64,000 bases of DNA, taken from assembly GCF_004570875.1 (NCBI RefSeq), contig NZ_SPQK01000007.1, positions 62,001 to 126,000 of the forward strand, written 5' to 3'. Below, piece by piece: positions 1-64,000 of this stretch (position 1 is its first letter; every line of letters begins with the position of its first letter). The DNA comes from Blastococcus sp. CT_GayMR16. Its GTDB lineage: Bacteria; Actinomycetota; Actinomycetes; Mycobacteriales; Geodermatophilaceae. The translations under genes were made by a program, and so were the position numbers. The notes beneath the pieces were generated by a model, which was not told the DNA's origin, did not search any database, and saw only the letters and a list, made by a program, of their open reading frames with translations.

Positions 1-299
1 GCGTCGTCCACCAGTTCCTCGTCGGTGCCGGCCGACAGATAGCCCACGCATCGGGTGGTGCCGTTCCAGGCCTCGTGCCCGTCGGGGTCGAACAGCACGA
101 TGAAGCGGGCGCTGGCGATCTCGAAGTCGTCGTCCTCGTCCGTGCCGGGCTCGGCGACCCGCGCGCCGACGGCGTGCGCCCAGGGGGCGAGTCGCTGCGG
201 GGCGGGGATGTGCTCGAGGACGATCTCGGGCCTGGCCCGGACGCTGGCCAGGGCCTCCAGGGCGGCGCGGAACGCGGCCGGGGGTTCGTCGTCGACCAT
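1..299 (-). CDS. DUF3000 family protein, 3' end beyond window
   Basis: Reading the minus strand from 299 gives an open frame beginning [18 protein letters not shown] and continuing with [20 protein letters not shown], then [22 protein letters not shown] to the window edge, so the C-terminus is missing. The sequence matches what I know of DUF3000, an actinobacterial family of unknown function that commonly sits beside hemE, as it does here, divergently across a 173-base gap. The ATG at 299-297 is the simplest start. In-frame GTG codons lie upstream, and the one at 308 has AGGGAG just before it, so the N-terminus may be a few residues longer. No catalytic motif is visible. Confidence 0.8.
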
Positions 300-472
300 G
301 CCCCCCACCGTCTCCCTGCCTCGGTCCCCGGCACTGGCCAGGCTGGTGGGCTCCACGTGCGCAGGGTAGGCCGCCGGATAGCACACCGCTCCCGACGCGC
401 CGCACGCGTCCCGGACGCGTGTCGCCGGACGGCGGTCCGGTCGCCCGCCGTCATCTGGGAGAATGGCCAGTC

Positions 473-1534
473 GTGACTGCCGCCTCCGACCCGGTCCGAC
501 CGGATCTGCCCTCCGACTCGAACCTCGTCCGAGCGGCCCGCGGCCTGCCGGTGAGCCACACGCCCGTCTGGTTCATGCGCCAGGCCGGCCGGTCGCTGCC
601 CGAGTACCGGGCACTGCGCGCCGGGACGGCGATGCTCGATGCGTGCCAGGACCCGGACCTGGTCACCGAGATCACCCTGCAGCCCGTCCGCCGGCACGGA
701 GTCGACGCCGCGATCCTGTTCTCCGACATCGTGCTGCCCCTCGTCGTCGCGGGGCTGGACATCGAGATCAAGCCCGGCGTCGGCCCGGTGATCGCCGACC
801 CGATCCGTTCGGTGGCCGACGTCGACGCGCTGCCGCTGCTCGACCCGTCCCACCTCGACTTCCTGACCACGGCCGTGCGGTCGCTCGTGCGGGAGCTGGG
901 GCCGATCCCGTTGATCGGGTTCGCCGGCGCACCGTTCACGCTGGCGACCTACCTGATCGAGGGTGGTCCGTCGAAGGAGCACGCACGCACCAAGGCGTTC
1001 ATGTACGCCGAGCCCGCCGCGTGGGCGCGGCTGATGGAGCGCCTCGCGCTGTCCGCGGCCACCTTCCTGAAGGTCCAGATGGACGCCGGCGCCGCCGCGG
1101 TCCAGCTGTTCGACTCGTGGGCCGGTGTGCTGTCGGCCGCCGATTACGAGACGCTGGTGCTGCCGCACTCGCGCGAGGTGTTCGAGGCGATCGGCTCGCG
1201 GGACGTGCCGCGCATCCACTTCGGCGTGGGGACGGGCGAGCTCCTGCCGCTGATCGGGAACGCCGGCGCCGACGTGGTCGGGGTGGACTGGCGGGTGCCG
1301 CTGGACGAGGCGGCACGCCGGGTCGGGCCCGGCCGGTCGCTGCAGGGCAACCTCGACCCCGCCGTCCTGCTCGCCGACCGCGCGACCGTCGACCGCGAGG
1401 TGCGCCGCGTCGTCGAGCAGGGCCGCGCCGCGCGGGGGCACATCTTCAACCTCGGCCACGGCGTGCTGCCCGACACCGATCCCGGCGCGCTCACCCACGT
1501 CGCCGACCTGGTGCACGAGCTGACCGCGGGATGA
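473..1534 (+). CDS. hemE: Uroporphyrinogen III decarboxylase
   Basis: HemE decarboxylates the four acetate side chains of uroporphyrinogen III to give coproporphyrinogen III in the cytoplasm. The 353-residue product has the usual family length. Hallmarks visible are [16 protein letters not shown] at residues 31-46, with the substrate-binding arginines, [10 protein letters not shown] with the catalytic aspartate, and [17 protein letters not shown]. The GTG at 473 is chosen because GGGAGA lies about ten bases upstream; the frame stays open to an ATG at 419, but that extension does not resemble the family. The stop overlaps the start of the next gene as ATGA at 1531-1534, so hemE and hemY are translationally coupled. 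Confidence 0.97.
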
Positions 1535-2901
1535 CCCGCCGGCTGGTCGTGGTCGGGGCCGGGATCACCGGCCTCGCGGCCGCCTTCGAGTGGCGCCGCC
1601 GGCGTCCGGACGACGAGATCGTCGTCCTCGAGGCCGGTGAGCGGATCGGCGGCAAGCTGCACCGCGTCGAGCTGGCCGGGCACTGGTACGACACGGGCCC
1701 CGAGGCCGTGCTCGCCCGCGTGCCCGAGGCCGTGAAACTGATCGAGGATCTCGGGCTCGGCGACCGGCTCGTCGCCCCGGCGACCACCCAGGCGTCCGTC
1801 GTCCTGCCCGACGGCCGGCACCCCCTGCCGGCGGGCACCGTCCTGGGCGTACCCGCCTCGGCCGACGGGCTCGACGGCTTCCTGTCCCCGGACGGCGTCG
1901 CGCGGGTGCGGGCAGAAGGCGAGCTGCCGCCGCTGCGGCTGGACGGTGACGTCGCCGTCGGGACGGTGCTGCGCGAACGGCTCGGCGACGAGGTGGTCGA
2001 CCGGCTGGTCGAGCCGCTGCTCGGCGGGGTCTACGCGGGGCGGGCGGACGAGCTGTCCCTGGCGGCGACGATGCCGGCCCTCACCGCGCAGCTGCCGGCC
2101 GCCGGTTCGGTGCTGGGCGCTGCGGCGGCGTCCCGCGATGCCGGCGTGCGCAGCCGGGGCGACGCCGACGGACCCGTGTTCGCCACTGTGCGGGACGGCA
2201 TCGGCGCGCTGCCGGAGGCGCTGGTGGCGGCCTCGGGCGCGGAGGTCCGGTTGCGCACGCCGGCGCACGGCCTGCGTCGGACGGCGACCGGCTTCGAGCT
2301 CTCGATCGGCCCGGTGGCGGCACCCGAGCTGCTGACCGCGGATGCCGTGATCGTCACCGCGCCGGCACCGAAGGCCGCCCGGCTGCTGGCCCAGGTGGCC
2401 CCAGGAGCGGTCGAACCGCTGCAGGGGATCCCGTACGCGTCGATGGCGGTCGTCGCGATGGCGTTCCCGGCGCAGGACGTCGACGCCGGGTCCGGCCTGC
2501 TCGTGCCGCCGGTCACCGGGCGACTGGTCAAGGGCGTGACGGTGTCGTCGTCCAAGTGGCCGCATCTGGCCGGCGGAGACGCGGTGCTGGTGCGCTCCTC
2601 GGTCGGCCGGTTCCGCGACGAGGCGGAGCTCCAGCGGTCCGACGACGACCTCACCGCGGCGGTCGTCGCTGATGTCGCCGACCTGCTGGACCTCGAGCGG
2701 CCCGCGCCGCTGGAGACCCGGCTGGTGCGCTGGGGCGGGGGACTGCCGCAGTACCTTGTCGGCCACCCCGCGCGGGTCGCGGCGATCCGGTCGGCAGTCG
2801 CCGACGTGCCGGGCCTGGCGATCGCCGGTGCGGCCTTCGAGGGCGTGGGCGTCCCGGCCTGCATCCGCGACGCGCATCGCGCGGTCGACGCCCTGCTGTG
2901 A
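1531..2901 (+). CDS. hemY: Protoporphyrinogen/coproporphyrinogen III oxidase
   Basis: A 456-residue FAD-dependent oxidase. The N-terminus carries the dinucleotide-binding motif [14 protein letters not shown] (residues 6-19), followed by [14 protein letters not shown]. The C-terminal segment [19 protein letters not shown] is the typical FAD-contacting end of HemY proteins. In actinobacteria this enzyme generally oxidises coproporphyrinogen III to coproporphyrin III (also called CgoX) in the coproporphyrin-dependent heme route; the nearby hemQ supports that reading. The start ATG overlaps the hemE stop by four bases, so the pair forms an operon. Confidence 0.95.
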
Positions 2902-2974
2902 CCCGGCGCCGGACCGTGGCGGAGGACACCGTGACGGCGGGCATCACGGTCATGGCCGCGCTGTTGAGAACGGG

Positions 2975-3127
2975 GTGACCACGCACCACCCCTTCATCCA
3001 CCAGCTCGCACCCCGACCCTTCCGCTGCCTGCGCCACCGCCCGTTCATGGCGTCGTGCGACGACTGCCGCAAGGCGCACACCCCGCCGCCCGTGCGCGCG
3101 GCGCACGCACCCACCTCCGCCCGCTGA
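2975..3127 (+). CDS. Possible His/Cys-rich small protein
   Basis: A 50-codon frame between hemY and hemQ starts GTG and reads [18 protein letters not shown], then [18 protein letters not shown]. It has three cysteines, including a CDDC pair, and many histidines in the N-terminal two thirds, which suggests metal or heme contact. Forty-seven of fifty codons end in G or C, in line with real genes of this genome. The ribosome-binding site is weak. I do not recognise the family, and the frame could be chance in such GC-rich DNA. It runs with the heme genes and ends 29 bases before hemQ. Confidence 0.42.
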
Positions 3128-3144
3128 GTCGGCCGGCGGCAGGG

Positions 3145-3150
3145 GACAAT
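3145..3150 (+). promoter_or_regulatory. Likely -10 element of hemQ
   Basis: The hexamer GACAAT ends six bases before the hemQ ATG, the spacing expected when transcription begins at or next to the start codon. There is an AGGGGA stretch overlapping it, so a conventional leader cannot be excluded. Confidence 0.35.
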
Positions 3151-3156
3151 GGCGGC

Positions 3157-3876
3157 ATGAGCGAGCAGGGCACCGATGAACGCAGCCTCGGAAAGCGGGC
3201 CAACGAGCTGAACGCCTCCATCCGCTACACGATGTGGTCGGTCTTCAAGCTGGCCAGGCCGCTCGCCGACGACCAGCGGTCCGCGGCGGCCGACCAGGCG
3301 GCGGCGCTGCTCGACGAGCTCGCCGGCAAGGACGTCGTCGTCCGCGGGGTCTACGACGTCGCGGGCCTTCGGGCCGACGCCGACGTCATGGTCTGGTGGC
3401 ACGCGGAGACGCCCGAGGCGCTGCAGGAGGCCTACACCCGCCTGCGCCGCACGACGCTCGGCCGGCACCTGGACCCGGTGTGGTCGCAGATGGCGCTGCA
3501 CCGCCCCGCCGAGTTCAACAAGAGCCACATTCCGGCGTTCCTCGCCGACGAGGAGCCGCGGCGCTACGTCTGCGTCTACCCGTTCGTGCGCTCCTACGAG
3601 TGGTACCTGCTGCCCGACGAGGAGCGCCGGTTCATGCTCGCCGAGCACGGGAAGCTGGCGCGCGGGTACGCCGACGTCCGGGCCAATACCGTCGCCTCGT
3701 TCGCGCTCGGCGACTACGAGTGGATGCTCGCCTTCGAGGCCGACGAACTGCACCGCATCGTCGACCTCATGCGCGAGCTGCGGGCCTCGACGGCGCGGCG
3801 GCACGTCCGCGAGGAGGTGCCGTTCTACACCGGCGTCCGGAAGTCGATCGCAGAGCTGATCCAGGACCTGGCGTAG
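3157..3876 (+). CDS. hemQ: Coproheme decarboxylase (HemQ/ChdC)
   Basis: HemQ converts iron-coproporphyrin III to heme b by two peroxide-dependent decarboxylations, the last step of the coproporphyrin route used by Gram-positive bacteria. The 239-residue product belongs to the chlorite-dismutase fold family. Visible family segments are [10 protein letters not shown] near the N-terminus, the central [19 protein letters not shown] with the active-site tyrosine region, and [13 protein letters not shown], whose histidine is the likely proximal heme ligand. The start MSEQGTDER is taken at 3157; the frame is open further upstream, but those residues are unlike the family. The hemE-hemY-hemQ grouping is classic for actinobacteria. 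Confidence 0.95.
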
Positions 3877-3886
3877 GACGGGCCGC

Positions 3887-3985
3887 GGCGCGGGGGCCGG
3901 AGGCCTCCCGGCGGGGAGCCGTGCATCGGCTCTGCGCGCCCGGGGACGGCTCCTGGTCGCGGTGTGACCCGGAGGGTCACGAAGG
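3887..3985 (+). repeat. Intergenic GC-rich hairpin repeat, copy 1
   Basis: About 100 bases after hemQ contain GGGGGCCGGAG, an inner GAGCCG-TGCAT-CGGCTC hairpin, then CGGGGACGGCTCCTGG and a closing GACCCGGAGGGTC palindrome. The same blocks in the same order occur at 28553-28645. Both copies lie between convergently transcribed genes (here hemQ and msrB), so the element may act as a two-way terminator. It is a dispersed repeat by its recurrence; the function is inferred. Confidence 0.7.
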
Positions 3986-4393
3986 GGAGAGCCGGACGGA
4001 CACCGAGTTGATGCAGTAGCGGTCGCCGGTGGGGGTCTGCGGCGCGTCGTCGAACAGGTGCCCGAGGTGGCTGTGGCACGTGCCGCAGAGGACCTCGGTG
4101 CGCAGCATCCCGAGGCTGCGGTCCTCGCGGAGGACGACGTTGTCGGCAGCTGACGCCTCGTAGAACGACGGCCATCCGCAGTGCGAGTCGAACTTCGTCT
4201 CGGACCGGAACAGCTCGGCGCCGCACGCGCGGCACTCGTAGACACCGACGGTCTTGGTGTCGACGTACTCACCGGTCCAGGGGCGCTCGGTGCCGGCCTG
4301 CCGGAGCACCGCGTACTCCTCGGGCGACAGCTGCGCGCGCCATTCCTCGTCTGTCTTGCTGACGGTCGGCTGCTTCTCCGCGGACGTGGTCAT
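3977..4393 (-). CDS. msrB: Peptide-methionine (R)-S-oxide reductase
   Basis: MsrB reduces the R epimer of methionine sulfoxide in proteins, using thioredoxin. The 138-residue product has the full set of marks: two zinc-binding pairs (ECRAC and CGTC), HCGWPSF, and the catalytic cysteine in RYCINS near the C-terminus. The ATG at 4393 gives [11 protein letters not shown]; the frame continues nine codons further, but the ATG has a GGAGG sequence and a TACCGT -10-like hexamer (4400-4405) immediately upstream. The gene faces hemQ across the hairpin repeat, which overlaps its last few bases. Confidence 0.96.
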
Positions 4394-4471
4394 GCCTCCA
4401 CGGTACGGCGGCCGCGCCACCCGGAGGAGAGCTCCGGGCGACGCGGCCGCCGCGTGGGTCGAACCGTCAGA

Positions 4472-7126
4472 TCAGCGGTGCGTGGTGAGGAACCGCAGGA
4501 TGATCAGCAGCGCGTCCTGGTAGGCCGGCCGCAGCGTGAAGGACGTCAGGGCCTTCTCGCCGTCGACCGCGGTCAGCGCGACCGGGTAGTCGCCCTGGGT
4601 CAGCAGGACCGGAACGGTGAACGTGATGCTCACCGCGCCGTTCGCGTCGGCCACCCCGGTGCCGAGCACGGCGCCGTTGCGCGAGGGCAGGGTCGCCTGC
4701 ACCGTCGTCCCGGCGTCGAACCCGGTGCCGGTGACCGTGACCCGGTCGCCCCGCAGGGGCTTGGGGTCGGAGATCGCCGCCGTGGCGGGGATGTCCGTGG
4801 TCAGCCCGAACACGGTCGGGTTGTGGTCGCTCGCCCGGAAGGCGTACGGCGCGTAGAGACCCTCGTACGGCGAGTCGTACTCGTAGGCGAAGCTCTCCAC
4901 CGCGTTGATGTCCCACACCGCCAGGCCGGTCACCTTGGCCACGATGGACGGCGACGCGAACACGTGGTCGAGGGAGCCGGAGCCACCGTCGAACACGTAG
5001 CTGTACTGGCCGTCGGCCAGCACCGGGCCCATGTCCGTGTAACCGGCGCCGGTGACGACGTCGATCGGGTCCTCGTACCGGTAGGCGTTGAAGTCGCCGG
5101 TCAGCAGGACGTCCTGGTCGCCGGACGACGTCTTCACCGTCTCGGCGAAGGCGACGAGCGCCTGTGCCTGGGCGACCCGGTCGCCGTTGCAGCTGCCCGC
5201 CCCGCCGACCGACGTGTCGTCACTGGCCGCCCCGCAGGAGCTGCCCTTCGACTTCAGGTGGTTGGCGATGATCGAGAACGTCTCGTCCCCGGCGCGGAAG
5301 GTCTGGCCGATGGGGGAGCGGGCGTTGTCGAACTCCGGGCCGTTGTAGGCCAGCGGCGCACCCACGGGGGTCGCCTTGTCCGTGCGGTAGATGACCGCGT
5401 TGGTGATGACGTCGGTGTCCTCGTGGGCCTGGACGTAGTTCCAGTCGTGCCCGTCGGCCTGCTCGATGGCCGCGAGCAGGGTCTCCACCGCGCGGTACGG
5501 GGTCTCCGGCGTGAGCACCGCGGAGTTCTCGATCTCGTGCAGCGTGATGATGTCGGCGTTCAGCGCGGTGATCGCGGTGACGATCTTCGCCTGCTGCTCG
5601 GCCAGCTCCTCGGCGTCCGTGGCGCCGCGGGCGTTGTCGCCGAACTCGGAGGGGAAGTCGACGAAGTAGTTCAGCACGTTGAAGTCGCCGATCCGCAGGT
5701 CGCCACCGACCGGGCCCGGTGCGGCCGGACGGGGGTTGGTCGCGGCGAACTCGTTGCCCTCCGCCGTGCCGTCCGCCGGCTGCAGGCGCCAGAGACCGAA
5801 GCCGTAGCTCAGCACCTGCGGCTGCAGCTGCGCGGTGTCACCGACGCGGACCGGGTCCGCCACCGTCAGGTACGGCGGTGCCTGAGCCGGGGCGGTGCTG
5901 TAGTTCGTCGTGCGGCCGTCGTCGAGGACGATGGAGCGCGCGGCGTTCTGAGCGGCCACTGCCGCCGAGGGGCCACCGGTGTCGGCGGCCTCGGTCGGGC
6001 TGATCAGCCGACCGCCCTGGGCGAGCAGGATCTCGCCGAAGCGGTTGAGGTTGAAGACCTCGGTGACGGTGAGGTCGGACGCCGGGGCGACGAGCATGCC
6101 CTCCAGCGCCTCCCGCTGCTCGGTGGTCGACGGCAGCGGCAGGACCGCGGCGGCGGGGAGCGGGCCCCCACTGCTCGTGACGGTGGCCGTGGCGCTGACG
6201 AGCTCGGTGAGCCCCTCGAACTCCGCGACGGTGGCTGCGACGGTGACCTGGTCACCCAGGGACACCGGGGTGGAGGAGAACACGAAGACGGCGTCGGACG
6301 TGGCGTCGTCGCCGTCACCGCCGTCCTGGACGTGGAAGCCGCGGTAGCCGCCGTCCTGGAGGTCGCCGACGACGGTGCCGCTGACGGTGACCGTCTCGCC
6401 GACGCAGGGGCTGGCCGAGCCGGAGCCCTGGATCGTGCCGATCGCGATCGGGCCGGTCGGGCAGGTGCGCGGGGCGGCCGGGTCATCGGTGACGTCGACG
6501 TTCTCCGGGGTGGGCGCACCAGCGACGAAGTCGGCGTTGTTGTTGTCGGTGTCCGCACCGGCGGCGTTGCGGGACACAGAGTTGGTGTTGGACGGCGCGG
6601 GTGCACGTCCGGTGCCCTCGAAGCTGTTGGCCGTGGTGCCGAACCCGACGAAGTCCACGACGCCGGCACCGCCCGCGCAGGCTGCTCCGCAGACGGTGTT
6701 CAACATGGTGGCGTTGTTCACGAGCGCGACCTTGCCGGCCGTGCCGGACATGTTGATGGTGCCTGTGGTGCGCGGGGCGGGCAGATCGGCGGTGCCGGCC
6801 GCTCCGGCCGCTTCCGCGACCAGGTAGCGGCCGCCCGGTGCGATGGTCCCGTTGAGACCGGTCACCTGCCAGGTGCTGCCGGTCGCCGGGGCGTACTGCA
6901 CCGACCAGCCGGTGACGCTGACGGGCGCGGCGCTGATGTTCTTCAGCTCGATGAAGTCGTTCTTGTAGGTGGCGCCGGAGTTGCCACCGCCGCCGTAGAC
7001 CTCGTTGATCACGATGGTCGTCGATGGCGCGGCGGACGCGGCGGGTGCCAGGACCAGGCCGCCGGCGACGAGCGCCCCGACGGTCAGGCCGAGCACGGCG
7101 GCGCGGGGGGTTCTGGGTGTGGACAC
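4472..7126 (-). CDS. Secreted multidomain endonuclease (ExeM/NucH type)
   Basis: An 884-residue exported protein. The GTG at 7126 is preceded by GAGGAG at good spacing and starts a signal peptide (AAVLGLTVGALVAGGLVLAP) ending in ASAAP. Domains in order: a lamin-tail domain with INEVYGGGGNSGATYKNDFIEL (about residues 35-150); an OB-fold region near 240-340; an endonuclease/exonuclease/phosphatase domain at about 480-760, with IGDFNVLNYF, LHEIEN, LLTGDFNAY, SLDHVFAS and ASDHNP carrying the catalytic Asn, Glu, Asp and His; and an Ig/IPT-like domain near the end. It probably degrades extracellular DNA for nutrient recovery or matrix turnover. Single gene with its own regulatory region. Confidence 0.92.
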   Translation of the reverse strand: MSTPRTPRAAVLGLTVGALVAGGLVLAPAASAAPSTTIVINEVYGGGGNSGATYKNDFIELKNISAAPVSVTGWSVQYAPATGSTWQVTGLNGTIAPGGRYLVAEAAGAAGTADLPAPRTTGTINMSGTAGKVALVNNATMLNTVCGAACAGGAGVVDFVGFGTTANSFEGTGRAPAPSNTNSVSRNAAGADTDNNNADFVAGAPTPENVDVTDDPAAPRTCPTGPIAIGTIQGSGSASPCVGETVTVSGTVVGDLQDGGYRGFHVQDGGDGDDATSDAVFVFSSTPVSLGDQVTVAATVAEFEGLTELVSATATVTSSGGPLPAAAVLPLPSTTEQREALEGMLVAPASDLTVTEVFNLNRFGEILLAQGGRLISPTEAADTGGPSAAVAAQNAARSIVLDDGRTTNYSTAPAQAPPYLTVADPVRVGDTAQLQPQVLSYGFGLWRLQPADGTAEGNEFAATNPRPAAPGPVGGDLRIGDFNVLNYFVDFPSEFGDNARGATDAEELAEQQAKIVTAITALNADIITLHEIENSAVLTPETPYRAVETLLAAIEQADGHDWNYVQAHEDTDVITNAVIYRTDKATPVGAPLAYNGPEFDNARSPIGQTFRAGDETFSIIANHLKSKGSSCGAASDDTSVGGAGSCNGDRVAQAQALVAFAETVKTSSGDQDVLLTGDFNAYRYEDPIDVVTGAGYTDMGPVLADGQYSYVFDGGSGSLDHVFASPSIVAKVTGLAVWDINAVESFAYEYDSPYEGLYAPYAFRASDHNPTVFGLTTDIPATAAISDPKPLRGDRVTVTGTGFDAGTTVQATLPSRNGAVLGTGVADANGAVSITFTVPVLLTQGDYPVALTAVDGEKALTSFTLRPAYQDALLIILRFLTTHR

Positions 7127-7319
7127 GAATCTCCTCGGCCGCTTCGTGGGCGGCCCGGTGGAGGGCAAGGGGACGAGAGGATCGTTACATCGCTGTCCGC
7201 GATTGGGAATGAACAGTCCGTTACGAAATTTGGTTCGCTAAGTAACGGCAACCCATCCGACACGGACGTCCCGAACGCCCCTCAGCGGTGGCGGTTGGCT
7301 GCCCCGTGAGGTAGCAGCC
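7127..7319 (-). promoter_or_regulatory. Upstream region of nuclease gene with inverted repeat
   Basis: This is one of the few AT-richer stretches in the window. CCGTTAC at 7218-7224 is mirrored by GTAACGG at 7242-7248 around a 17-base centre, with an extra CGAA/TTCG match inside. It lies about 90 bases upstream of the nuclease start and could be an operator or a promoter with overlapping dyad. The regulator is unknown. Confidence 0.4.
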
Positions 7320-7982
7320 TCAGCGGCCCAGGCCCGCTTCCCGCGCCCGCACGATCGCCTGGGCGCGGTCGGTCACCTGCAGCTTGGCCAGCACGTTGGA
7401 GACGTTGTTCCGGACCGTCTTGGGCGACAGGTAGAGCGTGGCCGCGATGTGCGCGTTCGTCCGCCCCGCGGCGACGAGGTCGAGCACCTCGCGCTCGCGC
7501 GCCGTCAGCTGCGGGAAGGCGGTCGCCGGACCGGACGGCCCCGCCGCGAAGAACTCGGTGATCCGGCGGGCCAGCGCCGCCCCGAAGACGGCGCCGCCGT
7601 TGGCCACGGTGGTGATGGCCCGGACGACCTCCTCCTGGTCGGCTCCCTTGAGCAGGTAGCCGCGGGCACCCGCGCGCACGGCGTCGAAGACGGTCCCGTC
7701 GTCCTCGCTCATGGTCAGGACGACGACGCCCACCGACGGTGACTCCGATGTGATCCGGCGGGTCGCCTCGATCCCGTCGAGCTCCGGCATCTGCACGTCC
7801 ATGACGACGACGTCGGGCTGCTCCTCCAGGGCGAGTGCCACCGCGGCCGCGCCGTCCGCCGCTGTTCCGACGACGGTGAGCCCGGGCACCGAGCACAGCA
7901 GCATGGCGAGGCCGTCGCGGTAGACCGGGTGGTCGTCGGCGACGACGACCCGCAGCGGCCCGTCCTCGATGGGGTCAGCCAC
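7320..7982 (-). CDS. NarL/LuxR-type response regulator
   Basis: A 220-residue two-component regulator. The receiver domain has the acidic pocket VVADDHP, the phospho-acceptor aspartate in [12 protein letters not shown], and the conserved Lys in GYLLKGA. The C-terminal LuxR helix-turn-helix reads [20 protein letters not shown] then [17 protein letters not shown]. The GTG start at 7982 overlaps the end of the upstream kinase gene by eight bases, so the two are translationally coupled and should be cognate partners. The targets are unknown; the next gene downstream is the secreted nuclease on the same strand, 194 bases away. Confidence 0.94.
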
Positions 7983-10101
7983 CTGTGCCTCCTCCGTCGG
8001 CGGGCAGCACCGCCCGCACCACCGTGCCGCCGTCCGGAGGGCACTGCACGGAGCAACTGCCCCCGAGCTCCGCCGCCCGCTCGCGCAGTGACAGCAGACC
8101 CACGCCGCGGGGCGCCGCGGGCGCGATGCCGACGCCGTCGTCGGTGACGGTCAGGACGAGTGCCCGGTCACCGTCCCGCTGCAGCTCCACCCGGCAGGTG
8201 GAGGCGTGCGCGTGCCGGGCGACGTTGGCGAGCGCCTCGGAGGCGATCCGGTAGGCGGCGACCTCCACCGCGGCGGGCAGCGCCTCGACGTCCCGATCGG
8301 CGGTGACGGTCACCGTCGTGTGGGGGGTGAGGAGCCGCTCGGCCTGCTGGCGGACGGCGCCGGCCAGGCCGAGGTCGTCCAGTGCCGGTGGGCGCAGGTC
8401 GTTCACCAGCCGCCGGACGTCGGCGAGGGCCGCGGCGACGTCGGTGCGCGCCTGGCGCAGCACGCGGTCGGCCTCCTCCGCGTTCCCCGCGGCCGTCAGG
8501 TTCCGGGCGGTGTCGATCCGGAGGACGACGGCGCCGAGGCTCGGCCCCAGCCCGTCGTGCAGGTCTCGGCGCAGCCGGCGACGCTCCTCCTCGCGGGCGG
8601 TCACCAGTTGCTCGCGGCTCTGCTGCAGCTCCGCGGCGAGCGAGCTGGCGTGCGCGGCCGCCGCGGCCTGGCGGACCACGTCGGCCAGCAGCCGCTCGTC
8701 CCGGGTGAACAGCGCGGCCCGCACGCCGTCCCGGGGGAGCAGCAGCCGGCCGATCTCCTCCCCGCGGTAGGAGATCGGCAGCGACTGCACCGTGACGGGC
8801 CGCTCGCCGTGCTCGACCACCAGCTGGCGGGTGCCGACGCGGTCGACCTCGACCCCGACGTAGGGGGACCGGAAGGCGTCGGCGACGGCGGCGGCGACGG
8901 CTCGGAGCTGCTCCTCGGCGCCGCCGGAGCGTTCCAGCCGCCAGGCCAGCCCGGACACGACGTGGTAGGGGTCCTCGCGTTCACCGAGCACCCAGCGCCG
9001 GACGAGCCGCCACAGCGGCGTCCGCAGCGGGACGTACACGCCTGCCACCAGCAGGAGGGTCAGCAGGGTCGCATTCTCCTCGCCGAAGCGGTCGCCGAGC
9101 AGTGCACCTGCACCCGCAAGGACGGCGAGATCGAGGACGACGACGCCGATCGCCAGGCCGCCGTAGACGAGCGTCCCGCCGAGGAGCCGGTCGATGTCGA
9201 CCGCCTGCGGCCGCAGGATGCCGAGGGTGACGGCGAGACCGGTCAGACCGACTGCCAGGGCCAGGTCGTAGCTGACCGTGCTCGTGGGGAAGAGCAGTGC
9301 ACCGAGCATGACCAGCGCGTCCACGACGCCTGCCCACAGCAGCCACCGCATCCGCCGCCGGCCTTCCCCGGAGGCGTGGCGCAGTCGGTGGGCCACGACG
9401 GCCAGCGGCACCAGGACGCCGAGCGCCCCCAGCGGGTAGGCCAGCTGCAGCAGCGGCAGCAGCACGCCCTCGGGCAGCGGCAGGCTCGTCGGGTCGAGGT
9501 CGAGGGCCCGGTAGACAGCAGGGACGGTCGTGTCCGCCCGGCGGTCCGCGATCTCGGACGGCGTGACGAGAAGCAGCACGGGCAGCGCGGCGGTGCACGC
9601 GAGACTGACGACCGACACCGTGCGCCAGCGGCCGGCGGGGAGCCGGCCGTCCGGGTAGAGCAGCAGCAGCAACGGGAGGCCGAGGAGCAGGAACGCACCG
9701 AAACGCTGCACGAACCAGAACGCGGCCGAGGCGCCCGCCCATGGCGGATCGCTCTGCAGGGCGTAGGTCAGCCAGGCCGAGACCAGGCCGTCCACCGCCC
9801 AGAACAGGCCCGTCCCGGCAACGACCCAGGAGACGGCGTTCCGCGGGGCGCGGCGCAGCAGCAGCGCGCCGGGGACGGCGAGCAGCAGGCCGGGCAACCC
9901 GATCTCCCAGCCGGGTCCGGACTCGGCAGCCGCGCGTGCGGCCGCCGGCGTGACCGCGTCGAGGACGGCGGTTGCGGCGAAGGCGGCAAGGGTGGCCGTC
10001 ATGCCGATCCAGCCCAGGACCGGGATCAGCCGGGCTCGACGGCCGGCGGCCGGAGGAGCGACCAGGGGTGGGATCTCGACGCCCCGCTGCTGGACCTCCA
10101 C
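7975..10101 (-). CDS. Membrane sensor histidine kinase (HisKA_3 family)
   Basis: About 708 residues. The N-terminal half contains roughly ten hydrophobic membrane segments, for example [21 protein letters not shown]-like region follows at about 400-500. The dimerisation/phosphoacceptor helix has [20 protein letters not shown], with the His in RDLHDG, and the ATPase domain has [19 protein letters not shown] and [16 protein letters not shown]. It should autophosphorylate and pass phosphate to the overlapping regulator at 7320-7982. The start is uncertain: the GTG at 10101 is used, but the frame is open to 10299 and an internal ATG about 33 codons later is possible. Confidence 0.9.
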
Positions 10102-10277
10102 GCGCGGATCATGCCGGGGCGGGCGTCCCGGACAACAGAGGCTGGATGTCCCGACCGGGCCGGGACCGATCCGGGCCCGGTCGACGACGACCGCCCCTGG
10201 CAGCCCGGGACGCGGGCGCTGGACGGTGAGCGCCGGCGATGCCACCGGGCATCGCGACGCGCCCCTCCGGAGGATCG

Positions 10278-10922
10278 ATGTCCCTGCATGCCACCCCACT
10301 GCCCGCCCGCACCGACGTGCCGTCGGTCGAGGAGACCCCGAGACGACCCGCGACGACGAGGCTCGTCCGCGCCGGCGGACTGGCCATGGCGACCGGTGCG
10401 GCCGCCTGGGCCCTCGGCACGCTGGCCTACGACCTCGATCCCGTCACCGAGGACTTCTCCTGGGTCTACAAGCTGAGCTCGCTGCTGTTCCAGGTGGGCC
10501 TGGTCGCGCTGGTCGGCGTCCAGCTGCGCACCCGGGCGACCGGAACGGGCCGGCTGGCCCGCGGGTTCCTGCACGCCGAGCACGTGCTGCTGGGCCTGGC
10601 GATCGTCTCGTCACTCCAGTGGCTGCTCGCCCCCGCCCTGTCCGAGAACCCGTTCTTCGTGGCCCTGGACCTGTTCTGGCCGCTGTCCATGCTGGGCATG
10701 GCGGCCATCGGCATCCGCATTGCGATCGCCGGCCGGTGGCGGGGTGCCGCCCGGGTCTGGCCGGCGATCGCCGAGACGTGGGCGCTGGTCATGTTCCCCG
10801 CGATGGCACTGGTCAGCGAGGAGGCGACCACGTTCATCTCGGCCGGGCACCTGCTCGCCGGCTACACGATGCTCGGTCTGATCCTCGCCGTCCGCCCCGA
10901 GCTGACCGGCGAACGCGGCTGA
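10278..10922 (+). CDS. Integral membrane protein of unknown function
   Basis: A 214-residue protein starting MSLHATPLPARTDV after a clear GGAGGA site seven bases before the ATG. After a cytoplasmic N-terminus of about 35 residues it has five or six hydrophobic segments (LAMATGAAAWALGTLAY, LLFQVGLVALVGVQL, VLLGLAIVSSLQWLL, FWPLSMLGMAAIGI, WALVMFPAMALVS, LLAGYTMLGLILAV). No enzymatic motif is visible. The gene is divergent from the kinase gene at 10101, so the two may share the 176-base promoter region, and is followed at 28 bases by an unknown gene on the same strand. Confidence 0.75.
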   Translation: MSLHATPLPARTDVPSVEETPRRPATTRLVRAGGLAMATGAAAWALGTLAYDLDPVTEDFSWVYKLSSLLFQVGLVALVGVQLRTRATGTGRLARGFLHAEHVLLGLAIVSSLQWLLAPALSENPFFVALDLFWPLSMLGMAAIGIRIAIAGRWRGAARVWPAIAETWALVMFPAMALVSEEATTFISAGHLLAGYTMLGLILAVRPELTGERG

Positions 10923-10949
10923 CAGCGAACACTGGGGGAGACTCGGACC

Positions 10950-11429
10950 GTGACCTCGCCTGATCCCGTCCCTCAGCACGCGCCGCTCCCCGACGTCTGG
11001 TTCACCCGGGACCTGCCGGTGCTGCGGGCCATCGCCCGGCTGGTGGACAGCTCCGACCACGGCAGCTCGCCCTACCTGCTCGGGGCCGTCGTGCCCGCGA
11101 GCGGCCTGCCGAAGGCGCAGGTGGTCGCCGCCGCAGAGGCCCTGGCGGCGGCGGGCTACATCGAGCCGTTGACCAACCACGCCGGCGACATCGTGCGGAT
11201 CACCGCGATCTCGGCCGAGGCGCGGCGGCTGTCCGGCCTCTGGCCGACGCCGCAGGGGGAGTGGGACCGCCTGCTCGAGCAGCTGACGGCCCGTGCCGCG
11301 CAGGCGCCCACCGAGGTCGAGCGGCAGCGCTGGCGGGCCTTCTCCGACGCCGCGACCGCCGTCGGCCCGGACGACGGTGCGCTGCTCATGTCGGCGTTGA
11401 TCGGTGGCTACGTCCCCCGGCGCCGCTGA
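10950..11429 (+). CDS. Hypothetical protein, possibly winged-helix
   Basis: A 159-residue soluble protein starting at GTG 10950 with GGGGGAG upstream. The segment LPKAQVVAAAEALAAAGYIE followed by DIVRITAISAEARRLSG resembles a small winged-helix fold with recognition helix and wing, but there is no clear family. It follows the membrane protein by 28 bases and is probably co-transcribed with it. A strong hairpin terminator lies just downstream. Confidence 0.65.
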   Translation: MTSPDPVPQHAPLPDVWFTRDLPVLRAIARLVDSSDHGSSPYLLGAVVPASGLPKAQVVAAAEALAAAGYIEPLTNHAGDIVRITAISAEARRLSGLWPTPQGEWDRLLEQLTARAAQAPTEVERQRWRAFSDAATAVGPDDGALLMSALIGGYVPRRR

Positions 11430-11451
11430 CCGAGCACCGACCGCACGAACG

Positions 11452-11488
11452 ACAGCGCCCCCGCCCGGAGACCGGGCGGGGGCGCTGT
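11452..11488. terminator. Bidirectional hairpin terminator
   Basis: A perfect 17-base inverted repeat (arms 11452-11468 and 11472-11488, loop AGA) lies between the convergent gene at 10950-11429 and the cold-shock gene. It has no U-rich tail, which is usual for actinobacterial terminators. Its position and symmetry indicate that it serves both genes. Confidence 0.88.
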
Positions 11489-11501
11489 GCTGATCGTGAG
11501 A

Positions 11502-11705
11502 TCAGAGCGGCGTGACGTTCGCAGCCTGCGGGCCCTTCTGGCCCTGCTCGATGTCGAACGCGATCCGCTGGCCTTCGTCGAGCGAGCGGTACCCGCTGGT
11601 CTGGATGGCCGAGTAGTGGACGAAGACGTCCGGTCCGCCACCGTCAGGGGTGGCGAAGCCGAACCCCTTCTCAGCGTTGAACCACTTCACTGTTCCTTCG
11701 GGCAT
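11502..11705 (-). CDS. Cold-shock domain protein
   Basis: A 67-residue CspA-type OB-fold protein beginning [18 protein letters not shown], with the RNA-binding RNP1 motif (KGFGFA) and RNP2 motif (DVFVHYSAI). It binds single-stranded RNA/DNA and probably acts as an RNA chaperone. The ATG at 11705 is chosen because AAGGAG lies eight bases upstream and the family begins here, although the frame is open further. The gene ends at a shared hairpin terminator. Confidence 0.95.
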
Positions 11706-11977
11706 TGCTCGCTCCTTGCTGAGGTGGTGCATCGGGGTCCTGCCAGAGCGCAGGGCCTTCCCGACGAGCCAAAGCCTAGCCATAGATGTGCGCTACCGAA
11801 CAGGTGGACGGCGCGTTGTGACCGGTGATTCGTGGATTCCGTGCCCCTCTCAGGAGCAGTCGGCGCCGGACGGTCTTGCGGAATTCCTGCGGCTTTCTCG
11901 GCGGCCCCGTGCGGCCCGGCCCGGAGAGTCCTTCTCAGCCGGGGAGGACCCGGCGCCCGCCGACCAGGAGATGCCCC
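11706..11977. other. Divergent intergenic region, no gene seen
   Basis: These 272 bases separate the cold-shock gene from the small gene at 11978. They must hold the promoter and leader of the cold-shock gene on the minus strand and the promoter of the plus-strand gene. I found no convincing hairpin, repeat or reading frame. Confidence 0.4.
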
Positions 11978-12232
11978 ATGACGAACGCCGTCGCACAGTC
12001 CGCCCGCTTCGTCGCGTCCGAGCACTCCACCATCGACCTGGCCCCCATCGCCCTGCGCGACGTCGAGGACCTGCACTTCGCCGACTTCGACCTGGTGCTG
12101 GCCGACAAGCTGGCCGACGCCTACGACGCCGCAGACATGGCCATCGCCCTGGCGCGGCTGCTCGGCGAGCCGGCGGGGACCGCGCTGATCGCGCACGACC
12201 TCGACGCGCAGGCCGCCCGGCTCGCCCGCTGA
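11978..12232 (+). CDS. Small hypothetical protein
   Basis: An 84-residue, acidic, probably helical protein starting MTNAVAQSARFVASEHST, with AGGAGATG upstream of the ATG. Its core, LHFADFDLVLADKLADAYDAADMAIALARLLGE, looks like a compact helical bundle. I do not recognise a family. The frame remains open to 11825, but the site at 11978 has the better ribosome-binding sequence. It converges on the gene at 12249-12662 with a 16-base gap. Confidence 0.6.
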   Translation: MTNAVAQSARFVASEHSTIDLAPIALRDVEDLHFADFDLVLADKLADAYDAADMAIALARLLGEPAGTALIAHDLDAQAARLAR

Positions 12233-12248
12233 ACGCCGGCCGGACCCG

Positions 12249-12662
12249 CTAGATCTGCGGTCCGGGCTCCTCGGGGAACGGAGGCCCGTAGGTACTGGGC
12301 GTGTAGAACGTCGCGCCTGCCGCAGGAGCGGGGAGGGCGAGCGGCTCCGAACGCCACGACCGGACGCCGATCGGCTCGTCGTCGTCCCAGGTGACCTCGG
12401 CCCAGGAGCCCTCCAGCTCCGCCTCTGCGGCCAGCCGGAGGCGCTCGGTGTTCCAGGCCCGGAGCGCCGGACCCCACTTCTGCCGAGCGACGTCGAACCC
12501 GACGAGCAGCGCGATGCAGATGACGATGACGAGCAGGGCGTCGGTCAGGGCAGAGGCGACGTCCAAGGGGGTGATCCGGGGCCAGCCAACGGTCTCGAGG
12601 TGATGACCGACGATCTCGAAGGCGACGTACAGCACGCCGTACACCAGGAACGAGACCCTCAT
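12249..12662 (-). CDS. Small two-helix membrane protein
   Basis: A 137-residue protein starting MRVSFLVYGVLYVAFEIVGH. Two transmembrane segments are visible (residues 3-20 and about 38-58, TDALLVIVICIALLVGF), followed by a cytoplasmic tail of about 80 residues that is acidic (WAEVTWDDDEPIG) and ends with a proline-rich stretch. No family is recognised. It is divergent from the DUF5996 gene, with starts 80 bases apart. The ribosome-binding site is weak. Confidence 0.6.
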   Translation of the reverse strand: MRVSFLVYGVLYVAFEIVGHHLETVGWPRITPLDVASALTDALLVIVICIALLVGFDVARQKWGPALRAWNTERLRLAAEAELEGSWAEVTWDDDEPIGVRSWRSEPLALPAPAAGATFYTPSTYGPPFPEEPGPQI

Positions 12663-12730
12663 GCGGGGTGGATCGACCGTCGGCGGGCTCACCTGGAGCC
12701 CGACCTCATCCCTTCGGGGGACCCGTTCGC

Positions 12731-12736
12731 TAGCGT
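12731..12736 (+). promoter_or_regulatory. -10 element, leaderless DUF5996 gene
   Basis: TAGCGT ends five bases before the ATG at 12742, and there is no Shine-Dalgarno sequence in between. This arrangement predicts that the transcript begins at the start codon. Confidence 0.5.
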
Positions 12737-12741
12737 GCGGC

Positions 12742-13656
12742 ATGCCGTCGGGGTGGCCTGCAGTCGCGTACGACCAGTGGCAGGCCACCTGCGACACGCT
12801 GCACGCGCACACCCAGGTGCTGGGCAAGCTGGCGGTCGCGCTCGCCCCACCCGAGCTGCAGCTGCTGCACGCGGCGCTCCGGCTGACGGCGCGCGGCTGG
12901 GAGACGCTGCTGCTGCCCGCTCCCGACGGGTCGGGTGCCCTGGTGGTCGCGCTGGATCTCCGTGCCCACGAGGCGGTCGTGGAGCACACCGACGGTCGCT
13001 CCGCACGCATCCCGCTCGCGCCGCACCGAGCGGTCGGGGAGGTGACCCGGGACGTCCTCGCGGCCGTCGGAAGCCTGGTCGGCCCGGTGACGATCAACCC
13101 GACACCGCAGGAGGTGCCGTGGAGCGTCCCGCTGGACGAGGACGACGAGCACGTCTCCTACGACGAGCAGCAGGTCGCCGACTACTTCGCCGCGGCGACG
13201 CAGGCGGCGCTCGTTCTCGCGGCGTTCCGCGCCCCCTACCGCGGCCGGTCGACCCCGGTCCTCGCCTGGTGGGGGGCCTTCGACCTGGCTGTGGACCTCT
13301 TCTCCGGTCTCCCGGCCGAACCCCCGTCCGCCGGCTTCATCCAGCGCAACTCCGGGGACGCCCAGACCGCCGCCGTCGGCTGGTGGCCCGGTGACGCCCG
13401 CCATCCGACCGCCGCGTTCTACGCCTACGCCCACCCCGCCACCGCGGACTTCCCCCGGGCCGATGTGGCCCCGGCACGGTGGGACGATGCCCTGGGCGAG
13501 TACCTCCTCGAATGGGACGACGTGCGCGCCGCCCCGGATCCGCGGGCGGTCGCCCTGGAGTTCGCCCGCTCGGTCTTCCGGCACGCCTGCGCGGTGTGCG
13601 AATGGGACCAGGCGCTGGCCGACAGCGCCGACGGCCGGCCGCCGCCGGTCAGCTGA
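12742..13656 (+). CDS. DUF5996 family protein
   Basis: A 304-residue soluble protein beginning MPSGWPAVAYDQWQATCDTL. Family-like segments include WETLLLP, the PWSVPLDEDDEHVSYD stretch, GRSTPVLAWWGAFDLAVDLF and SAGFIQRNSGDAQTAAVGWW, matching my memory of DUF5996. The biochemical role is unknown. The start at 12742 is preferred because of the adjacent TAGCGT hexamer; in-frame codons upstream to 12661 overlap the divergent membrane protein gene. It converges on the response regulator at 13710. Confidence 0.75.
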   Translation: MPSGWPAVAYDQWQATCDTLHAHTQVLGKLAVALAPPELQLLHAALRLTARGWETLLLPAPDGSGALVVALDLRAHEAVVEHTDGRSARIPLAPHRAVGEVTRDVLAAVGSLVGPVTINPTPQEVPWSVPLDEDDEHVSYDEQQVADYFAAATQAALVLAAFRAPYRGRSTPVLAWWGAFDLAVDLFSGLPAEPPSAGFIQRNSGDAQTAAVGWWPGDARHPTAAFYAYAHPATADFPRADVAPARWDDALGEYLLEWDDVRAAPDPRAVALEFARSVFRHACAVCEWDQALADSADGRPPPVS

Positions 13657-13709
13657 CCGGGGACCGTGCTCGATGCACTCCCTGGAGAGGTACTCGTGTG
13701 GGCTCATGG

Positions 13710-14390
13710 TCACCCCCAGGCGGACGGTCGCTCCGTGGCCGGCTGGGCATGGTTCAGATGGACGAGGACGGCGAGAACCCGGCGGTTGGCGTCCGGTCCC
13801 GGCTCCAGATCCAACTTGGCGAAGACGACGGCGATCACGCCCTCGATCGTCTTGACCGCCACATCCAGGCGGTCAGCGATGGCACGGTTGGACCGCCCCT
13901 CCGCCACGAGGGCCAGAACCCTGCGCTCCCGGCTCGTCAGGCGGACGAGGCGGTCGTGTCGCCGCCGAGCCCGGACGAGTTCCTCCACCACGGCCGGATC
14001 GATGGCAGTTCCGCCGGCGCCCACGCGCTGGGCGGCCTCGACCAGATCGCCGCCCTCCGCGACGCGGTCCTTCAGCAGGTACCCCATGCCCCCGACGCCG
14101 GAGCCGAGCAACTGCAACGCGTAGTCGGGCTCCAGGTACTGCGACAACACCAGGACGCGGACGGAGCCGCGGTACCGGTCCCGGATCTGCACGGCCGCGT
14201 GCAACCCAGCCGTGTCCCGCGGCGGCATCCGGATGTCGACGACGCACAGCTCGGGTCGGTGGTCGGCTACCGCAGTCAGCAGTTCGTCCGCCGTCCGGGC
14301 CTCGGCGACGATGTCCATCCCGGCGCTGGCCAGGATGCGGACGACACCTGCCCGGATGACCGCGGAGTCATCGGCCACGATCACTCGCAC
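13710..14390 (-). CDS. LuxR-type response regulator
   Basis: A 226-residue regulator. The receiver has VIVADDSAVIRAG, the acceptor aspartate in CVVDIRMPP, and the Lys in GYLLKDRV. The DNA-binding domain has LTSRERRVLALVAEGRSNRA and VAVKTIEGVIAVVFAKL. The GTG start at 14390 overlaps the end of the kinase gene by ten bases, so the pair is coupled. The receiver sequence is clearly different from the regulator at 7320, so the two systems are not recent duplicates. Confidence 0.93.
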   Translation of the reverse strand: MRVIVADDSAVIRAGVVRILASAGMDIVAEARTADELLTAVADHRPELCVVDIRMPPRDTAGLHAAVQIRDRYRGSVRVLVLSQYLEPDYALQLLGSGVGGMGYLLKDRVAEGGDLVEAAQRVGAGGTAIDPAVVEELVRARRRHDRLVRLTSRERRVLALVAEGRSNRAIADRLDVAVKTIEGVIAVVFAKLDLEPGPDANRRVLAVLVHLNHAQPATERPSAWG

Positions 14391-16132
14391 GGGATCTCCG
14401 CGCGGAGTCGCGTTCCACCGCCCGGAGGACTGGCCACCTCGAGCCGGCCCGAGAGGGCGTCCAGTCGGTCGGCGAGCCCCTCGAGGCCCGATCCTCGCGC
14501 GAAGTCGGCGCCGCCACCGCCGTCGTCACTGACCTCGACCCTGAGGTGGCCGTCGTCTCGCGAGATCGAGACGGTTGCCCCGCTGGCATGGGCGTGCCTC
14601 GTCACGTTGGTGAGCGCCTCCGCGACGATGTAGTAGGCGGCCGCCTCGACTCCAGGGTCCAGCCGGCCGCATCGCACGTCGAGGTCGACCGGAACGGCCG
14701 CCCGTCGCGCCAGGCCGGCCACCGCGGGGCGCAGCCCCTCCTCGGTCAGGACCGTCGGGTGGATTCCGCGTGCCAGCTCCCGCAGCTCGACTACCGCGGT
14801 CCTGAGCTCCTCGGCTGCCTCGTCGAGGACGTCGACGAACCGGGCACGAGGATCGGTGGCCATTGCCTGGTCCCTCGCCTGCCGGAGACACAGGGCTACT
14901 CCGATGAGCCGCTGCTGCGCCCCGTCGTGCAGGTCCCTCTCGATGCGCCGGCGTTCCCGGTCCCCGGCCTCGACCAGCCGGGCCCGCGAGGCCCGCACCT
15001 CCTCGAGGCGGGCACGATCGAGAGCGGTCAGGCGCTCGTTCTCGACGGCCAGGCGGAGTACGGCGGTAGCAGCGGCCACCAGTCCCGGGTCCTCCCTCAA
15101 GGCGCGGTCGTGCACCACGGCCGCGATGGCGCCGTTCTCGCCGGTCAGCAGCGTCCGGGCCCTCCGGTCGTCCTCGGCGGGGACGTCGGCCGGCTCTCCC
15201 GACGCCGTGGTCCAGATCCCGGCGGAGGACCACAGGTACAGGTCCAGGCCCGGATCGTCGAGCGCGACGCGGAGTGCGTTCCGGAGCCGCTGGGGGTCCG
15301 TCCCCCGGTCCAGCTCCAAGGCCAGCCGGGCGATCGCGCTGCGCCGGAGGCGGAGTCGCAGCGCTCCGACCAGGAAGCCCAGCGGCACGAGGGCGACGGC
15401 GCCGATGATGCTCCAGGCAACGATTTCCAGCCACGGCTCACCGAACGGCAGCAACTCATTGCGACCGAGCACAAGTGCGGCGATCTCCACCGCGTCGTAC
15501 GCCGCCACGATCGCTGCCACCGTCCCGGCCAGGACGACCGGCCGCAGGATCCGGCGGGCCGCGGGGGCGCTGGAGCGCAGGCGAGACAACGCCCGAGCGA
15601 CAACGCCCAGCGCGGCGACGGCGATGAGCACACTCGTGAACAGTTGCGCTCGTTCGAAGAGCGCCTGCTGCTCCACGACGGCGAACGGGTTCTCCGACCC
15701 CGTGCACGGGCAGCCAACCAGAAGCCGGGACGACGTCCGGATCACGTACCCGGCAGCGAGGGCGCCGAGCACGATCCGGTCCCAGCGCTGAAGGCGGGCG
15801 TCGGGGAAGGTCAGGACGAGGAAGGCGAGCAACACGTCGTAGTACCGCTCGAATGCGAAGCCCAGCACCGCCCACGGCATCAGCCCGGCTGGGGCGTAGG
15901 CGCCCACGGACCACAGGACGGCGGAAGCCACGAGCAGCGGGCCGGTCCGGACCTCCGGCCGGCGTTCCCAGGCGATCACCCCGGCCGCGACGAACAACAG
16001 ACCCAGGCTGGTGTCGACCACCAGGAAGCGGACGGGGGCCCCCTGCGACGCGCCGACCGCCGTGGTGACGGCGATGAACGAGATCGCGCTCACGGCTGTC
16101 AGCCGGCGCCTCGACGGCCCACTGACGAGCAC
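14381..16132 (-). CDS. Membrane sensor histidine kinase
   Basis: A 583-residue kinase starting at GTG 16132. About seven or eight hydrophobic segments fill the first half (for example VVDTSLGLLFVAAGVIA and YYDVLLAFLVLTFPDARL). The catalytic half has GDRERRRIERDLHDGAQQRL, with the phosphorylatable His in RDLHDG, then ALTNVTRHAHA, SDDGGGGADF and GSGLEGLADRLDALSG. The HDGAQQRL box is typical of actinobacterial NarL-partner kinases. A cysteine pair (LLVGCPCTGSENPF) between membrane segments might bind metal or sense redox state; that is speculation. Its partner is the overlapping regulator downstream. Confidence 0.92.
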   Translation of the reverse strand: MLVSGPSRRRLTAVSAISFIAVTTAVGASQGAPVRFLVVDTSLGLLFVAAGVIAWERRPEVRTGPLLVASAVLWSVGAYAPAGLMPWAVLGFAFERYYDVLLAFLVLTFPDARLQRWDRIVLGALAAGYVIRTSSRLLVGCPCTGSENPFAVVEQQALFERAQLFTSVLIAVAALGVVARALSRLRSSAPAARRILRPVVLAGTVAAIVAAYDAVEIAALVLGRNELLPFGEPWLEIVAWSIIGAVALVPLGFLVGALRLRLRRSAIARLALELDRGTDPQRLRNALRVALDDPGLDLYLWSSAGIWTTASGEPADVPAEDDRRARTLLTGENGAIAAVVHDRALREDPGLVAAATAVLRLAVENERLTALDRARLEEVRASRARLVEAGDRERRRIERDLHDGAQQRLIGVALCLRQARDQAMATDPRARFVDVLDEAAEELRTAVVELRELARGIHPTVLTEEGLRPAVAGLARRAAVPVDLDVRCGRLDPGVEAAAYYIVAEALTNVTRHAHASGATVSISRDDGHLRVEVSDDGGGGADFARGSGLEGLADRLDALSGRLEVASPPGGGTRLRAEIPCE

Positions 16133-16271
16133 GACGGCAGCATTGCATGGCGATCCGCCGATGTGGCCAGGGAAAACCCTGGCTCATGACCCGGGCTGGC
16201 TCCCTGCTGCTCGTCGTGCCGCTCTCCTAGCGTCCGGCGCGTCCGCACTGCCGCTGGGAGAACGAACAACC

Positions 16272-16745
16272 ATGACTCGCACCGTGGCCTGCAGCCTCGT
16301 GATCGCGACCGCACTCGGTCTGGCCACTACGACGGCCACCACCGCCTCCGCCGCTCCGCCGGGAAGGGAACGCGGAAGTTTCGTGGAGACTTTCGACGAC
16401 GACTTCATCTTCGACCTCTGCGGCATCCGGACGCAGACTACGGAGACCCAGCGCTGGTCCTCGACGGTGCGCGCGGACGGGTCCGAGGTGGTCCGCGTCG
16501 TCCGCACCTTCGTGTCCGACGACCCGCGACTGCCGGTCGAGAAGGGGGCCGGGACCACCTTCATCGCGCCGGACGGGACCCGCCGCGTCGTCGGCAAGCC
16601 GGTCCAGCTCATCGGGCCGGATGGCGGCGTGCGCCTGCTGGACGCCGGCCGGATCGACTTCGACCCGGCCGGGAACACGTCCGATGTCCGCGGTCCCCAT
16701 CCCTCGTTGGATGCGGACCTCCGCGACTACTACCGCCCCCAGTGA
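16272..16745 (+). CDS. Secreted protein of unknown function
   Basis: A 157-residue protein starting MTRTVACSLVIATALG with a signal peptide that ends at about ASAAP (residues 26-29), and a GGGAGAA site upstream. The mature part has FVETFDDDFIFDLCGIRTQT and repeated beta-type segments with many charged residues; no family is recognised. It is divergent from the kinase at 16132. The following lipoprotein gene starts nearby at 16781, so the pair may be an exported unit controlled by the adjacent two-component system; this last point is inference. Confidence 0.7.
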   Translation: MTRTVACSLVIATALGLATTTATTASAAPPGRERGSFVETFDDDFIFDLCGIRTQTTETQRWSSTVRADGSEVVRVVRTFVSDDPRLPVEKGAGTTFIAPDGTRRVVGKPVQLIGPDGGVRLLDAGRIDFDPAGNTSDVRGPHPSLDADLRDYYRPQ

Positions 16746-16780
16746 CCAGGCCCTGGCCGAGCGGCCGCTGGAGGACACGT

Positions 16781-17791
16781 GTGGTCGCGCGTGATGCACG
16801 GTGGTGGCTGGCGCCGGTGACGGCGCTGGCGCTGGCGCTGGCGCTGGCCGCCTGTTCGGTGGCGGATGTCGACGACGGGACCGACGCGGAGTCCACGGAT
16901 CCGGCGCCGTCGACGAGCAGCGCACCGGAGGGCTTCCCGGTCGTGGCGGCGGATGACGTCCAGGAGCAGCGGTGGAGGCTGCCGGGCGGGCCCGACTGGC
17001 TGGCGGTCGACGACGAGGGGGTGTGGGTCAAGCGCGACGACGGAACGGTGGACCGCATCGCACCGGACACCGGCGAGATCGCCGTCACGGTGAAGGTCCT
17101 CGGAGAACCCTGCCAGGGCCTCGGGGCAGGCCTCGGTGCCGTCTGGGCATGCGCCGGCACCGACGTCGTGCGCATCGACCCGCAGACCGGGGAGGTCATG
17201 GCGACCCTGGCGGTCGGCAAGACGTACTCGCAGGGTCATCTCGTGACTGCCTTCGATCAGCTGTGGATCCTCACCGGGGACGGCAGCACCCTGGTCGGCG
17301 TGGACCCCCGGACGGGGGAACCGGTCACGACCGTTTCGCTCGGTGCGCGGGGGACGGACGTGGCGGTCGGCGAAGCCGGCCTCTGGGTGGTCAGCCAGGT
17401 CGACGGTCAGGTGCTGCGCATCGACCCGGCCGGCACCGTCGCCGTCCGCGCCACCGGACTTCCCCGGCCGACAGCCGTGGCGGTGACGGATCAGGTCTGG
17501 GTCGGCTCGGTGGGAGGTACCAGTCGGATCGATCCGGACACCGGTGAGATCCAGGCGTCGACGGATATCGGCGCAGGCCTGGAGGGCGGACTGGCGATCG
17601 CGCCGGACGGGGTGTGGGTGCGGAGCGCGGAACGGTTCCTCATCCGGCTGGATCCGGACTCGGCCGCGCCGGTCGCCGGCGTCGCCGCCGACGTGGAGAG
17701 CAGTGGTGACATCGTCGTTGCTTTCGGCTCGGTGTGGACAACCGCGTTCGACGATGCAGCGCTGTTCCGGTTGCCGATCGACGCCCCCTAG
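16781..17791 (+). CDS. Lipoprotein with beta-propeller repeats
   Basis: A 336-residue lipoprotein. The GTG at 16781 is preferred because GGAGGA lies five bases before it; another in-frame GTG at 16742 overlaps the upstream stop. The signal peptide (TALALALALAAC) ends in the lipobox LAAC. After a Ser/Pro-rich linker, the mature part contains several copies of a repeat with IDP.TGE and VWV (DRIAPDTGEIAV, VRIDPQTGEVMA, VGVDPRTGEPVT, SRIDPDTGEIQA), typical of a six- or seven-bladed propeller like virginiamycin B lyase or PQQ-like proteins. The ligand is unknown. The signal peptide is encoded in part by a (GGCGCT)4 tract. Confidence 0.82.
   Translation: MVARDARWWLAPVTALALALALAACSVADVDDGTDAESTDPAPSTSSAPEGFPVVAADDVQEQRWRLPGGPDWLAVDDEGVWVKRDDGTVDRIAPDTGEIAVTVKVLGEPCQGLGAGLGAVWACAGTDVVRIDPQTGEVMATLAVGKTYSQGHLVTAFDQLWILTGDGSTLVGVDPRTGEPVTTVSLGARGTDVAVGEAGLWVVSQVDGQVLRIDPAGTVAVRATGLPRPTAVAVTDQVWVGSVGGTSRIDPDTGEIQASTDIGAGLEGGLAIAPDGVWVRSAERFLIRLDPDSAAPVAGVAADVESSGDIVVAFGSVWTTAFDDAALFRLPIDAP
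16822..16845 (+). repeat. (GGCGCT)4 tandem repeat
   Basis: Four exact hexamer copies encode the Leu-Ala alternation in the signal peptide of the lipoprotein gene. Changes in copy number would stay in frame and change the length of the hydrophobic core. Confidence 0.85.
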
Positions 17792-17810
17792 GTCCTTGTG
17801 AGCGGGCCCG

Positions 17811-17827
17811 GCACCCTCAAGGGGTGC
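17811..17827. terminator. Short hairpin between convergent genes
   Basis: GCACCC and GGGTGC pair around a five-base loop, followed by TGTTCT on the plus strand. It fits the 40-base gap between the propeller lipoprotein and the polymerase gene. The stem is only six pairs, so the call is tentative. Confidence 0.4.
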
Positions 17828-17831
17828 TGTT

Positions 17832-18890
17832 CTAGCTGGTGGGGCGCTTGGCGCGGCTGGGCTGCACCCGCATCGGCTCGCCCGGCATCTTCGGGTAGTC
17901 CGGCGGCCAGGGCGCCTCACCGAGGCCGAGATCCTTCTCCTGGCGGTCGGCCAGCTCGAGCAGCGGCTCGATGCCGAACGCGTGGTCGGCGAGCCCCGCG
18001 TGCTTGTCCCCGACCTGCCGGAACCGTTCGGGCATCGTGAGGACGTCGAAGTCGAAGGGCGTCACGTCGGGCAGCTCGTCCCAGTCGACCGGCGCTGAGA
18101 CAGGGGCGTGCGGCTTGGGCCGGATCGAGTAGGCCGAGGCGATCGTGCGGTCCCGGGCCATCTGGTTGTAGTCGAGAAAGATCTTCTCGCCGCGCTCCTC
18201 CTTCCACCACGACATCGTCACCTGGTCGGGCAGCCGTCGTTCCAGCTCGCGGCCGAAGGCGATGACCGAGCGGCGCACCTCCTGGAAGGTCCAGCGCGGC
18301 TGGATCGGCACGTAGATGTGCACCCCCCGACCGCCGGAGGTCTTCGGCCAGCCCTGCATGCCGAACTCCGCGAGCAGCTCCCGCACGTGCGGGGCGACCC
18401 AGACGGCGTGCGAGAAGTCCGTGCCCGGCTGCGGGTCGAGGTCGATGCGGATCTGGTCCGGCGACTCCACGTCGCCCTTCGACACCGGCCACGGGTGGAA
18501 CGTCAGCGTGCCCAGGTTGGCGCACCACGCGACGACCGCCACGGAGTCGGGCGCGATCTCGTCCGCCGTCCGCCCGCTCGGGAAGGTGATGTGCGCGGTC
18601 GGCACCCACTCGGGGGCGTTCTTCGGCACCCGCTTCTGGTAGAACGCGTCGCCGGTGTTGTCCACCCGCGTCGAGATCCGCGCGCCCTCGAAGACCCCGC
18701 CGGGCCAGCGTTCGAGCGTCGTCGGCCGGTCCCGGAGCGCGAACAGGATGCCCTCGCCGACCGAGACGAAGTACTCGACGATGTCGATCTTCGAAATCCC
18801 GCGGTCGCCGAAGTACGGCTTCTCCGGGTTGGAGACGCGCACCTCGTGGCCGTCGACGTCCAGGACGACGGCGTCCTTGCTGCTGGCCAT
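17832..18890 (-). CDS. Stand-alone LigD-type primase-polymerase
   Basis: A 352-residue archaeo-eukaryotic primase-superfamily polymerase equal to the LigD polymerase domain without nuclease or ligase parts. Key segments are VSNPEKPYFGDRGISKIDI, FHPWPVSKGDVESPD, the metal-binding RIDLDPQPGTDF, TSGGRGVHIYVPIQP, and KIFLDYNQMARDRTIASAYS. Such enzymes fill short gaps, preferring ribonucleotides, in end joining or base excision repair (Prim-PolC/PolD types in mycobacteria). A LigC-type ligase gene lies 1.7 kb upstream on the same strand, with one hydrolase gene between them. Confidence 0.93.
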   Translation of the reverse strand: MASSKDAVVLDVDGHEVRVSNPEKPYFGDRGISKIDIVEYFVSVGEGILFALRDRPTTLERWPGGVFEGARISTRVDNTGDAFYQKRVPKNAPEWVPTAHITFPSGRTADEIAPDSVAVVAWCANLGTLTFHPWPVSKGDVESPDQIRIDLDPQPGTDFSHAVWVAPHVRELLAEFGMQGWPKTSGGRGVHIYVPIQPRWTFQEVRRSVIAFGRELERRLPDQVTMSWWKEERGEKIFLDYNQMARDRTIASAYSIRPKPHAPVSAPVDWDELPDVTPFDFDVLTMPERFRQVGDKHAGLADHAFGIEPLLELADRQEKDLGLGEAPWPPDYPKMPGEPMRVQPSRAKRPTS

Positions 18891-18926
18891 CAGATGATCT
18901 CCGTTACCGCGGGTGGGCGCCGAGTG

Positions 18927-20507
18927 TCACGCAGGACAGGTCAGGCCGTCCACCGGCACGGTCAGGTCGATCAGGTAGGAGTTCACCGCGGCCTTGATGC
19001 AGTCGGTCTTGGGGTAGGCGGTGTGCCCCTGCCCCTGCCAGACCAGCAGGACGCCGCTGTCGAGGTCCTCGGCCATGTCCTCGGCACCCGGCAGTGGCGT
19101 CACCGGGTCACCGGAGTTGCCGACGACGAGGATCGGCGCGCTGCCCTCGGCGTCCCGCTCGGGCAGGGGAGTGCGGTCGGCCTGCCACACCGAGCAGGTG
19201 TACAGGCCCACCGCCGACCCGGCGCCGAACAGCGGGTACTTCGCACCCCACTCCGCGGCCAGGTCGCGGACCTCGGCCTCCTCGTACTGCTCGTCGGTGT
19301 CGGCGCAGTTGATGGCGAGGTTCGCGTCGAACAGGTTGGAGTAGGTCCCGTCCTCGAGGCGGCCCGCGTAGCTGTCCGCCAGGGAGAAGAGGCCGGCTGA
19401 GTCGCCCTTCTGACCGGCGGCGAGTGCCTGCGCCAGCTGGGGCCAGGACGCGGTGTCGTACAGGGCGGCCTGCACCGCGGTCATCACGACGCCGGGCGTC
19501 GCCTCGCGGACCTTGCCGTCGGTGTCGGGTTCGCTGCTGGGGATGGGGGTCGCGTCGGCCTGCGCCAGCAGGTCGGTCACGAACTGTCGCGGGTTCTGCC
19601 CGATGGGGCAGCCCGCGATCAGGCCCACGCAGTTGGCGCCGAACGAGTCGAAGCCCGCCTCGAAGGACTGGGCGCTCGTCTCCGCGTCGGTCTTCGCGTC
19701 GGTGTCGGGGCCGACGGCGGCGTCCAGCACCAGGGCCCGCGTCTTGTCCGGGAACAGCTCGGCGTAGGTCGAGCCGAGCGTGGTGCCGTAGGAGTAGCCC
19801 AGGTAGGTCAGCTTCTCGTCGCCGAGGGACTGCCGGAGCTGCTCCATGTCCCGTGCGGTGTCGACGGTGTTGAACGTGCCGAGGGCGTCGCCGTACTCGT
19901 CGGCGCAGCCGTCGGCGACCTCCTTCGTCAGCGCGAACGCGTCGTCGAGCTGCTCGTCGGTCGTCGGTCGCGGCTCGGAGGCGACGAGCTGCTCCTTCAT
20001 GTCGTCGGAGATGCACTCGACCGGCGTGGACAGGCCGACCCCGCGCGGGTCGAAGCCCACGATGTCGAACCGACTGAGCACCTCCGGCGGCATCGTCAGC
20101 GCGAGGCCGATCGCGGCGTCGGCACCGGAGGCCCCGGGGCCGCCGGGGTTGACCACCAGCGATCCGATCCGGTTCGTCTGGCCGGCCATGACGACGCGGA
20201 CCAGGAACAGCGGGAGGGTGGCGCCCTGCGGCTCGTCGTAGCTGATCGGCACCTCGGTGCGCCCGCACTCGAACGCGAGGTCCCGGTCACTGCCGGGTTG
20301 GTCGGCGATGAGCGGCTGGATCTGCTCGTCGCAGTCGGTCCACTCGATCGGCGTGACTTCGGGCTCGGCCGTCGTGGTCGCCGTCGGCGTCGGGTCGTCG
20401 GCGACGGTGTCGGAGAACGACGTGCAGCCGGACAGGGCCAGGGTCGCGGCGAGGCCCACGGCGAGCAGGCTCGAGGGGACGGCCGCCAGGCCTCGGTGCA
20501 AACGCAT
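18927..20507 (-). CDS. Secreted alpha/beta-hydrolase lipoprotein (TAP-like)
   Basis: A 526-residue exported hydrolase of the tripeptidyl aminopeptidase-like group. The signal peptide ends at the lipobox LALSGC. Catalytic marks are LGYSYGTTLG (nucleophile Ser), the aspartate in VVGNSGDPVTP and the histidine in GQGHTAYPKTDC; the oxyanion region is VVNPGGPGASG. It likely removes short peptides or splits esters outside the membrane. A TACGCT hexamer (minus strand, 20520-20515) stands seven bases before the ATG at 20507, and no Shine-Dalgarno is present, so the message may be leaderless. A GTG two codons earlier is an alternative start. Confidence 0.9.
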   Translation of the reverse strand: MRLHRGLAAVPSSLLAVGLAATLALSGCTSFSDTVADDPTPTATTTAEPEVTPIEWTDCDEQIQPLIADQPGSDRDLAFECGRTEVPISYDEPQGATLPLFLVRVVMAGQTNRIGSLVVNPGGPGASGADAAIGLALTMPPEVLSRFDIVGFDPRGVGLSTPVECISDDMKEQLVASEPRPTTDEQLDDAFALTKEVADGCADEYGDALGTFNTVDTARDMEQLRQSLGDEKLTYLGYSYGTTLGSTYAELFPDKTRALVLDAAVGPDTDAKTDAETSAQSFEAGFDSFGANCVGLIAGCPIGQNPRQFVTDLLAQADATPIPSSEPDTDGKVREATPGVVMTAVQAALYDTASWPQLAQALAAGQKGDSAGLFSLADSYAGRLEDGTYSNLFDANLAINCADTDEQYEEAEVRDLAAEWGAKYPLFGAGSAVGLYTCSVWQADRTPLPERDAEGSAPILVVGNSGDPVTPLPGAEDMAEDLDSGVLLVWQGQGHTAYPKTDCIKAAVNSYLIDLTVPVDGLTCPA

Positions 20508-20567
20508 GATCACGAGCGTAGGAGGCGGGGGTCGGCGGCGCAGACGATCACTCCCGATCGAAGGCGC

Positions 20568-21656
20568 TCAGCCCGCTGTTTGACCCGTGAGGACCTCGGC
20601 CAGGTCGTAGCGCACGGGGACGTCCAGCTGGTCGTACGTGCAGCTCAGCGCGTCCCGGTCGGGCCGCCACCGGAGGAACTGCCCGGTGTGACGAAGTCGG
20701 CGTCCCTCGAGCTGGTCGTACTTGATCTCCACGACCAGTTCGGGCCGCAGCGGCACCCAGGAGAGGTCCTTCTTCGCGTTCCACCGGCTGACCGCGCCCG
20801 GCATCCGGTGCTCGCTGCCGTCCTCACTCACCTGCGCGTTGGCCCAGTCCTGCCAGGGGTGCCCGTCGAGCGCGTTCGCCCGGTAGGGCGCCAGTTCCTC
20901 CACGAGCTCCGCGCGCCGGGCCATCGGGAACGATGCGGCGACGCCGATGTGCTGCAGGTCGCCGGCGTCGTTGTAGAGGCCGAGCAGCAGCGAGCCGACG
21001 ATCGGGCCGCTCTTGTGCCAGCGGAAGCCGGCGACCACGCAGTCGGCCGTGCGCACGTGCTTGATCTTGGTCATCAGCCGCTGGTCGGGCCCGTAGGGCA
21101 GGTCGGCGGTCTTGGCGACGACGCCGTCGAGCCCGGCGCCCTCGAACGTGTCGAACCAGCGCTGCGCGGTGTCGGCGTCCTGGGTGATCGCCGTGACGTA
21201 GACGGGCGCCCGGACGCCGGACAGCGCCGACTCCATCCGCGCCCGGCGCTCGCCGAACGGCGTCTCGAGCAGGGACTCCTCGCCCAGGGCCAGCAGGTCG
21301 AAGGCGACGAAGGACGCCGGGGTCTGCCCGGCCAGCAGGGTGACCCGCGACTCGGCGGGGTGGATGCGCTGCAGCAGGTCCTCGAAGTGCAGCCGGTCGC
21401 CCCGGGGGACGACGATCTCGCCGTCCACGACGCACTTCTCCGGCAGGTTGGCCTTCACCGCCGCCACGACCTCCGGGAAGTAGCGCGTCAGCGGGCGCTC
21501 GTTGCGGCTGCCCAGCTCGACCTCGTCGCCGTCGCGGAAGACCACGCAGCGGAAGCCGTCCCACTTGGGCTCGTAGTAGATGCCGTCGCCGACGGGCAGC
21601 TTCGTCGCCGCCTTCGCGAGCATCGGCTTCACCGGCGGGAGCACGGGGAGATCCAT
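20568..21656 (-). CDS. ATP-dependent DNA ligase (LigC type)
   Basis: A 362-residue ligase with nucleotidyltransferase and OB domains only. The adenylated lysine is K31 in YEPKWDGFRC; other motifs are SRNERPLTRYF, VVDGEIVVP, FVAFDLLAL, LDGVVAK and MTKIKHVRTADCVV. The size and lack of extra domains match mycobacterial LigC. With the stand-alone polymerase at 17832-18890 it probably forms a gap-filling and sealing pair acting in excision repair or back-up end joining. No ku gene is seen in this window. Confidence 0.95.
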   Translation of the reverse strand: MDLPVLPPVKPMLAKAATKLPVGDGIYYEPKWDGFRCVVFRDGDEVELGSRNERPLTRYFPEVVAAVKANLPEKCVVDGEIVVPRGDRLHFEDLLQRIHPAESRVTLLAGQTPASFVAFDLLALGEESLLETPFGERRARMESALSGVRAPVYVTAITQDADTAQRWFDTFEGAGLDGVVAKTADLPYGPDQRLMTKIKHVRTADCVVAGFRWHKSGPIVGSLLLGLYNDAGDLQHIGVAASFPMARRAELVEELAPYRANALDGHPWQDWANAQVSEDGSEHRMPGAVSRWNAKKDLSWVPLRPELVVEIKYDQLEGRRLRHTGQFLRWRPDRDALSCTYDQLDVPVRYDLAEVLTGQTAG

Positions 21657-21703
21657 GCCCGTCAGTCAAGCAGCCCCCCGGGGGATCGATCATGATCGGT
21701 CGC

Positions 21704-22360
21704 ATGGCCACGATCCACCGGACGACGATGGTGCCGACCAAACTCGAGCTGCTCGCCGGCTGGCTGCCGGAGCAACCCTGGTACGGGTCGACCGGGGCGC
21801 TGCCCGCGCTGAGCCGCGCCGGCGGGTTCCGGCTCGACGACCCCGCGGGCGAGGTCGGCATCGAGTTCGCCTTCGTCACCGACGGGCAGGGGACGACGTA
21901 CTCCGTCCCGATGGCCTACCGGGGAGCACCGCTGCCCGGTGCGGAGCACGGCCTGATCGGCACCTCCGAGCACGGGGTCCTCGGCACGCGGTGGGTCTAT
22001 GACGCGGCGCACGATCCGGTCGCCATCGCCCAGCTGCTCGACTTCATCTGCGGACGGGCGGACGCGCAGCAGCAGAGCGAGAGCGACACTCCCGACCCGT
22101 CCGTCGGCCGGCACTGGCCGTCCGCCGGACGACTCGCCGCCGCCACGCCGCTGCGGGTCCGGAACTCCGAGCCGGGGCGGACCACCGTCGCGGTCGAGCT
22201 GACCGATGGCTCGACGGCGCGGACCCTGTCCGGGTCGCTGCATCTCGTCCGCGGCCTGGAGCGGGTGACGGGCGACGATCTCGACCTCGGCCGCGTGGAG
22301 GCCGACTGGACCCGGCTCGACGGCACGACCGCCCGCGGTCCGATCGCCGTCGTCCGATAG
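21704..22360 (+). CDS. Maltokinase N-terminal cap-like protein
   Basis: A 218-residue protein starting MATIHRTTMVPTKLELLAGW. The opening, with TKLELLAGWLPEQPWY, resembles the N-terminal cap of actinobacterial maltokinases and related stand-alone cap-domain proteins, where it precedes a kinase domain; no kinase domain follows. Position near the trehalose genes is suggestive, because maltokinase belongs to trehalose-to-glucan conversion. An in-frame ATG at 21692 is also possible. The gene is divergent from the ligase. Confidence 0.7.
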   Translation: MATIHRTTMVPTKLELLAGWLPEQPWYGSTGALPALSRAGGFRLDDPAGEVGIEFAFVTDGQGTTYSVPMAYRGAPLPGAEHGLIGTSEHGVLGTRWVYDAAHDPVAIAQLLDFICGRADAQQQSESDTPDPSVGRHWPSAGRLAAATPLRVRNSEPGRTTVAVELTDGSTARTLSGSLHLVRGLERVTGDDLDLGRVEADWTRLDGTTARGPIAVVR

Positions 22361-22437
22361 CCGCACCGGGGGATCTCGACGGGGACGGCCGATGGTCATA
22401 GCGTCGCCGCGCGGGGGGTTCCCCAGGAGGCGCGACC

Positions 22438-22773
22438 ATGCCCATGTACCTGACCAGGTTCAGCTACACGCCGGAGACCTGGGCGATGATGATCGCCCAG
22501 CCGGAGGACCGCCGGAAGGCGGCGAGTGCCTACATCGAGTCGGTCGGCGGGAAGCTGCACGGCTTCTGGTACGCCTTCGGCGAGTACGACGGGATCAATG
22601 TCTTCGAAGCCCCCGACAACGTCTCGATGGCCGCCGTGGCGCTGGCCATCGGCGGCGGCGGGGCGCTCAGCTCGATCGAGACGACCGTGCTGCTGACCGT
22701 CGAGGAGACGATCGACGCGCTGGGACGAGCCCAGGGCGTCGGTTACCGGGCTCCGGCGACATCGAGCGCGTAG
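22438..22773 (+). CDS. GYD domain protein
   Basis: A 111-residue protein starting MPMYLTRFSYTPETWAMMIA with AGGAGG nine bases before the ATG. The GYD family marks are visible: the opening beta strand, an ESVGGKLHGFWYAFGEYDG segment holding the name-giving G-Y-D region, and VALAIGGGGALSSIETTVLL. The fold is a small ferredoxin-like dimer; the function is unknown. Its last 31 bases overlap the end of the convergent reductase gene. Confidence 0.85.
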   Translation: MPMYLTRFSYTPETWAMMIAQPEDRRKAASAYIESVGGKLHGFWYAFGEYDGINVFEAPDNVSMAAVALAIGGGGALSSIETTVLLTVEETIDALGRAQGVGYRAPATSSA

Positions 22774-23480
22774 CGGGCGAACAGCATCCCGTCCTCCTCC
22801 AGCACCTGCCGGAGGGCGAGGCGGACGGCGCCGGGCAGATCCTGCAGCAGCCGGTTCCCGCCGCCGACGAGAGCCGGCGCGATGGACAGGTCGAGCTCGT
22901 CGACCGCCCGGGCGGTCACCGCATCGCGGAACAGGCCCGGACCGCCCTCGCAGAGCACCTGCTCGTGGCCCAGTGCCGCCAGCCGGTCGAGGGCCAGGGG
23001 CAGGTCGACCTCGTCGTCCCCGCACACCAGCACCGTCACCCCGGCGGCGGCCAGGGCCTCCCGGCGGTCGGCGTCGGCGGCTGCGCAGGTGACCAGGATC
23101 GTGGGGGAGACGGCGCCGGTGACCAGCCCGCTCGCGGGATCCAGCGACGCCCGCCGGGAGACGACCGCGATCGACGCCGTCGCCGGCCGGCCGATCGACG
23201 TCCGCAGCCGGCCGACCGGGGAGTCCTCGGTGAGGGGCCGGTATCCCTCGGCGCTCGCCGTCCCGTGCCCGACGAGGACGACGTCGGCCAGCGCCCGCAG
23301 GATCCGGAAGATCCGCCGGTCGCCCGGGGAGCCGAGTCCCTCGCTGCGGCCGTCGACGGTCACCGCGCCGTCCAGGGAGGCGACGAAGTTGACCCGCAGG
23401 TGCCGCCCGGCCGGCACCCGGTAGGCCTCGATCAGGCCGGCGTCGTCCAGCTCGGCCGGATCGGGGAGGAGGCGGCGCAC
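22743..23480 (-). CDS. RibD C-terminal-like reductase
   Basis: A 245-residue NADPH-dependent reductase with the dihydrofolate-reductase-like fold of the RibD C-terminal domain. Marks are VNFVASLDGAVTVDGRSEGL, LADVVLVGHGTASAEGY, VLCEGGPGLFRDAV and ELDLSIAPALVGGG. No deaminase domain is present, so it is not a full RibD and the substrate may be a pyrimidine, pterin or other small molecule. The GTG start follows the treZ stop by one base, giving a tightly spaced operon with trehalose synthesis. The 3' end overlaps the convergent GYD gene. Confidence 0.85.
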   Translation of the reverse strand: MRRLLPDPAELDDAGLIEAYRVPAGRHLRVNFVASLDGAVTVDGRSEGLGSPGDRRIFRILRALADVVLVGHGTASAEGYRPLTEDSPVGRLRTSIGRPATASIAVVSRRASLDPASGLVTGAVSPTILVTCAAADADRREALAAAGVTVLVCGDDEVDLPLALDRLAALGHEQVLCEGGPGLFRDAVTARAVDELDLSIAPALVGGGNRLLQDLPGAVRLALRQVLEEDGMLFARYALDVAGAR

Positions 23481-23481
23481 G

Positions 23482-25251
23482 TCAGCGGGTGGTGAGCACG
23501 GCCGCGCTCTCGGCGGGCAGCGTCACGGTCGTTCCGTCGAGGACGGGGAGCTCGCCGGTCGCGAACAGGACGTCGTCCGCGGGTGAGTCCAGGTCGATCT
23601 CCCGCGGCTCGTCGGCGAGGTTCACCACCACGCGCAGCGAGCCCCGGTGCACGACCATCCAGCGGTCGCCGTCGTCCCAGGTGACCTGCACGCCCGACAG
23701 GTCGGGGTCGAGCAGGTCGGGGTGCGCGTGGCGCAGCGCGATGAGGGAGCGGTGCACGGCGAGCAGCCGCTCGTGCGGCTCCTGCGACAGCTCCGACCAG
23801 TCGAGCTTGGACCGGGTGAACGTCTCCGGGTCCTGCGGATCGGGAACGACGTCGGCGTCCCAGCCGTGCTCGGCGAACTCACCGATCCGCCCCTCGGCGG
23901 TGGCCTTGCCGAGCTCGGGCTCGGGATGGCTGGTGAAGAACTGCCAGGGGGTGCTCGCGCCCCAGTCCTCGCCCATGAAGAGCATCGGCGTGAACGGGCT
24001 GGTCAGCACGAGCGTCGCGCCGACGGCCAGCAGCCCGGGGGAGAGGGTGGCGGAGATGCGGTCGCCCACCGCCCGGTTGCCGATCTGGTCGTGGTCCTGC
24101 AGGTAGCCGAGGAACTTCCAGCCCGGCAGGGTCGCGGTGTCGACCGGGCGCCCGTGGTGGCGCCGACGGAAGCTCGACCAGGTGCCGTCGTGGAAGAAGG
24201 CGCCGTTCAGCACCTTGGCCAGCCCGGCGAGGTCGCCCGCCGCGAAGTCGGCGTAGTAGCCCTGGCCCTCGCCCGTCAGCACCGCGTGCAGCGAGTGGTG
24301 GAAGTCGTCGCTCCACTGCGCCGTCAGGCCCATGCCCCCGGCCACCCGGGGCGTGACCATGCGTGGGTCGTTGAGGTCGCTCTCGGCGATCAGCGTGAGG
24401 GGCCGGCCGACGGCGACCGACAGCTTGTCGACCTCCTGGGCCATCTCCTCGAGCACGTGGGTGGCGCGCTCGTCGACCAGCGCGTGGACGGCGTCCAGGC
24501 GCAACCCGTCGACGTGCATGTCGCGCAGCCACATCAGCGCGTTGTCGATGACGTAGCGGCGCACCTCGTCGGAGTCGGGACCCGACAGGTTGATCGAGTT
24601 GCCCCAGGTGTTGGCGCCGCCCTCGGCGAAGATCGGGAAGAACTCGGGCAGGTAGTTGCCCGACGGCCCGAGGTGGTTGTAGACGACGTCCTGGATCACG
24701 CCGAGGCCCTGCTGGTGGCAGGCGTCGACGAACCGCTGGTAGGCGGCCGGGCCGCCGTAGGTCTCCTGGACGGCGTACCAGAGCACGCCGTCGTAGCCCC
24801 AGTTGTGCGGTCCGTTGAAGGCGTTGACCGGCAGCAGCTCGACGAAGTCGACGCCGAGGCGCACGAGGTGGCCGAGCCGGCCGATGGCGGCGTCCAGGGT
24901 GCCCTCGGGGGTGAACGTGCCGACGTGCAGCTCGTAGACGACGCCGCCGGCCAGCGGTCGCCCGGTCCAGGCGCCGTCGCCCCACTCGTGGGCGTCGGGG
25001 TCGAAGCGGCGGGACAGCCCGTGCACGCCCTCGGGCTGCCGCCGGCTCCTCGGGTCGGGTCGAAGTCTTTCCCCGCCCGCCCCATCGCCGTCGTCCAGGA
25101 GGAAGCCGTAGTCGGCCTCGGGTGACGCGTCCAGCTCGGCCCGCCACCAGCCGCCGTCCTCACGGGTCATGTCGTGGACGTCGCCGTCGACCTGGATCCG
25201 CACCCGTTCGGGCAGGGGCGCCCAGACGGTGAACTCGGCGGGAGCGGACAT
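23482..25251 (-). CDS. treZ: Malto-oligosyltrehalose trehalohydrolase
   Basis: TreZ (589 residues) cuts trehalose from the malto-oligosyltrehalose made by TreY. The N-terminal beta-sandwich starts [17 protein letters not shown]; the GH13 catalytic barrel carries [19 protein letters not shown], the nucleophile aspartate in [10 protein letters not shown], the acid glutamate in LIAESDLND, and [11 protein letters not shown] for the transition-state aspartate. GGAGG lies eight bases before the ATG at 25251. It is cut off from treY and glgX by an oppositely oriented ABC cassette, which is unusual since the three normally form one operon. Confidence 0.95.
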
Positions 25252-25396
25252 GCAGGGGCCTCCAGGGAACAGCGTGGGGTGGGACGGTGCGTCGATCATG
25301 CCCGCCCGCGCAGCGGTCAACCCCTGGTCGTAGCGGCGCGTCGGTCCCCGGGGGGACGACAGCGCCCATTCGGAACAACTACGGTCCCGCGATACC

Positions 25397-25412
25397 GGTA
25401 CCGCTTGGTACC
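25397..25412 (+). promoter_or_regulatory. GGTACC-N4-GGTACC dyad before ABC cassette
   Basis: Two copies of the palindrome GGTACC separated by GCTT lie about 20 bases upstream of the adaptor gene start, in the divergent promoter region shared with treZ. The placement fits an operator overlapping a promoter. The binding protein is unknown. Confidence 0.35.
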
Positions 25413-25432
25413 CGGGCGCACAGGGAGCGTGC

Positions 25433-26455
25433 ATGTCCGTGATCCGCACCATCGTGTTTCCTGCACTGCGCCTGCTGGTCTGGGCGGTGATCGCCGTCGC
25501 CCTCGTCGTGCTGGCGTTCCGCGGCGGGAACTCCGTCGACACCGCGACCGGGCCCGGCGCCCCGACGCTCGAACTGACCTCGCCGGCGGTCCCGGTCGCC
25601 CGGGGCACGGTGGCCAACACCGTCTCGGTCACCGGCACCGTCGTGGCCGACGCGGCGGTACCGCTCAAGGCGACCGCGGCCGGGACGGTCCGGAGGTTGC
25701 TGGTCGCGGCCGGCTCACCCGTCACGGCCGGACAGGCCCTCCTCGAGATCCGCTACGAGGAGGAGCTCGACCCGATCGCCGGCACCGACGCCGAGGGGAA
25801 CCCCACGTCGACGCCGCGCCCGCCGCGGGTGCGCACCGCGACGGTGCCGGCGCCGGCCGCGGGGACGCTGAGCTCCCTCGACGTGCTCGTCGACCAGGTC
25901 GTCGCCGTGGGCGACAAGGTCGGCGCGATCTCACCCGGCACCCTCTCGCTGTCGGCGACCCTGACCCAGGCCGACCAGTTCCGGCTGCTCGCCCCGCCCG
26001 GCACGGCCGAGGTCGAGGTCCAGGGCGGCCCGGCGCCGTTCACCTGCACCGGACTCGTGCTCGGTGCGGCTGCGGCGGACTCCGGCAGCACGCCGGACGA
26101 CGTCGCCGTCCCGCAGGCGCCCAACGGGGGAGCCGGGACGACGGCTCGCTGCCAGGTGCCGGCGGGGGTGACCGTCTTCTCGGGCATGGCCGCGACGATG
26201 CGGATCGAGGCCGGGCTGGCGGAGAACGTGCTCGTCGTGCCCGTCACCGCCGTCCAGGGCTCGGTGCAGAAGGGCAACGTGTGGGTGCTCGGCGCCGACG
26301 GGGCGCAGGAGGAACGGGCGGTCACCCTCGGCCTGACCGACGGCGAGCTGGTGGAGATCCGCGAAGGGCTCAGCGAGGGCGACCAGGTGATGCAGTTCGT
26401 CCCGGTGCCCGACGACACCGTGGAGGACCCGATGATGGGCGGGCCGTACGGATGA
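25433..26455 (+). CDS. Efflux adaptor (MacA/HlyD-like)
   Basis: A 340-residue membrane-anchored adaptor. One N-terminal transmembrane helix ([16 protein letters not shown]) is followed by a biotinyl-lipoyl-like hairpin: [23 protein letters not shown] and [27 protein letters not shown]. The C-terminal part has the adaptor signature [27 protein letters not shown]. It should link the permease and ATPase encoded just downstream into a MacAB-type export or membrane-extraction complex. The ATG at 25433 follows GGGAGC. The stop overlaps the start of a 26-codon mini-ORF (ATGA). Confidence 0.85.
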
Positions 26456-26532
26456 GCGAGCGCGCGAGCTCATCCAGAGACACAGCAGCCGGGCGGACGT
26501 GGCCGACGAGCGTCAGCGAGGCGGCGGCGTGA
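26452..26532 (+). repeat. Coupling mini-ORF linker, copy 1 (26 codons)
   Basis: A short frame fills exactly the gap between adaptor and ATPase genes. Its ATG overlaps the adaptor stop (ATGA at 26452-26455) and its TGA overlaps the ATPase start (GTGA at 26529-26532). The peptide reads [14 protein letters not shown] then RTWPTSVSEAAA and matches the mini-ORF at 27254-27337 along its length. It is either a dispersed repeat that was selected to keep translational coupling or a real small peptide. Confidence 0.7.
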
Positions 26533-27257
26533 GTCTGATCGAGCTGAGCGGGATCAGCCGCGAGGTGCGGCTGCCCGACGAGTCCGTCCTGCCCATCCTC
26601 ACCGGCGTCGACCTGTCCGTCGCACCCGGCGAGCACGTCTCGATCGTCGGCCGTTCGGGATCGGGCAAGTCGACCCTGCTGAATCTCCTCGGGCTGCTGG
26701 ACACCCCCACGTCCGGCACGTACCTGCTCGACGGCGAGCCCACCGACGCGCTGCGCGCCCGCCGCCGGTCACGAATGCGCGGTGAGGTGTTCGGGTTCGT
26801 CTTCCAGCAGTTCAACCTGCTGCCTCGGCGCACCGCCGCGGAGAACGTGGCCGCGCCGCTCCTGTACGCCCGGGGCCGCGACTACCTGACCCGCCGCCGC
26901 GCGGCGCGCGAGATGCTCGACCGGGTGGGCCTCGGTTCCCGCGCCGATCAGGTGCCGGAGCGGCTCTCCGGCGGCGAGCAGCAGCGCGTGGCGATCGCCC
27001 GGGCGCTGGTCCGGAGGCCGCGCGTCGTCCTCGCCGACGAGCCGACCGGTGCCCTCGACGTCGAGACCGGCGCGCAGGTGATGGCGCTGCTGGCCCAGGC
27101 GACCGCGGAGAACGGGGCCGCTCTGGTCACGATCACCCACGACCTGTCCGTCGCCGCGTTGGCCTCCCGGCAGTACCGGCTGTCCGGTGGACGGTTGTCG
27201 CCGCTGGTCGAGGCAGGTGCCCTCGGCGCAGCCACCTCCGACCGGAGCAACACGTGA
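26529..27257 (+). CDS. ABC transporter ATPase (LolD/MacB type)
   Basis: A 242-residue ATPase that powers the cassette. Walker A is GRSGSGKST, the Q-loop is FVFQQFNLL, the signature is LSGGEQQRVAIARAL, Walker B is VVLADEPTGALD and the switch histidine is in ITHDLS. The small size and FQQFNLLPRRTAAENV stretch are typical of MacB/LolD-like ATPases that work with FtsX-type permeases. The GTG at 26529 overlaps the end of the preceding mini-ORF; an in-frame GTG at 26499 is a weaker alternative. Confidence 0.92.
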   Translation: MSLIELSGISREVRLPDESVLPILTGVDLSVAPGEHVSIVGRSGSGKSTLLNLLGLLDTPTSGTYLLDGEPTDALRARRRSRMRGEVFGFVFQQFNLLPRRTAAENVAAPLLYARGRDYLTRRRAAREMLDRVGLGSRADQVPERLSGGEQQRVAIARALVRRPRVVLADEPTGALDVETGAQVMALLAQATAENGAALVTITHDLSVAALASRQYRLSGGRLSPLVEAGALGAATSDRSNT

Positions 27258-27337
27258 CCGAGCTTGCGAGGGCACGCATGGACACAGCGCGGCTGCCCGG
27301 CACGTGGTCGACGAGCGCCGGCGAGGCGACCTCGTGA
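27254..27337 (+). repeat. Coupling mini-ORF linker, copy 2 (27 codons)
   Basis: The gap between ATPase and permease is filled by a frame starting GTG (overlapping the ATPase stop, GTGA at 27254-27257) and ending with a TGA that overlaps the permease GTG (27334-27337). The peptide VTELARARMDTARLPG, then TWSTSAGEATS, aligns with copy 1 at E, A, DTA, TW, TS and EA. Nucleotide blocks ACACAGC, ACGTGG and CGACGAGCG are shared. Confidence 0.7.
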
Positions 27338-28545
27338 CGGGGCTGCTGGGCACCCTCGCCGAGGCGTGGGACGAGGTGCGGGTGCACAAGAGCCGCGTCG
27401 TGCTGTCGCTGGTCGGCGTCTTCCTCGCGGTGTTCGCGATGACGACCGTCTCGGCGCTGGGGCAGCTTGTCGCCCAGGTCCAGCAGGAACAGGGGGAGCG
27501 GCAGGGTGGCCGACCGGCGACCATCGCGGTCACCGCCTACGACCCGATGACCGGCCTGCCCCCGGACGCGGCGGTGTGGGACGACGCCGTCGCCGACCTG
27601 GTCGAGCGGTACGGGATCGCGTCGGCCGCGAACATCGGCTACGAGCAGGGACTCTTCCGCATGCCGGGCGGCACCCAGCCGATCCAGGTCCAGCGGGTGT
27701 CGCCGTCCTACGGGACCTTGCACCGGATCGAGCCGATCGAAGGTCGCTGGCTCACCGACGGCGACCGGGAGAGCTTCTCCCCGGCGCTGGTCGTCAACGA
27801 GGCGTTCCTCAGCGCGCTCGGTGTCCCCGACCTGTCGGCCCGACCGACCGTGGTGATCGGCGGGCCGGCACCGGTGCGGGCCACCATCGTCGGGGTCGTG
27901 CGCGCCGGCTACGGCGAGGAGCTGGTCGCCTATCGGGTCGACCGGTCGACCGGCCCCTGGGACACGACCACGGCCGATCCGATGATGTTCGGCCCGACCT
28001 CGCTCGAGCTGTGGGTGCCTGACGAACAGGCCGACCAGGTCATGGAGACGGTGCGTCACGACCTGGGGCTGGCGCTCGAGGGCGTGCAGGTCGACACCTA
28101 CCGGCAGGACGCCCAGGGGATGGAGGAGGCGCTCGCGGTGCTGCGGCTCGCCGTCCGCGGGGTCGGCGGGCTCGTCCTGCTGCTCGGGGGGCTCGGCGTG
28201 CTGAACATCGGGCTGGTCACCGTGCGGCAGCGGATCCGGGAGATCGGTGTGCGGCGCAGCTTCGGGGCGACGTCCGGGCGGATCTTCGCCGCCGTGATGC
28301 TGGAGAGCGTCTGCGCCACCGCACTGGCCGGGCTCGCGGCGGTGGGTGCGTCGATCGTGCTCGTCCGGAACCTGCCGCTGGACCGGATCCTGAACAACGG
28401 CATCCCGCTGGCCGACACCCCCGGCTTCCCGGTGTCCTCGGCCGTCGAGGGCCTGGTCGCCGCGACGCTGGTGGGCGCACTGGCCGGGCTGCTTCCCGCG
28501 ATCATCGCCGTCCGCGCGAAGGTGATCGACGCGATCCGTTTCTGA
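27334..28545 (+). CDS. FtsX/MacB-like ABC permease
   Basis: A 403-residue permease with the MacB layout: one transmembrane helix near the N-terminus (VVLSLVGVFLAVFAMTTVS), a large extracytoplasmic domain of about 240 residues (ALGQLVAQVQQEQGE to about TYRQDAQGM), then three helices (VGGLVLLLGGLGVLNIGLV, ALAGLAAVGASIVLV and LVAATLVGALAGLLPAIIAV). The coupling segment REIGVRRSFGATSGRIF is conserved in FtsX permeases. With the adaptor and ATPase it should form a trans-envelope exporter of a peptide, lipid or antibiotic; the substrate is unknown. The start is coupled to mini-ORF copy 2. Confidence 0.88.
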   Translation: MTGLLGTLAEAWDEVRVHKSRVVLSLVGVFLAVFAMTTVSALGQLVAQVQQEQGERQGGRPATIAVTAYDPMTGLPPDAAVWDDAVADLVERYGIASAANIGYEQGLFRMPGGTQPIQVQRVSPSYGTLHRIEPIEGRWLTDGDRESFSPALVVNEAFLSALGVPDLSARPTVVIGGPAPVRATIVGVVRAGYGEELVAYRVDRSTGPWDTTTADPMMFGPTSLELWVPDEQADQVMETVRHDLGLALEGVQVDTYRQDAQGMEEALAVLRLAVRGVGGLVLLLGGLGVLNIGLVTVRQRIREIGVRRSFGATSGRIFAAVMLESVCATALAGLAAVGASIVLVRNLPLDRILNNGIPLADTPGFPVSSAVEGLVAATLVGALAGLLPAIIAVRAKVIDAIRF

Positions 28546-28552
28546 TCGTGAC

Positions 28553-28645
28553 GAGCGGGGGCCGGAGACTCCCCGAGGAGCGGTCGAGGGGGCTCCGCTC
28601 GCTCGGGGACGGCTCCTGGCCGCGGGGTCGTCCGGAGGACGACGA
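28553..28645 (+). repeat. Intergenic GC-rich hairpin repeat, copy 2
   Basis: Between the convergent permease and treY genes. It repeats the blocks of copy 1 (3887-3985): GGGGGCCGGAG, CTCCCCG, then CGGGGACGGCTCCTGG and CGCGG, ending with a GTCGTCCGGAGGACGAC palindrome. CCCCGAG-GAGCGG pairs with CCGCTC-GCTCGGGG to make a long stem. Same convergent setting as copy 1, so it may terminate both transcripts. Confidence 0.75.
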
Positions 28646-28650
28646 TGTGC

Positions 28651-30957
28651 TCAGTCGCGGACGAGCAGGGCGACCGGCAGCTGGGCCAACAGGCGGTCGG
28701 CCGCGACACCGGCGACGTCGGAGACGATCCGCTCACCGGTGAGCAGGTCGCGCCAGGCGCCGTTCGGCAGTTGCAGCGCCGTGTCGCCCCAGCCCTCTCG
28801 GGCCAGACCGGCCGGCAGCCGGGTCGCGACCGCCACCACCCCGCCGCGGTCGAAGGCGACCACGTGGTCGGCCGCCGACCCCGTGACGGCCACGGGCTCG
28901 TATCCCGCGAACCACTCGGGGTTGTCCCGCCGTGCGCGCAGCACCCGGGAGACGACCAGCAGCTTCGCGGCCCCGGACTCGTCGACCGCAGGCACCTCGC
29001 CGCCGTCGAGCGAGGCCAGCAGCTTGCGGCGCGACGCGTAGTCGACGGGCCGCCGGTTGTCCGGGTCCACGAGGGAGAAGTCCCAGAGCTCGGTGCCCTG
29101 GTACACGTCGGGAACCCCGGGCATCGTCAGCTGCAGCAGCTTCTGCGCCAGCGAGTTCGACCAGCCGAAGGCCGCGATCCGGTCGACGAGCTCCTGGATC
29201 TCCGCGTGCGTGGCGGGGTCATCGAACGCGGCGTCGACCAGGCCGTGCAGCTGTCCCTCGAACGCCTCGTCCGGCTCGGTCCACGTCGTGGACGTGCCGG
29301 CCTCGCGGGCGGCCTTCTCCACGTAGGCGTGCGCCCGCTCGCGCGAGAGCGGCCACGCGCCGAGCAGGTTCTGCCAGACCAGGTGGGCCAGCGGCCGGTC
29401 GGCCAGGGGGTGCCGATTCATCAGCCAGCGGACCAGGCGGGTCCACTCGGTCGGGATCTCGGCCAGGACGGCGAGCCGCGCGCGCACGTCCTCGCTGCGC
29501 TTGGTGTCGTGCGTCGACAGCGTGGTCATGGACGCCGGGTAGCGCTCGGCCCGGCGCTGCTGCGCGGCGTGGAACTCCTCGACCGTGGAGCCGAAGCGGT
29601 CGGGATCCCCGCCGACCTCGTTGAGCGCGACGAACCGTGACCACCGGTAGTAGGCGCTGTCCTCCACGCCCTTGGCCATGACCGGTCCGCTCGTCTGCTC
29701 GAACCGGGTGGCCGCCTCCGAACCGGCCTGGGCCAGCACGGGGTGCAGCGCGTCGACCGCCGCCACCAGGTCGGGACGACGATCGCGGACGGCGGACACC
29801 GTCGCGTCGAGGTGCTCGCGCCCGTCGGGCAGGTAGCTGCGGTACACGGGGAAGGTCGCCAGCAGCTCGGCCAGCGCTTCCATCTGCTGCGCCGCATCGA
29901 TGCCGGGCAGCTCGCCGATCACCCGGACCAGCCGGGCGACCTCCGAGCCGAGCATGCCGTCGGTGACCTCGCGCTTGCTCATCCGCACGAGCTCCGCGTA
30001 GTCCACCTGGCGGCCGGCCAGCTCGGTGTCCAGCGCGGTCAGCGCGGGCTCGCCGGCCGGGTCGATCAGGACCTCGTCGACCTCGGCGAGCGCGTCGTAG
30101 CCCGTCGTCCCGGCGGTCCGCCACGACCCGGGCAGGTCCTCGCCGGGCTCGAGGATCTTCTCCACGACCGTCCACCGGTTGTCCGAGGCCTCGGCCAGTC
30201 GAGCCAGGTAACCCTTCGGGTCGGCGAGACCGTCGGGGTGGTCGATCCGCAGGCCGTCGACCGCGCCGTCGCGCACCAGCTGGAGCACCAGCGCGTGCGT
30301 GGCGTCGAAGATCTCCGGGTCCTCGACCCGGAGCCCCGCGAGGGTGTTGATCGCGAAGAACCGGCGGTAGTTGAGGTCGGAGTCGGCGCGCCGCCAGTCG
30401 ACCAGCTCGTAGTGCTGCCGGGCGTGCACCTCCTGCGGCGTCCCGCTGTCGGTACCGGGGGCGAGCGGGAAGCGGTTCTCGTAGTAGTGGAGCTCCCCGT
30501 CCACCACCTTCAGCTCCGCGACGTCGTCCGCCGAGCCCAGCACCGGGATGCGGACCTTGCCCCCGCCGAACTGCCAGTCGATGTCGAAGGCCGCCGCGTG
30601 CGCGCTCTCCTGACCGTGCTGGAGCACGGCCCACCACCACGGCGCCGCCGCGGCGTCGGCGACGCCCATGTGGTTGGGCACCAGGTCCAGGACGAGTCCC
30701 AGCCCGTGCTCGTGCAGGGCGGCGACGAACCGGTCGAAGCCCTCCCGGCCGCCGCGGGCCTCGTCGATGTGGGTGTGGTCGACGGTGTCGTACCCGTGGT
30801 TGCTGCCCTCGGCCGAGCGCAGCAGGGGAGAGGAGTACGCGTGCGTCACCCCGAGGTCGGCCAGGTAGTCGGCGATCTCGGCGGCGTCCTGCAGTCGGAA
30901 GCCGGCGTGCACCTGCAGGCGGTAGGTCGCCGCCGGTACGCCCTTCGGCTCGCTCAC
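28651..30957 (-). CDS. treY: Malto-oligosyltrehalose synthase
   Basis: TreY (768 residues) turns the reducing-end alpha-1,4 bond of a maltodextrin into the alpha,alpha-1,1 bond of trehalose. The start [20 protein letters not shown] is typical, followed by [21 protein letters not shown], the nucleophile in [13 protein letters not shown], the acid in [12 protein letters not shown], and the C-terminal [29 protein letters not shown]. Its GTG start overlaps the glgX stop by four bases. It works with GlgX, which supplies debranched chains, and TreZ, which releases trehalose. Confidence 0.97.
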
Positions 30958-33080
30958 TGGGCCCCGGCTTCGACCGCCGGGCCGTGGAGCACGACGATGG
31001 CGCGGCCCTGGACGGTCACCGTGGCACCGGGCTTGACCTCGACCTCCTCGACCTCGCCCATCTCGGCGGTGTCGAGGACCGTCGTCCAGGCCGGCGCGTA
31101 GTCGTCGCCGGGCACGGTGAACTCGATCGGCTCGTGCGACGCGTTGAACGCCAGGTAGAAGTGGTCGTCGACCACCTCTTCACCGCGCTCGTCGGTGCTC
31201 CGGATGCCGTGACCGTTCAGGTAGACGGCCAGGGACTTGGCGTAGCCGGCGTCCCAGTCCTCGTCGGTCATCTGCTCGCCGGCGGGGGTGAGCCAGTCGA
31301 GGTCGGGCACCGGGTCGCCGTGTCCGCGGCGGATCGGCCGCCCGTGGAAGAACCGGCGGCGCCGGAACGTCGGGTGGTCCGTGCGCAGCTTGGTGACCTT
31401 CTTGGTGAACTCCAGCAGGCCCTCGTCGATGTTCGCCCAGTCGATCCAGGTGAGCTCGGAGTCCTGGCAGTAGCCGTTGTTGTTGCCACCCTGGCTGCGC
31501 CCCAGCTCGTCGCCGTGCAGCAGCATCGGCACGCCCTGGCTGAGCATCAGCGTGGCGATGAAGTTGCGGCGTTGCTGCGCCCGCAGGTGGAGGACCTCCG
31601 GGTCGTCGGTGGGGCCTTCCACCCCGCAGTTCCAGCTGCGGTTGTGGCTCTCGCCGTCGTTGTTGCCCTCGCCGTTGGCGTCGTTGTGCTTCTCGTTGTA
31701 GGAGACGAGGTCGTTGAGGGTGAAGCCGTCGTGCGCGGTCACGAAGTTGATGCTCGCGAACGGACGACGTCCCGAGTGCTGGTACAGGTCTGCCGAGCCG
31801 GTGATCCGGCTGGCGAACTCCCCGACGGTGTCGCCCTCGCCGCGCCAGAAGTCCCGGACCGTGTCGCGGTACTTGCCGTTCCACTCGGTCCACAGGGCCG
31901 GGAAGTTGCCGACCTGGTAGCCGCCCTCGCCGACGTCCCACGGCTCGGCGATCAGCTTGACCTGGCTGACGACCGGGTCCTGGTGGACGAGGTCGAAGAA
32001 GGCGGCGAGCCGGTCGACGGCGTGCAGCTCTCGGGCCAGGGTGGAGGCGAGGTCGAAGCGGAAGCCGTCGACGTGCATCTCGGTGACCCAGTAGCGCAGC
32101 GAGTCCATGATCAGCTGCAGCGACTGCGGCGTCCGGACGTTGAGGGTGTTCCCGGTGCCCGTGTAGTCCATGTAGTAGCGCTTGTCGTCCTCGACCAGCC
32201 GGTAGTAGGTCTGGTTGTCGATGCCCTTGAACGACAGCGTCGGACCGTTGTGGTTGCCCTCGGCGGTGTGGTTGTAGACGACGTCGAGGATGACCTCGAT
32301 GCCCGCCTCGTGCAGGGCGCGGACCATGCCCTTGAACTCCTGCACGTGCTGCCCGGCGGCGGTGTCGCTGGCGTACTCGTTGTGCGGGGCGAAGAAGCCG
32401 ATCGTGTTGTAGCCCCAGTAGTTGCGCAGCCCCTTCTGCTGGAGGGTGTCGTCCTGCACGAACTGGTGCACCGGCATGAGCTCGATCGCGGTGATGCCGA
32501 GATCGGTCAGGTACTCGATCGTCGCCGGGTGCGCGACGCCGGCGTAGGTGCCCCGCAGCTCCTCGGGAATGCGCGGGTTGGTCATCGTCAGGCCCTTGAC
32601 GTGCGCCTCGTAGATGACCGTCTTGTGGTACGGCGTGTTCGGCGGCCGGTCCACGCCCCAGTCGAAGTACGGGTTGGTGACGACGGACTTCGGCATGTGG
32701 GGTGCGGAGTCGTCGTCGTTGCGCTCCTTGGTCTGGAAGTCGTAGCCGAAGACCGACTGGTCCCAGTCGATCGTGCCGTCGATGGCCTTGGCGTACGGGT
32801 CGAGGAGCAGCTTGTTCGGGTTGCAGCGCAGACCCTGGGCAGGGTCGTAGGGGCCGTGCACGCGGAAGCCGTAGCGCTGACCGGGATGGATCCCGGGCAG
32901 GAAGGCGTGCCAGACGTAGCCGTCCATCTCGGGGAGCCGGATGCGCTCCTCGTTGCCCTCCTCGTCGAAGAGGCACAGCTCGACCTTCTCGGCCACCTCG
33001 CTGAAGATCGCGAAATTCGTGCCGGTGCCGTCGTACGTGGCCCCGAGGGGGTAGGCGCTACCGGGCCAGACCTGCGTCAT
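30954..33080 (-). CDS. glgX: Glycogen debranching enzyme
   Basis: A 708-residue GH13 isoamylase-type enzyme that removes alpha-1,6 branches to feed TreY. The N-terminal CBM48-like domain starts [20 protein letters not shown]. Catalytic marks are [14 protein letters not shown], the nucleophile aspartate in GFRFDLAS, the acid in [16 protein letters not shown], and [23 protein letters not shown] stands about eight bases before the ATG at 33080, and a small GCCCCCGTC/GACGGGGGC hairpin (33105-33123) lies in the leader. It forms an operon with treY through a GTGA overlap. Confidence 0.96.
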
Positions 33081-33308
33081 CCTGGGTTGTTCCTTCTGCT
33101 TGGCGCCCCCGTCGGACGGGGGCCGGTGGCCCGCCGCACAGGCTGCGCGGGGGTCGGTTCATCGGTGGGGCGGGTGGGGGCTGCGTGGCTGTTCGGGTGG
33201 TGGCGGCTGTCGGGTGCCCCCGTGGAGGGTCCCGCACACCTGGGGATGGTGTGAGTCGGGCCGCTCGTGGGGGGAGCCGGACGGTGCCCGGGGCGACCTC
33301 CGGTGACG

Positions 33309-33344
33309 ACGACGCCCCCCGCGGCGGACCGCGGGGGGCGTCGT
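33309..33344. terminator. Strong hairpin in a divergent promoter region
   Basis: A perfect 16-base inverted repeat (33309-33324 and 33329-33344) with loop CGGA. It resembles the terminator at 11452-11488, but neither flanking gene ends here because glgX and uvrB run away from it. It could end a small RNA, stop antisense transcription, or act in a leader. Confidence 0.65.
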
Positions 33345-33554
33345 GCGCAGGTCGGCCGGGAGGCCGGTGGTGACCACGGACCGACCTCGCCCGGGGAAGT
33401 CGCGGGTGGCGCTGGTCCGTGGTGGAAACTGCTCTGCGACAAGGCACGCTAGGGCGGCTCCGCGGCGAGGACAAGTAGCGGGAGCGTCCCTCCCGTCCCG
33501 GGGACCCCAGTCGGCCCAGAAAGCTGTCGCACCCGTTCTGTCACACCCTCGACG

Positions 33555-33560
33555 TACCGT
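33555..33560 (+). promoter_or_regulatory. -10 element of uvrB
   Basis: TACCGT ends six bases before the uvrB GTG, with a pyrimidine-rich TCTCCC and no Shine-Dalgarno sequence between. A leaderless transcript is the simplest reading. Confidence 0.5.
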
Positions 33561-33566
33561 TCTCCC

Positions 33567-35690
<2,124 letters not shown>

Positions 35691-35694
35691 TGGA

Positions 35695-35753
35695 TCCGGC
35701 CCCGTCCAGAGGCTCGCCCCGAGCGTGCGAGGGGGGAGGGGGACGGGGTCCTT
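35695..35753 (+). repeat. Intergenic hairpin repeat at uvrB 3' end
   Basis: GGCCCCGTCC at 35698-35707 pairs with GGACGGGGTCC at 35741-35751 (one bulged base), and GCTCG/CGAGC pairs inside. The style resembles the repeat pair at 3887 and 28553. It abuts uvrB and runs straight into the interior of a broken MmcQ/YjbR gene, so it marks a deletion or insertion boundary. Confidence 0.6.
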
Positions 35754-36054
35754 CAACTATCCGTGGGGCGAGGGCGAGCTCGTCGCCAAGGTGGGCGGCA
35801 AGGGCTTCGCGTTCATCGGGCTGGACGGCGGCACGGTCAGCGTGAAGTGCGGCCGCGACGCCGCCGAGGCCGCCGAGCGGCGGGACCGGTACCCCGGCGC
35901 GGTGACCATGAGCCACTAGGTCGGGCGGTACGGCTGGAACTCCGTCGACTGGACCGGCCCGGTGCCCGACGACGAGGTGCGTGAACTGCTCGACGCGTCC
36001 TACGACGCGGCCGTCGCCGCCCTGCCGAAGAGCAAGCGGCCGCGGACCGACTGA
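35754..36054 (+). pseudogene. MmcQ/YjbR (DUF419) family remnant
   Basis: The frame resumes in mid-protein with YPWGEGELVAKVGGKGFAFIGL, a hallmark of the MmcQ/YjbR fold, then VSVKCGRDAAEAAERRDRYPGAVTMSH. An in-frame TAG at 35917-35919 falls where relatives have tyrosine, and the frame goes on VGRYGWNSVDWTGPVPDDEV to ELLDASYDAAVAALPKSKRP and a TGA at 36052. The first 25-30 residues are replaced by the hairpin repeat and no start codon with a ribosome-binding site is present. Both defects point to a pseudogene; the rest is well conserved, so the loss looks recent. Confidence 0.85.
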
Positions 36055-36066
36055 CCGGTCGGCCGC

Positions 36067-37041
36067 TCAGGAGTGCGACGGGCCGAGCGTCCTGGCCGCG
36101 CACGCGTTGGCCAGCGCCTCCGGATCGAGGGACGGGTACGTGCTGGCGCACCACGCGTCGACGTCGTCGCTGCTCGCGAAACCGGCGTCGACCACGGTGA
36201 TCCAGTACGGCTGACCGTTGTCCGCGACCGACCACTTCCCGAAGTCCGTCGACTGGAGCACGAGCACCGGAGCACCGCCCGCCGACGACCTGGCGGCCTC
36301 GCTCTCCGCGAGGATGTCCACCGCGAAGAAGGTGTGCGTCCCGTTCTGAGCGGTCTGCAACGGATCGACGATGCCGACGCTCTTCGACGCGACCTGCGCC
36401 ACCCAGCGCTCGTCCAGGACCAACCCCTGCAGGGAGTCCGAGCGCGCGGCCGAGAGTTCCAGCAGGGCCTGGTCCTCCGGGGAATAGGTGGGCGCCGCCG
36501 ATGTCGAGGAGGAACGCGACGTCGTGGTGGAAGGTGAGGTCGTCACGGGAGCGCCTGCGTCCGCGCTCGGAACGGGCTCGGCGACCTGCGGCTGGACGGC
36601 CGCCCCTTCCTGCGCCGCGGCGATGGTCAGGTTCCCGCAGTAGGTCTGGACGGGGTACAGCGCCGACATCACCTCGTCGTACCCGATGCTGTCCCGGTCG
36701 GCGAGCGCCTCCAGCGCGGGCGCCGAGCCGTGCACGTCAGCGACCGCGCCGGGGGCCTCGTCGTCGAGCCTGTCGCTCTCGCTGGCGACATCCGCGAGAC
36801 CGTCGAAGACGGCGTTGTTCGTCGAGCTGCCGAACGACACGGCCAGCTCACCCTCGAGGTCGGCCACCGTCCCGCAGAGGGCCTCGGGCGCGACCGGCCG
36901 GGTGCTGATGACGAGGACCGCCACCCCTGCGGCGACGACCACCACCCCGAGCGTGCCGAAGAACCGGACGGCGCGTCTGCGGTTGTCGGTCGCCCATTCC
37001 CAGATGGCCTCAGCGATGTCCCAGAGCACAATTTCCCCCAT
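36067..37041 (-). CDS. Membrane-anchored hypothetical protein
   Basis: A 324-residue protein with a cytoplasmic start (MGEIVLWDIAEAIWEWATDN), one transmembrane helix (FFGTLGVVVVAAGVAVLVIS), an extracellular helical domain with cysteines (ALCGTVADLEGEL, VQTYCGNLTIAAA), a Ser/Thr/Pro-rich linker near residues 160-190, and a C-terminal domain of about 120 residues with two cysteines. No family is recognised. The ATG at 37041 is used; a GTG four codons later has GGGGGAAA before it and may be the true start. It is divergent from terC. Confidence 0.7.
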   Translation of the reverse strand: MGEIVLWDIAEAIWEWATDNRRRAVRFFGTLGVVVVAAGVAVLVISTRPVAPEALCGTVADLEGELAVSFGSSTNNAVFDGLADVASESDRLDDEAPGAVADVHGSAPALEALADRDSIGYDEVMSALYPVQTYCGNLTIAAAQEGAAVQPQVAEPVPSADAGAPVTTSPSTTTSRSSSTSAAPTYSPEDQALLELSAARSDSLQGLVLDERWVAQVASKSVGIVDPLQTAQNGTHTFFAVDILAESEAARSSAGGAPVLVLQSTDFGKWSVADNGQPYWITVVDAGFASSDDVDAWCASTYPSLDPEALANACAARTLGPSHS

Positions 37042-37313
37042 GAAGCGGGCTGCGGTTCCGACGAACTGTTTTGTCGGGCCCGAGGCGCCGCGCCAGGCTA
37101 GCCACGGCTGTGCCAGGGGTACAGAGGTCCGCGCCTGCTGATTCGGGGGCGGTTTCCACGGGCCGGCGCCGAGGGTCGTGCGCGGTCGCCGGGCACGTGA
37201 TGACGGGAAGTTGCGTCGCTCGGGAACCCTCGGCGCGAGAGCGCCGTTGTAGCGAGTGGACCCGGGGTTGCGGTGCGACCGTCACGCTTGCTGCCCGACC
37301 CGGGGTTCGCGCG
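37042..37313. other. Divergent region upstream of terC riboswitch
   Basis: About 270 bases between the hypothetical membrane protein gene and the riboswitch. It must hold the promoter for the terC leader and that of the minus-strand gene. Frames crossing it are not convincing and no repeat was seen. Confidence 0.4.
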
Positions 37314-37420
37314 TGGAGGGGAGTATCCCGGCCGCGGCAGCGTCGTCATCACGAGGTCCCATGACCTCCGGTGCTGTCGGTCGCAGGCGAACAGCCTGCG
37401 GCGGGAGAGACCTCCGGTAC
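37314..37420 (+). ncRNA. yybP-ykoY (Mn2+) riboswitch
   Basis: The leader of terC has the conserved GGGGAGTA at 37318-37325 and, about 80 bases later, GAGACC at 37407-37412. GGAGG at 37315-37319 can pair with CCTCC at 37411-37415 to close the P1 helix, and GTCGTCATCACG plus the CAGGCGAACAGCCTG hairpin fill the middle. These are the two loop motifs that make the metal site in this riboswitch class, which binds Mn2+ and often controls terC-type exporters. It ends about 30 bases before the terC start, so control of translation or of termination is possible. Confidence 0.82.
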
Positions 37421-37451
37421 TGACAGTTGCCAGTTTCCGGAGGTATGGGCT

Positions 37452-38450
37452 GTGGACGTCTCGTCCTGGGTGTGGGCTCTCACGATCGCTGCGATCGTGG
37501 CGATGCTGGTCTTCGATTTCATCGGTCACGTGCGCACACCGCACGCGCCGACGCTCCGCGAATCCACCATCTGGTCGGCCGTGTACGTCGGCATCGCGGT
37601 GGTCTTCGGATTGCTGATCTTCTGGTTCTACGGGGCTGAGTTCGGCGGGGAGTACTTCGCCGGCTACATCACCGAGAAGAGCCTGTCGATCGACAACCTC
37701 TTCGTCTTCGTGCTGATCATGGCCGGGTTCGGCGTCCCCCGGGAACTGCAGCAGAAGGTGCTGCTCTTCGGCATCACGTTCGCCCTGGTGCTCCGGACGG
37801 TGTTCATCCTCGTCGGCGCCGCGGCTATCGAGAACTTCAGCTGGGTCTTCTACCTGTTCGGCGCGATCCTCATCTACACCGCCTGGGTGCAGGCGCGGTC
37901 CGGCGGACACGACGGCGCGGAGGACTACCAGGAGAACGCCGCCCTCCGGTTCGCCCGGAAGATCCTGCCGACGACGGAGGAGTACCACTCCGACCGGATG
38001 ACCGTGAAGCTCGACGGGAAGCGGTTCATCACCCCGCTGGCCATCGCGCTGATCGCCATCGGTACTGCGGACGTCATCTTCGCCGTCGACTCGATCCCGG
38101 CCATCTTCGGCCTGACCCAGGAGACCTATCTGGTCTTCGCCGCGAACGCCTTCTCGCTCCTCGGCCTTCGGCAGCTGTTCTTCCTCATCGACGGACTGCT
38201 CGACCGGCTGGTCTACCTCGCCTACGGGCTCGCGGTCATCCTGGGGTTCATCGGGGCCAAGCTGGTCGTCCACGCGCTGCACACCAACGAGCTGCCGTTC
38301 ATCAACGGCGGCGAGCACATCACGGTGATCCCCGAGATCCCGACCTGGCTCTCCCTGCTGGTCATCCTGGCGACCCTCGCGGTGACGACGGTGGCCAGCC
38401 TGGCGAAGAACAAGCGGGACCGCGGCCGCCGGGTCGCCGAGAAGGGATAG
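37452..38450 (+). CDS. terC: TerC family integral membrane protein
   Basis: A 332-residue membrane protein with about nine helices. The metal-binding acidic motifs of the family are present: EKSLSIDNLFVFVLIM and AVDSIPAIFGL. TerC proteins are linked to Mn2+ handling and to loading metals into exported proteins, and they head many Ter loci. The GTG at 37452 is chosen because GGAGG stands eight bases before it; the frame is open to 37371, but that part overlaps the riboswitch. It is followed by a TerD-fold gene on the same strand. Confidence 0.93.
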   Translation: MDVSSWVWALTIAAIVAMLVFDFIGHVRTPHAPTLRESTIWSAVYVGIAVVFGLLIFWFYGAEFGGEYFAGYITEKSLSIDNLFVFVLIMAGFGVPRELQQKVLLFGITFALVLRTVFILVGAAAIENFSWVFYLFGAILIYTAWVQARSGGHDGAEDYQENAALRFARKILPTTEEYHSDRMTVKLDGKRFITPLAIALIAIGTADVIFAVDSIPAIFGLTQETYLVFAANAFSLLGLRQLFFLIDGLLDRLVYLAYGLAVILGFIGAKLVVHALHTNELPFINGGEHITVIPEIPTWLSLLVILATLAVTTVASLAKNKRDRGRRVAEKG

Positions 38451-38500
38451 CCGATGCCGATCGACTACAGCGCCGCGACCGCGCGTCTGACGCGGGCTGC

Positions 38501-38515
38501 GCTCCCGTCGGGAGC
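38501..38515 (+). terminator. Small hairpin between terC and terD-like gene
   Basis: GCTCCC-GTC-GGGAGC lies 50 bases after the terC stop, with further G/C pairing outside the stem. It may end the terC transcript or partly uncouple it from the next gene. The stem is short, so the call is tentative. Confidence 0.4.
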
Positions 38516-38621
38516 CCGGCGACGGACCGGTACCCGATCCGCCGGGACCTTCGCTACGGTCACCTGGCCGGTCAGTCCAGGAACGGCGCGGGCACATTCG
38601 ACGAACGGGGAACACGACGTG

Positions 38622-39197
38622 GTGAGTCTCAGCAAGGGTCAGACCGTCTCGCTCGAGAAGCGAGGAGGCGGCACCTTGACGCGCGCCCGCATGGGACTCG
38701 GCTGGGATGCGATCAAGAAGAAGGGGATGTTCGGCAAGCTGAAGGATCAGTCAGTGGACCTCGATGCCTCGGCTCTCCTCTTCGACAGCAGCGGGCGCCT
38801 GGTCGATCAGGTGTGGTTCCAGCAGTTGAAGAGCAAGGACGGTTCGGTACAGCACACCGGCGACAACCTCACGGGCGCAGGCGAGGGTGACGACGAGTCG
38901 ATCCTCGTAGACCTGCAGGCAGTCCCGGCCACCGTCTCCCAGATCGTGTTCGTGGTGAACTCGTTCACGGGACAGAACTTCAGCCAGATCGAGAACGCCT
39001 TCTGCCGGTTGGTCGACACGACCGCGAACGACGCCGAGCTGGCGCGGTACGAGCTGACCGGCTCCGGGAGCCACAACAGCCAGGTCATGGCGAAGCTCTC
39101 GCGCTCCGGCAACGGATGGACCATGACCGCGATCGGCGCCATCGCCAACGGCCGGACGTTCAAGGACCTGCTGCCGACCGTCACCCAGCACCTGTGA
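38622..39197 (+). CDS. TerD-family protein (TerZ-like)
   Basis: A 191-residue TerD-fold protein starting VSLSKGQTVSLEKRGGG. The calcium-binding segments are kept: [11 protein letters not shown] and [17 protein letters not shown]. An insertion, GWDAIKKKGMFGKLKDQ, between strands and a divergent C-terminal half (QIENAFCRLVDTTANDAELA) set it apart from the other TerD copies and resemble TerZ/TerX forms. An in-frame GTG one codon earlier is equally possible as start. TerD proteins are thought to bind calcium and to assemble near the membrane under stress. Confidence 0.88.
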   Translation: MSLSKGQTVSLEKRGGGTLTRARMGLGWDAIKKKGMFGKLKDQSVDLDASALLFDSSGRLVDQVWFQQLKSKDGSVQHTGDNLTGAGEGDDESILVDLQAVPATVSQIVFVVNSFTGQNFSQIENAFCRLVDTTANDAELARYELTGSGSHNSQVMAKLSRSGNGWTMTAIGAIANGRTFKDLLPTVTQHL

Positions 39198-39329
39198 GCG
39201 GCCGGGCACCCGGTCTCTGAGCTCTCGTCAGCACTCCGCGCCGCGAACGTGCGGCGTCCAGCACGACTTCTCGACCCTTCCCAGACATCCGCGGGCACAA
39301 CGCTCGCTCGAGTCCCTTGGAGAAATCAG

Positions 39330-39914
39330 ATGAGCGTCAGCCTTTCGAAGGGCGGCAACGTGTCTCTCACCAAGCAGGCGGGAGCGGCCGGCCTGTCCGC
39401 CGTCACCGTCGGGCTCGGCTGGGACGTGCGCACCACGACTGGTGCCGAGTTCGACCTGGACGCGTCCGCGCTGTTGGCCAAGGCGGACGGCAAGGTCCTG
39501 TCCGACCAGCACTTCGTCTTCTACGGCAACCTCAAGAGCCCGGAGAACGCGGTGGAGCACACCGGGGACAACCTGACCGGTGAGGGCGAGGGTGACGACG
39601 AGCAGATCAAGGTCACGCTCGGCAGCGTGCCGGCCGAGGTCGACAAGATCGTCTTCCCGGTCAGCATCTACGAGGCGGAGGGCCGTGGTCAGAGCTTCGG
39701 TCAGGTCCGGAATGCCTTCATCCGGGTGGTCAACCAGGCCAACAACGAGGAGCTGGCTCGCTACGACCTGAGCGAGGACGCCTCGACGGAGACGGCGATG
39801 GTGTTCGGCGAGCTTTACCGCAACGGCGCGGAATGGAAGTTCCGGGCGGTCGGTCAGGGCTACGCCTCCGGCCTGAAGGGCATCGCGCAGGACTTCGGGG
39901 TCAGCGTCGGCTGA
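39330..39914 (+). CDS. TerD-family tellurium resistance protein
   Basis: A 194-residue canonical Ter[65 protein letters not shown] and [19 protein letters not shown]. The FDLDASA and GDN...GDDE elements are the two acidic loops that bind calcium. TTGGAGAAA stands before the ATG at 39330. It closely resembles the products at 40121 and 50706, so the three arose by duplication. It probably has its own promoter in the 132-base gap and ends at a hairpin. Confidence 0.95.
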
Positions 39915-39937
39915 CGCGAGCGCATCGCTCGATCGCC

Positions 39938-39971
39938 GCAACCGCCCCCGGCCGAGGCTGGGGGCGGTTGC
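39938..39971 (+). terminator. Hairpin terminator after terD-like gene
   Basis: GCAACCGCCCCC (39938-39949) pairs perfectly with GGGGGCGGTTGC (39960-39971) over a ten-base loop. A smaller CGAGCG-CAT-CGCTCG hairpin directly precedes it (39917-39931). Together they should end transcription before the next gene. Confidence 0.8.
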
Positions 39972-40120
39972 GCGACCGGCGCCCTGTTGCCGGTGGCGGC
40001 CGCCGGGCTTTACGAGACATCGTCGGCCCGCAGCACTACTGTCCGTCTCGCTCGACGGGGCTGCCACGACCGCCGCCGCCGCGAGCCGAGATATCGTGCA
40101 GTCATTCGAGGAGGAGCATC

Positions 40121-40699
40121 GTGAGCGTCAGTCTCAGCAAGGGTGGCAACGTCTCGCTCACCAAGCAGGCCCCGGGCATGACTGCGGTCCTCGTGGGCTT
40201 GGGCTGGGACGCGCGTTCCACGACCGGTGCTGATTTCGACCTGGACGCCTCGGCACTCATGCTCGGTGCGTCCGGCAAGATCCTCTCGGACTCGCACTTC
40301 ATCTTCTTCAACAACCTGACCAGCCCCGACGGGTCGGTCGAGCACACCGGTGACAATCTGACCGGCGAAGGAGAGGGCGACGACGAGGCCATCAAGGTCG
40401 ACCTCGTCGCCGTGCCCGCGGAGTGCGAGAAGATCGTGTTCCCGGTCAGCATCTACGAGGCCGAGCAGCGGGGCCAGAGCTTCGGCCAGGTGCGCAACGC
40501 CTTCATCCGTGTCGTCAACCAGGCCGGCGGTGCCGAGATCGCGCGCTACGACCTGTCCGAGGACGCCTCGACCGAGACGGCGATGGTGTTCGGTGAGCTG
40601 TACCGCAACAACGCCGAGTGGAAGTTCCGCGCCGTCGGCCAGGGCTACGCCTCGGGCCTGCGGGGCATCGCCGTCGACTTCGGTGTGAACGTCGGCTGA
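40121..40699 (+). CDS. TerD-family tellurium resistance protein
   Basis: A 192-residue canonical TerD with [52 protein letters not shown] and [19 protein letters not shown]. The GTG start has GAGGAGGAG at good spacing, one of the strongest ribosome-binding sites in the window, suggesting high expression. Both calcium loops are intact. It is followed after 78 bases by a DUF475 membrane protein gene and probably shares its transcript. Confidence 0.95.
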
Positions 40700-40777
40700 T
40701 CTCCCGGGAGAGCCCATCCCCAGTCCCGGCCTGCGACATGGCAGCCCGCCACTGCCACCACGACACCAAGGAATCAC

Positions 40778-41941
40778 GTGATCCTGCGCACCTTCGGATG
40801 GTCCTTCGGGGTCACCATCGCCAGTCTTGCCGCGGCCCTTCTGTACGGCGGCTGGTCCGCCGTCGCCCTCTGTCTGATCCTCGGGATCCTCGAGGTCTCG
40901 TTGTCCTTCGACAACGCAGTGGTCAACGCCAAGGTCCTCGAGCGCATGAGCGCGTTCTGGCAGAAGATCTTCCTGACCGTCGGCATCCTCATCGCCGTCT
41001 TCGGCATGCGACTGGTCTTCCCGCTGCTGATCGTGGGTATCACCGCGAGCCTCGGCCCGATCGAGGCCGTCCAGCTCGCGATGGAGAAGGGTGACCCGAA
41101 AGCGCCCGGCACTTACGGGTACCTGCTCAACGAGGCGCACCCGCTGATCGCGGCCTTCGGTGGTCTCTTCCTGCTGATGCTCTTCCTCGACTGGCTGTTC
41201 GAGGAGCGCGAGATCGCATGGCTCAGCTGGCTGGAGCGCCCGCTGGCGCGCATCGGCAAGCTCGACGCCCTGTCGGTCATCATCGCGTTGATCTCGCTGG
41301 TTCTCGCCGCCGAACTCCTGGTGGCGGAGGAAGAGCGGTCCTCGGTGCTGCTCTCGGGGGTCCTGGGCCTCATCACGTACCTCGCGGTGAACGGTCTCGG
41401 CTCCTTGTTCGAGTCCAGCGGACTGGACGACGACCCCGCCGACGGTGAGCACACGGAGCGCGCGGCCACGGCGGCCGGCAACGACGGCGTCCCCGCGCGG
41501 AAGGGCGGCCCGACGGCCGTGGCCAAGGCCACGGGCAAGGCGGCGTTCTTCCTGTTCCTCTACCTCGAGGTCCTGGACGCGTCGTTCAGCTTCGACGGCG
41601 TCATCGGCGCATTCGCCATCACCTCCGACCCGGTCATCATCGCCCTCGGGCTCGGCCTGATCGGCGCGATGTACGTCCGGTCCATCACGGTGTATCTCGT
41701 GCGGCAGGGCACCCTCGACGAGTACGTGTACCTCGAGCACGGCGCGCACTGGGCCATCGGGGCGCTGGCGGTCATCCTCTTGCTGAGCCTGGAGTGGGAG
41801 ATCCCCGAGCTGATCACCGGGCTCATCGGGGTGGCCTTCATCGGCGCGGCCTTCATCGGCTCGCTGCGCCGCCGCCGCAACGGCAACTCCTCGGGCGACG
41901 GCGACCACGTGCAGATCGGCGCAGAGCACCAGCGGGTCTGA
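40778..41941 (+). CDS. DUF475 (TerC-like) membrane protein
   Basis: A 387-residue integral membrane protein with about nine helices. It carries two acidic, asparagine/aspartate-containing motifs like TerC, VSLSFDNAVVNAKVL and DASFSFDGVIGAFA, in each half, so it looks like a member of the wider TerC group. A hydrophilic loop of about 45 residues (SSGLDDDPADGEHTERA and on) separates the halves. A metal transport or metal-loading role is likely by family. The gene starts at GTG 40778 and ends at a clear terminator. Confidence 0.88.
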   Translation: MILRTFGWSFGVTIASLAAALLYGGWSAVALCLILGILEVSLSFDNAVVNAKVLERMSAFWQKIFLTVGILIAVFGMRLVFPLLIVGITASLGPIEAVQLAMEKGDPKAPGTYGYLLNEAHPLIAAFGGLFLLMLFLDWLFEEREIAWLSWLERPLARIGKLDALSVIIALISLVLAAELLVAEEERSSVLLSGVLGLITYLAVNGLGSLFESSGLDDDPADGEHTERAATAAGNDGVPARKGGPTAVAKATGKAAFFLFLYLEVLDASFSFDGVIGAFAITSDPVIIALGLGLIGAMYVRSITVYLVRQGTLDEYVYLEHGAHWAIGALAVILLLSLEWEIPELITGLIGVAFIGAAFIGSLRRRRNGNSSGDGDHVQIGAEHQRV

Positions 41942-41946
41942 TGCAT

Positions 41947-41978
41947 CCGGCCGGCGTCCCGACAAGGACGCCGGCCGG
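41947..41978 (+). terminator. Hairpin terminator after DUF475 gene
   Basis: CCGGCCGGCGTCC (41947-41959) pairs perfectly with GGACGCCGGCCGG (41966-41978) over a six-base loop, six bases after the stop codon and followed by TCTCGTT. Confidence 0.85.
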
Positions 41979-42035
41979 TCTCGTTCCCGGCGGAGGCTCG
42001 GGGGCGCACCGCACGCGACGGAGAGGCGTACCGGC

Positions 42036-42737
42036 ATGGGAATCGACTACACCAAGCGGCCCTCGGCAGGGGGAGGCGGAGATCCCTCGGGCGGGAGCGG
42101 TCAGGTGAACCTGAGCAAGGTCACCCTGACCAAGAGCGCGCCACGGGTGTCGCTGACCAAGAGCGGGGCGGCCACCGGAGAGCTGCGCGTCAACCTCAAC
42201 TGGAACGCCCGGCCGGCGGCCCCCGCCGGCGGCGGGTTCCTCAAGCGGATGGCCGCTGCTGCGCAGAGCGGTATCGACCTCGACCTCGCCTGCCTCTACG
42301 AGTTCACCGACGGCTCGAAGGGCGTCGTCCAGGCGCTCGGCAACGCCTTCGCCTCGAAGAACCAGGGCGGTTCGCCGATCGTCAGCCTCGACGGCGATGA
42401 CCGGTCAGGGACCAACACCGCCGGCGAGAACCTGCGCATCGACCTGTCCCGGGTGAACGAGATCCGGCGCATCCTGGTCTTCGCGTTCATCTACCAGGGC
42501 GTCCCGAACTGGGCCGCGGCCGACGGCGTCGTGACGATGTACCCGGCGAACGGGGCGCCGATCGAGGTCCGCCTGGACGAGTCGGACCCCAAGGCACCGC
42601 TGTGCGCGATCGCGCTGCTGACGAACACGGGCAACGACCTGTCGGTGAACCGCGAGGTGCGCTACATCCACGGCGGCCAGGACGTCCTCGACAAGGCCTA
42701 CGGATGGGGAATGCAGTGGGCGGCCGGTCGTAAGTAG
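42036..42737 (+). CDS. TerA-like TerD-superfamily protein
   Basis: A 233-residue protein starting MGIDYTKRPSAGGGGDPSGG. A Gly/Ser-rich start is followed by strands VNLSKVTLTK and RVSLTKSG, then SGIDLDLACLYEFTDGSKGV, SLDGDDRSGTNTAGENLRIDL and RRILVFAFIYQGVPNW. DLDLACLYE and the GDDRSG/GEN segments correspond to the acidic calcium loops of TerD, in the version seen in TerA. It stands alone after the DUF475 terminator and converges on the terF gene with a 16-base gap. Confidence 0.88.
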   Translation: MGIDYTKRPSAGGGGDPSGGSGQVNLSKVTLTKSAPRVSLTKSGAATGELRVNLNWNARPAAPAGGGFLKRMAAAAQSGIDLDLACLYEFTDGSKGVVQALGNAFASKNQGGSPIVSLDGDDRSGTNTAGENLRIDLSRVNEIRRILVFAFIYQGVPNWAAADGVVTMYPANGAPIEVRLDESDPKAPLCAIALLTNTGNDLSVNREVRYIHGGQDVLDKAYGWGMQWAAGRK

Positions 42738-42753
42738 CCGGCCGGCCAGTGCG

Positions 42754-44148
42754 TCAGTGCGGGGGTAGCAGGCCCCGCTCCCTGGCCAGGACGAGCCAGC
42801 CCGGGTACTCCGTCATGAGCAGGTCGAACAGCTCGTCGTCGCTCACCTGCGTCGGGTCCTCGACGCTGAAGAAGTCGGCGTTGTCGATGAACCTGCCGCC
42901 CATGTCGTCGAGCTCCTCGAGGAAGCGGAACTCCCGGGACCCTCCCGACGGAGAGCCGCCGCCCCCGAAGAAGCCACGCCGACGGCCACCACCGCCGCTG
43001 CCGAGCGCCCGGGAGGACTTGCCGATGGCCATGAACTGCCAGAACAGGGGCTCGTAGCTCGACGACCGGACCTGCTCGCGGGCGGCGTCCTCGTCGAAGG
43101 TCGCGCCGTCGGTGACGAACATGACGTAGACCGGGAACTGGTCGAGGTGCGGGCCGTTGCGCGGGGTATCGGCCCCGAAGTAGTGCCTGCGGATGAGCTT
43201 CATCGCGGCCGCGTAGTTGGTGCTGCCCTCCAGGGGGTGCCGCCGGAGGACGTCGGCGGTGTACTGCCGGACGTTCGAGAGGTTCATCGACTCGACCTGG
43301 TGACCGGAGCCCCCGAACAGGAACGTGTCGACCTCACCGTCGTCGTCGAAGCGCAGGCCGAGAGCCAGGATCCGTTCGGCGAGCTGCTGGATCTTCCCGG
43401 ACCGGTAGAGGTTGGCCATCGAGCCGCTGATGTCGAGGCACAGCGCCACCCGTGCGGTGTGCTGACCCAGGCCCCGCTTCTCCAGGCTGATGGCGGCCTT
43501 CTTGACCAGGCTCACGAGCTGCGGTGCTTCGGTGGCGGCCCGCTTCTCCAGCGAGATCTGCTTCTGCTTCTTCAACGACACGGACGACGGCGCGGGGGTC
43601 GCCGGGGTCGGCGTGGCAGCGGCGGGCGCGGCCGTGGGCTCGTCGTCCACGCTGATGCCGAAGTCGGTCGCCAGTCCCGCGAGGCCGGAGGCGTAGCCCT
43701 GACCCACCGCCCGGAACTTCCACTGCCCGTTCCGGCGATAGAGCTCGCCGAAGAGGAAGGCCGTCTCCGTGGTCGCATCGCTGATGTCGAACCGCGCGAT
43801 CTCGGCGTTGCCGGCGACGTCGGTCAACCGCAGGTGCAACCCGGGAATGTGTCCGAAGGTGCCGTTGCCGACGCTGGCCGCGACCACGACCTTCTCGATC
43901 TCCTCCGGGATGTCCGAGAGATCGACCTCGACCGAGTCCTCCCGTGCCGCCCCGGCGGCGTGCCGGACGCTTCCCTCAGCGCTCCGCGGCTGGTTGTAGA
44001 AGACGAAGTCGTTGTCGGACCGGACCTTGCCGGACGACGTCAGGAGCAGCGCGGACGCGTCGACCTCGACGTCGGAGGACCAGCCCAGCGTTGCTCGCAC
44101 CCGCGCTGTGGACACCGGCAGGTTCGAGCCCTTGCTCATCGTCGTCAT
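42754..44148 (-). CDS. TerF-like protein: TerD domain plus vWA domain
   Basis: A 464-residue fusion. Residues 1-165 are a TerD domain ([44 protein letters not shown]). A linker rich in Ala/Pro has two copies of a SL.K...ISLEK motif. The von Willebrand A domain follows ([31 protein letters not shown]) with an intact metal-ion-dependent adhesion site. In the TerD part the first calcium aspartate is changed (EVDASA rather than DLDASA) and the GDN...GDDE loop is lost. It lies 53 bases after the HAD gene and probably ends the metabolic operon. The start could also be the ATG at 44139. Confidence 0.92.
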
Positions 44149-44201
44149 GCCGCGCATCGTGCCAGGACCGTCCCCGGCCGGGCCCCGCGCCGGCGCTCCT
44201 G

Positions 44202-45068
44202 TCAGGCGCGCCTGCCGGCGGTCGTCGTCGTACCGGACACCTGGCCGACCCACGCGCGGACGATCTCGGCCGCGCCCGCGTGTCCCGGGGCGTCGGTGAC
44301 CGTCACCTGTGGCCAGGGCGGGGCTCCCGAGCGGGTGATCTCGCTGCCCGCGGGGACCCACCCGGAATCGGCCAGCTCGAGCATCTCGGCGTCCAGCCAC
44401 GTGTCGCCGGCAGCCAGCAGGGTCGGGACCTCGCCGAGTTCGTCGGTCAGGCGGGCGCGGACGTAGCCGATGGCGTGGGCCTTGTGCAGTGCGTCGGGGA
44501 GCACGTACACCTTGCTTCCCTGGTGGGCGACCCGCCACGACCCAGGGACCAGTGCGGACGCGAGCTCGTCGACGTGATCGGCGGTGAACCGGTCGGGGTC
44601 GACGATCGCGTAGCAGAACTGGTCGTCGGCGGTGTGGACGCGCAGCGCAGTTCCCTCGGTGACCAGCGCGTCGAGCAGGGCCCGGACCTCCGCGACCGGC
44701 GCGCACTCCCGGAGGCGGTGAGTGGTGGTGGCGGCCCAGACCTGGTCGACCCGTCCGTCCTCGAGCACCACCCCGCCGGAACTGGCGATCAGGAACCGCG
44801 GCGTGAACGGCAGGTCGATGCGCTGCACCTGGCGCACGGTGCGGGTCGTCGTCGGCACGATCGTGAGCGTGGCGGCGGGCAGCCGGGCGAGCTGTGCCAG
44901 CTCGTCCCGCACGACGTCCGCCATCTCGCTGATGACCCGCCCGTCCAGCGCCTCGACGACGGACCGGGGGAGCGCGCCGCCGAGCTGGGCGGTCGCCCGG
45001 GGGCTGAAGATCAGCGTGCGGTCGAGGTCGGTCGTCACCATGACCGGCCCGGGAGCAGGCCCGGTCAC
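44202..45068 (-). CDS. HAD-family phosphatase of the Ter module
   Basis: A 288-residue haloacid-dehalogenase hydrolase. The nucleophile motif is VTTDLDRTLIF, a conserved lysine lies in LHKAHAIGYV, and the acidic motif is LAAGDTWLDAEML. HAD enzymes of this type are part of the Ter-linked metabolic operon described in comparative genomics by Anantharaman, Iyer and Aravind, where they are predicted to dephosphorylate a nucleotide-like intermediate. The GTG start overlaps the StiP gene stop by four bases (GTGA). Confidence 0.88.
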   Translation of the reverse strand: MTGPAPGPVMVTTDLDRTLIFSPRATAQLGGALPRSVVEALDGRVISEMADVVRDELAQLARLPAATLTIVPTTTRTVRQVQRIDLPFTPRFLIASSGGVVLEDGRVDQVWAATTTHRLRECAPVAEVRALLDALVTEGTALRVHTADDQFCYAIVDPDRFTADHVDELASALVPGSWRVAHQGSKVYVLPDALHKAHAIGYVRARLTDELGEVPTLLAAGDTWLDAEMLELADSGWVPAGSEITRSGAPPWPQVTVTDAPGHAGAAEIVRAWVGQVSGTTTTAGRRA

Positions 45069-46195
45069 GTGTCGGCCCCGGGCAGCGGCTGGACGAGTCC
45101 CACGCAGCTGTAGGGCATGTCGGGGTAGTCGACCAGCGGCACGCCGCGGGCCTCGGCCAGCAGCACCACGTGCCGGAGGGCCGCGCGGCGGTCCGGGCGT
45201 ACCAGCACCTGCCACGGCAGCCGCCGCAGGAGCACCCGCGTCGTCTCGCCCACGCTCGGCTTGACCAGGTGCCAGTTCGGCAGCCCGAACTCCGCCTGCA
45301 GTCGCAGCACGACCGCTCGGCCGGCGAACGTGGGCGTCCGGTCGGCGGCGTACTCCAGCGGCCACCTGGCCGCGACCGCCGGGGTGACCTCGGCGAACCG
45401 GCGGGTGATCGTGTCGAGGAAGTGCGCCGAACGGTCCTGGTCGGCGAGCTCGCGGTACACCTTCGCGCCGTGGAACATCCCCGGCTTGATCAGCTCGTCG
45501 TTCAGCACCGTGCGGCTGACCAGACCGCAGACCGTCGAGTTCAGGCAGGCCGACGGGATCAGCACATCCTCCCGGGTGCCGAACATGGTCGCGGCGGAGC
45601 CCGGATCGGCGACGACGGCCAGATCGCGCGGCAGAACCGGACCGCCGGCCGCCTCGTACGCATCCAGCGCCCCGGCGAGCTCGGTCGTGATGGCTCCCTT
45701 GCCGGTCCAGCCGTCGACGAAAAGCACGTCCCGCGGATCGTGGCGCGCGACGATGTGGTCGAGCGCGACGGTGTCGATCCCGCGGCCGCGGACGATGCTG
45801 ACCGAGTAGTGCGGCAGGTCCGCACCGTGCGCGTGCTGCGCCCAGCGCCGCATCAGGATGCCGACCGGCGTGCCGGCGCGGGCCAGCGACACCAGGACCG
45901 GCCGGCCCTGGCGGGCCTGCAGAGCCATCTCGGTCACGACGCCCACGTGCTCGGCCACCTCGGCCGCGGTGTCGGTGAGCACGGCCTCGAACAACTGCAG
46001 GTACGCCTCGTCCGGGCTGTACTCCACCGGCAGCATCTCGGCGTAGTTGCGCCCGGCCTGGATCCGGGCCTCCCGTTCGGAGACGCTCAGCTCGAGCCGA
46101 GCGGAGGAGACGTCGGTGAGCAGGAAGGTCACCTCGGAGGGGTCGTAGCTGCTGCGCAGCAGCACGGGCTCGTCGGTCCGCGGCAGGGCGGTCAC
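45065..46195 (-). CDS. StiP-family protein (PRTase-like, Ter module)
   Basis: A 376-residue protein matching the family annotated as cysteine protease StiP, which has a phosphoribosyltransferase-like core. Visible segments are SVSEREARIQAGRNYAEMLP, PVLVSLARAGTPVGILMRR, VLFVDGWTGKGAIT (phosphate-binding loop), and IPSACLNSTVCGLVSRTVL with conserved cysteines. The C-terminal part (TRVLLRRLPWQVLVRPDRR, VVLLAEARGVPLVDYPDMP) looks like a Pelota-type RNA-binding domain. Whether it is a protease, a transferase or an RNA-linked enzyme is not settled by sequence. Both ends overlap neighbours by four bases. Confidence 0.85.
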   Translation of the reverse strand: MTALPRTDEPVLLRSSYDPSEVTFLLTDVSSARLELSVSEREARIQAGRNYAEMLPVEYSPDEAYLQLFEAVLTDTAAEVAEHVGVVTEMALQARQGRPVLVSLARAGTPVGILMRRWAQHAHGADLPHYSVSIVRGRGIDTVALDHIVARHDPRDVLFVDGWTGKGAITTELAGALDAYEAAGGPVLPRDLAVVADPGSAATMFGTREDVLIPSACLNSTVCGLVSRTVLNDELIKPGMFHGAKVYRELADQDRSAHFLDTITRRFAEVTPAVAARWPLEYAADRTPTFAGRAVVLRLQAEFGLPNWHLVKPSVGETTRVLLRRLPWQVLVRPDRRAALRHVVLLAEARGVPLVDYPDMPYSCVGLVQPLPGADT

Positions 46196-47514
46196 GAGGC
46201 CGAGCCCTGCCCGGCGCGCACCTGGACGACGTGGACGCTGCGCCGGGCACTGGCCGCCAGCAGGCGCAGGAGGCCTTTGTCGACGTGGGCGGTCACCGGC
46301 GTATCCGTCACGAACACGATGTCGTCGAACCCGGGCGCGTGGCCGGGCTCCACCTGCGCGCTCGGCGCGACGTTGTAGGCGAACGCAGCGCGGCCGGGGT
46401 CCTCCGTCGCCGGGAAGCCCAGCACGGTGCGCAGCGGGTAGCCCCCGGTGTCGACGGCGGCGGCCGGGCTGCGCGTGGTGGTGGAGGTGCGCACCTGCCC
46501 GCCCAGGGCTGCCGCCAGGCGCTGCGGGACGTACATGAACTCCTCGTCGCCGAGGACGAGGGTGCGGCCGTCCCGGAACACGGGTAGGGCGCCCGCGAGC
46601 GTCTCCATCGCCCCGGCGAGCAGGAACTCGCAGCGGGAGCCCCAGCCCTGGGCCGCGGACGTCGGGACGCCGTCGGGCAGCGGAACCATGGAACGGACGA
46701 CGGGGACGGGTGTCCCCCGGGCGCCGGTGGGGGAGGGCAGCGCGTCCAGCAGCAGCGCCGCGCGGGAGAGCACGTCCGGGGGCGTGGTGACCGTCCCGGC
46801 CAGCAGCGCGACACTCGTGATCTCCGCGCCCAGGTCGGCGCCGAACTCCTCGAGCTGCCGACGCTGCCCGCCGGTCCGGGAGTCGAGCAGGCTGGCGACG
46901 ACGTAGCGGCTCCGTGGCCAGACCGCGTGCAGCGCACGGATCGCGTTCATGGCCGTCGTGCCGGTGCTGATCTCGTCGTCGACCAGGACCAGGGGCACGT
47001 CGGCGCCCATGGCGGCGTCGCCGACGACCCCGTCCGGCAGCAGTGCGAGCGTCTGGTCGGTGGCGTGGCTGTGCTCCTCCAGGAACTGCACCGGCCGAGC
47101 ACCCTCCGGCGCCGGCCGCCGGGTCGTGTGGACGTAGGGAGCGGCCCCGCCCTCGGCCCCGGAGACGGCGGCGACCGCGTGGCCGAGGGCCGTGGCGGTC
47201 TCCGCGAAGCCGACGACGACCGGCGTCCGATCGCGGCAGACGCCGCGGACGAGACCGCCCAGGGCGTGGGCTGCACCCAGCACGTCCTCGACCGGGGCCG
47301 GGATGTGCTTGCCGAGCAGCCGGGACACCAGGAGCTGGGCGCGTCGTGGGTTGCGTCGCAGACCCAGCTCGACGCTCTCGAGGAGGGTCGCGGAGGGCGC
47401 ATCCGCCGAGGCCCGGACGACGAGGTCGATGCCCAGCCGGGTGCTGACCCAGTTCTCCGTCTCCGCGCCGGCGTGCGGGCGCGCGAGACCGGGAGGGCCC
47501 GGGGCGGCGGTCAT
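46192..47514 (-). CDS. Phosphoribosyltransferase domain protein, Ter module
   Basis: A 440-residue protein. The first two thirds are a phosphoribosyltransferase with GRNPRRAQ-like basic start (LRRNPRRAQLLVSRLLGKHI), VVVGFAETATALGHAV, and the PRPP loop PLVLVDDEISTGTTAM. The last third (TLVLGDEEFMYVPQRLAAAL, TDTPVTAHVDKGLLRLL) matches the TRSP-type domain seen in Ter operon members. It likely uses a ribose-5-phosphate donor to make the nucleoside-like compound predicted for these loci. Its ATG overlaps the stop of the CitE-like gene (ATGA) and its stop overlaps the StiP-like start (GTGA). Confidence 0.88.
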   Translation of the reverse strand: MTAAPGPPGLARPHAGAETENWVSTRLGIDLVVRASADAPSATLLESVELGLRRNPRRAQLLVSRLLGKHIPAPVEDVLGAAHALGGLVRGVCRDRTPVVVGFAETATALGHAVAAVSGAEGGAAPYVHTTRRPAPEGARPVQFLEEHSHATDQTLALLPDGVVGDAAMGADVPLVLVDDEISTGTTAMNAIRALHAVWPRSRYVVASLLDSRTGGQRRQLEEFGADLGAEITSVALLAGTVTTPPDVLSRAALLLDALPSPTGARGTPVPVVRSMVPLPDGVPTSAAQGWGSRCEFLLAGAMETLAGALPVFRDGRTLVLGDEEFMYVPQRLAAALGGQVRTSTTTRSPAAAVDTGGYPLRTVLGFPATEDPGRAAFAYNVAPSAQVEPGHAPGFDDIVFVTDTPVTAHVDKGLLRLLAASARRSVHVVQVRAGQGSAS

Positions 47515-48674
47515 GGGGAGGCCTCGTCGACGTGGAGCAGGTCGACGAAGGTCCGGTCGTCCCGCAGCACCCCGAACACCTCGGCGCGGCGGAGCGTGTG
47601 CGCGGCCCAGCGCGCGTGGGGCCGGCTCTCGATCATCTTGTTCGAGTACGTGCTGCCGGTGACGCCGCCACCGGTCATCCCGAGCGTCGTCTGGGCGTCG
47701 GTGAACTCCTCGTGCGTGACGACGTACAGGGCGTGCACCGGACGGACGTGCGACGGGTGGATGACCGTCTTGCCGACGATCCCGGTCGCCTTGTCGAGGA
47801 CGACCTCGCGGATGAGGCCGTCCAGGTCGTGGCGGATCAGGTCGTAGCGGAGTGCCGGTGCGCCGGGCAGGTCGGGCCGGCCGAACGGTGACTGCCGCAG
47901 TTGTGGCTTGAAGAGGCGCTGCGTCGCGGTGAAGTACTCCCAGACCGCGCCGGTGACGGTGAAGGCGTCGTCCCGGGTGAAGATGTTGACGATGTCCGCG
48001 AGTGCCTCGCGGATCAGGGCGAGATCCCACACGGTGAGGTCGGGGCTGCGCCGGAGCCCGTACAGGCCGCAGAGGTCGGTCGCGCCGATGCGCACCGCGA
48101 GCACGGCCTGTTCGTGGTCGGCCAGCAGGGCGCGCACGGCGAGGAGCTCGGGAACGCGGGTCTCGGACCAGAGCACCTCCCCGGTCTCCAGGACCGGCAT
48201 GCCGTACAGCGGGAGACCGGTGCCCCTGCGCACGTCGGCCAGCGCCTCGAGGTAGTCGCCGCCGGTCGCAGCGGTGAACTTCGGGAAGACGAACCCGGTC
48301 AGCGCCGCGGCCGACTCCTCGAGCTCCTTGACGATGGTGGCGACCTGATCGGGATGACGCACCCGGACGAACACCTGGGGCGCCTCGCCACCCCTCGCAT
48401 GCAGCGCCCTCAGCTGCGTGATCACGTTGCGTTCCCCGTCGGCGACGGCGTCGTCGGAGATGGCGTCCTCCAGGCACAGCACGCTGGAGGCGACGCCCTC
48501 GCGGACCAGCCGTCCGATCTGTCGCGCGTAGTTCTGCCGGGTGCCCGGCGTGTACAGGGTCGCGCCCAGGCCCACGGCGAGCGTCCGCCGGTCCGAGGTG
48601 GCGTCGAAGGCCTGCGGGAGGTGCTGGAACAACGCCTCTCCCTGCTCAGGCGTCAGGAAACTGAAATGACGCAC
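47511..48674 (-). CDS. CitE/HpcH-like lyase, Ter module
   Basis: A 387-residue TIM-barrel protein of the HpcH/HpaI aldolase-citrate lyase beta group. Marks are the Mg2+-site stretch SVLCLEDAISDDAVA, QVFVRVRHPDQV, FVFPKFTAATGGDY, PVLETGEVLW and GKTVIHPSHVRPVHAL. The GTG at 48674 has AAAGGA about six bases before it; the longer frame to 48728 lacks such a site. It is the first gene of a four-gene operon with PRTase, StiP-like and HAD products, all overlapping by four bases, with terF just behind. The substrate is unknown. Confidence 0.88.
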   Translation of the reverse strand: MRHFSFLTPEQGEALFQHLPQAFDATSDRRTLAVGLGATLYTPGTRQNYARQIGRLVREGVASSVLCLEDAISDDAVADGERNVITQLRALHARGGEAPQVFVRVRHPDQVATIVKELEESAAALTGFVFPKFTAATGGDYLEALADVRRGTGLPLYGMPVLETGEVLWSETRVPELLAVRALLADHEQAVLAVRIGATDLCGLYGLRRSPDLTVWDLALIREALADIVNIFTRDDAFTVTGAVWEYFTATQRLFKPQLRQSPFGRPDLPGAPALRYDLIRHDLDGLIREVVLDKATGIVGKTVIHPSHVRPVHALYVVTHEEFTDAQTTLGMTGGGVTGSTYSNKMIESRPHARWAAHTLRRAEVFGVLRDDRTFVDLLHVDEASP

Positions 48675-48940
48675 CGGGGGTCCTTTCGTCGCGCGCATCT
48701 CGGCAGTCGCCGTGAAGAACTGACGCACGCATGCGAGACCGTGCCGTCACCACTTCCGGACGGACAGTACGGGCGCACAGTTCCCGTGCCAGGGGCTCGA
48801 CGGGTGAACAACGGGCGGCGCGGACGTGACGCCGTGGCGCGTCCACCCCCGGGTATCCGAGCCACCACCGTGCCCGTTCCCCTTCTCATCACCCCCGGCA
48901 CCCGCTTGACTGCCCCCACGTTCAGGGACGCGGGGGAACC
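48675..48940. other. Divergent promoter region of Ter module
   Basis: 266 bases between the CitE-like gene and the plus-strand lipoprotein gene. It must hold the promoter of the minus-strand operon. I saw no strong dyad or repeat and no credible frame. Confidence 0.4.
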
Positions 48941-49417
48941 ATGGGGACGAGCACGACCGGGCGCGGCATGACGCGGGCGCTCCGCGTGATCACGCGCAGC
49001 GCCGCCGTGGCACTGCTGCTCTCGCTGCTCGCTGCGTGCGGTGGGCGGTCGGTCGAGGCCTATTGCGAGACGTTCTACGGCGAGGGCCAGGAGCTGCGCC
49101 AGCAGTGGATCGACGCGGGGAACACCGAGGACCCGTTCGCGGCGATGGGCACGATCTTCTCGGCACCCCGGGACCTGGCTGCTTTCTTCGACCGCCTGGA
49201 GAAGGTGGCCCCGGACGACATCCAGCCCGACGTGGCGCAGTTGCGTGATGCGTTCCAGCAGCAGGCCGACTCGATGGGCGACACCGCCGCCGGAATGTTC
49301 AGCAATCCGCTGGGGACCGCTCTGGGCTCGTTGGCTGCGGGAATGTCGACGAGCGGTGCGTCGCAGCGGGTCGACGCGTACACGCTCGAGAACTGTGGCC
49401 CGCCGCCGACGAACTGA
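48941..49417 (+). CDS. Small lipoprotein of unknown function
   Basis: A 158-residue lipoprotein starting MGTSTTGRGMTRALRVIT. The signal peptide LLLSLLAAC ends in a lipobox. The mature part has VEAYCETFYGEGQELRQQW, a helical middle and a second cysteine near the end (TLENCGPPPTN), so one disulfide is possible. No family is recognised. An internal ATG at residue 10 may be the start. It converges on the HNH nuclease gene, whose stop is four bases downstream. Confidence 0.72.
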   Translation: MGTSTTGRGMTRALRVITRSAAVALLLSLLAACGGRSVEAYCETFYGEGQELRQQWIDAGNTEDPFAAMGTIFSAPRDLAAFFDRLEKVAPDDIQPDVAQLRDAFQQQADSMGDTAAGMFSNPLGTALGSLAAGMSTSGASQRVDAYTLENCGPPPTN

Positions 49418-49421
49418 GTAC

Positions 49422-50549
49422 CTAGGACTCGCACCCGACCCCGTCGTCGTTGCCGTCGAGGTGCGGCCCGTAGCCCGGCTGCCCCCGGTGGACCGGAGCG
49501 GCTCCGGCGGCTCGGGCCGCGGCGCAGTTCTCGAACGGAGCGCCCGGCGCTGGAGCTGGGGGCAGGGGCGCGGCTGGTTCCGGGACGACGACGCCATCCG
49601 GGAGCGGCTCGTTCGGGCAGCTGGTGAGGATGGTGGCGATGGCGTCGCTCTCGGCCTGGGTCGCCCAGAGGTCGTAGCGGATCTTGACCGCGACCTGGCG
49701 GGCGACGTAGGCGCACCGGTAGGAGCGGTTCGGCGGGAGCCAGGTGGCGGCGTCCCCGTCGCTCTTCTGCTGGTTCAGGGGACCGTCGACAGCGAGCAGG
49801 TTGAGCGGGTCGTTCGCGAATGCCGTGCGCTGCGTCGTGTCCAGGGACTGGGCGCCCTTCTGCCAGGCGTCGGAGAGGGCGACGACGTGGTCGATCTGCA
49901 CGTCGTCGCTGGTGTCCTGCCCGCGCTGGAAGGGAATCGTCCGCCCGGAGTAGGGGTCGGCCACGATCCCGGTGGCGACGACGCAGTCATTGGTGCCCGG
50001 CTTGAACGTCTCGTCGGTCAGGTCGCGGGCGAGGACGTCGTTTCGGGTGTCGCAGCCGTTGCGGTCGACGTCCACCCATCCTTCGCCGAACAGGTCGCGG
50101 TCGTATCCGGTCCGCGGTGCTCGCCCCTTGACCTCGACGGCAGCCAGCGCGGCCAGTGCCGAGGACTCCGGCGCTGCGTCGATCGCGGCTCGGGCGGCGG
50201 CTGCGTCCACCTCGTTCCGGGACCCGCTGGGTGGCGAGGAGTCCGTCGGGCCGGCGCCGGCCGACGACGCGTCCGGCGCGGGGCGCGGCAGGGTGGCGCC
50301 GCCCAGGAGGAGTGCGGCCACGCCGACCGCTGCGACGGTTGCTGCTGCAGCTCGCGAGCCGATGAAGGCCCATCGGGCGCGACCCACGACGATCGCGCCG
50401 GCGCCGAGAACGAGGAGAACGAGTCCGGCCATGACGAGTCCGCCGGACCGGCCCCGGGTGACTATGCCCGCGACGACGAGGAGGAGGGCGAGCGCGGCGA
50501 AGACCGTGGCGACCCTGCGGCGCCACCGGGACGGAGAACGACGTGCCAT
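49422..50549 (-). CDS. Membrane-anchored HNH nuclease with Excalibur domain
   Basis: A 375-residue protein. Three hydrophobic segments near the N-terminus (TVFAALALLLVVAGIV, GLVMAGLVLLVLGAGAIVV, AAAATVAAVGVAALLLG) precede an exported nuclease domain of the GmrSD C-terminal/DUF1524 type, with YDRDLFGEGWVDVDRNGCDT, DDVQIDHVVALSDAWQKGA (metal-binding DH) and FANDPLNLLAVDGPLNQQKS. The tail is an Excalibur calcium-binding domain (FENCAAARAAGAAPVHRGQP then HLDGNDDGVGCES). It should cut nucleic acid outside the cell membrane, with calcium support. Its place within the Ter island is notable. Confidence 0.88.
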   Translation of the reverse strand: MARRSPSRWRRRVATVFAALALLLVVAGIVTRGRSGGLVMAGLVLLVLGAGAIVVGRARWAFIGSRAAAATVAAVGVAALLLGGATLPRPAPDASSAGAGPTDSSPPSGSRNEVDAAAARAAIDAAPESSALAALAAVEVKGRAPRTGYDRDLFGEGWVDVDRNGCDTRNDVLARDLTDETFKPGTNDCVVATGIVADPYSGRTIPFQRGQDTSDDVQIDHVVALSDAWQKGAQSLDTTQRTAFANDPLNLLAVDGPLNQQKSDGDAATWLPPNRSYRCAYVARQVAVKIRYDLWATQAESDAIATILTSCPNEPLPDGVVVPEPAAPLPPAPAPGAPFENCAAARAAGAAPVHRGQPGYGPHLDGNDDGVGCES

Positions 50550-50668
50550 GACTCCTCAACCGATCGAGCGACGACCGAAGCTACCTGCGCCAGGGGGTCC
50601 CGGACGCCGCGAGACACACCCGTGCGAGGCGCCGACTAGATTCGAGGACGGCCGGAATTCCCAGATGC

Positions 50669-50688
50669 CGGGCACTTCCTGGTGCCCG
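50669..50688 (+). promoter_or_regulatory. Leader hairpin before terD-like gene
   Basis: CGGGCAC (50669-50675) pairs with GTGCCCG (50682-50688) over a six-base loop and ends 17 bases before the GTG start, directly in front of the AGCGGAG ribosome-binding region. It may influence translation. Confidence 0.35.
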
Positions 50689-50705
50689 AGAAGCGGAGTG
50701 ATCGC

Positions 50706-51281
50706 GTGGCAGTCAGCCTGATCAAGGGTGGCAACATCTCGCTGACCAAGGAGGCGCCCGGTCTGCAGAAGGTGACCGTCGGACTCGGGTGGGACGCGCG
50801 CACCACCGACGGGCAGCCGTTCGACCTGGACGCGTCGGCCATCGGCTGCGACGCCGACGGCAAGGCGGTCTCCGATCAGCATTTCGTGTTCTTCAACAAC
50901 GTCCGCAGTCCGGACGGCGCGATCGAGCACAGCGGCGACAACGTGACCGGCGAGGGAGCCGGCGACGACGAGCAGATCGTCGTCGACCTGACCGGGGCGC
51001 CGGCGGGCCTGGACCGGGTGGTCTTCCCGGTGTCGATCTACGACGCGGAGACCCGCGGGCAGAACTTCGGGCAGGTGCGGAACGCCTTCATCCGGGTGAT
51101 GAACCAGATCGGGAACGCGGAGATCGCCCGCTACGACCTGTCCGAGGACGCATCGACGGAGACGGCCATGGTCTTCGGGGAGCTGTACCGGAGTGGCGCC
51201 GAGTGGAAGTTCCGCGCCGTCGGGCAGGGCTACTCCGCCGGTCTGGCCGGGATCGCCCGCGATTTCGGCGTCAACATCTGA
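50706..51281 (+). CDS. TerD-family tellurium resistance protein
   Basis: A 191-residue canonical Ter[54 protein letters not shown] and [19 protein letters not shown]. Both calcium loops are intact. It is close to the copies at 39330 and 40121. The GTG at 50706 is used; an ATG eight codons earlier falls in the leader hairpin. It is divergent from the HNH nuclease and followed after 217 bases by the telA operon. Confidence 0.95.
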
Positions 51282-51498
51282 TCGAGGGACGCTCGATCTC
51301 CTGGGATTCTCGCCGACCGGCGACATAGGGTGGATCGATACCAGAATTGTTCGAATCGTCCATGCCGCGTGTTAGACAGACGCCTGCGGATCGGGTCGTT
51401 CCGATGCGCACCGGACCGCCTTCCGCGGTCTCCTGTCGACGGTGGCTCGGCCCGCATCGCCCGTCGGCACCCGACGCGCCCCACGAGGAGTGACATCC

Positions 51499-52725
51499 AT
51501 GTCTGAGCTGGACCTCGGCTCGACCTCCACCCCCAACGTCGCGACGTCCGGTGCGGCGCCCGCCTCCGGCGCGCTCGTCCTCGCGCCGCCGCAGGCGGTC
51601 GTCGTCGTTGCGGCCGAACAGGCCTCCGATGCGGTTCCGCTCGACGACGCCAAGCAGGTCGAGCTGCGGAGCAAGGCCACCGCCTTCGTCTCCGATCTCG
51701 TCTCGCTCGACACGAAGTCGCCGGCGTTCGCGGAGAAGGTCGCCTCGATCACCACGCTGGGTGACCGGGAGATGCGGTCGTCGGCTGCGGTGTCGAACCG
51801 GATGCTGGAGCGCCCGGCGGCGGCGATGGGGAAGGGCAAGGGGGCGGATGCGCAGACCCGCGTCTCGAACACGCTCGTCGATCTCCGGACCACCGTCACC
51901 GACCTCGACCCCAATCGGGCGGACCTGACCGGCGTCAAGCGGGTCCTCAAGTGGCTGCCCGGCGGCGACAAGATCGACCGGTACTTCGCCAAGTACCAGT
52001 CGGCGCAGTCGCACCTCAACACGATCATCAAGGCACTGGACTCCGGTCAGGACGAGCTGCGGAAGGACAACGCAGCCATCGAGACCGAGAAGGCCAACAT
52101 GTGGTCGATGATGGGGAAGCTGCGGGAGTACAACGAGCTCGCGGCAGCCCTCGATGCAGCGCTCGAGAACAAGGTGGCCGAGTTGGAGGCCGCGGGTCGG
52201 GCCGAGGACGCGAACGTAGTCCGGTCCGACGCGCTGTTCCCCGTGCGTCAGCGACGGCAGGACATCATGACCCAGATGGCGGTCGCCGTTCAGGGCTACA
52301 TGGCGCTCGACCTCATCCGGCGGAACAACCTGGAGCTCATCCGCGGCGTGGACCGGGCACAGACCACAACGATCGCCGCCCTGCGGACCGCGGTCATCGT
52401 CTCGCAGGCCCTCAGCCGCCAGAAGCTGGTGCTCGACCAGATCACCGCGCTGAACACCGTCACGTCGAACCTCATCGAGTCGACGTCGGAGCAGCTGAAG
52501 ATCCAGGGCGGGCAGATCAACCAGCAGGCCGCCTCGTCCACGATCGACGTCGCCAAGCTCCAGGCGGCCTTCGACAACGTGTTCGCCACGATGGACGCCG
52601 TGGACACCTTCCGGGCGCAGGCCGTCGACTCGATGGCCCAGACGGTCCAGGCACTCGAGGGTCAGATCGAGCGGGCGAAGCCCTACCTGGAGCGCGCCCG
52701 CCGGAACGAGATCGCCGGGAACTGA
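51499..52725 (+). CDS. TelA family toxic anion resistance protein
   Basis: A 408-residue, mostly helical coiled-coil-rich protein starting MSELDLGSTSTPNVATSG with GAGGAG nine bases before the ATG. TelA marks are IDRYFAKYQSAQSHLNTIIK, LRKDNAAIETEKANMWSMMG, VRQRRQDIMTQMAVAVQGYM and LDLIRRNNLELIRGVDRAQT with TIAALRTAVIVSQALSRQ. Members of this family are linked to tellurite and envelope-stress resistance and are often paired with XpaC or TerD proteins. It heads a four-gene operon in which the later genes overlap. Confidence 0.93.
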   Translation: MSELDLGSTSTPNVATSGAAPASGALVLAPPQAVVVVAAEQASDAVPLDDAKQVELRSKATAFVSDLVSLDTKSPAFAEKVASITTLGDREMRSSAAVSNRMLERPAAAMGKGKGADAQTRVSNTLVDLRTTVTDLDPNRADLTGVKRVLKWLPGGDKIDRYFAKYQSAQSHLNTIIKALDSGQDELRKDNAAIETEKANMWSMMGKLREYNELAAALDAALENKVAELEAAGRAEDANVVRSDALFPVRQRRQDIMTQMAVAVQGYMALDLIRRNNLELIRGVDRAQTTTIAALRTAVIVSQALSRQKLVLDQITALNTVTSNLIESTSEQLKIQGGQINQQAASSTIDVAKLQAAFDNVFATMDAVDTFRAQAVDSMAQTVQALEGQIERAKPYLERARRNEIAGN

Positions 52726-52749
52726 CCGGCGGCCCGCTCATGACACGGC

Positions 52750-53274
52750 ATGCTGTGGAGGCAGGACGAGGAAGGTGGGAAGGCCGTGGCGTGGTTCCGA
52801 CGGGCCGTGCCGTCCCCTCCTACGGCCGCCGCACCTGCGCCTGACGCCGGGGACAGCCCCGAGGCGCTGCGGGCGTCGATCGTGGCGGTCAACCGCATGA
52901 TCAACAGCAACGCGGGGCGGCTGCCCCTGAGGGCGGTCGTCGCCGCCCGGCGCATCACCGACGTGCTGGCCGAGATCGTGAACACCTCCGACGTCCGACC
53001 CCTGGACGTCTACGCCACGATCTCCGTCCGTGGCGCGGTGAACGACTACCTGCCGACGACGCTGCGCACCTTTCTCGCCGTCGACAAGGACCTGGTGGCC
53101 GTGCAGCGGCCGTCCGGGTTCACGCCGACCGAGTCGTTGATGGAGCAGTTGGACGCACTGGAGGGCTCAGCCTTCGCCGTTCTGCAGGCTGCCCAGGCGC
53201 AGGATGTCGACGCGTTGATGACCCAGGGCAGCTTCCTGCGCACGAAATTCTCCGGATCGGACCTCGACCTCTGA
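52750..53274 (+). CDS. Hypothetical TelA partner, possibly XpaC-like
   Basis: A 174-residue soluble, helical protein 24 bases after telA. Its middle reads LPLRAVVAARRITDVLAEIV and TISVRGAVNDYLPTTLRTFL. The YLPTTL stretch and the position next to telA recall XpaC proteins, which pair with TelA in other bacteria, but similarity is too weak to be sure. A GTG at 52786 with AAGG before it may be the real start, which would remove twelve residues. The stop overlaps the next ATG by one base. Confidence 0.65.
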   Translation: MLWRQDEEGGKAVAWFRRAVPSPPTAAAPAPDAGDSPEALRASIVAVNRMINSNAGRLPLRAVVAARRITDVLAEIVNTSDVRPLDVYATISVRGAVNDYLPTTLRTFLAVDKDLVAVQRPSGFTPTESLMEQLDALEGSAFAVLQAAQAQDVDALMTQGSFLRTKFSGSDLDL

Positions 53275-53837
53275 TGGCAGTCATGAGTCGGGGCGCGAAC
53301 GTGCCCCTCACCCGCGAGATCCCCGGTCTGAAGCACCTCGTGATCGGGGTGGCATGGAACGCCGGTGCCGAGCCGGTGCTCCAGGACAACCTGGTCATGG
53401 CCGCGATCCTGTGCAACGAGTCGAACAAGGCGCTCTCGGCCGAGCACTTCGTCTTCTTCAACCAGTTGACGTCGCCGGACCTGTCGGTGAGCCAGATCGA
53501 GAAGGCGCTGGCGGGCGACCAGGAGCAGGTCGAGATCGACCTCCCCGACGTGCCGCCCGAGGTGTCCCGCATCGCCTTCGTGCTCTACGTGAACGAAGGG
53601 ACGGCGGCGCGGCGGACCCTGGGCCAGCTCCGCCAGCTGAGCGTCGCCGTGCGGGACGCGACCGACAACCGTGAACTGGTCCGCTCCGAGAACCTGGCGC
53701 CTGCCCTGTCGGCCGAGACGGCACTCGTCCTGGCCGAGGTGTACCGCAACCGGTCGGACTGGAAGTTCAAGGTCGTGGGCGAGGGCTACGCGAGCGGGAT
53801 CGCCGGCATCGCGTCGGACTACGGCCTGCCCCTGTGA
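53274..53837 (+). CDS. Divergent TerD-fold protein lacking calcium loops
   Basis: A 187-residue TerD-fold protein: MAVMSRGANVPLTREIPG, then HFVFFNQLTSPDLSVSQIEK, VEIDLPDVPPEVSRIAFVLY and YRNRSDWKFKVVGEGYASGI. The overall fold is clear, but the FDLDASA stretch is replaced by PVLQDNLVMAAILC and the GDN...GDDE loop by a short SQIEKALAGDQEQ. The SLSK/SLTK opening is also changed. It is unlikely to bind calcium as the other TerDs do. It overlaps both neighbours (TGATG upstream, GTGA downstream), so it is made together with TelA and the TerA-like protein. Confidence 0.9.
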   Translation: MAVMSRGANVPLTREIPGLKHLVIGVAWNAGAEPVLQDNLVMAAILCNESNKALSAEHFVFFNQLTSPDLSVSQIEKALAGDQEQVEIDLPDVPPEVSRIAFVLYVNEGTAARRTLGQLRQLSVAVRDATDNRELVRSENLAPALSAETALVLAEVYRNRSDWKFKVVGEGYASGIAGIASDYGLPL

Positions 53838-54796
53838 CGAGCCGCGACCCCTCCTCGGCACGTCAGCGCACCGATCTCGGCTGGATCCGGCATCGGACCC
53901 TCCGCCACGGGCCTCCCACCGCCTCGACCCATCCCTCGACGTCGGCGGTCGCGGACCTCATCGCGGGCCGGCTGCCGCATCCACCCCGGGCGCGTTCCCA
54001 CTCCGCGGACCTCGACCTGTCGGCGCCTGCCGCGCCGGCTGCTCCGGCACCGGCGGCGGCAGCTCCTCCGGCACCCGCCGCGACATCGGGATCGCTGGAC
54101 CTCTTCCCGTCGGCGCCGGCCGCTGCGCCCGCACCCCCGGAGCCGTCGTCCGGCTCGGATCTCTCGGGCGCCCCGGCCACTCCTTCGGGCTCCCGGCCGG
54201 CGTCGGGTCCACCGGCCAGGCCCCCGGTGCCGAGGCTCGGCCCCCGCGGCCGCGTCATCCTGACGCCACTGGACCCCACGGTCACCCTCAACCGGCTGCA
54301 GAGCGGCGTGGGGGCCCTGACCGTCGAAGCCGTGTGCTCGCCCGCCGTCGGCGACCTCGCCATCGGGGCGCTGTACGAGTTGACGGACGGCGCGTCCTCG
54401 ATCGTGCAGCGGACGACGGGCCTCGTCGCGGGGCCACCCCGTTCGCGGAGCCCGATCCTCACCGCGTCCCGCGAGGAGTTCGAACAGATCCACGTCGATC
54501 TGCGGCAGACCCGAACCTTGCAACGGCTGCTGGTCTATGCATTCTCCGCATCGGGACGCCCGCTGCAGTGGGGGGGAACCCTGGTCACGCGCACTTTCGG
54601 CGGGGCTCGCGTGGAACTCCCGCTGGACTTCGGCGGCCACCACGGCCCGGTCGCCCTGATGTCGCTCTACAACATCGACGGTGAGTTCGTCCTGCGAGCA
54701 GAGGGCGAGCAGGTGGCCGGCGCCGCGCGGGACGTCTCGCGGTCGTTCGGGTACGACCGGATCACGTGGGCCGACCACTGGATGCCCGTCGTCTGA
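53834..54796 (+). CDS. TerA-like protein with long Ala/Pro linker
   Basis: A 320-residue protein. Residues 1-55 contain a basic segment, 55-135 are a low-complexity Ala/Pro/Ser linker, and the C-terminal 185 residues are a TerA/TerD-like domain: VTLNRLQSGVGALTVEAVCS, GDLAIGALYELTDGASSIVQ, QIHVDLRQTRTLQRLLVYAF and VALMSLYNIDGEFVLRAEGE. The usual DLDLGCLYE is changed to DLAIGALYE and the GDDRSG loop is missing, so the acidic site is degraded. The GTG overlaps the stop of the divergent TerD gene by four bases. It ends the telA operon. Confidence 0.85.
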   Translation: MTSRDPSSARQRTDLGWIRHRTLRHGPPTASTHPSTSAVADLIAGRLPHPPRARSHSADLDLSAPAAPAAPAPAAAAPPAPAATSGSLDLFPSAPAAAPAPPEPSSGSDLSGAPATPSGSRPASGPPARPPVPRLGPRGRVILTPLDPTVTLNRLQSGVGALTVEAVCSPAVGDLAIGALYELTDGASSIVQRTTGLVAGPPRSRSPILTASREEFEQIHVDLRQTRTLQRLLVYAFSASGRPLQWGGTLVTRTFGGARVELPLDFGGHHGPVALMSLYNIDGEFVLRAEGEQVAGAARDVSRSFGYDRITWADHWMPVV

Positions 54797-54837
54797 CGTC
54801 GTCCCCGCCGCCGGCCGGTCCCGTCAGCGGTCTCGGC

Positions 54838-54843
54838 TAGCGT
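54838..54843 (+). promoter_or_regulatory. -10 element of S9 peptidase gene
   Basis: TAGCGT ends eight bases before the ATG at 54852 with no Shine-Dalgarno sequence, consistent with a leaderless or nearly leaderless transcript. Confidence 0.45.
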
Positions 54844-54851
54844 CGGCGGTC

Positions 54852-56918
54852 ATGCGGCCGAACGACCTCGCGCTCCTGCGCACCCCCGGTGTCCCGGCCC
54901 TGTCTCCCGACGGGCGGATGGCGGTTGTCGCCGTCACGCGCCCGGACCTCGAGGCCGACGAGTACCGCAGTCAGCTCTGGGCCGTGCCCACCGACGCGTC
55001 GGCGGCCGCGCGGCCGCTGACCTCCGGCCACCTCGACAGCGCCCCCGCGTTCTCGCCGGACGGTCGCTGGCTGGCCTACCTCAGCGCCCAGCCCGGAGAG
55101 CGCCCGCAGGTCTGGCTGCTGCCGACCGCCGGGGGAGCACCCCGCCGGCTCACCGAGCACCACCTGGGGGCCGGGGCTCCGGTCTGGTCGCCGGACTCGC
55201 GGCGGCTCGCCTACGTCGCCCGAGTCCCCGAGCACGGGCGCTACGGCACGGTCGACGGTGTCGGGCCGGCCGCGGAGCCGCCGCGGCTGATCACCACGCT
55301 GAAGTACCGCCGGGACGCCGTGGGCTTCCTCGGCGACCGGCCCAGCCAGGTCTTCGTGCTCGACCTCCCCGCGGACTTCGAGGACGACACGGCCCCGCCG
55401 CCGGAGCCGGTCCAGGTCACCACGGGGACGCCGGACTGCGTCGACGTCACGTGGCGTCCGGACGGCGCGGAGCTCGCCTTCGTCTCCGCGCGGCACCCGC
55501 GGGCCGACGTGGACCTCGTCCGGGACGTCTACGCGATCGGCCCCGACGGTTCCGGGCTGCGGCGGGTCACCGAGTCCCGCGGCGACTGCGCCCTGCCGGC
55601 CTTCGACCCGACCGGCCGGACGCTCTACGTCACCGCCGTCCCCGATCTCGGACCGGACGGGCTGGACTTCGTCGCTCGGCAGGCCGTGCCCTGCCGGGTC
55701 GACGCCGACGGGGGTCCGCTGGAGCCGCTGCTGGATCCGGCCCAGCACCATCGCGGGGACGAGACCCCCGGGACGATCGTGGTCGACGGCGCCGTCCTGG
55801 TCGGCGTGCAGCGCAAGGGTGCGGTCGAACTCCTGCGGGTGCCGGCCGACGGAGGCGCCCCCGAGGTGCTGGTCGACGGATCGTTCACCGTCCGGGGATT
55901 CGCGGCCGCCGGGGAGGTGGTCGTCGCCGTCGTGGCGCACGACCGGTCGGCCGGCGAACTGATCGCGGTGACCCCGGGACGACGTCGGCTGCTGACCGCC
56001 TTCGGACGACGGCTGGGGGAGACCGGCCGGGTGCACCGGATGCGTGAACGGACGGCCACCGCCCCGGACGGCTATCCCGTGCACGGCTGGGTGACGACCC
56101 CGCCCGGACCTGGCCCGCACCCGGTGCTGCTCACCATCCACGGCGGCCCGTTCGCCCAGTACGGCTGGAGCCTGTTCGACGAGACGCAGGCCTATGTCTC
56201 GGCGGGCTACGCCGTGGTGCAGTGCAACCCGCGCGGGTCCTCCGGCTACGGCGAGGCGCACGGGCGGGCGATCAAGGGCGGCTTCGGCGAGCTCGACGCC
56301 GCCGACGTGCTGGCCTTCCTGGACACGGCGCTGACCGATCCGACGCTCGACGCCGACCGGGTGGGGGTCATGGGCGGCTCCTACGGCGGCTACCTGACCG
56401 CGTTCCTCATCGGCCGCACGTCGCGGTTCGCCGCTGCCATCAGTGAGCGGGCGCTGGTCGACCCGGTGAGCTTCGTGGGGTCCTCCGACATCGGCTGGGC
56501 CTTTCCCGACCAGTACCTGGGCACCGACCCGGAACGCCTCGCCGCGCAGAGCGCCATGATCGGCGCGCCGGCGATCACCACGCCGACACTGGTCATCCAC
56601 TCCGAGGAGGACTGGCGGTGTCCGCTCGAGCAGGGTGCCCGCCTGTACGTCGAGCTCAAGCGCCGCGGCGTCCCGTCGGAGCTGCTGCTGTTCCCCGGGG
56701 AGGGGCACGAGCTGTCCCGCTCGGGACGGCCACGCCACCGCCTCGCGCGACTGGAGCACGTGCTGCGGTGGTGGGCGCGCTGGCTGCCGACGCCGCAGAA
56801 CTCCGGCGCCGCTCCGGCGGACCGGCCGGCGGAATTGCCGGCGGCGACGCCCGAGCCTCCCGAAGGTGAACCGGCCGCGGCCGAGCCGCTGACGGTGCGC
56901 GCCACCCGGGTGCCTTAG
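54852..56918 (+). CDS. S9 family prolyl oligopeptidase-like peptidase
   Basis: A 688-residue cytoplasmic serine peptidase. The N-terminal 400 residues are a beta-propeller with repeats such as ALSPDGRMAVVAVTRPD, AFSPDGRWLAYLSAQPG and WSPDSRRLAYVARV. The C-terminal alpha/beta-hydrolase domain has ILTIHGGPFAQYGW-type oxyanion region (VLLTIHGGPFAQYGWSLFDE), CNPRGSSGYGEAHG, the nucleophile in GGSYGGYLTAF, the aspartate in IHSEEDWRCP and the histidine in GEGHELSRSGRP. It probably trims short or acylated peptides. The C-terminal 35 residues are a low-complexity Pro/Ala tail. Confidence 0.95.
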   Translation: MRPNDLALLRTPGVPALSPDGRMAVVAVTRPDLEADEYRSQLWAVPTDASAAARPLTSGHLDSAPAFSPDGRWLAYLSAQPGERPQVWLLPTAGGAPRRLTEHHLGAGAPVWSPDSRRLAYVARVPEHGRYGTVDGVGPAAEPPRLITTLKYRRDAVGFLGDRPSQVFVLDLPADFEDDTAPPPEPVQVTTGTPDCVDVTWRPDGAELAFVSARHPRADVDLVRDVYAIGPDGSGLRRVTESRGDCALPAFDPTGRTLYVTAVPDLGPDGLDFVARQAVPCRVDADGGPLEPLLDPAQHHRGDETPGTIVVDGAVLVGVQRKGAVELLRVPADGGAPEVLVDGSFTVRGFAAAGEVVVAVVAHDRSAGELIAVTPGRRRLLTAFGRRLGETGRVHRMRERTATAPDGYPVHGWVTTPPGPGPHPVLLTIHGGPFAQYGWSLFDETQAYVSAGYAVVQCNPRGSSGYGEAHGRAIKGGFGELDAADVLAFLDTALTDPTLDADRVGVMGGSYGGYLTAFLIGRTSRFAAAISERALVDPVSFVGSSDIGWAFPDQYLGTDPERLAAQSAMIGAPAITTPTLVIHSEEDWRCPLEQGARLYVELKRRGVPSELLLFPGEGHELSRSGRPRHRLARLEHVLRWWARWLPTPQNSGAAPADRPAELPAATPEPPEGEPAAAEPLTVRATRVP

Positions 56919-56924
56919 CCCCCG

Positions 56925-58025
56925 ATGCCGGACCTCCTGAGTCGCCGCGCGCTCGGCCGGGCCACCCTCGCCCGGCAGCTGCTGCTCGAGCGGGTCCGGC
57001 GGCCGGTGGCCGAGACGCTGGAGCACCTGGTCGGTCTGCAGGCGCAGGTGCCGCGCGTGCCGCACCTGGCGCTGTGGGACCGGCTGGCCGACTACGACCC
57101 GGCCGAGCTCGACGGGCTCATGACGTCGCGCGCCGTCGTCCGCACGCAGCTCATGAGGACGACGATCCACACCGTCACCGCCGCCGATGCGCTGGCGCTG
57201 CGCCCCCTGCTGCAACCGGTGCTCGACCGCACCTTCGCCGGCACCGCCTGGGGGCAGCGGCTGCGCGGGCAGGATCTCGCGGCGGTGGTGGCGAAGGCCG
57301 CCGACCTGCTGACGGAACGGCCGATGGGGCGCGCCCAGCTGCAGCGGGAGCTGGCCGGCCGCCATCCGGGTCTCGACGCGGAGGCGGTCGCCTTCGGGGT
57401 CAGCTACTGGGTGCCGTGGGTGCAGTCGCCGCCACGGGGCCTCTGGACCTCCTCCGGCGCCGCGGTGATGACGACGGTCGCAGCCGAGCTCGGTGCCGTG
57501 CCGGCTCGCGCGACCTCGCTCGACGATCTCGTCGTCCGCTACCTCGCGGCCTTCGGACCGGCGAGTGTCCGGGACGTCCAGGCCTGGTGCGGGCTGACCC
57601 GGCTCCGCGAGGTGGTCGATCGGATCGGCCCGGGGTTGCGGCGGTTCCGCACGGAGGACGGGATCGAGCTGTTCGACGTCCCCGATGCGCCGCTGCCCGA
57701 CCCGGAGACCCCTTCACCCGTCCGCTTCCTCGCCGAGTACGACAACGTCGTCCTGTCGCACGCGGACCGGTCCCGCGTCGTCGCCGAGGGCGACCACGTC
57801 CTCCTGCCCGGTGGCGCCGGGGGCTGGACCGGCACCGTCCTGGTGGACGGCCTGCTCCGGGCGACCTGGGCCGCGCGCCGCGAGGGGGCGGTCACCGCGC
57901 TGACCGTGCGGCCGTCCGGGCAGCTGTCGTCTCCCGAGCGGTCGGAGGTCCTGGCCGAGGGCGAGCGGCTGCTGGGCTTTCTCGCCGCCGGCCGGGAGCA
58001 TCGGGTCGGCTTCGGGACGGCCTGA
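56925..58025 (+). CDS. AlkZ-like DNA glycosylase (winged-helix family)
   Basis: A 366-residue protein of the HTH_42/AlkZ family with tandem winged helices. The signature motif QxQ is seen as Q39-A-Q41 in LVGLQAQVPRVPHLALW, and SRAVVRTQLMRTTIHTV and FLAEYDNVVLSHADRSRVV are further family marks. AlkZ itself opens DNA interstrand crosslinks in streptomycetes; chromosomal relatives with QxQ or QxD act on alkylated bases. The gene starts seven bases after the S9 peptidase stop and is likely co-transcribed, although the functions are unrelated. Confidence 0.85.
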   Translation: MPDLLSRRALGRATLARQLLLERVRRPVAETLEHLVGLQAQVPRVPHLALWDRLADYDPAELDGLMTSRAVVRTQLMRTTIHTVTAADALALRPLLQPVLDRTFAGTAWGQRLRGQDLAAVVAKAADLLTERPMGRAQLQRELAGRHPGLDAEAVAFGVSYWVPWVQSPPRGLWTSSGAAVMTTVAAELGAVPARATSLDDLVVRYLAAFGPASVRDVQAWCGLTRLREVVDRIGPGLRRFRTEDGIELFDVPDAPLPDPETPSPVRFLAEYDNVVLSHADRSRVVAEGDHVLLPGGAGGWTGTVLVDGLLRATWAARREGAVTALTVRPSGQLSSPERSEVLAEGERLLGFLAAGREHRVGFGTA

Positions 58026-58050
58026 CTGCGCGGACACCCCTCCGCGGCAA

Positions 58051-58056
58051 TAGCGT
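58051..58056 (+). promoter_or_regulatory. -10 element of small gene at 58063
   Basis: TAGCGT ends six bases before the ATG at 58063, with CTGCCC between and no ribosome-binding site. A leaderless transcript is likely. Confidence 0.5.
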
Positions 58057-58062
58057 CTGCCC

Positions 58063-58344
58063 ATGGCGCTCATCTATCCCGTCCTGGCCGATTCCCCGGA
58101 GCCGGAGGAGGGGTCGACGCCCGACGTCGCCGAACTCGCCGCAGACCTCTCCGACCAGTGGCTGGTCGAGGTCGCGGTCGGTGAGGACGGTGACGACGCC
58201 TGCTTCGGCCCGCTCGCCGCCGGCATGGCGTGGGATCTCGCCGTCGAGATCGTCGACAAGCGGCCCGAGTGGACGGTGTCGGTGGTCCCGCTCTACATCG
58301 CGGAGCCCGCCGACCAGATCATCGCCCTCTTCGAGGAGGACTAG
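58063..58344 (+). CDS. Small acidic hypothetical protein
   Basis: A 93-residue, strongly acidic protein starting MALIYPVLADSPEPEEGSTP and containing LSDQWLVEVAVGEDGDDACF and VVPLYIAEPADQIIALFEED. No family is recognised. Its TAG stop falls inside the ACTAGC target of the downstream IS element, so the insertion left the protein intact. Confidence 0.65.
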   Translation: MALIYPVLADSPEPEEGSTPDVAELAADLSDQWLVEVAVGEDGDDACFGPLAAGMAWDLAVEIVDKRPEWTVSVVPLYIAEPADQIIALFEED

Positions 58345-58345
58345 C
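58340..58345. repeat. IS target-site duplication, left copy
   Basis: ACTAGC immediately before the left end of the IS element; the identical hexamer stands at 59395-59400. A 6-bp duplication centred on CTAG is typical of IS481-family insertion. Confidence 0.93.
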
Positions 58346-59291
58346 TGTAGTGACCTGAGAGGTTGGTGACGCGGCTGGCGGGAGGTCGGCCGCCGAGAGC
58401 GGTGTGGCCGCGGTGATGGTTATAGCGGTGCAGCCAGGCGGGGTAGGTCTGAGCGCGCTCGTTGTCGCTGCCGTAGGCGTCCGCGTAGGCCCATTCCTCG
58501 GTCAGTGTTCGGTGGAAGCGTTCGACCTTGCCGTTGGTCTGCGGCCGGTAGGGCCGGGTCCGCGTGTGCGCGATCTCGCTCAATGCGTCGCGGAACGGGT
58601 GTGAGCGGTAGCAGGCGCCGTTGTCGGTGAGCACCCGCGTGACGGTGATTCCGCAGCTAGTGAAGTAGGCGTTGGCTCGGGTCCAGAAGGCCGCGGCGGT
58701 CTCCTTGCGCTCGTCGGTGAGGAGCTCGGAGTAGGCCAATCGGGAGTGGTCGTCCAGGGCGGTGTGCAAGAAGACGTAGCCCAGCCCGGCGCGGTGCCGG
58801 TGGGGACGGGCCGCGCGGCCGTGGATCTTCCAACCGCCCCCGTCGGGAATCCGGCCGAGCTTCTTCACGTCCAGGTGCACCAGGTCCCCGGGGGCGGCGT
58901 GCTCGTAGCGGCGCACGACCCGTGTGGTGGTGCGGTCGAGCCAGGCCAGTCGGGCAAGGCGATAGCGAGACAACACCCGGTGCACCGTGGATGGGTGCAG
59001 GCCGAGCAGGAAACCGATCCGGGCCGGACCCCAACGGCGGGTCACCCGGACCTTGATGATCCGCCGCTCGAGCCGGGTCGGGGTCCGGCGCGGGCTGTGC
59101 TGAGGACGGCTGGAGCGGTCATACATGCCGGCCGGGCCTTGCCGCCGGTAGCGGCCGGCCCACCGGGCGGCGGTGGTCGCCGAGACCTGGAACCGCTCGG
59201 CCGCGCGCCGCAGCGGCCAGTTCTGATCGACGACACAGCGAGCCAGCTGCAGGCGCCCCCGCGGAGTCAGCAGGGCATTAGCGTGGGACAC
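58341..59291 (-). CDS. IS481-family transposase
   Basis: A 316-residue DDE transposase. The N-terminal helix-turn-helix reads NWPLRRAAERFQVSATTAAR, followed by a second HTH. The catalytic triad appears as D in DLVHLDVKKLGRIP, D in VLTDNGACYRSH and E in NGKVERFHRTLTEEWAY. The GTG at 59291 gives MSHANALLTPRGRLQLARCV. The frame is intact. The element supplies no stop codon of its own: the TAG at 58343-58341 lies in the target-site duplication. Confidence 0.95.
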   Translation of the reverse strand: MSHANALLTPRGRLQLARCVVDQNWPLRRAAERFQVSATTAARWAGRYRRQGPAGMYDRSSRPQHSPRRTPTRLERRIIKVRVTRRWGPARIGFLLGLHPSTVHRVLSRYRLARLAWLDRTTTRVVRRYEHAAPGDLVHLDVKKLGRIPDGGGWKIHGRAARPHRHRAGLGYVFLHTALDDHSRLAYSELLTDERKETAAAFWTRANAYFTSCGITVTRVLTDNGACYRSHPFRDALSEIAHTRTRPYRPQTNGKVERFHRTLTEEWAYADAYGSDNERAQTYPAWLHRYNHHRGHTALGGRPPASRVTNLSGHYS

Positions 59292-59394
59292 GAAGACCTC
59301 CGGGTTGAGGAGCGGTTCCTAGACAGCTCCACACCTCACTCGGAGGTCTTCCCCTTGTCACCAGACGCCGTCACCAACGTCCGTGGTCAGTACA
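58346..59394 (-). mobile_element. IS481-family insertion sequence, complete (1049 bp)
   Basis: The left end begins TGTAGTGACC and the right end, read on the other strand, begins TGTACTGACC; further matches include GTTGGTGACG about 20 bases in, so the imperfect terminal inverted repeats span about 30 bases. The element is flanked by the exact direct repeat ACTAGC and carries one intact transposase gene. It is complete and may still be able to move. It landed between two convergent genes without breaking either. Confidence 0.95.
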
Positions 59395-59400
59395 ACTAGC
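59395..59400. repeat. IS target-site duplication, right copy
   Basis: ACTAGC directly after the right IS end, identical to 58340-58345. Confidence 0.93.
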
Positions 59401-59411
59401 GGTCCCGTTCG

Positions 59412-59918
59412 TCAGCCGCCCGGAACGGTGAAGTCGGTCAGCGTCGCGGTGCCCGGTGCGAGAGCGGCGAACGCGGCGGCCAGGACGAACACCGCGACGC
59501 CGCCGGTCGGGAACCCGGTGCTCAGGTCGCGCCGGGCGGCGGGGCTGCCCTCGCCGTCGTCCAGGATGCTCGCCAGCACCCCGATCGACGGGTTGTGGCC
59601 GATGACGGCCAGGGTCGCCACGTCGTCCGGGATCTCCTGGATCACCGCGAGCAGCGCCTCGACGGTGTTCTCGTAGATCCGCGCGTCGACGACCGGCGGC
59701 AGGCCCGGTGCCACCCCGGCCCCCGCCCGCTCCCAGGTCTGCGCCGCCCGGACGGCGGGGGAGACGACCGCCCGGTCGGGCGCGAGGCCGGCCCGCTTCA
59801 GCCACGACCCGATGGCCGAGGCGTGCTGCGAGCCCCGTTCGGTGAGCGGCCGGTCGGCGTCGACCGGGGCGTCCGCGGCCTGGGCGTGACGGACCAGGAG
59901 AAGTCGGCGCGGCTGCAC
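59412..59918 (-). CDS. SixA-like histidine phosphatase
   Basis: A 168-residue phosphatase of the histidine-phosphatase superfamily. The catalytic RHG-type motif is LLLVRHAQAA near the N-terminus, LTERGSQHA follows, and the second catalytic histidine lies in VIGHNPSIG. SixA removes phosphate from histidine phosphotransfer proteins such as NPr; in actinobacteria the substrate is not known. The GTG at 59918 gives MQPRRLLLVRHAQ. Confidence 0.9.
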   Translation of the reverse strand: MQPRRLLLVRHAQAADAPVDADRPLTERGSQHASAIGSWLKRAGLAPDRAVVSPAVRAAQTWERAGAGVAPGLPPVVDARIYENTVEALLAVIQEIPDDVATLAVIGHNPSIGVLASILDDGEGSPAARRDLSTGFPTGGVAVFVLAAAFAALAPGTATLTDFTVPGG

Positions 59919-60041
59919 CGGCCGAGTCTGGCACCGCCGCGGTCAGCCCACCCGAGGGCCCGTCACGGCGTCGTCGGCCGTCGACACCGGCTGCCCGGCC
60001 CGGCAGGCTGGCCGTTCGAGCACCGGCGAGGGGAGCAGGCG

Positions 60042-60251
60042 ATGGCAGGGCGCTTCGAGTACAAGGTCGAGGAGATCCGGGAGGGGATGATCGGCGGCAA
60101 GATGTCCGGCAACAAGCTGGAGAAGGTGCTCAACGAGCGCGCTCGTGAGGGCTGGCAGCTCCGGGCGATCACCTCCGTCGAGGTGAAGGGCCGGATCGGC
60201 CCGGGCGGTGTGGAAGGCGTGCTGATCACCTTCGAGCGCCCCCTGGCCTAG
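60042..60251 (+). CDS. DUF4177 family small protein
   Basis: A 69-residue protein starting MAGRFEYKVEEIREGMIGGK, with NKLEKVLNERAREGWQLRAI and a terminal VLITFERPL. This is the pattern of DUF4177: a strand, a helix with EGW, and two strands. GGGGAGC stands before the ATG at 60042. The function is unknown. Confidence 0.85.
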   Translation: MAGRFEYKVEEIREGMIGGKMSGNKLEKVLNERAREGWQLRAITSVEVKGRIGPGGVEGVLITFERPLA

Positions 60252-60295
60252 CGAGGTCACGTTCCGACGCAGCCGACCCCCGTGCCGACGGCGCG

Positions 60296-61108
60296 TCAGT
60301 GGTGGTGGCCCTGCCGGCCGAGGGTCTCCAGCGGGGTCGCGCCGGGGCGGGTCCACTGCGGCACGGGTCGGCTGGTCGGGCCCCAGGCCGCGGCGCCGTC
60401 GGCGTCCGAGCGCCAGTACCAGCAGATCGGCGAGCCGTGTCCACCGACCGGCGCGCCGACCTGGGGCGCCTCGGGCCAGCCCTCGGGGTTGTCCTCCCAC
60501 CCCTCGCGGCGGCCGTAGGGCGTCATGTCGAGCAGCCCGAGTGAGCCGTCGGCCGGCTCGTTGCCCCGGCCCGTCGTGGAGTAGGTGAGGAACACGCGGT
60601 CGCCGTCGCGCAGGTAGCAGAGGATGTGCCCCTCCTCGGTGGCGATCGGCGCCTCCACGCCCCGCACCGAGTACCAGGGCTGGGGATAGCCCATGAACTC
60701 GACGTAGGGAGCGACCTCGTCCCACCGGCCCGAGGTCAGGACGGCGAACGAGACGCCGCGGGCGTTGAGGTAGACGGCGTCCCGCATGTGCCAGAGGTTG
60801 AAGGTGCAGCCCTCGCACTGCCCCTGGTGCGGCGCGCCGTCGTACCACATGGAGTGGTAGACCACGAGCTCGTCGCGGCCCTGGAACAGGTCTCGGAACG
60901 GGACCGGGCCGTCGGGTCCGACGACCTCGACCGTCCCGTCGAGCTCCACCATCGGCAGCCGCCTGCGGGCCGCGGCGAGGGCGTCGCCCTCGCGGGTGTG
61001 GGCCTTCTCGCGGACCAGGAGCTCGTCCCGGGCGGAGTGCCAGGTGGCCCGGTCGACGACGGGCGGTCGGCCGGGCAGCGCGGTGGTCGGGTCCCTCGGC
61101 GTGGTCAT
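60296..61108 (-). CDS. DUF899 family thioredoxin-like protein
   Basis: A 270-residue protein starting MTTPRDPTTALPGRPPVVDR. Family marks are ARDELLVREKAHTREGDALA, RRRLPMVELD, FRDLFQGRDELVVYHSMWYD, the cysteine pair in GQCEGCTFNLWHM, and the late stretch DMTPYGRREGWEDNP. The fold is thioredoxin-like, and the CEGC pair may be redox-active. The substrate is unknown. The ATG at 61108 starts the conserved part; the open frame upstream does not resemble the family. The tail ends in a His-rich GRQGHHH. Confidence 0.88.
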   Translation of the reverse strand: MTTPRDPTTALPGRPPVVDRATWHSARDELLVREKAHTREGDALAAARRRLPMVELDGTVEVVGPDGPVPFRDLFQGRDELVVYHSMWYDGAPHQGQCEGCTFNLWHMRDAVYLNARGVSFAVLTSGRWDEVAPYVEFMGYPQPWYSVRGVEAPIATEEGHILCYLRDGDRVFLTYSTTGRGNEPADGSLGLLDMTPYGRREGWEDNPEGWPEAPQVGAPVGGHGSPICWYWRSDADGAAAWGPTSRPVPQWTRPGATPLETLGRQGHHH

Positions 61109-61206
61109 GGTGTCCTCCGCGTGTCTGCTGGCCGATGTCCTACGACACCAGAACAGACCCGCGACCGGACCGGAACTCATCGCGGTGAAGGCGGTCCCGA
61201 GCCGGA

Positions 61207-61875
61207 TCACCAGCCGCGGGCGCGCCACTCGGCCAGGTGCGGGCGCTCCGTGCCCAGCGTCGTGTCCTTGCCGTGGCCGGGGTAGACCCACGTCTCGTCG
61301 GGCAGCGTCCCGAACAGCCGCTCCTCGACGTCGTCGATCAGGCTGGCGAACCGGGCGGCGTCCTTCTGTGTGTTGCCGACCCCGCCGGGGAACAGGCTGT
61401 CGCCGGTGAAGACGTGCACGCCGGCGTCGCCCGGCCCGCGCCAGACGAGGGCGATGCTCCCGGGCGTGTGACCGCGCAGGTGGATCACCTCGAGCGTCTG
61501 CCCGCCGAACGTCACGGTGTCGCCGTGCTCCACCTTCCGGTCCAGTGACACCGGCAGATCGGGAGCGTCGGCCGGGTGCGCAACGGTGTTCGCCCCGGTG
61601 GCCAGGACGACGTCGGACAGCGCGCGGTGGTGGTCCCAGTGGCCGTGTGTCGTGACGACCGTGCGCAGCGGAGCGTCACCGATCAGGGCCATGAGTGCCG
61701 CGGGCTCGGCGGCGGCGTCGATGAGCAACGCGTCCCCGGTCGCGGTGTCGCGCAGCAGGTAGGCGTTGTTCGCCATCTCGCTCACGGCCAGCTTGCTGAT
61801 CGTCAGCCCGGGCAGCTCGCGCACGTCGGCCGGACCACCCACCTCGACGTCGCCGGTGTACGGGGAGGCGCTCAT
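61207..61875 (-). CDS. Metallo-beta-lactamase fold hydrolase
   Basis: A 222-residue glyoxalase II-like hydrolase. Zinc ligands are in TTHGHWDHHRAL (HxHxDH), HLRGHTPGS, VFTGDSLFPGGVGN (bridging Asp) and VYPGHGKDTTLG. The start MSASPYTGDVEVGGPADVR is at 61875, with GGAGTCCTGG before it. It shares a 48-base divergent promoter region with the amidase gene. The substrate may be a thioester or another small ester. Confidence 0.92.
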   Translation of the reverse strand: MSASPYTGDVEVGGPADVRELPGLTISKLAVSEMANNAYLLRDTATGDALLIDAAAEPAALMALIGDAPLRTVVTTHGHWDHHRALSDVVLATGANTVAHPADAPDLPVSLDRKVEHGDTVTFGGQTLEVIHLRGHTPGSIALVWRGPGDAGVHVFTGDSLFPGGVGNTQKDAARFASLIDDVEERLFGTLPDETWVYPGHGKDTTLGTERPHLAEWRARGW

Positions 61876-61911
61876 CCAGGACTCCGATCGGAAAGTGTCA
61901 GCGACCGCCGT

Positions 61912-61917
61912 TACGGT
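61912..61917 (+). promoter_or_regulatory. -10 element of amidase gene
   Basis: TACGGT ends six bases before the ATG at 61924, with no Shine-Dalgarno sequence, so the message may be leaderless. Confidence 0.45.
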
Positions 61918-61923
61918 CCTTGC

Positions 61924-63348
61924 ATGGACGCTAGCGGAGCTGCCGACCCTGCTCAGGTCGCCGCCGGGACGGTCGGCCTGCCCGCCACCGAGATCGCCCG
62001 GCTGGTTCGCTCGGGCGAGGTGACGGCGGTGGACGTCGTCCGCGCGCACCTGGCCCACATCGACGCGGTCGACGCCCGGGTCGGCGCGTTCCGGGTGGTC
62101 CGCCGCGACATGGCGCTCGCCGAGGCGCACGCCATCGACACCGCGCTCACCCGGTTCGCCCTGCCGCTCGCGGGCGTGCCCATCGCGGTGAAGGACAACG
62201 TGGCCGTGGCCGGGGAGGTCTGCACCGACGGCTCGCCGGCGTGTACGAAGGGGCCGGAGACGAAGGACCATCCCGTCGTGGCGCGCCTGCGCAAGGCCGG
62301 GGCCATCGTCGTCGGCATCACGCGGGCGCCCGAGCTGTGCCTGTACGGCACGACCGACGGTCCGGGGACGGTGAGCCGCAATCCCTGGGACACCGCCCGG
62401 TCCCCGGCGGGCAGCTCCGGCGGCAGCGCCGCGGCGGTCGCCTCGGGCTCGGTGCCCCTGGCCCACGGCAACGACGGCATGGGCTCGCTCCGGCTGCCGG
62501 CCGCCGCGTGCGGGCTGGTCACGCTCAAGCCCGGGAGGGGCGTGGTGCCGGCCGAGATCGGATACGACAGCTGGTCGGGGATGGCGGAGAACGGCGCGCT
62601 GGCGACGACCGTGGCCGACCTCGCCGTCGCCCATGCGGTGATGGCGGGGGATGAGCCCGGCCCCCTCGCCGATCCCGGCCGGCCGCTGCGCATCGGGATC
62701 TCCACCCGCTCGCCGGTGCCCGGGGTCCGCGCCGACGCGGCCACCCGTGCAGCCGTGGACGCCGTCGTCGCCCAGCTCACGGCGGCCGGGCACACCGTCG
62801 TCCGGAAGGACCCGCCGATCACCCCCGGTGCGGCCGCCGGTGCGATGACCCGCTGGATGATCGGCGCCGAGAACGACGCCGAGCACCTGGGCCTCGACCG
62901 GGCGGCGCTGCAGCCGCGCAGCCGCACGCACGCCCGGATCGGCCGGATGGTGCACCGGGCCGGGCTCGTGCGACCCGCCACCGCCGAGCGGTTCCGGGAG
63001 CGGATGGTCGGGTTCTTCGCCGACGTCGACGTGCTGCTCAGCCCGGTCACGACGGGGCCCCCGCTGGCGGCCCGGCCGTGGCACGAGCGCTCGTTCATGG
63101 CCAACGTCGTGGCCAATGCCCGGTGGGCGCCGTGGACCGCGGCCTGGAACCTGGCCGGCCTCCCGGCAGTGGTACTGCCGGCCGGCAGTCAGCCCGACGG
63201 GCTGCCCGTGGCCGTCCAGTTCGTCGGCCCCCCGGGTGCCGAAGGGCGACTACTCTGGCTGGCAGGAGAGCTCGAGCGCCTGCAGCCCTGGCGCCGTTAC
63301 GCACCCGTCTTCGACCCCACTGCCTCGTCGGCCCCGGCACCCGTCTGA
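61924..63348 (+). CDS. Amidase signature family protein
   Basis: A 474-residue amidase. The Ser-Ser-Lys triad is seen in LAGVPIAVKDNVAVAG (Lys), SPAGSSGGSAAAVASG (cis-Ser and glycine-rich signature) and GNDGMGSLRLPAAACG, where the usual GGGS carries Met in place of one Gly. The C-terminal AWNLAGLPAVVLPAGSQPDG and GLPVAVQFVGPPGAEGRLLW are typical. It is not part of a GatCAB set, since no gatB or gatC is near, so it is probably a catabolic or detoxifying amidase. Confidence 0.93.
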   Translation: MDASGAADPAQVAAGTVGLPATEIARLVRSGEVTAVDVVRAHLAHIDAVDARVGAFRVVRRDMALAEAHAIDTALTRFALPLAGVPIAVKDNVAVAGEVCTDGSPACTKGPETKDHPVVARLRKAGAIVVGITRAPELCLYGTTDGPGTVSRNPWDTARSPAGSSGGSAAAVASGSVPLAHGNDGMGSLRLPAAACGLVTLKPGRGVVPAEIGYDSWSGMAENGALATTVADLAVAHAVMAGDEPGPLADPGRPLRIGISTRSPVPGVRADAATRAAVDAVVAQLTAAGHTVVRKDPPITPGAAAGAMTRWMIGAENDAEHLGLDRAALQPRSRTHARIGRMVHRAGLVRPATAERFRERMVGFFADVDVLLSPVTTGPPLAARPWHERSFMANVVANARWAPWTAAWNLAGLPAVVLPAGSQPDGLPVAVQFVGPPGAEGRLLWLAGELERLQPWRRYAPVFDPTASSAPAPV

Positions 63349-63493
63349 GCGCTCGTCCCGGAGCGGCGGGCACGCCGTCCGGCATGCATGACGGGCGCGA
63401 CAGCGGGGCACGCGGGGGAGCGGGAACAGCTCCCCGATCGGGGGCCTTGGCCTCCAATGATGCATCTGGCCACAGCGACTGACAGGGATCACA
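63349..63493 (+). other. uvrA upstream region
   Basis: 145 bases between the amidase and uvrA genes. I looked for a LexA-type GAAC-N4-GTTC dyad and found none. AGGGAT before the ATG at 63494 is the likely ribosome-binding site. Confidence 0.4.

Positions 63494-64000
<507 letters not shown>

Follow-up and report, generated by a model that had tools for sequence, protein, structure and literature searches.

The four genes at positions 51499–54796 of the 64,000-nt stretch of DNA analyzed here (the window) encode, in order, a TelA protein, a helical protein, a TerD-like protein (TerDx), and a TerA-like protein (TerAx). We propose, with moderate confidence, that they make up an accessory module of the Ter system, conserved among actinobacteria, in which a calcium-independent complex of TelA, an XpaC-like protein, TerDx, and TerAx would be held together by docking through a short LDL motif. 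The TerD, TerA, TelA, and XpaC families are already known. Our proposal builds on direct observations of the gene order, the fold assignments, the acidic residues that have been lost, and a conserved motif.

The locus and its recurrence in actinobacteria

The features of the locus are collected in Table 1. The TelA start at 51499 (MSELDLG) is nested in a longer open reading frame that ends at 52725, and the gap to the XpaC-like gene is 60 nt, or 24 nt if an upstream ATG at 52750 is the start. The XpaC-like and TerDx genes overlap by 1 nt (TGATG), and the TerDx and TerAx genes overlap by 4 nt (GTGA). The initial annotation had described TerDx and TerAx as coupled by overlaps to both of the other genes; this holds for the XpaC-like, TerDx, and TerAx genes, which are, judging from their overlaps, translationally coupled, unlike TelA. 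The genome has nine TerD matches, six of them inside the window (canonical TerDs at 39249 and 50682 among the window's TerD genes), and a single TelA gene. An S9-type peptidase gene lies 3' of the module and adjoins it only in the window and in Blastococcus loci (the query was partly out of frame, and the scores are indicative); given this limited adjacency, we left it out of the module.

Table 1. Coordinates of genes, domains, and motifs of the locus, as positions in the window
Feature	Position	Strand	Evidence
TelA family protein (PF05816), coiled-coil, 408 aa, N-terminus MSELDLGST	51499..52725	+	Pfam TelA, 297 bits
LDL at TelA N-terminus	51508..51516	+	Orthologue comparison
Helical-bundle protein gene, 162 aa, probably XpaC-like, disordered C-terminal tail ...KFSGSDLDL	52786 (GTG)..53274	+	AlphaFold model, weak XpaC profile match
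SDLDL C-terminal tail of XpaC-like protein	53257..53271	+	Orthologue comparison
TerDx gene, TerD fold without canonical acidic loops	53274..53837	+	Pfam TerD, 162 bits; acids lost in 32/32; separate branch
Calcium loop 1 lost, DNLV (residues 38-41) replacing FDLD	53385..53396	+	Alignment
Loop 2 shortened, SQIEKALAGDQE (residues 73-84) replacing EHTGDN...GEGDDE; only D82 and E84 kept	53490..53525	+	Alignment
Loop 3, ENLAPALSAE (residues 139-148) replacing DLSEDASTE; canonical E147 and D148 lost	53688..53717	+	Alignment
TerAx gene: N-terminal RxDLPWLRxR motif, disordered Pro/Ala/Ser linker, C-terminal TerA/TerD-fold domain	53834..54796	+	AlphaFold, Z to 3IBZ, hhalign
RTDLGWIRHR, conserved N-terminal motif of TerAx	53867..53896	+	Orthologue sequences
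LDL motif 1 of TerAx linker (SADLDLSAP)	54011..54019	+	Orthologue linkers
LDL motif 2 of TerAx linker (GSLDLFPS)	54095..54103	+	Orthologue linkers
TerA/TerD-fold domain of TerAx, GDD loop deleted	54224..54793	+	hhalign, alignment, AlphaFold, Foldseek
DLAIGALYE replacing DLDLGCLYE of canonical TerA	54353..54379	+	Alignment

Of 297 genomes of the class, 44 gave a match when searched with the XpaC-like protein, and scanning named genomes yielded 32 additional loci. The order TelA–XpaC-like–TerDx–TerAx is kept in all 32, as far as contig ends allow (the contig ends within TerAx in L062 and L067, and in L059 TerAx is interrupted past its linker), and the 1- and 4-nt overlaps are seen again in many of them. 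The hosts include Blastococcus, Klenkia, Cellulomonas, and Micromonospora, as well as other actinobacteria. This recurrence rules out a chance origin of the module. The search for the same order and losses in other genomes, which the initial annotation had proposed, supports its reading of a distinct module, as the order, frequently the overlaps, and the lost acids reappear elsewhere and TerDx falls on a branch of its own (see below). Pseudogene decay of TerDx and TerAx was considered and rejected, since the sequences are conserved across loci; outside the lost acids, TerDx is well conserved (mean column identity, 70%), which argues that it is not decaying. By their sequences, TerDx and TerAx are thus a selected paralogous pair, not decayed genes.

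The second gene of the module required more caution in naming. AlphaFold predicts five helices at residues 25-155, with disordered ends and a low-confidence tail, and we found no relative of the protein in Pfam, NCBIfam, or a PDB fold search. Pfam XpaC (PF10112) gave no match to the window protein, to its orthologues, or to membrane-anchored relatives. A profile of the wide family gave a weak match to Pfam-recognized XpaC proteins, co-linear over 130 columns (score, 34.5; E, 1e-4; probability, 57%), and 20 column-shuffled profiles scored at most 13.6. Two of the XpaC proteins compared adjoin TelA, and wider relatives of the window protein have an N-terminal membrane segment, as read from their sequences. 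The label therefore draws on the weak profile match, the gene context, and a shared core sequence, and we regard the protein as probably XpaC-like rather than XpaC.

TerD-fold proteins and the canonical calcium loops

TerDx is a true member of the TerD family, scoring 162 bits against Pfam PF02342 (cut-off, 25.3) and matching Streptomyces coelicolor TerD (3IBZ) with a phmmer E value of 4e-37. We compared 45 canonical TerDs, two solved structures among them, with 32 TerDx proteins, including that of the window, and seven positions (3IBZ numbering) that are acidic in 100% of the canonical proteins stood out. The acid is found in 0% of TerDx at D40 and D42 (of FDLDAS) and at D148, and in 3% at D88, 6% at E147, 16% at D78 (of GDN), and 19% at D30. 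E83 and E85 are likewise never acidic in TerDx, the positions being deleted, and N39 (window numbering), which replaces D40, is conserved in 30 of the 32. In all 32 aligned proteins, the canonical acidic loops FDLDAS, GDN..GDDE, and SEDASTE are missing as such. The loss of calcium loops that had been read from the window sequence is thus confirmed and extends to a third acidic loop that the initial annotation had not listed. The GDN...GDDE loop is shortened, as that annotation had it, and not wholly lost, because D87 and E89 of GDDE survive as GDxE; TerDx also retains E152, E159, and D186.

The title of the KP-TerD structure (2KXT) reports calcium binding, and from this, together with the joint conservation of the acids in canonical TerD and their joint loss in TerDx, we read the lost residues as calcium ligands. 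On these sequence grounds, calcium independence of TerDx and TerAx is plausible. Might the proteins instead bind metal through relocated acids, with a changed specificity in place of calcium independence? New acids are conserved in the TerDx family at E15, E33, D38, E87, and E139 (window numbering here and below), which comes close to the supply of acidic ligands from other positions that the initial annotation had named as evidence against its reading. The putative site would consist of E33, D38, D82, E84, E87, and E139, which are conserved in 97-100% of TerDx, and canonical TerD lacks four of these (E33, D38, E87, and E139); with D82 and E84 kept as well, some metal binding may remain. Against a relocated site stands the loss, all together, of seven acids that are invariant in canonical TerD, and we consider this alternative unlikely.

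The TerD phylogeny sets TerDx apart. When 111 TerD-type proteins were placed in a tree, the TerDx sequences and the distant L020 made up one side of a branch with 100/99 support. A second group of TerDs (the OP rows), found at the same operon position in another family, occupies a separate long branch among the canonical proteins; these TerDs also lack GDN and part of the GDDE loop. Erosion of the calcium site may therefore have happened twice beside TelA and an XpaC-like gene, a tentative suggestion given the long branches.

A single-sequence Pfam search with TerAx gave no match, and its domain matched canonical TerD profiles alone only marginally, so we base the assignment on the comparison with TerA and on the fold match. 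Aligned by hhalign, TerAx matches canonical TerA over 192 columns (probability, 99%; E, 5e-18). In the AlphaFold model, residues 1-130 have a pLDDT of about 50-70, as expected of a disordered segment, and residues 131-320, at about 95, form a beta-sandwich. The top three Foldseek matches of the model are 3IBZ, 2KXT, and 2QZ7, and a structural comparison with 3IBZ gave a Z score of 14.8 and an rmsd of 2.8 over 146 residues; this supports a TerD-type beta-sandwich as the predicted C-terminal domain. The initial annotation had noted the altered DLDLGCLYE element and the missing GDD loop in the window protein, and both features are general: compared with 18 canonical TerAs, none of 27 TerAx proteins retains the D at the second acidic position of DLDL or any of the three DGDD acids (D83, D119, D121, and D122). 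The D that opens DLDL survives in 24 of the 27; D219 is lost, and E207 and E177 are mostly kept.

A short motif common to three of the proteins

TelA, the XpaC-like protein, and the TerAx linker have an LDL motif in common, which the initial annotation did not mention. Of the TelA orthologues whose N-terminus could be read, all 30 have L[DN]L there, and in 28 it is exactly LDL. All 32 orthologues of the XpaC-like protein finish with S-D-L-x-L, which is SDLDL in 30; in L078 a single P follows SDLxL. The TerAx linkers carry one to seven copies each, typically as S-LDL-S-A-P; we counted 106 copies in 27 linkers, compared with a mean of 1.6 and a maximum of 7 in 2000 shuffles. Here the sequence stays constant while its position shifts, and the linkers do not otherwise align, as one typically sees with short docking motifs. 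The XpaC-like tail and the linker are both predicted to be disordered and so would be available for contact.

Beyond the module, the TelA motif goes together with an XpaC-like neighbor. Among 30 TelA loci drawn from across the class and scored for L[DNET][LI] at either terminus, the motif is N-terminal in 10, C-terminal in 10, and never at both ends, with distant relatives having it at the C-terminus instead of the N-terminus. All 16 TelA proteins with an adjacent XpaC-like gene carry it, compared with 4 of the 14 that have no such neighbor (Fisher p 3e-5, with no phylogenetic correction). In PknG-type clusters (L042 and L047), the motif is on TelA and an AAA ATPase and, in L047, also on the XpaC-like protein. 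In L039 it is missing from the TelA, XpaC-like, and TerA-like proteins alike. One family (L102-L104 and L112) has LDL on the XpaC-like protein and none on TelA, which counts against a docking model.

Genomes without any TerD match retain the motif on TelA or its neighbors. TerDx as the sole receptor of LDL was rejected for this reason. The same observation bears on the possibility that TerDx and TerAx are calcium-free subunits that co-assemble with neighboring canonical TerDs, diluting or capping calcium-driven assemblies, with LDL as a separate matter. Both proteins keep the TerD fold, and a canonical TerD, TerA, or related gene lies within ~6 kb in 24 of the 32 loci, which is compatible with such mixing; the presence of LDL on the TelA/XpaC-like part in TerD-free genomes suggests that the module has a logic of its own, and we think co-assembly improbable as the main explanation. 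The initial annotation had leaned toward mixed assemblies of this kind. A motif shared by three partners points to a different organizing principle, namely, docking among TelA, the helical protein, and the TerAx linker.

Two further readings of LDL have very little in their favor. A beta-sliding-clamp-type motif (QL[SD]LF), which would tie the module to replication or repair, gains something from the LDLF form of 10 of the 106 linker copies (the second copy in the window among them), and we set it aside as highly improbable, because none of the 106 copies has a Q just before LDL, the position after LDL is mostly S, and the C-terminal SDLDL tail has no F. Equally improbable is functionless low-complexity drift with tandem DNA duplication in a GC-rich linker: some linkers, such as that of L064, do contain near-identical tandem units, yet LDL is the most enriched tripeptide of the linkers (69-fold over composition), occurs in all 27 proteins with varied spacers and is spelled in the DNA in 13 different ways, and the same motif sits at single sites of two unrelated proteins.

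A proposed docking model and its relation to known systems

From these observations we infer a model that is conditional in its calcium independence, its docking, its receptor, and its stress role. TelA, the XpaC-like protein, TerDx, and TerAx would probably form one complex, held by the shared docking motif [S/D]-L-D-L-[S/G]. TerAx, with its flexible linker, would be the multivalent scaffold: its folded domain would enter a calcium-independent assembly of the TerD type together with TerDx, and its LDL repeats would recruit several copies of a common receptor. That receptor would most likely be the TelA/XpaC-like pair itself, since TerD-free genomes keep the motif and the pair is common to most motif bearers. 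TerAx also begins with a conserved RxDLPWLRxR motif in its N-terminal part, which may serve as an anchor, and the physiological role of the complex would lie in envelope or metal stress.

It is tempting to generalize further. LDL could be a bacterial docking code in which one TelA/XpaC-like surface reads LDL on its own partners and on exchangeable scaffolds (TerA-like in Ter clusters, an AAA ATPase in PknG clusters), plugging TelA modules into different stress systems. We hold this extension more tentatively than the complex itself, and if it is right, a link would also run from TelA to clusters of the PknG type elsewhere in the actinobacteria. Researchers have long asked how TelA and the Ter proteins act. 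A conserved TerD/TerA pair that lacks the calcium acids can serve as a natural control for what calcium does, and a peptide motif in three partners is a cheap and direct handle on who binds whom. In all, a little-studied stress system may be joined by a peptide code in place of calcium. Our literature search found no report of a four-gene module with an LDL motif; the main comparative survey of Ter systems lay outside that search, and the novelty of the gene order is unproven.

Compared with known systems, the module is part familiar and part new. Its TerD-type proteins share the fold, the sequence family, and the ter context of the PF02342 proteins (KP-TerD, 2KXT; S. coelicolor TerD, 3IBZ; SCO6318, 2QZ7), whereas every TerDx and TerAx examined lacks the canonical acidic calcium loops. 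Canonical TerA of ter clusters, encoded in the window at 42036-42737, is homologous to TerAx over the aligned domain; TerAx differs in its deleted GDD loop, its changed DLDL, and an added disordered N-terminal extension with LDL repeats. The XpaC–TelA (YaaN) pairs of Firmicutes, e.g., lmo1966-lmo1967 and llmg_1115-1116, reportedly figure in cell-envelope stress responses in Listeria and Lactococcus (PMC12791056, PMC3139573). They likewise place TelA beside a helical protein with a YLPTT..Y.L core, and to this arrangement our module adds two TerD-fold proteins and an LDL motif common to the partners. The actinobacterial TelA/XpaC-like/AAA/PknG clusters come close as well, with adjoining TelA and XpaC-like genes and LDL-type motifs on TelA and the genes that follow; there, however, an AAA ATPase, a membrane protein, and PknG stand where the module has TerDx and TerAx.

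Related genes in other loci

In other actinobacteria, TelA and the XpaC-like gene also stand at the head of clusters that encode an AAA ATPase, a membrane protein and PknG (loci L042 and L047). There, both TelA and the AAA ATPase bear LDL motifs. A further TerD group, separate in phylogeny but found at the same operon position (loci L007, L009-L012, L014, L016, L017, L019, L022, L027 and L032), is likewise missing the GDN loop, together with part of GDDE.

Setting of the module

The module is also present on a contig titled Candidatus Melainabacteria (L069/L004), which clusters with actinobacteria; the title is probably a mislabel. Downstream of the module in the window, at a distance of ∼3.5 kb, there is an ORF for an integrase-type transposase.

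Further motifs in TerF-like, TerA and TerAx proteins

VSLxK/ISLEKR repeats, a motif distinct from LDL, occur in the TerF-like linker and the TerA N-terminus of the window. They resemble the N-terminal strand of TerD, and assembly by strand exchange is a possibility.

Coordinates of the features discussed
Feature	Locus	Positions	Strand	Remark
TelA/XpaC-like/AAA ATPase/membrane protein/PknG cluster	L042	8558-17609		
TelA/XpaC-like/AAA ATPase/membrane protein/PknG cluster	L047	7071-16651		
Integrase-type transposase ORF	window	58341-59291	-	
TerF-like gene (TerD plus vWA)	window	42754-44706	-	
TerA gene	window	42036-42737	+	
RxDLPWLRxR motif, TerAx N-terminus	window	53867-53896		also in orthologues

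The RxDLPWLRxR motif is near-invariant across the window TerAx and its orthologues, and it appears to bear a superficial likeness to an FtsZ C-terminal peptide.
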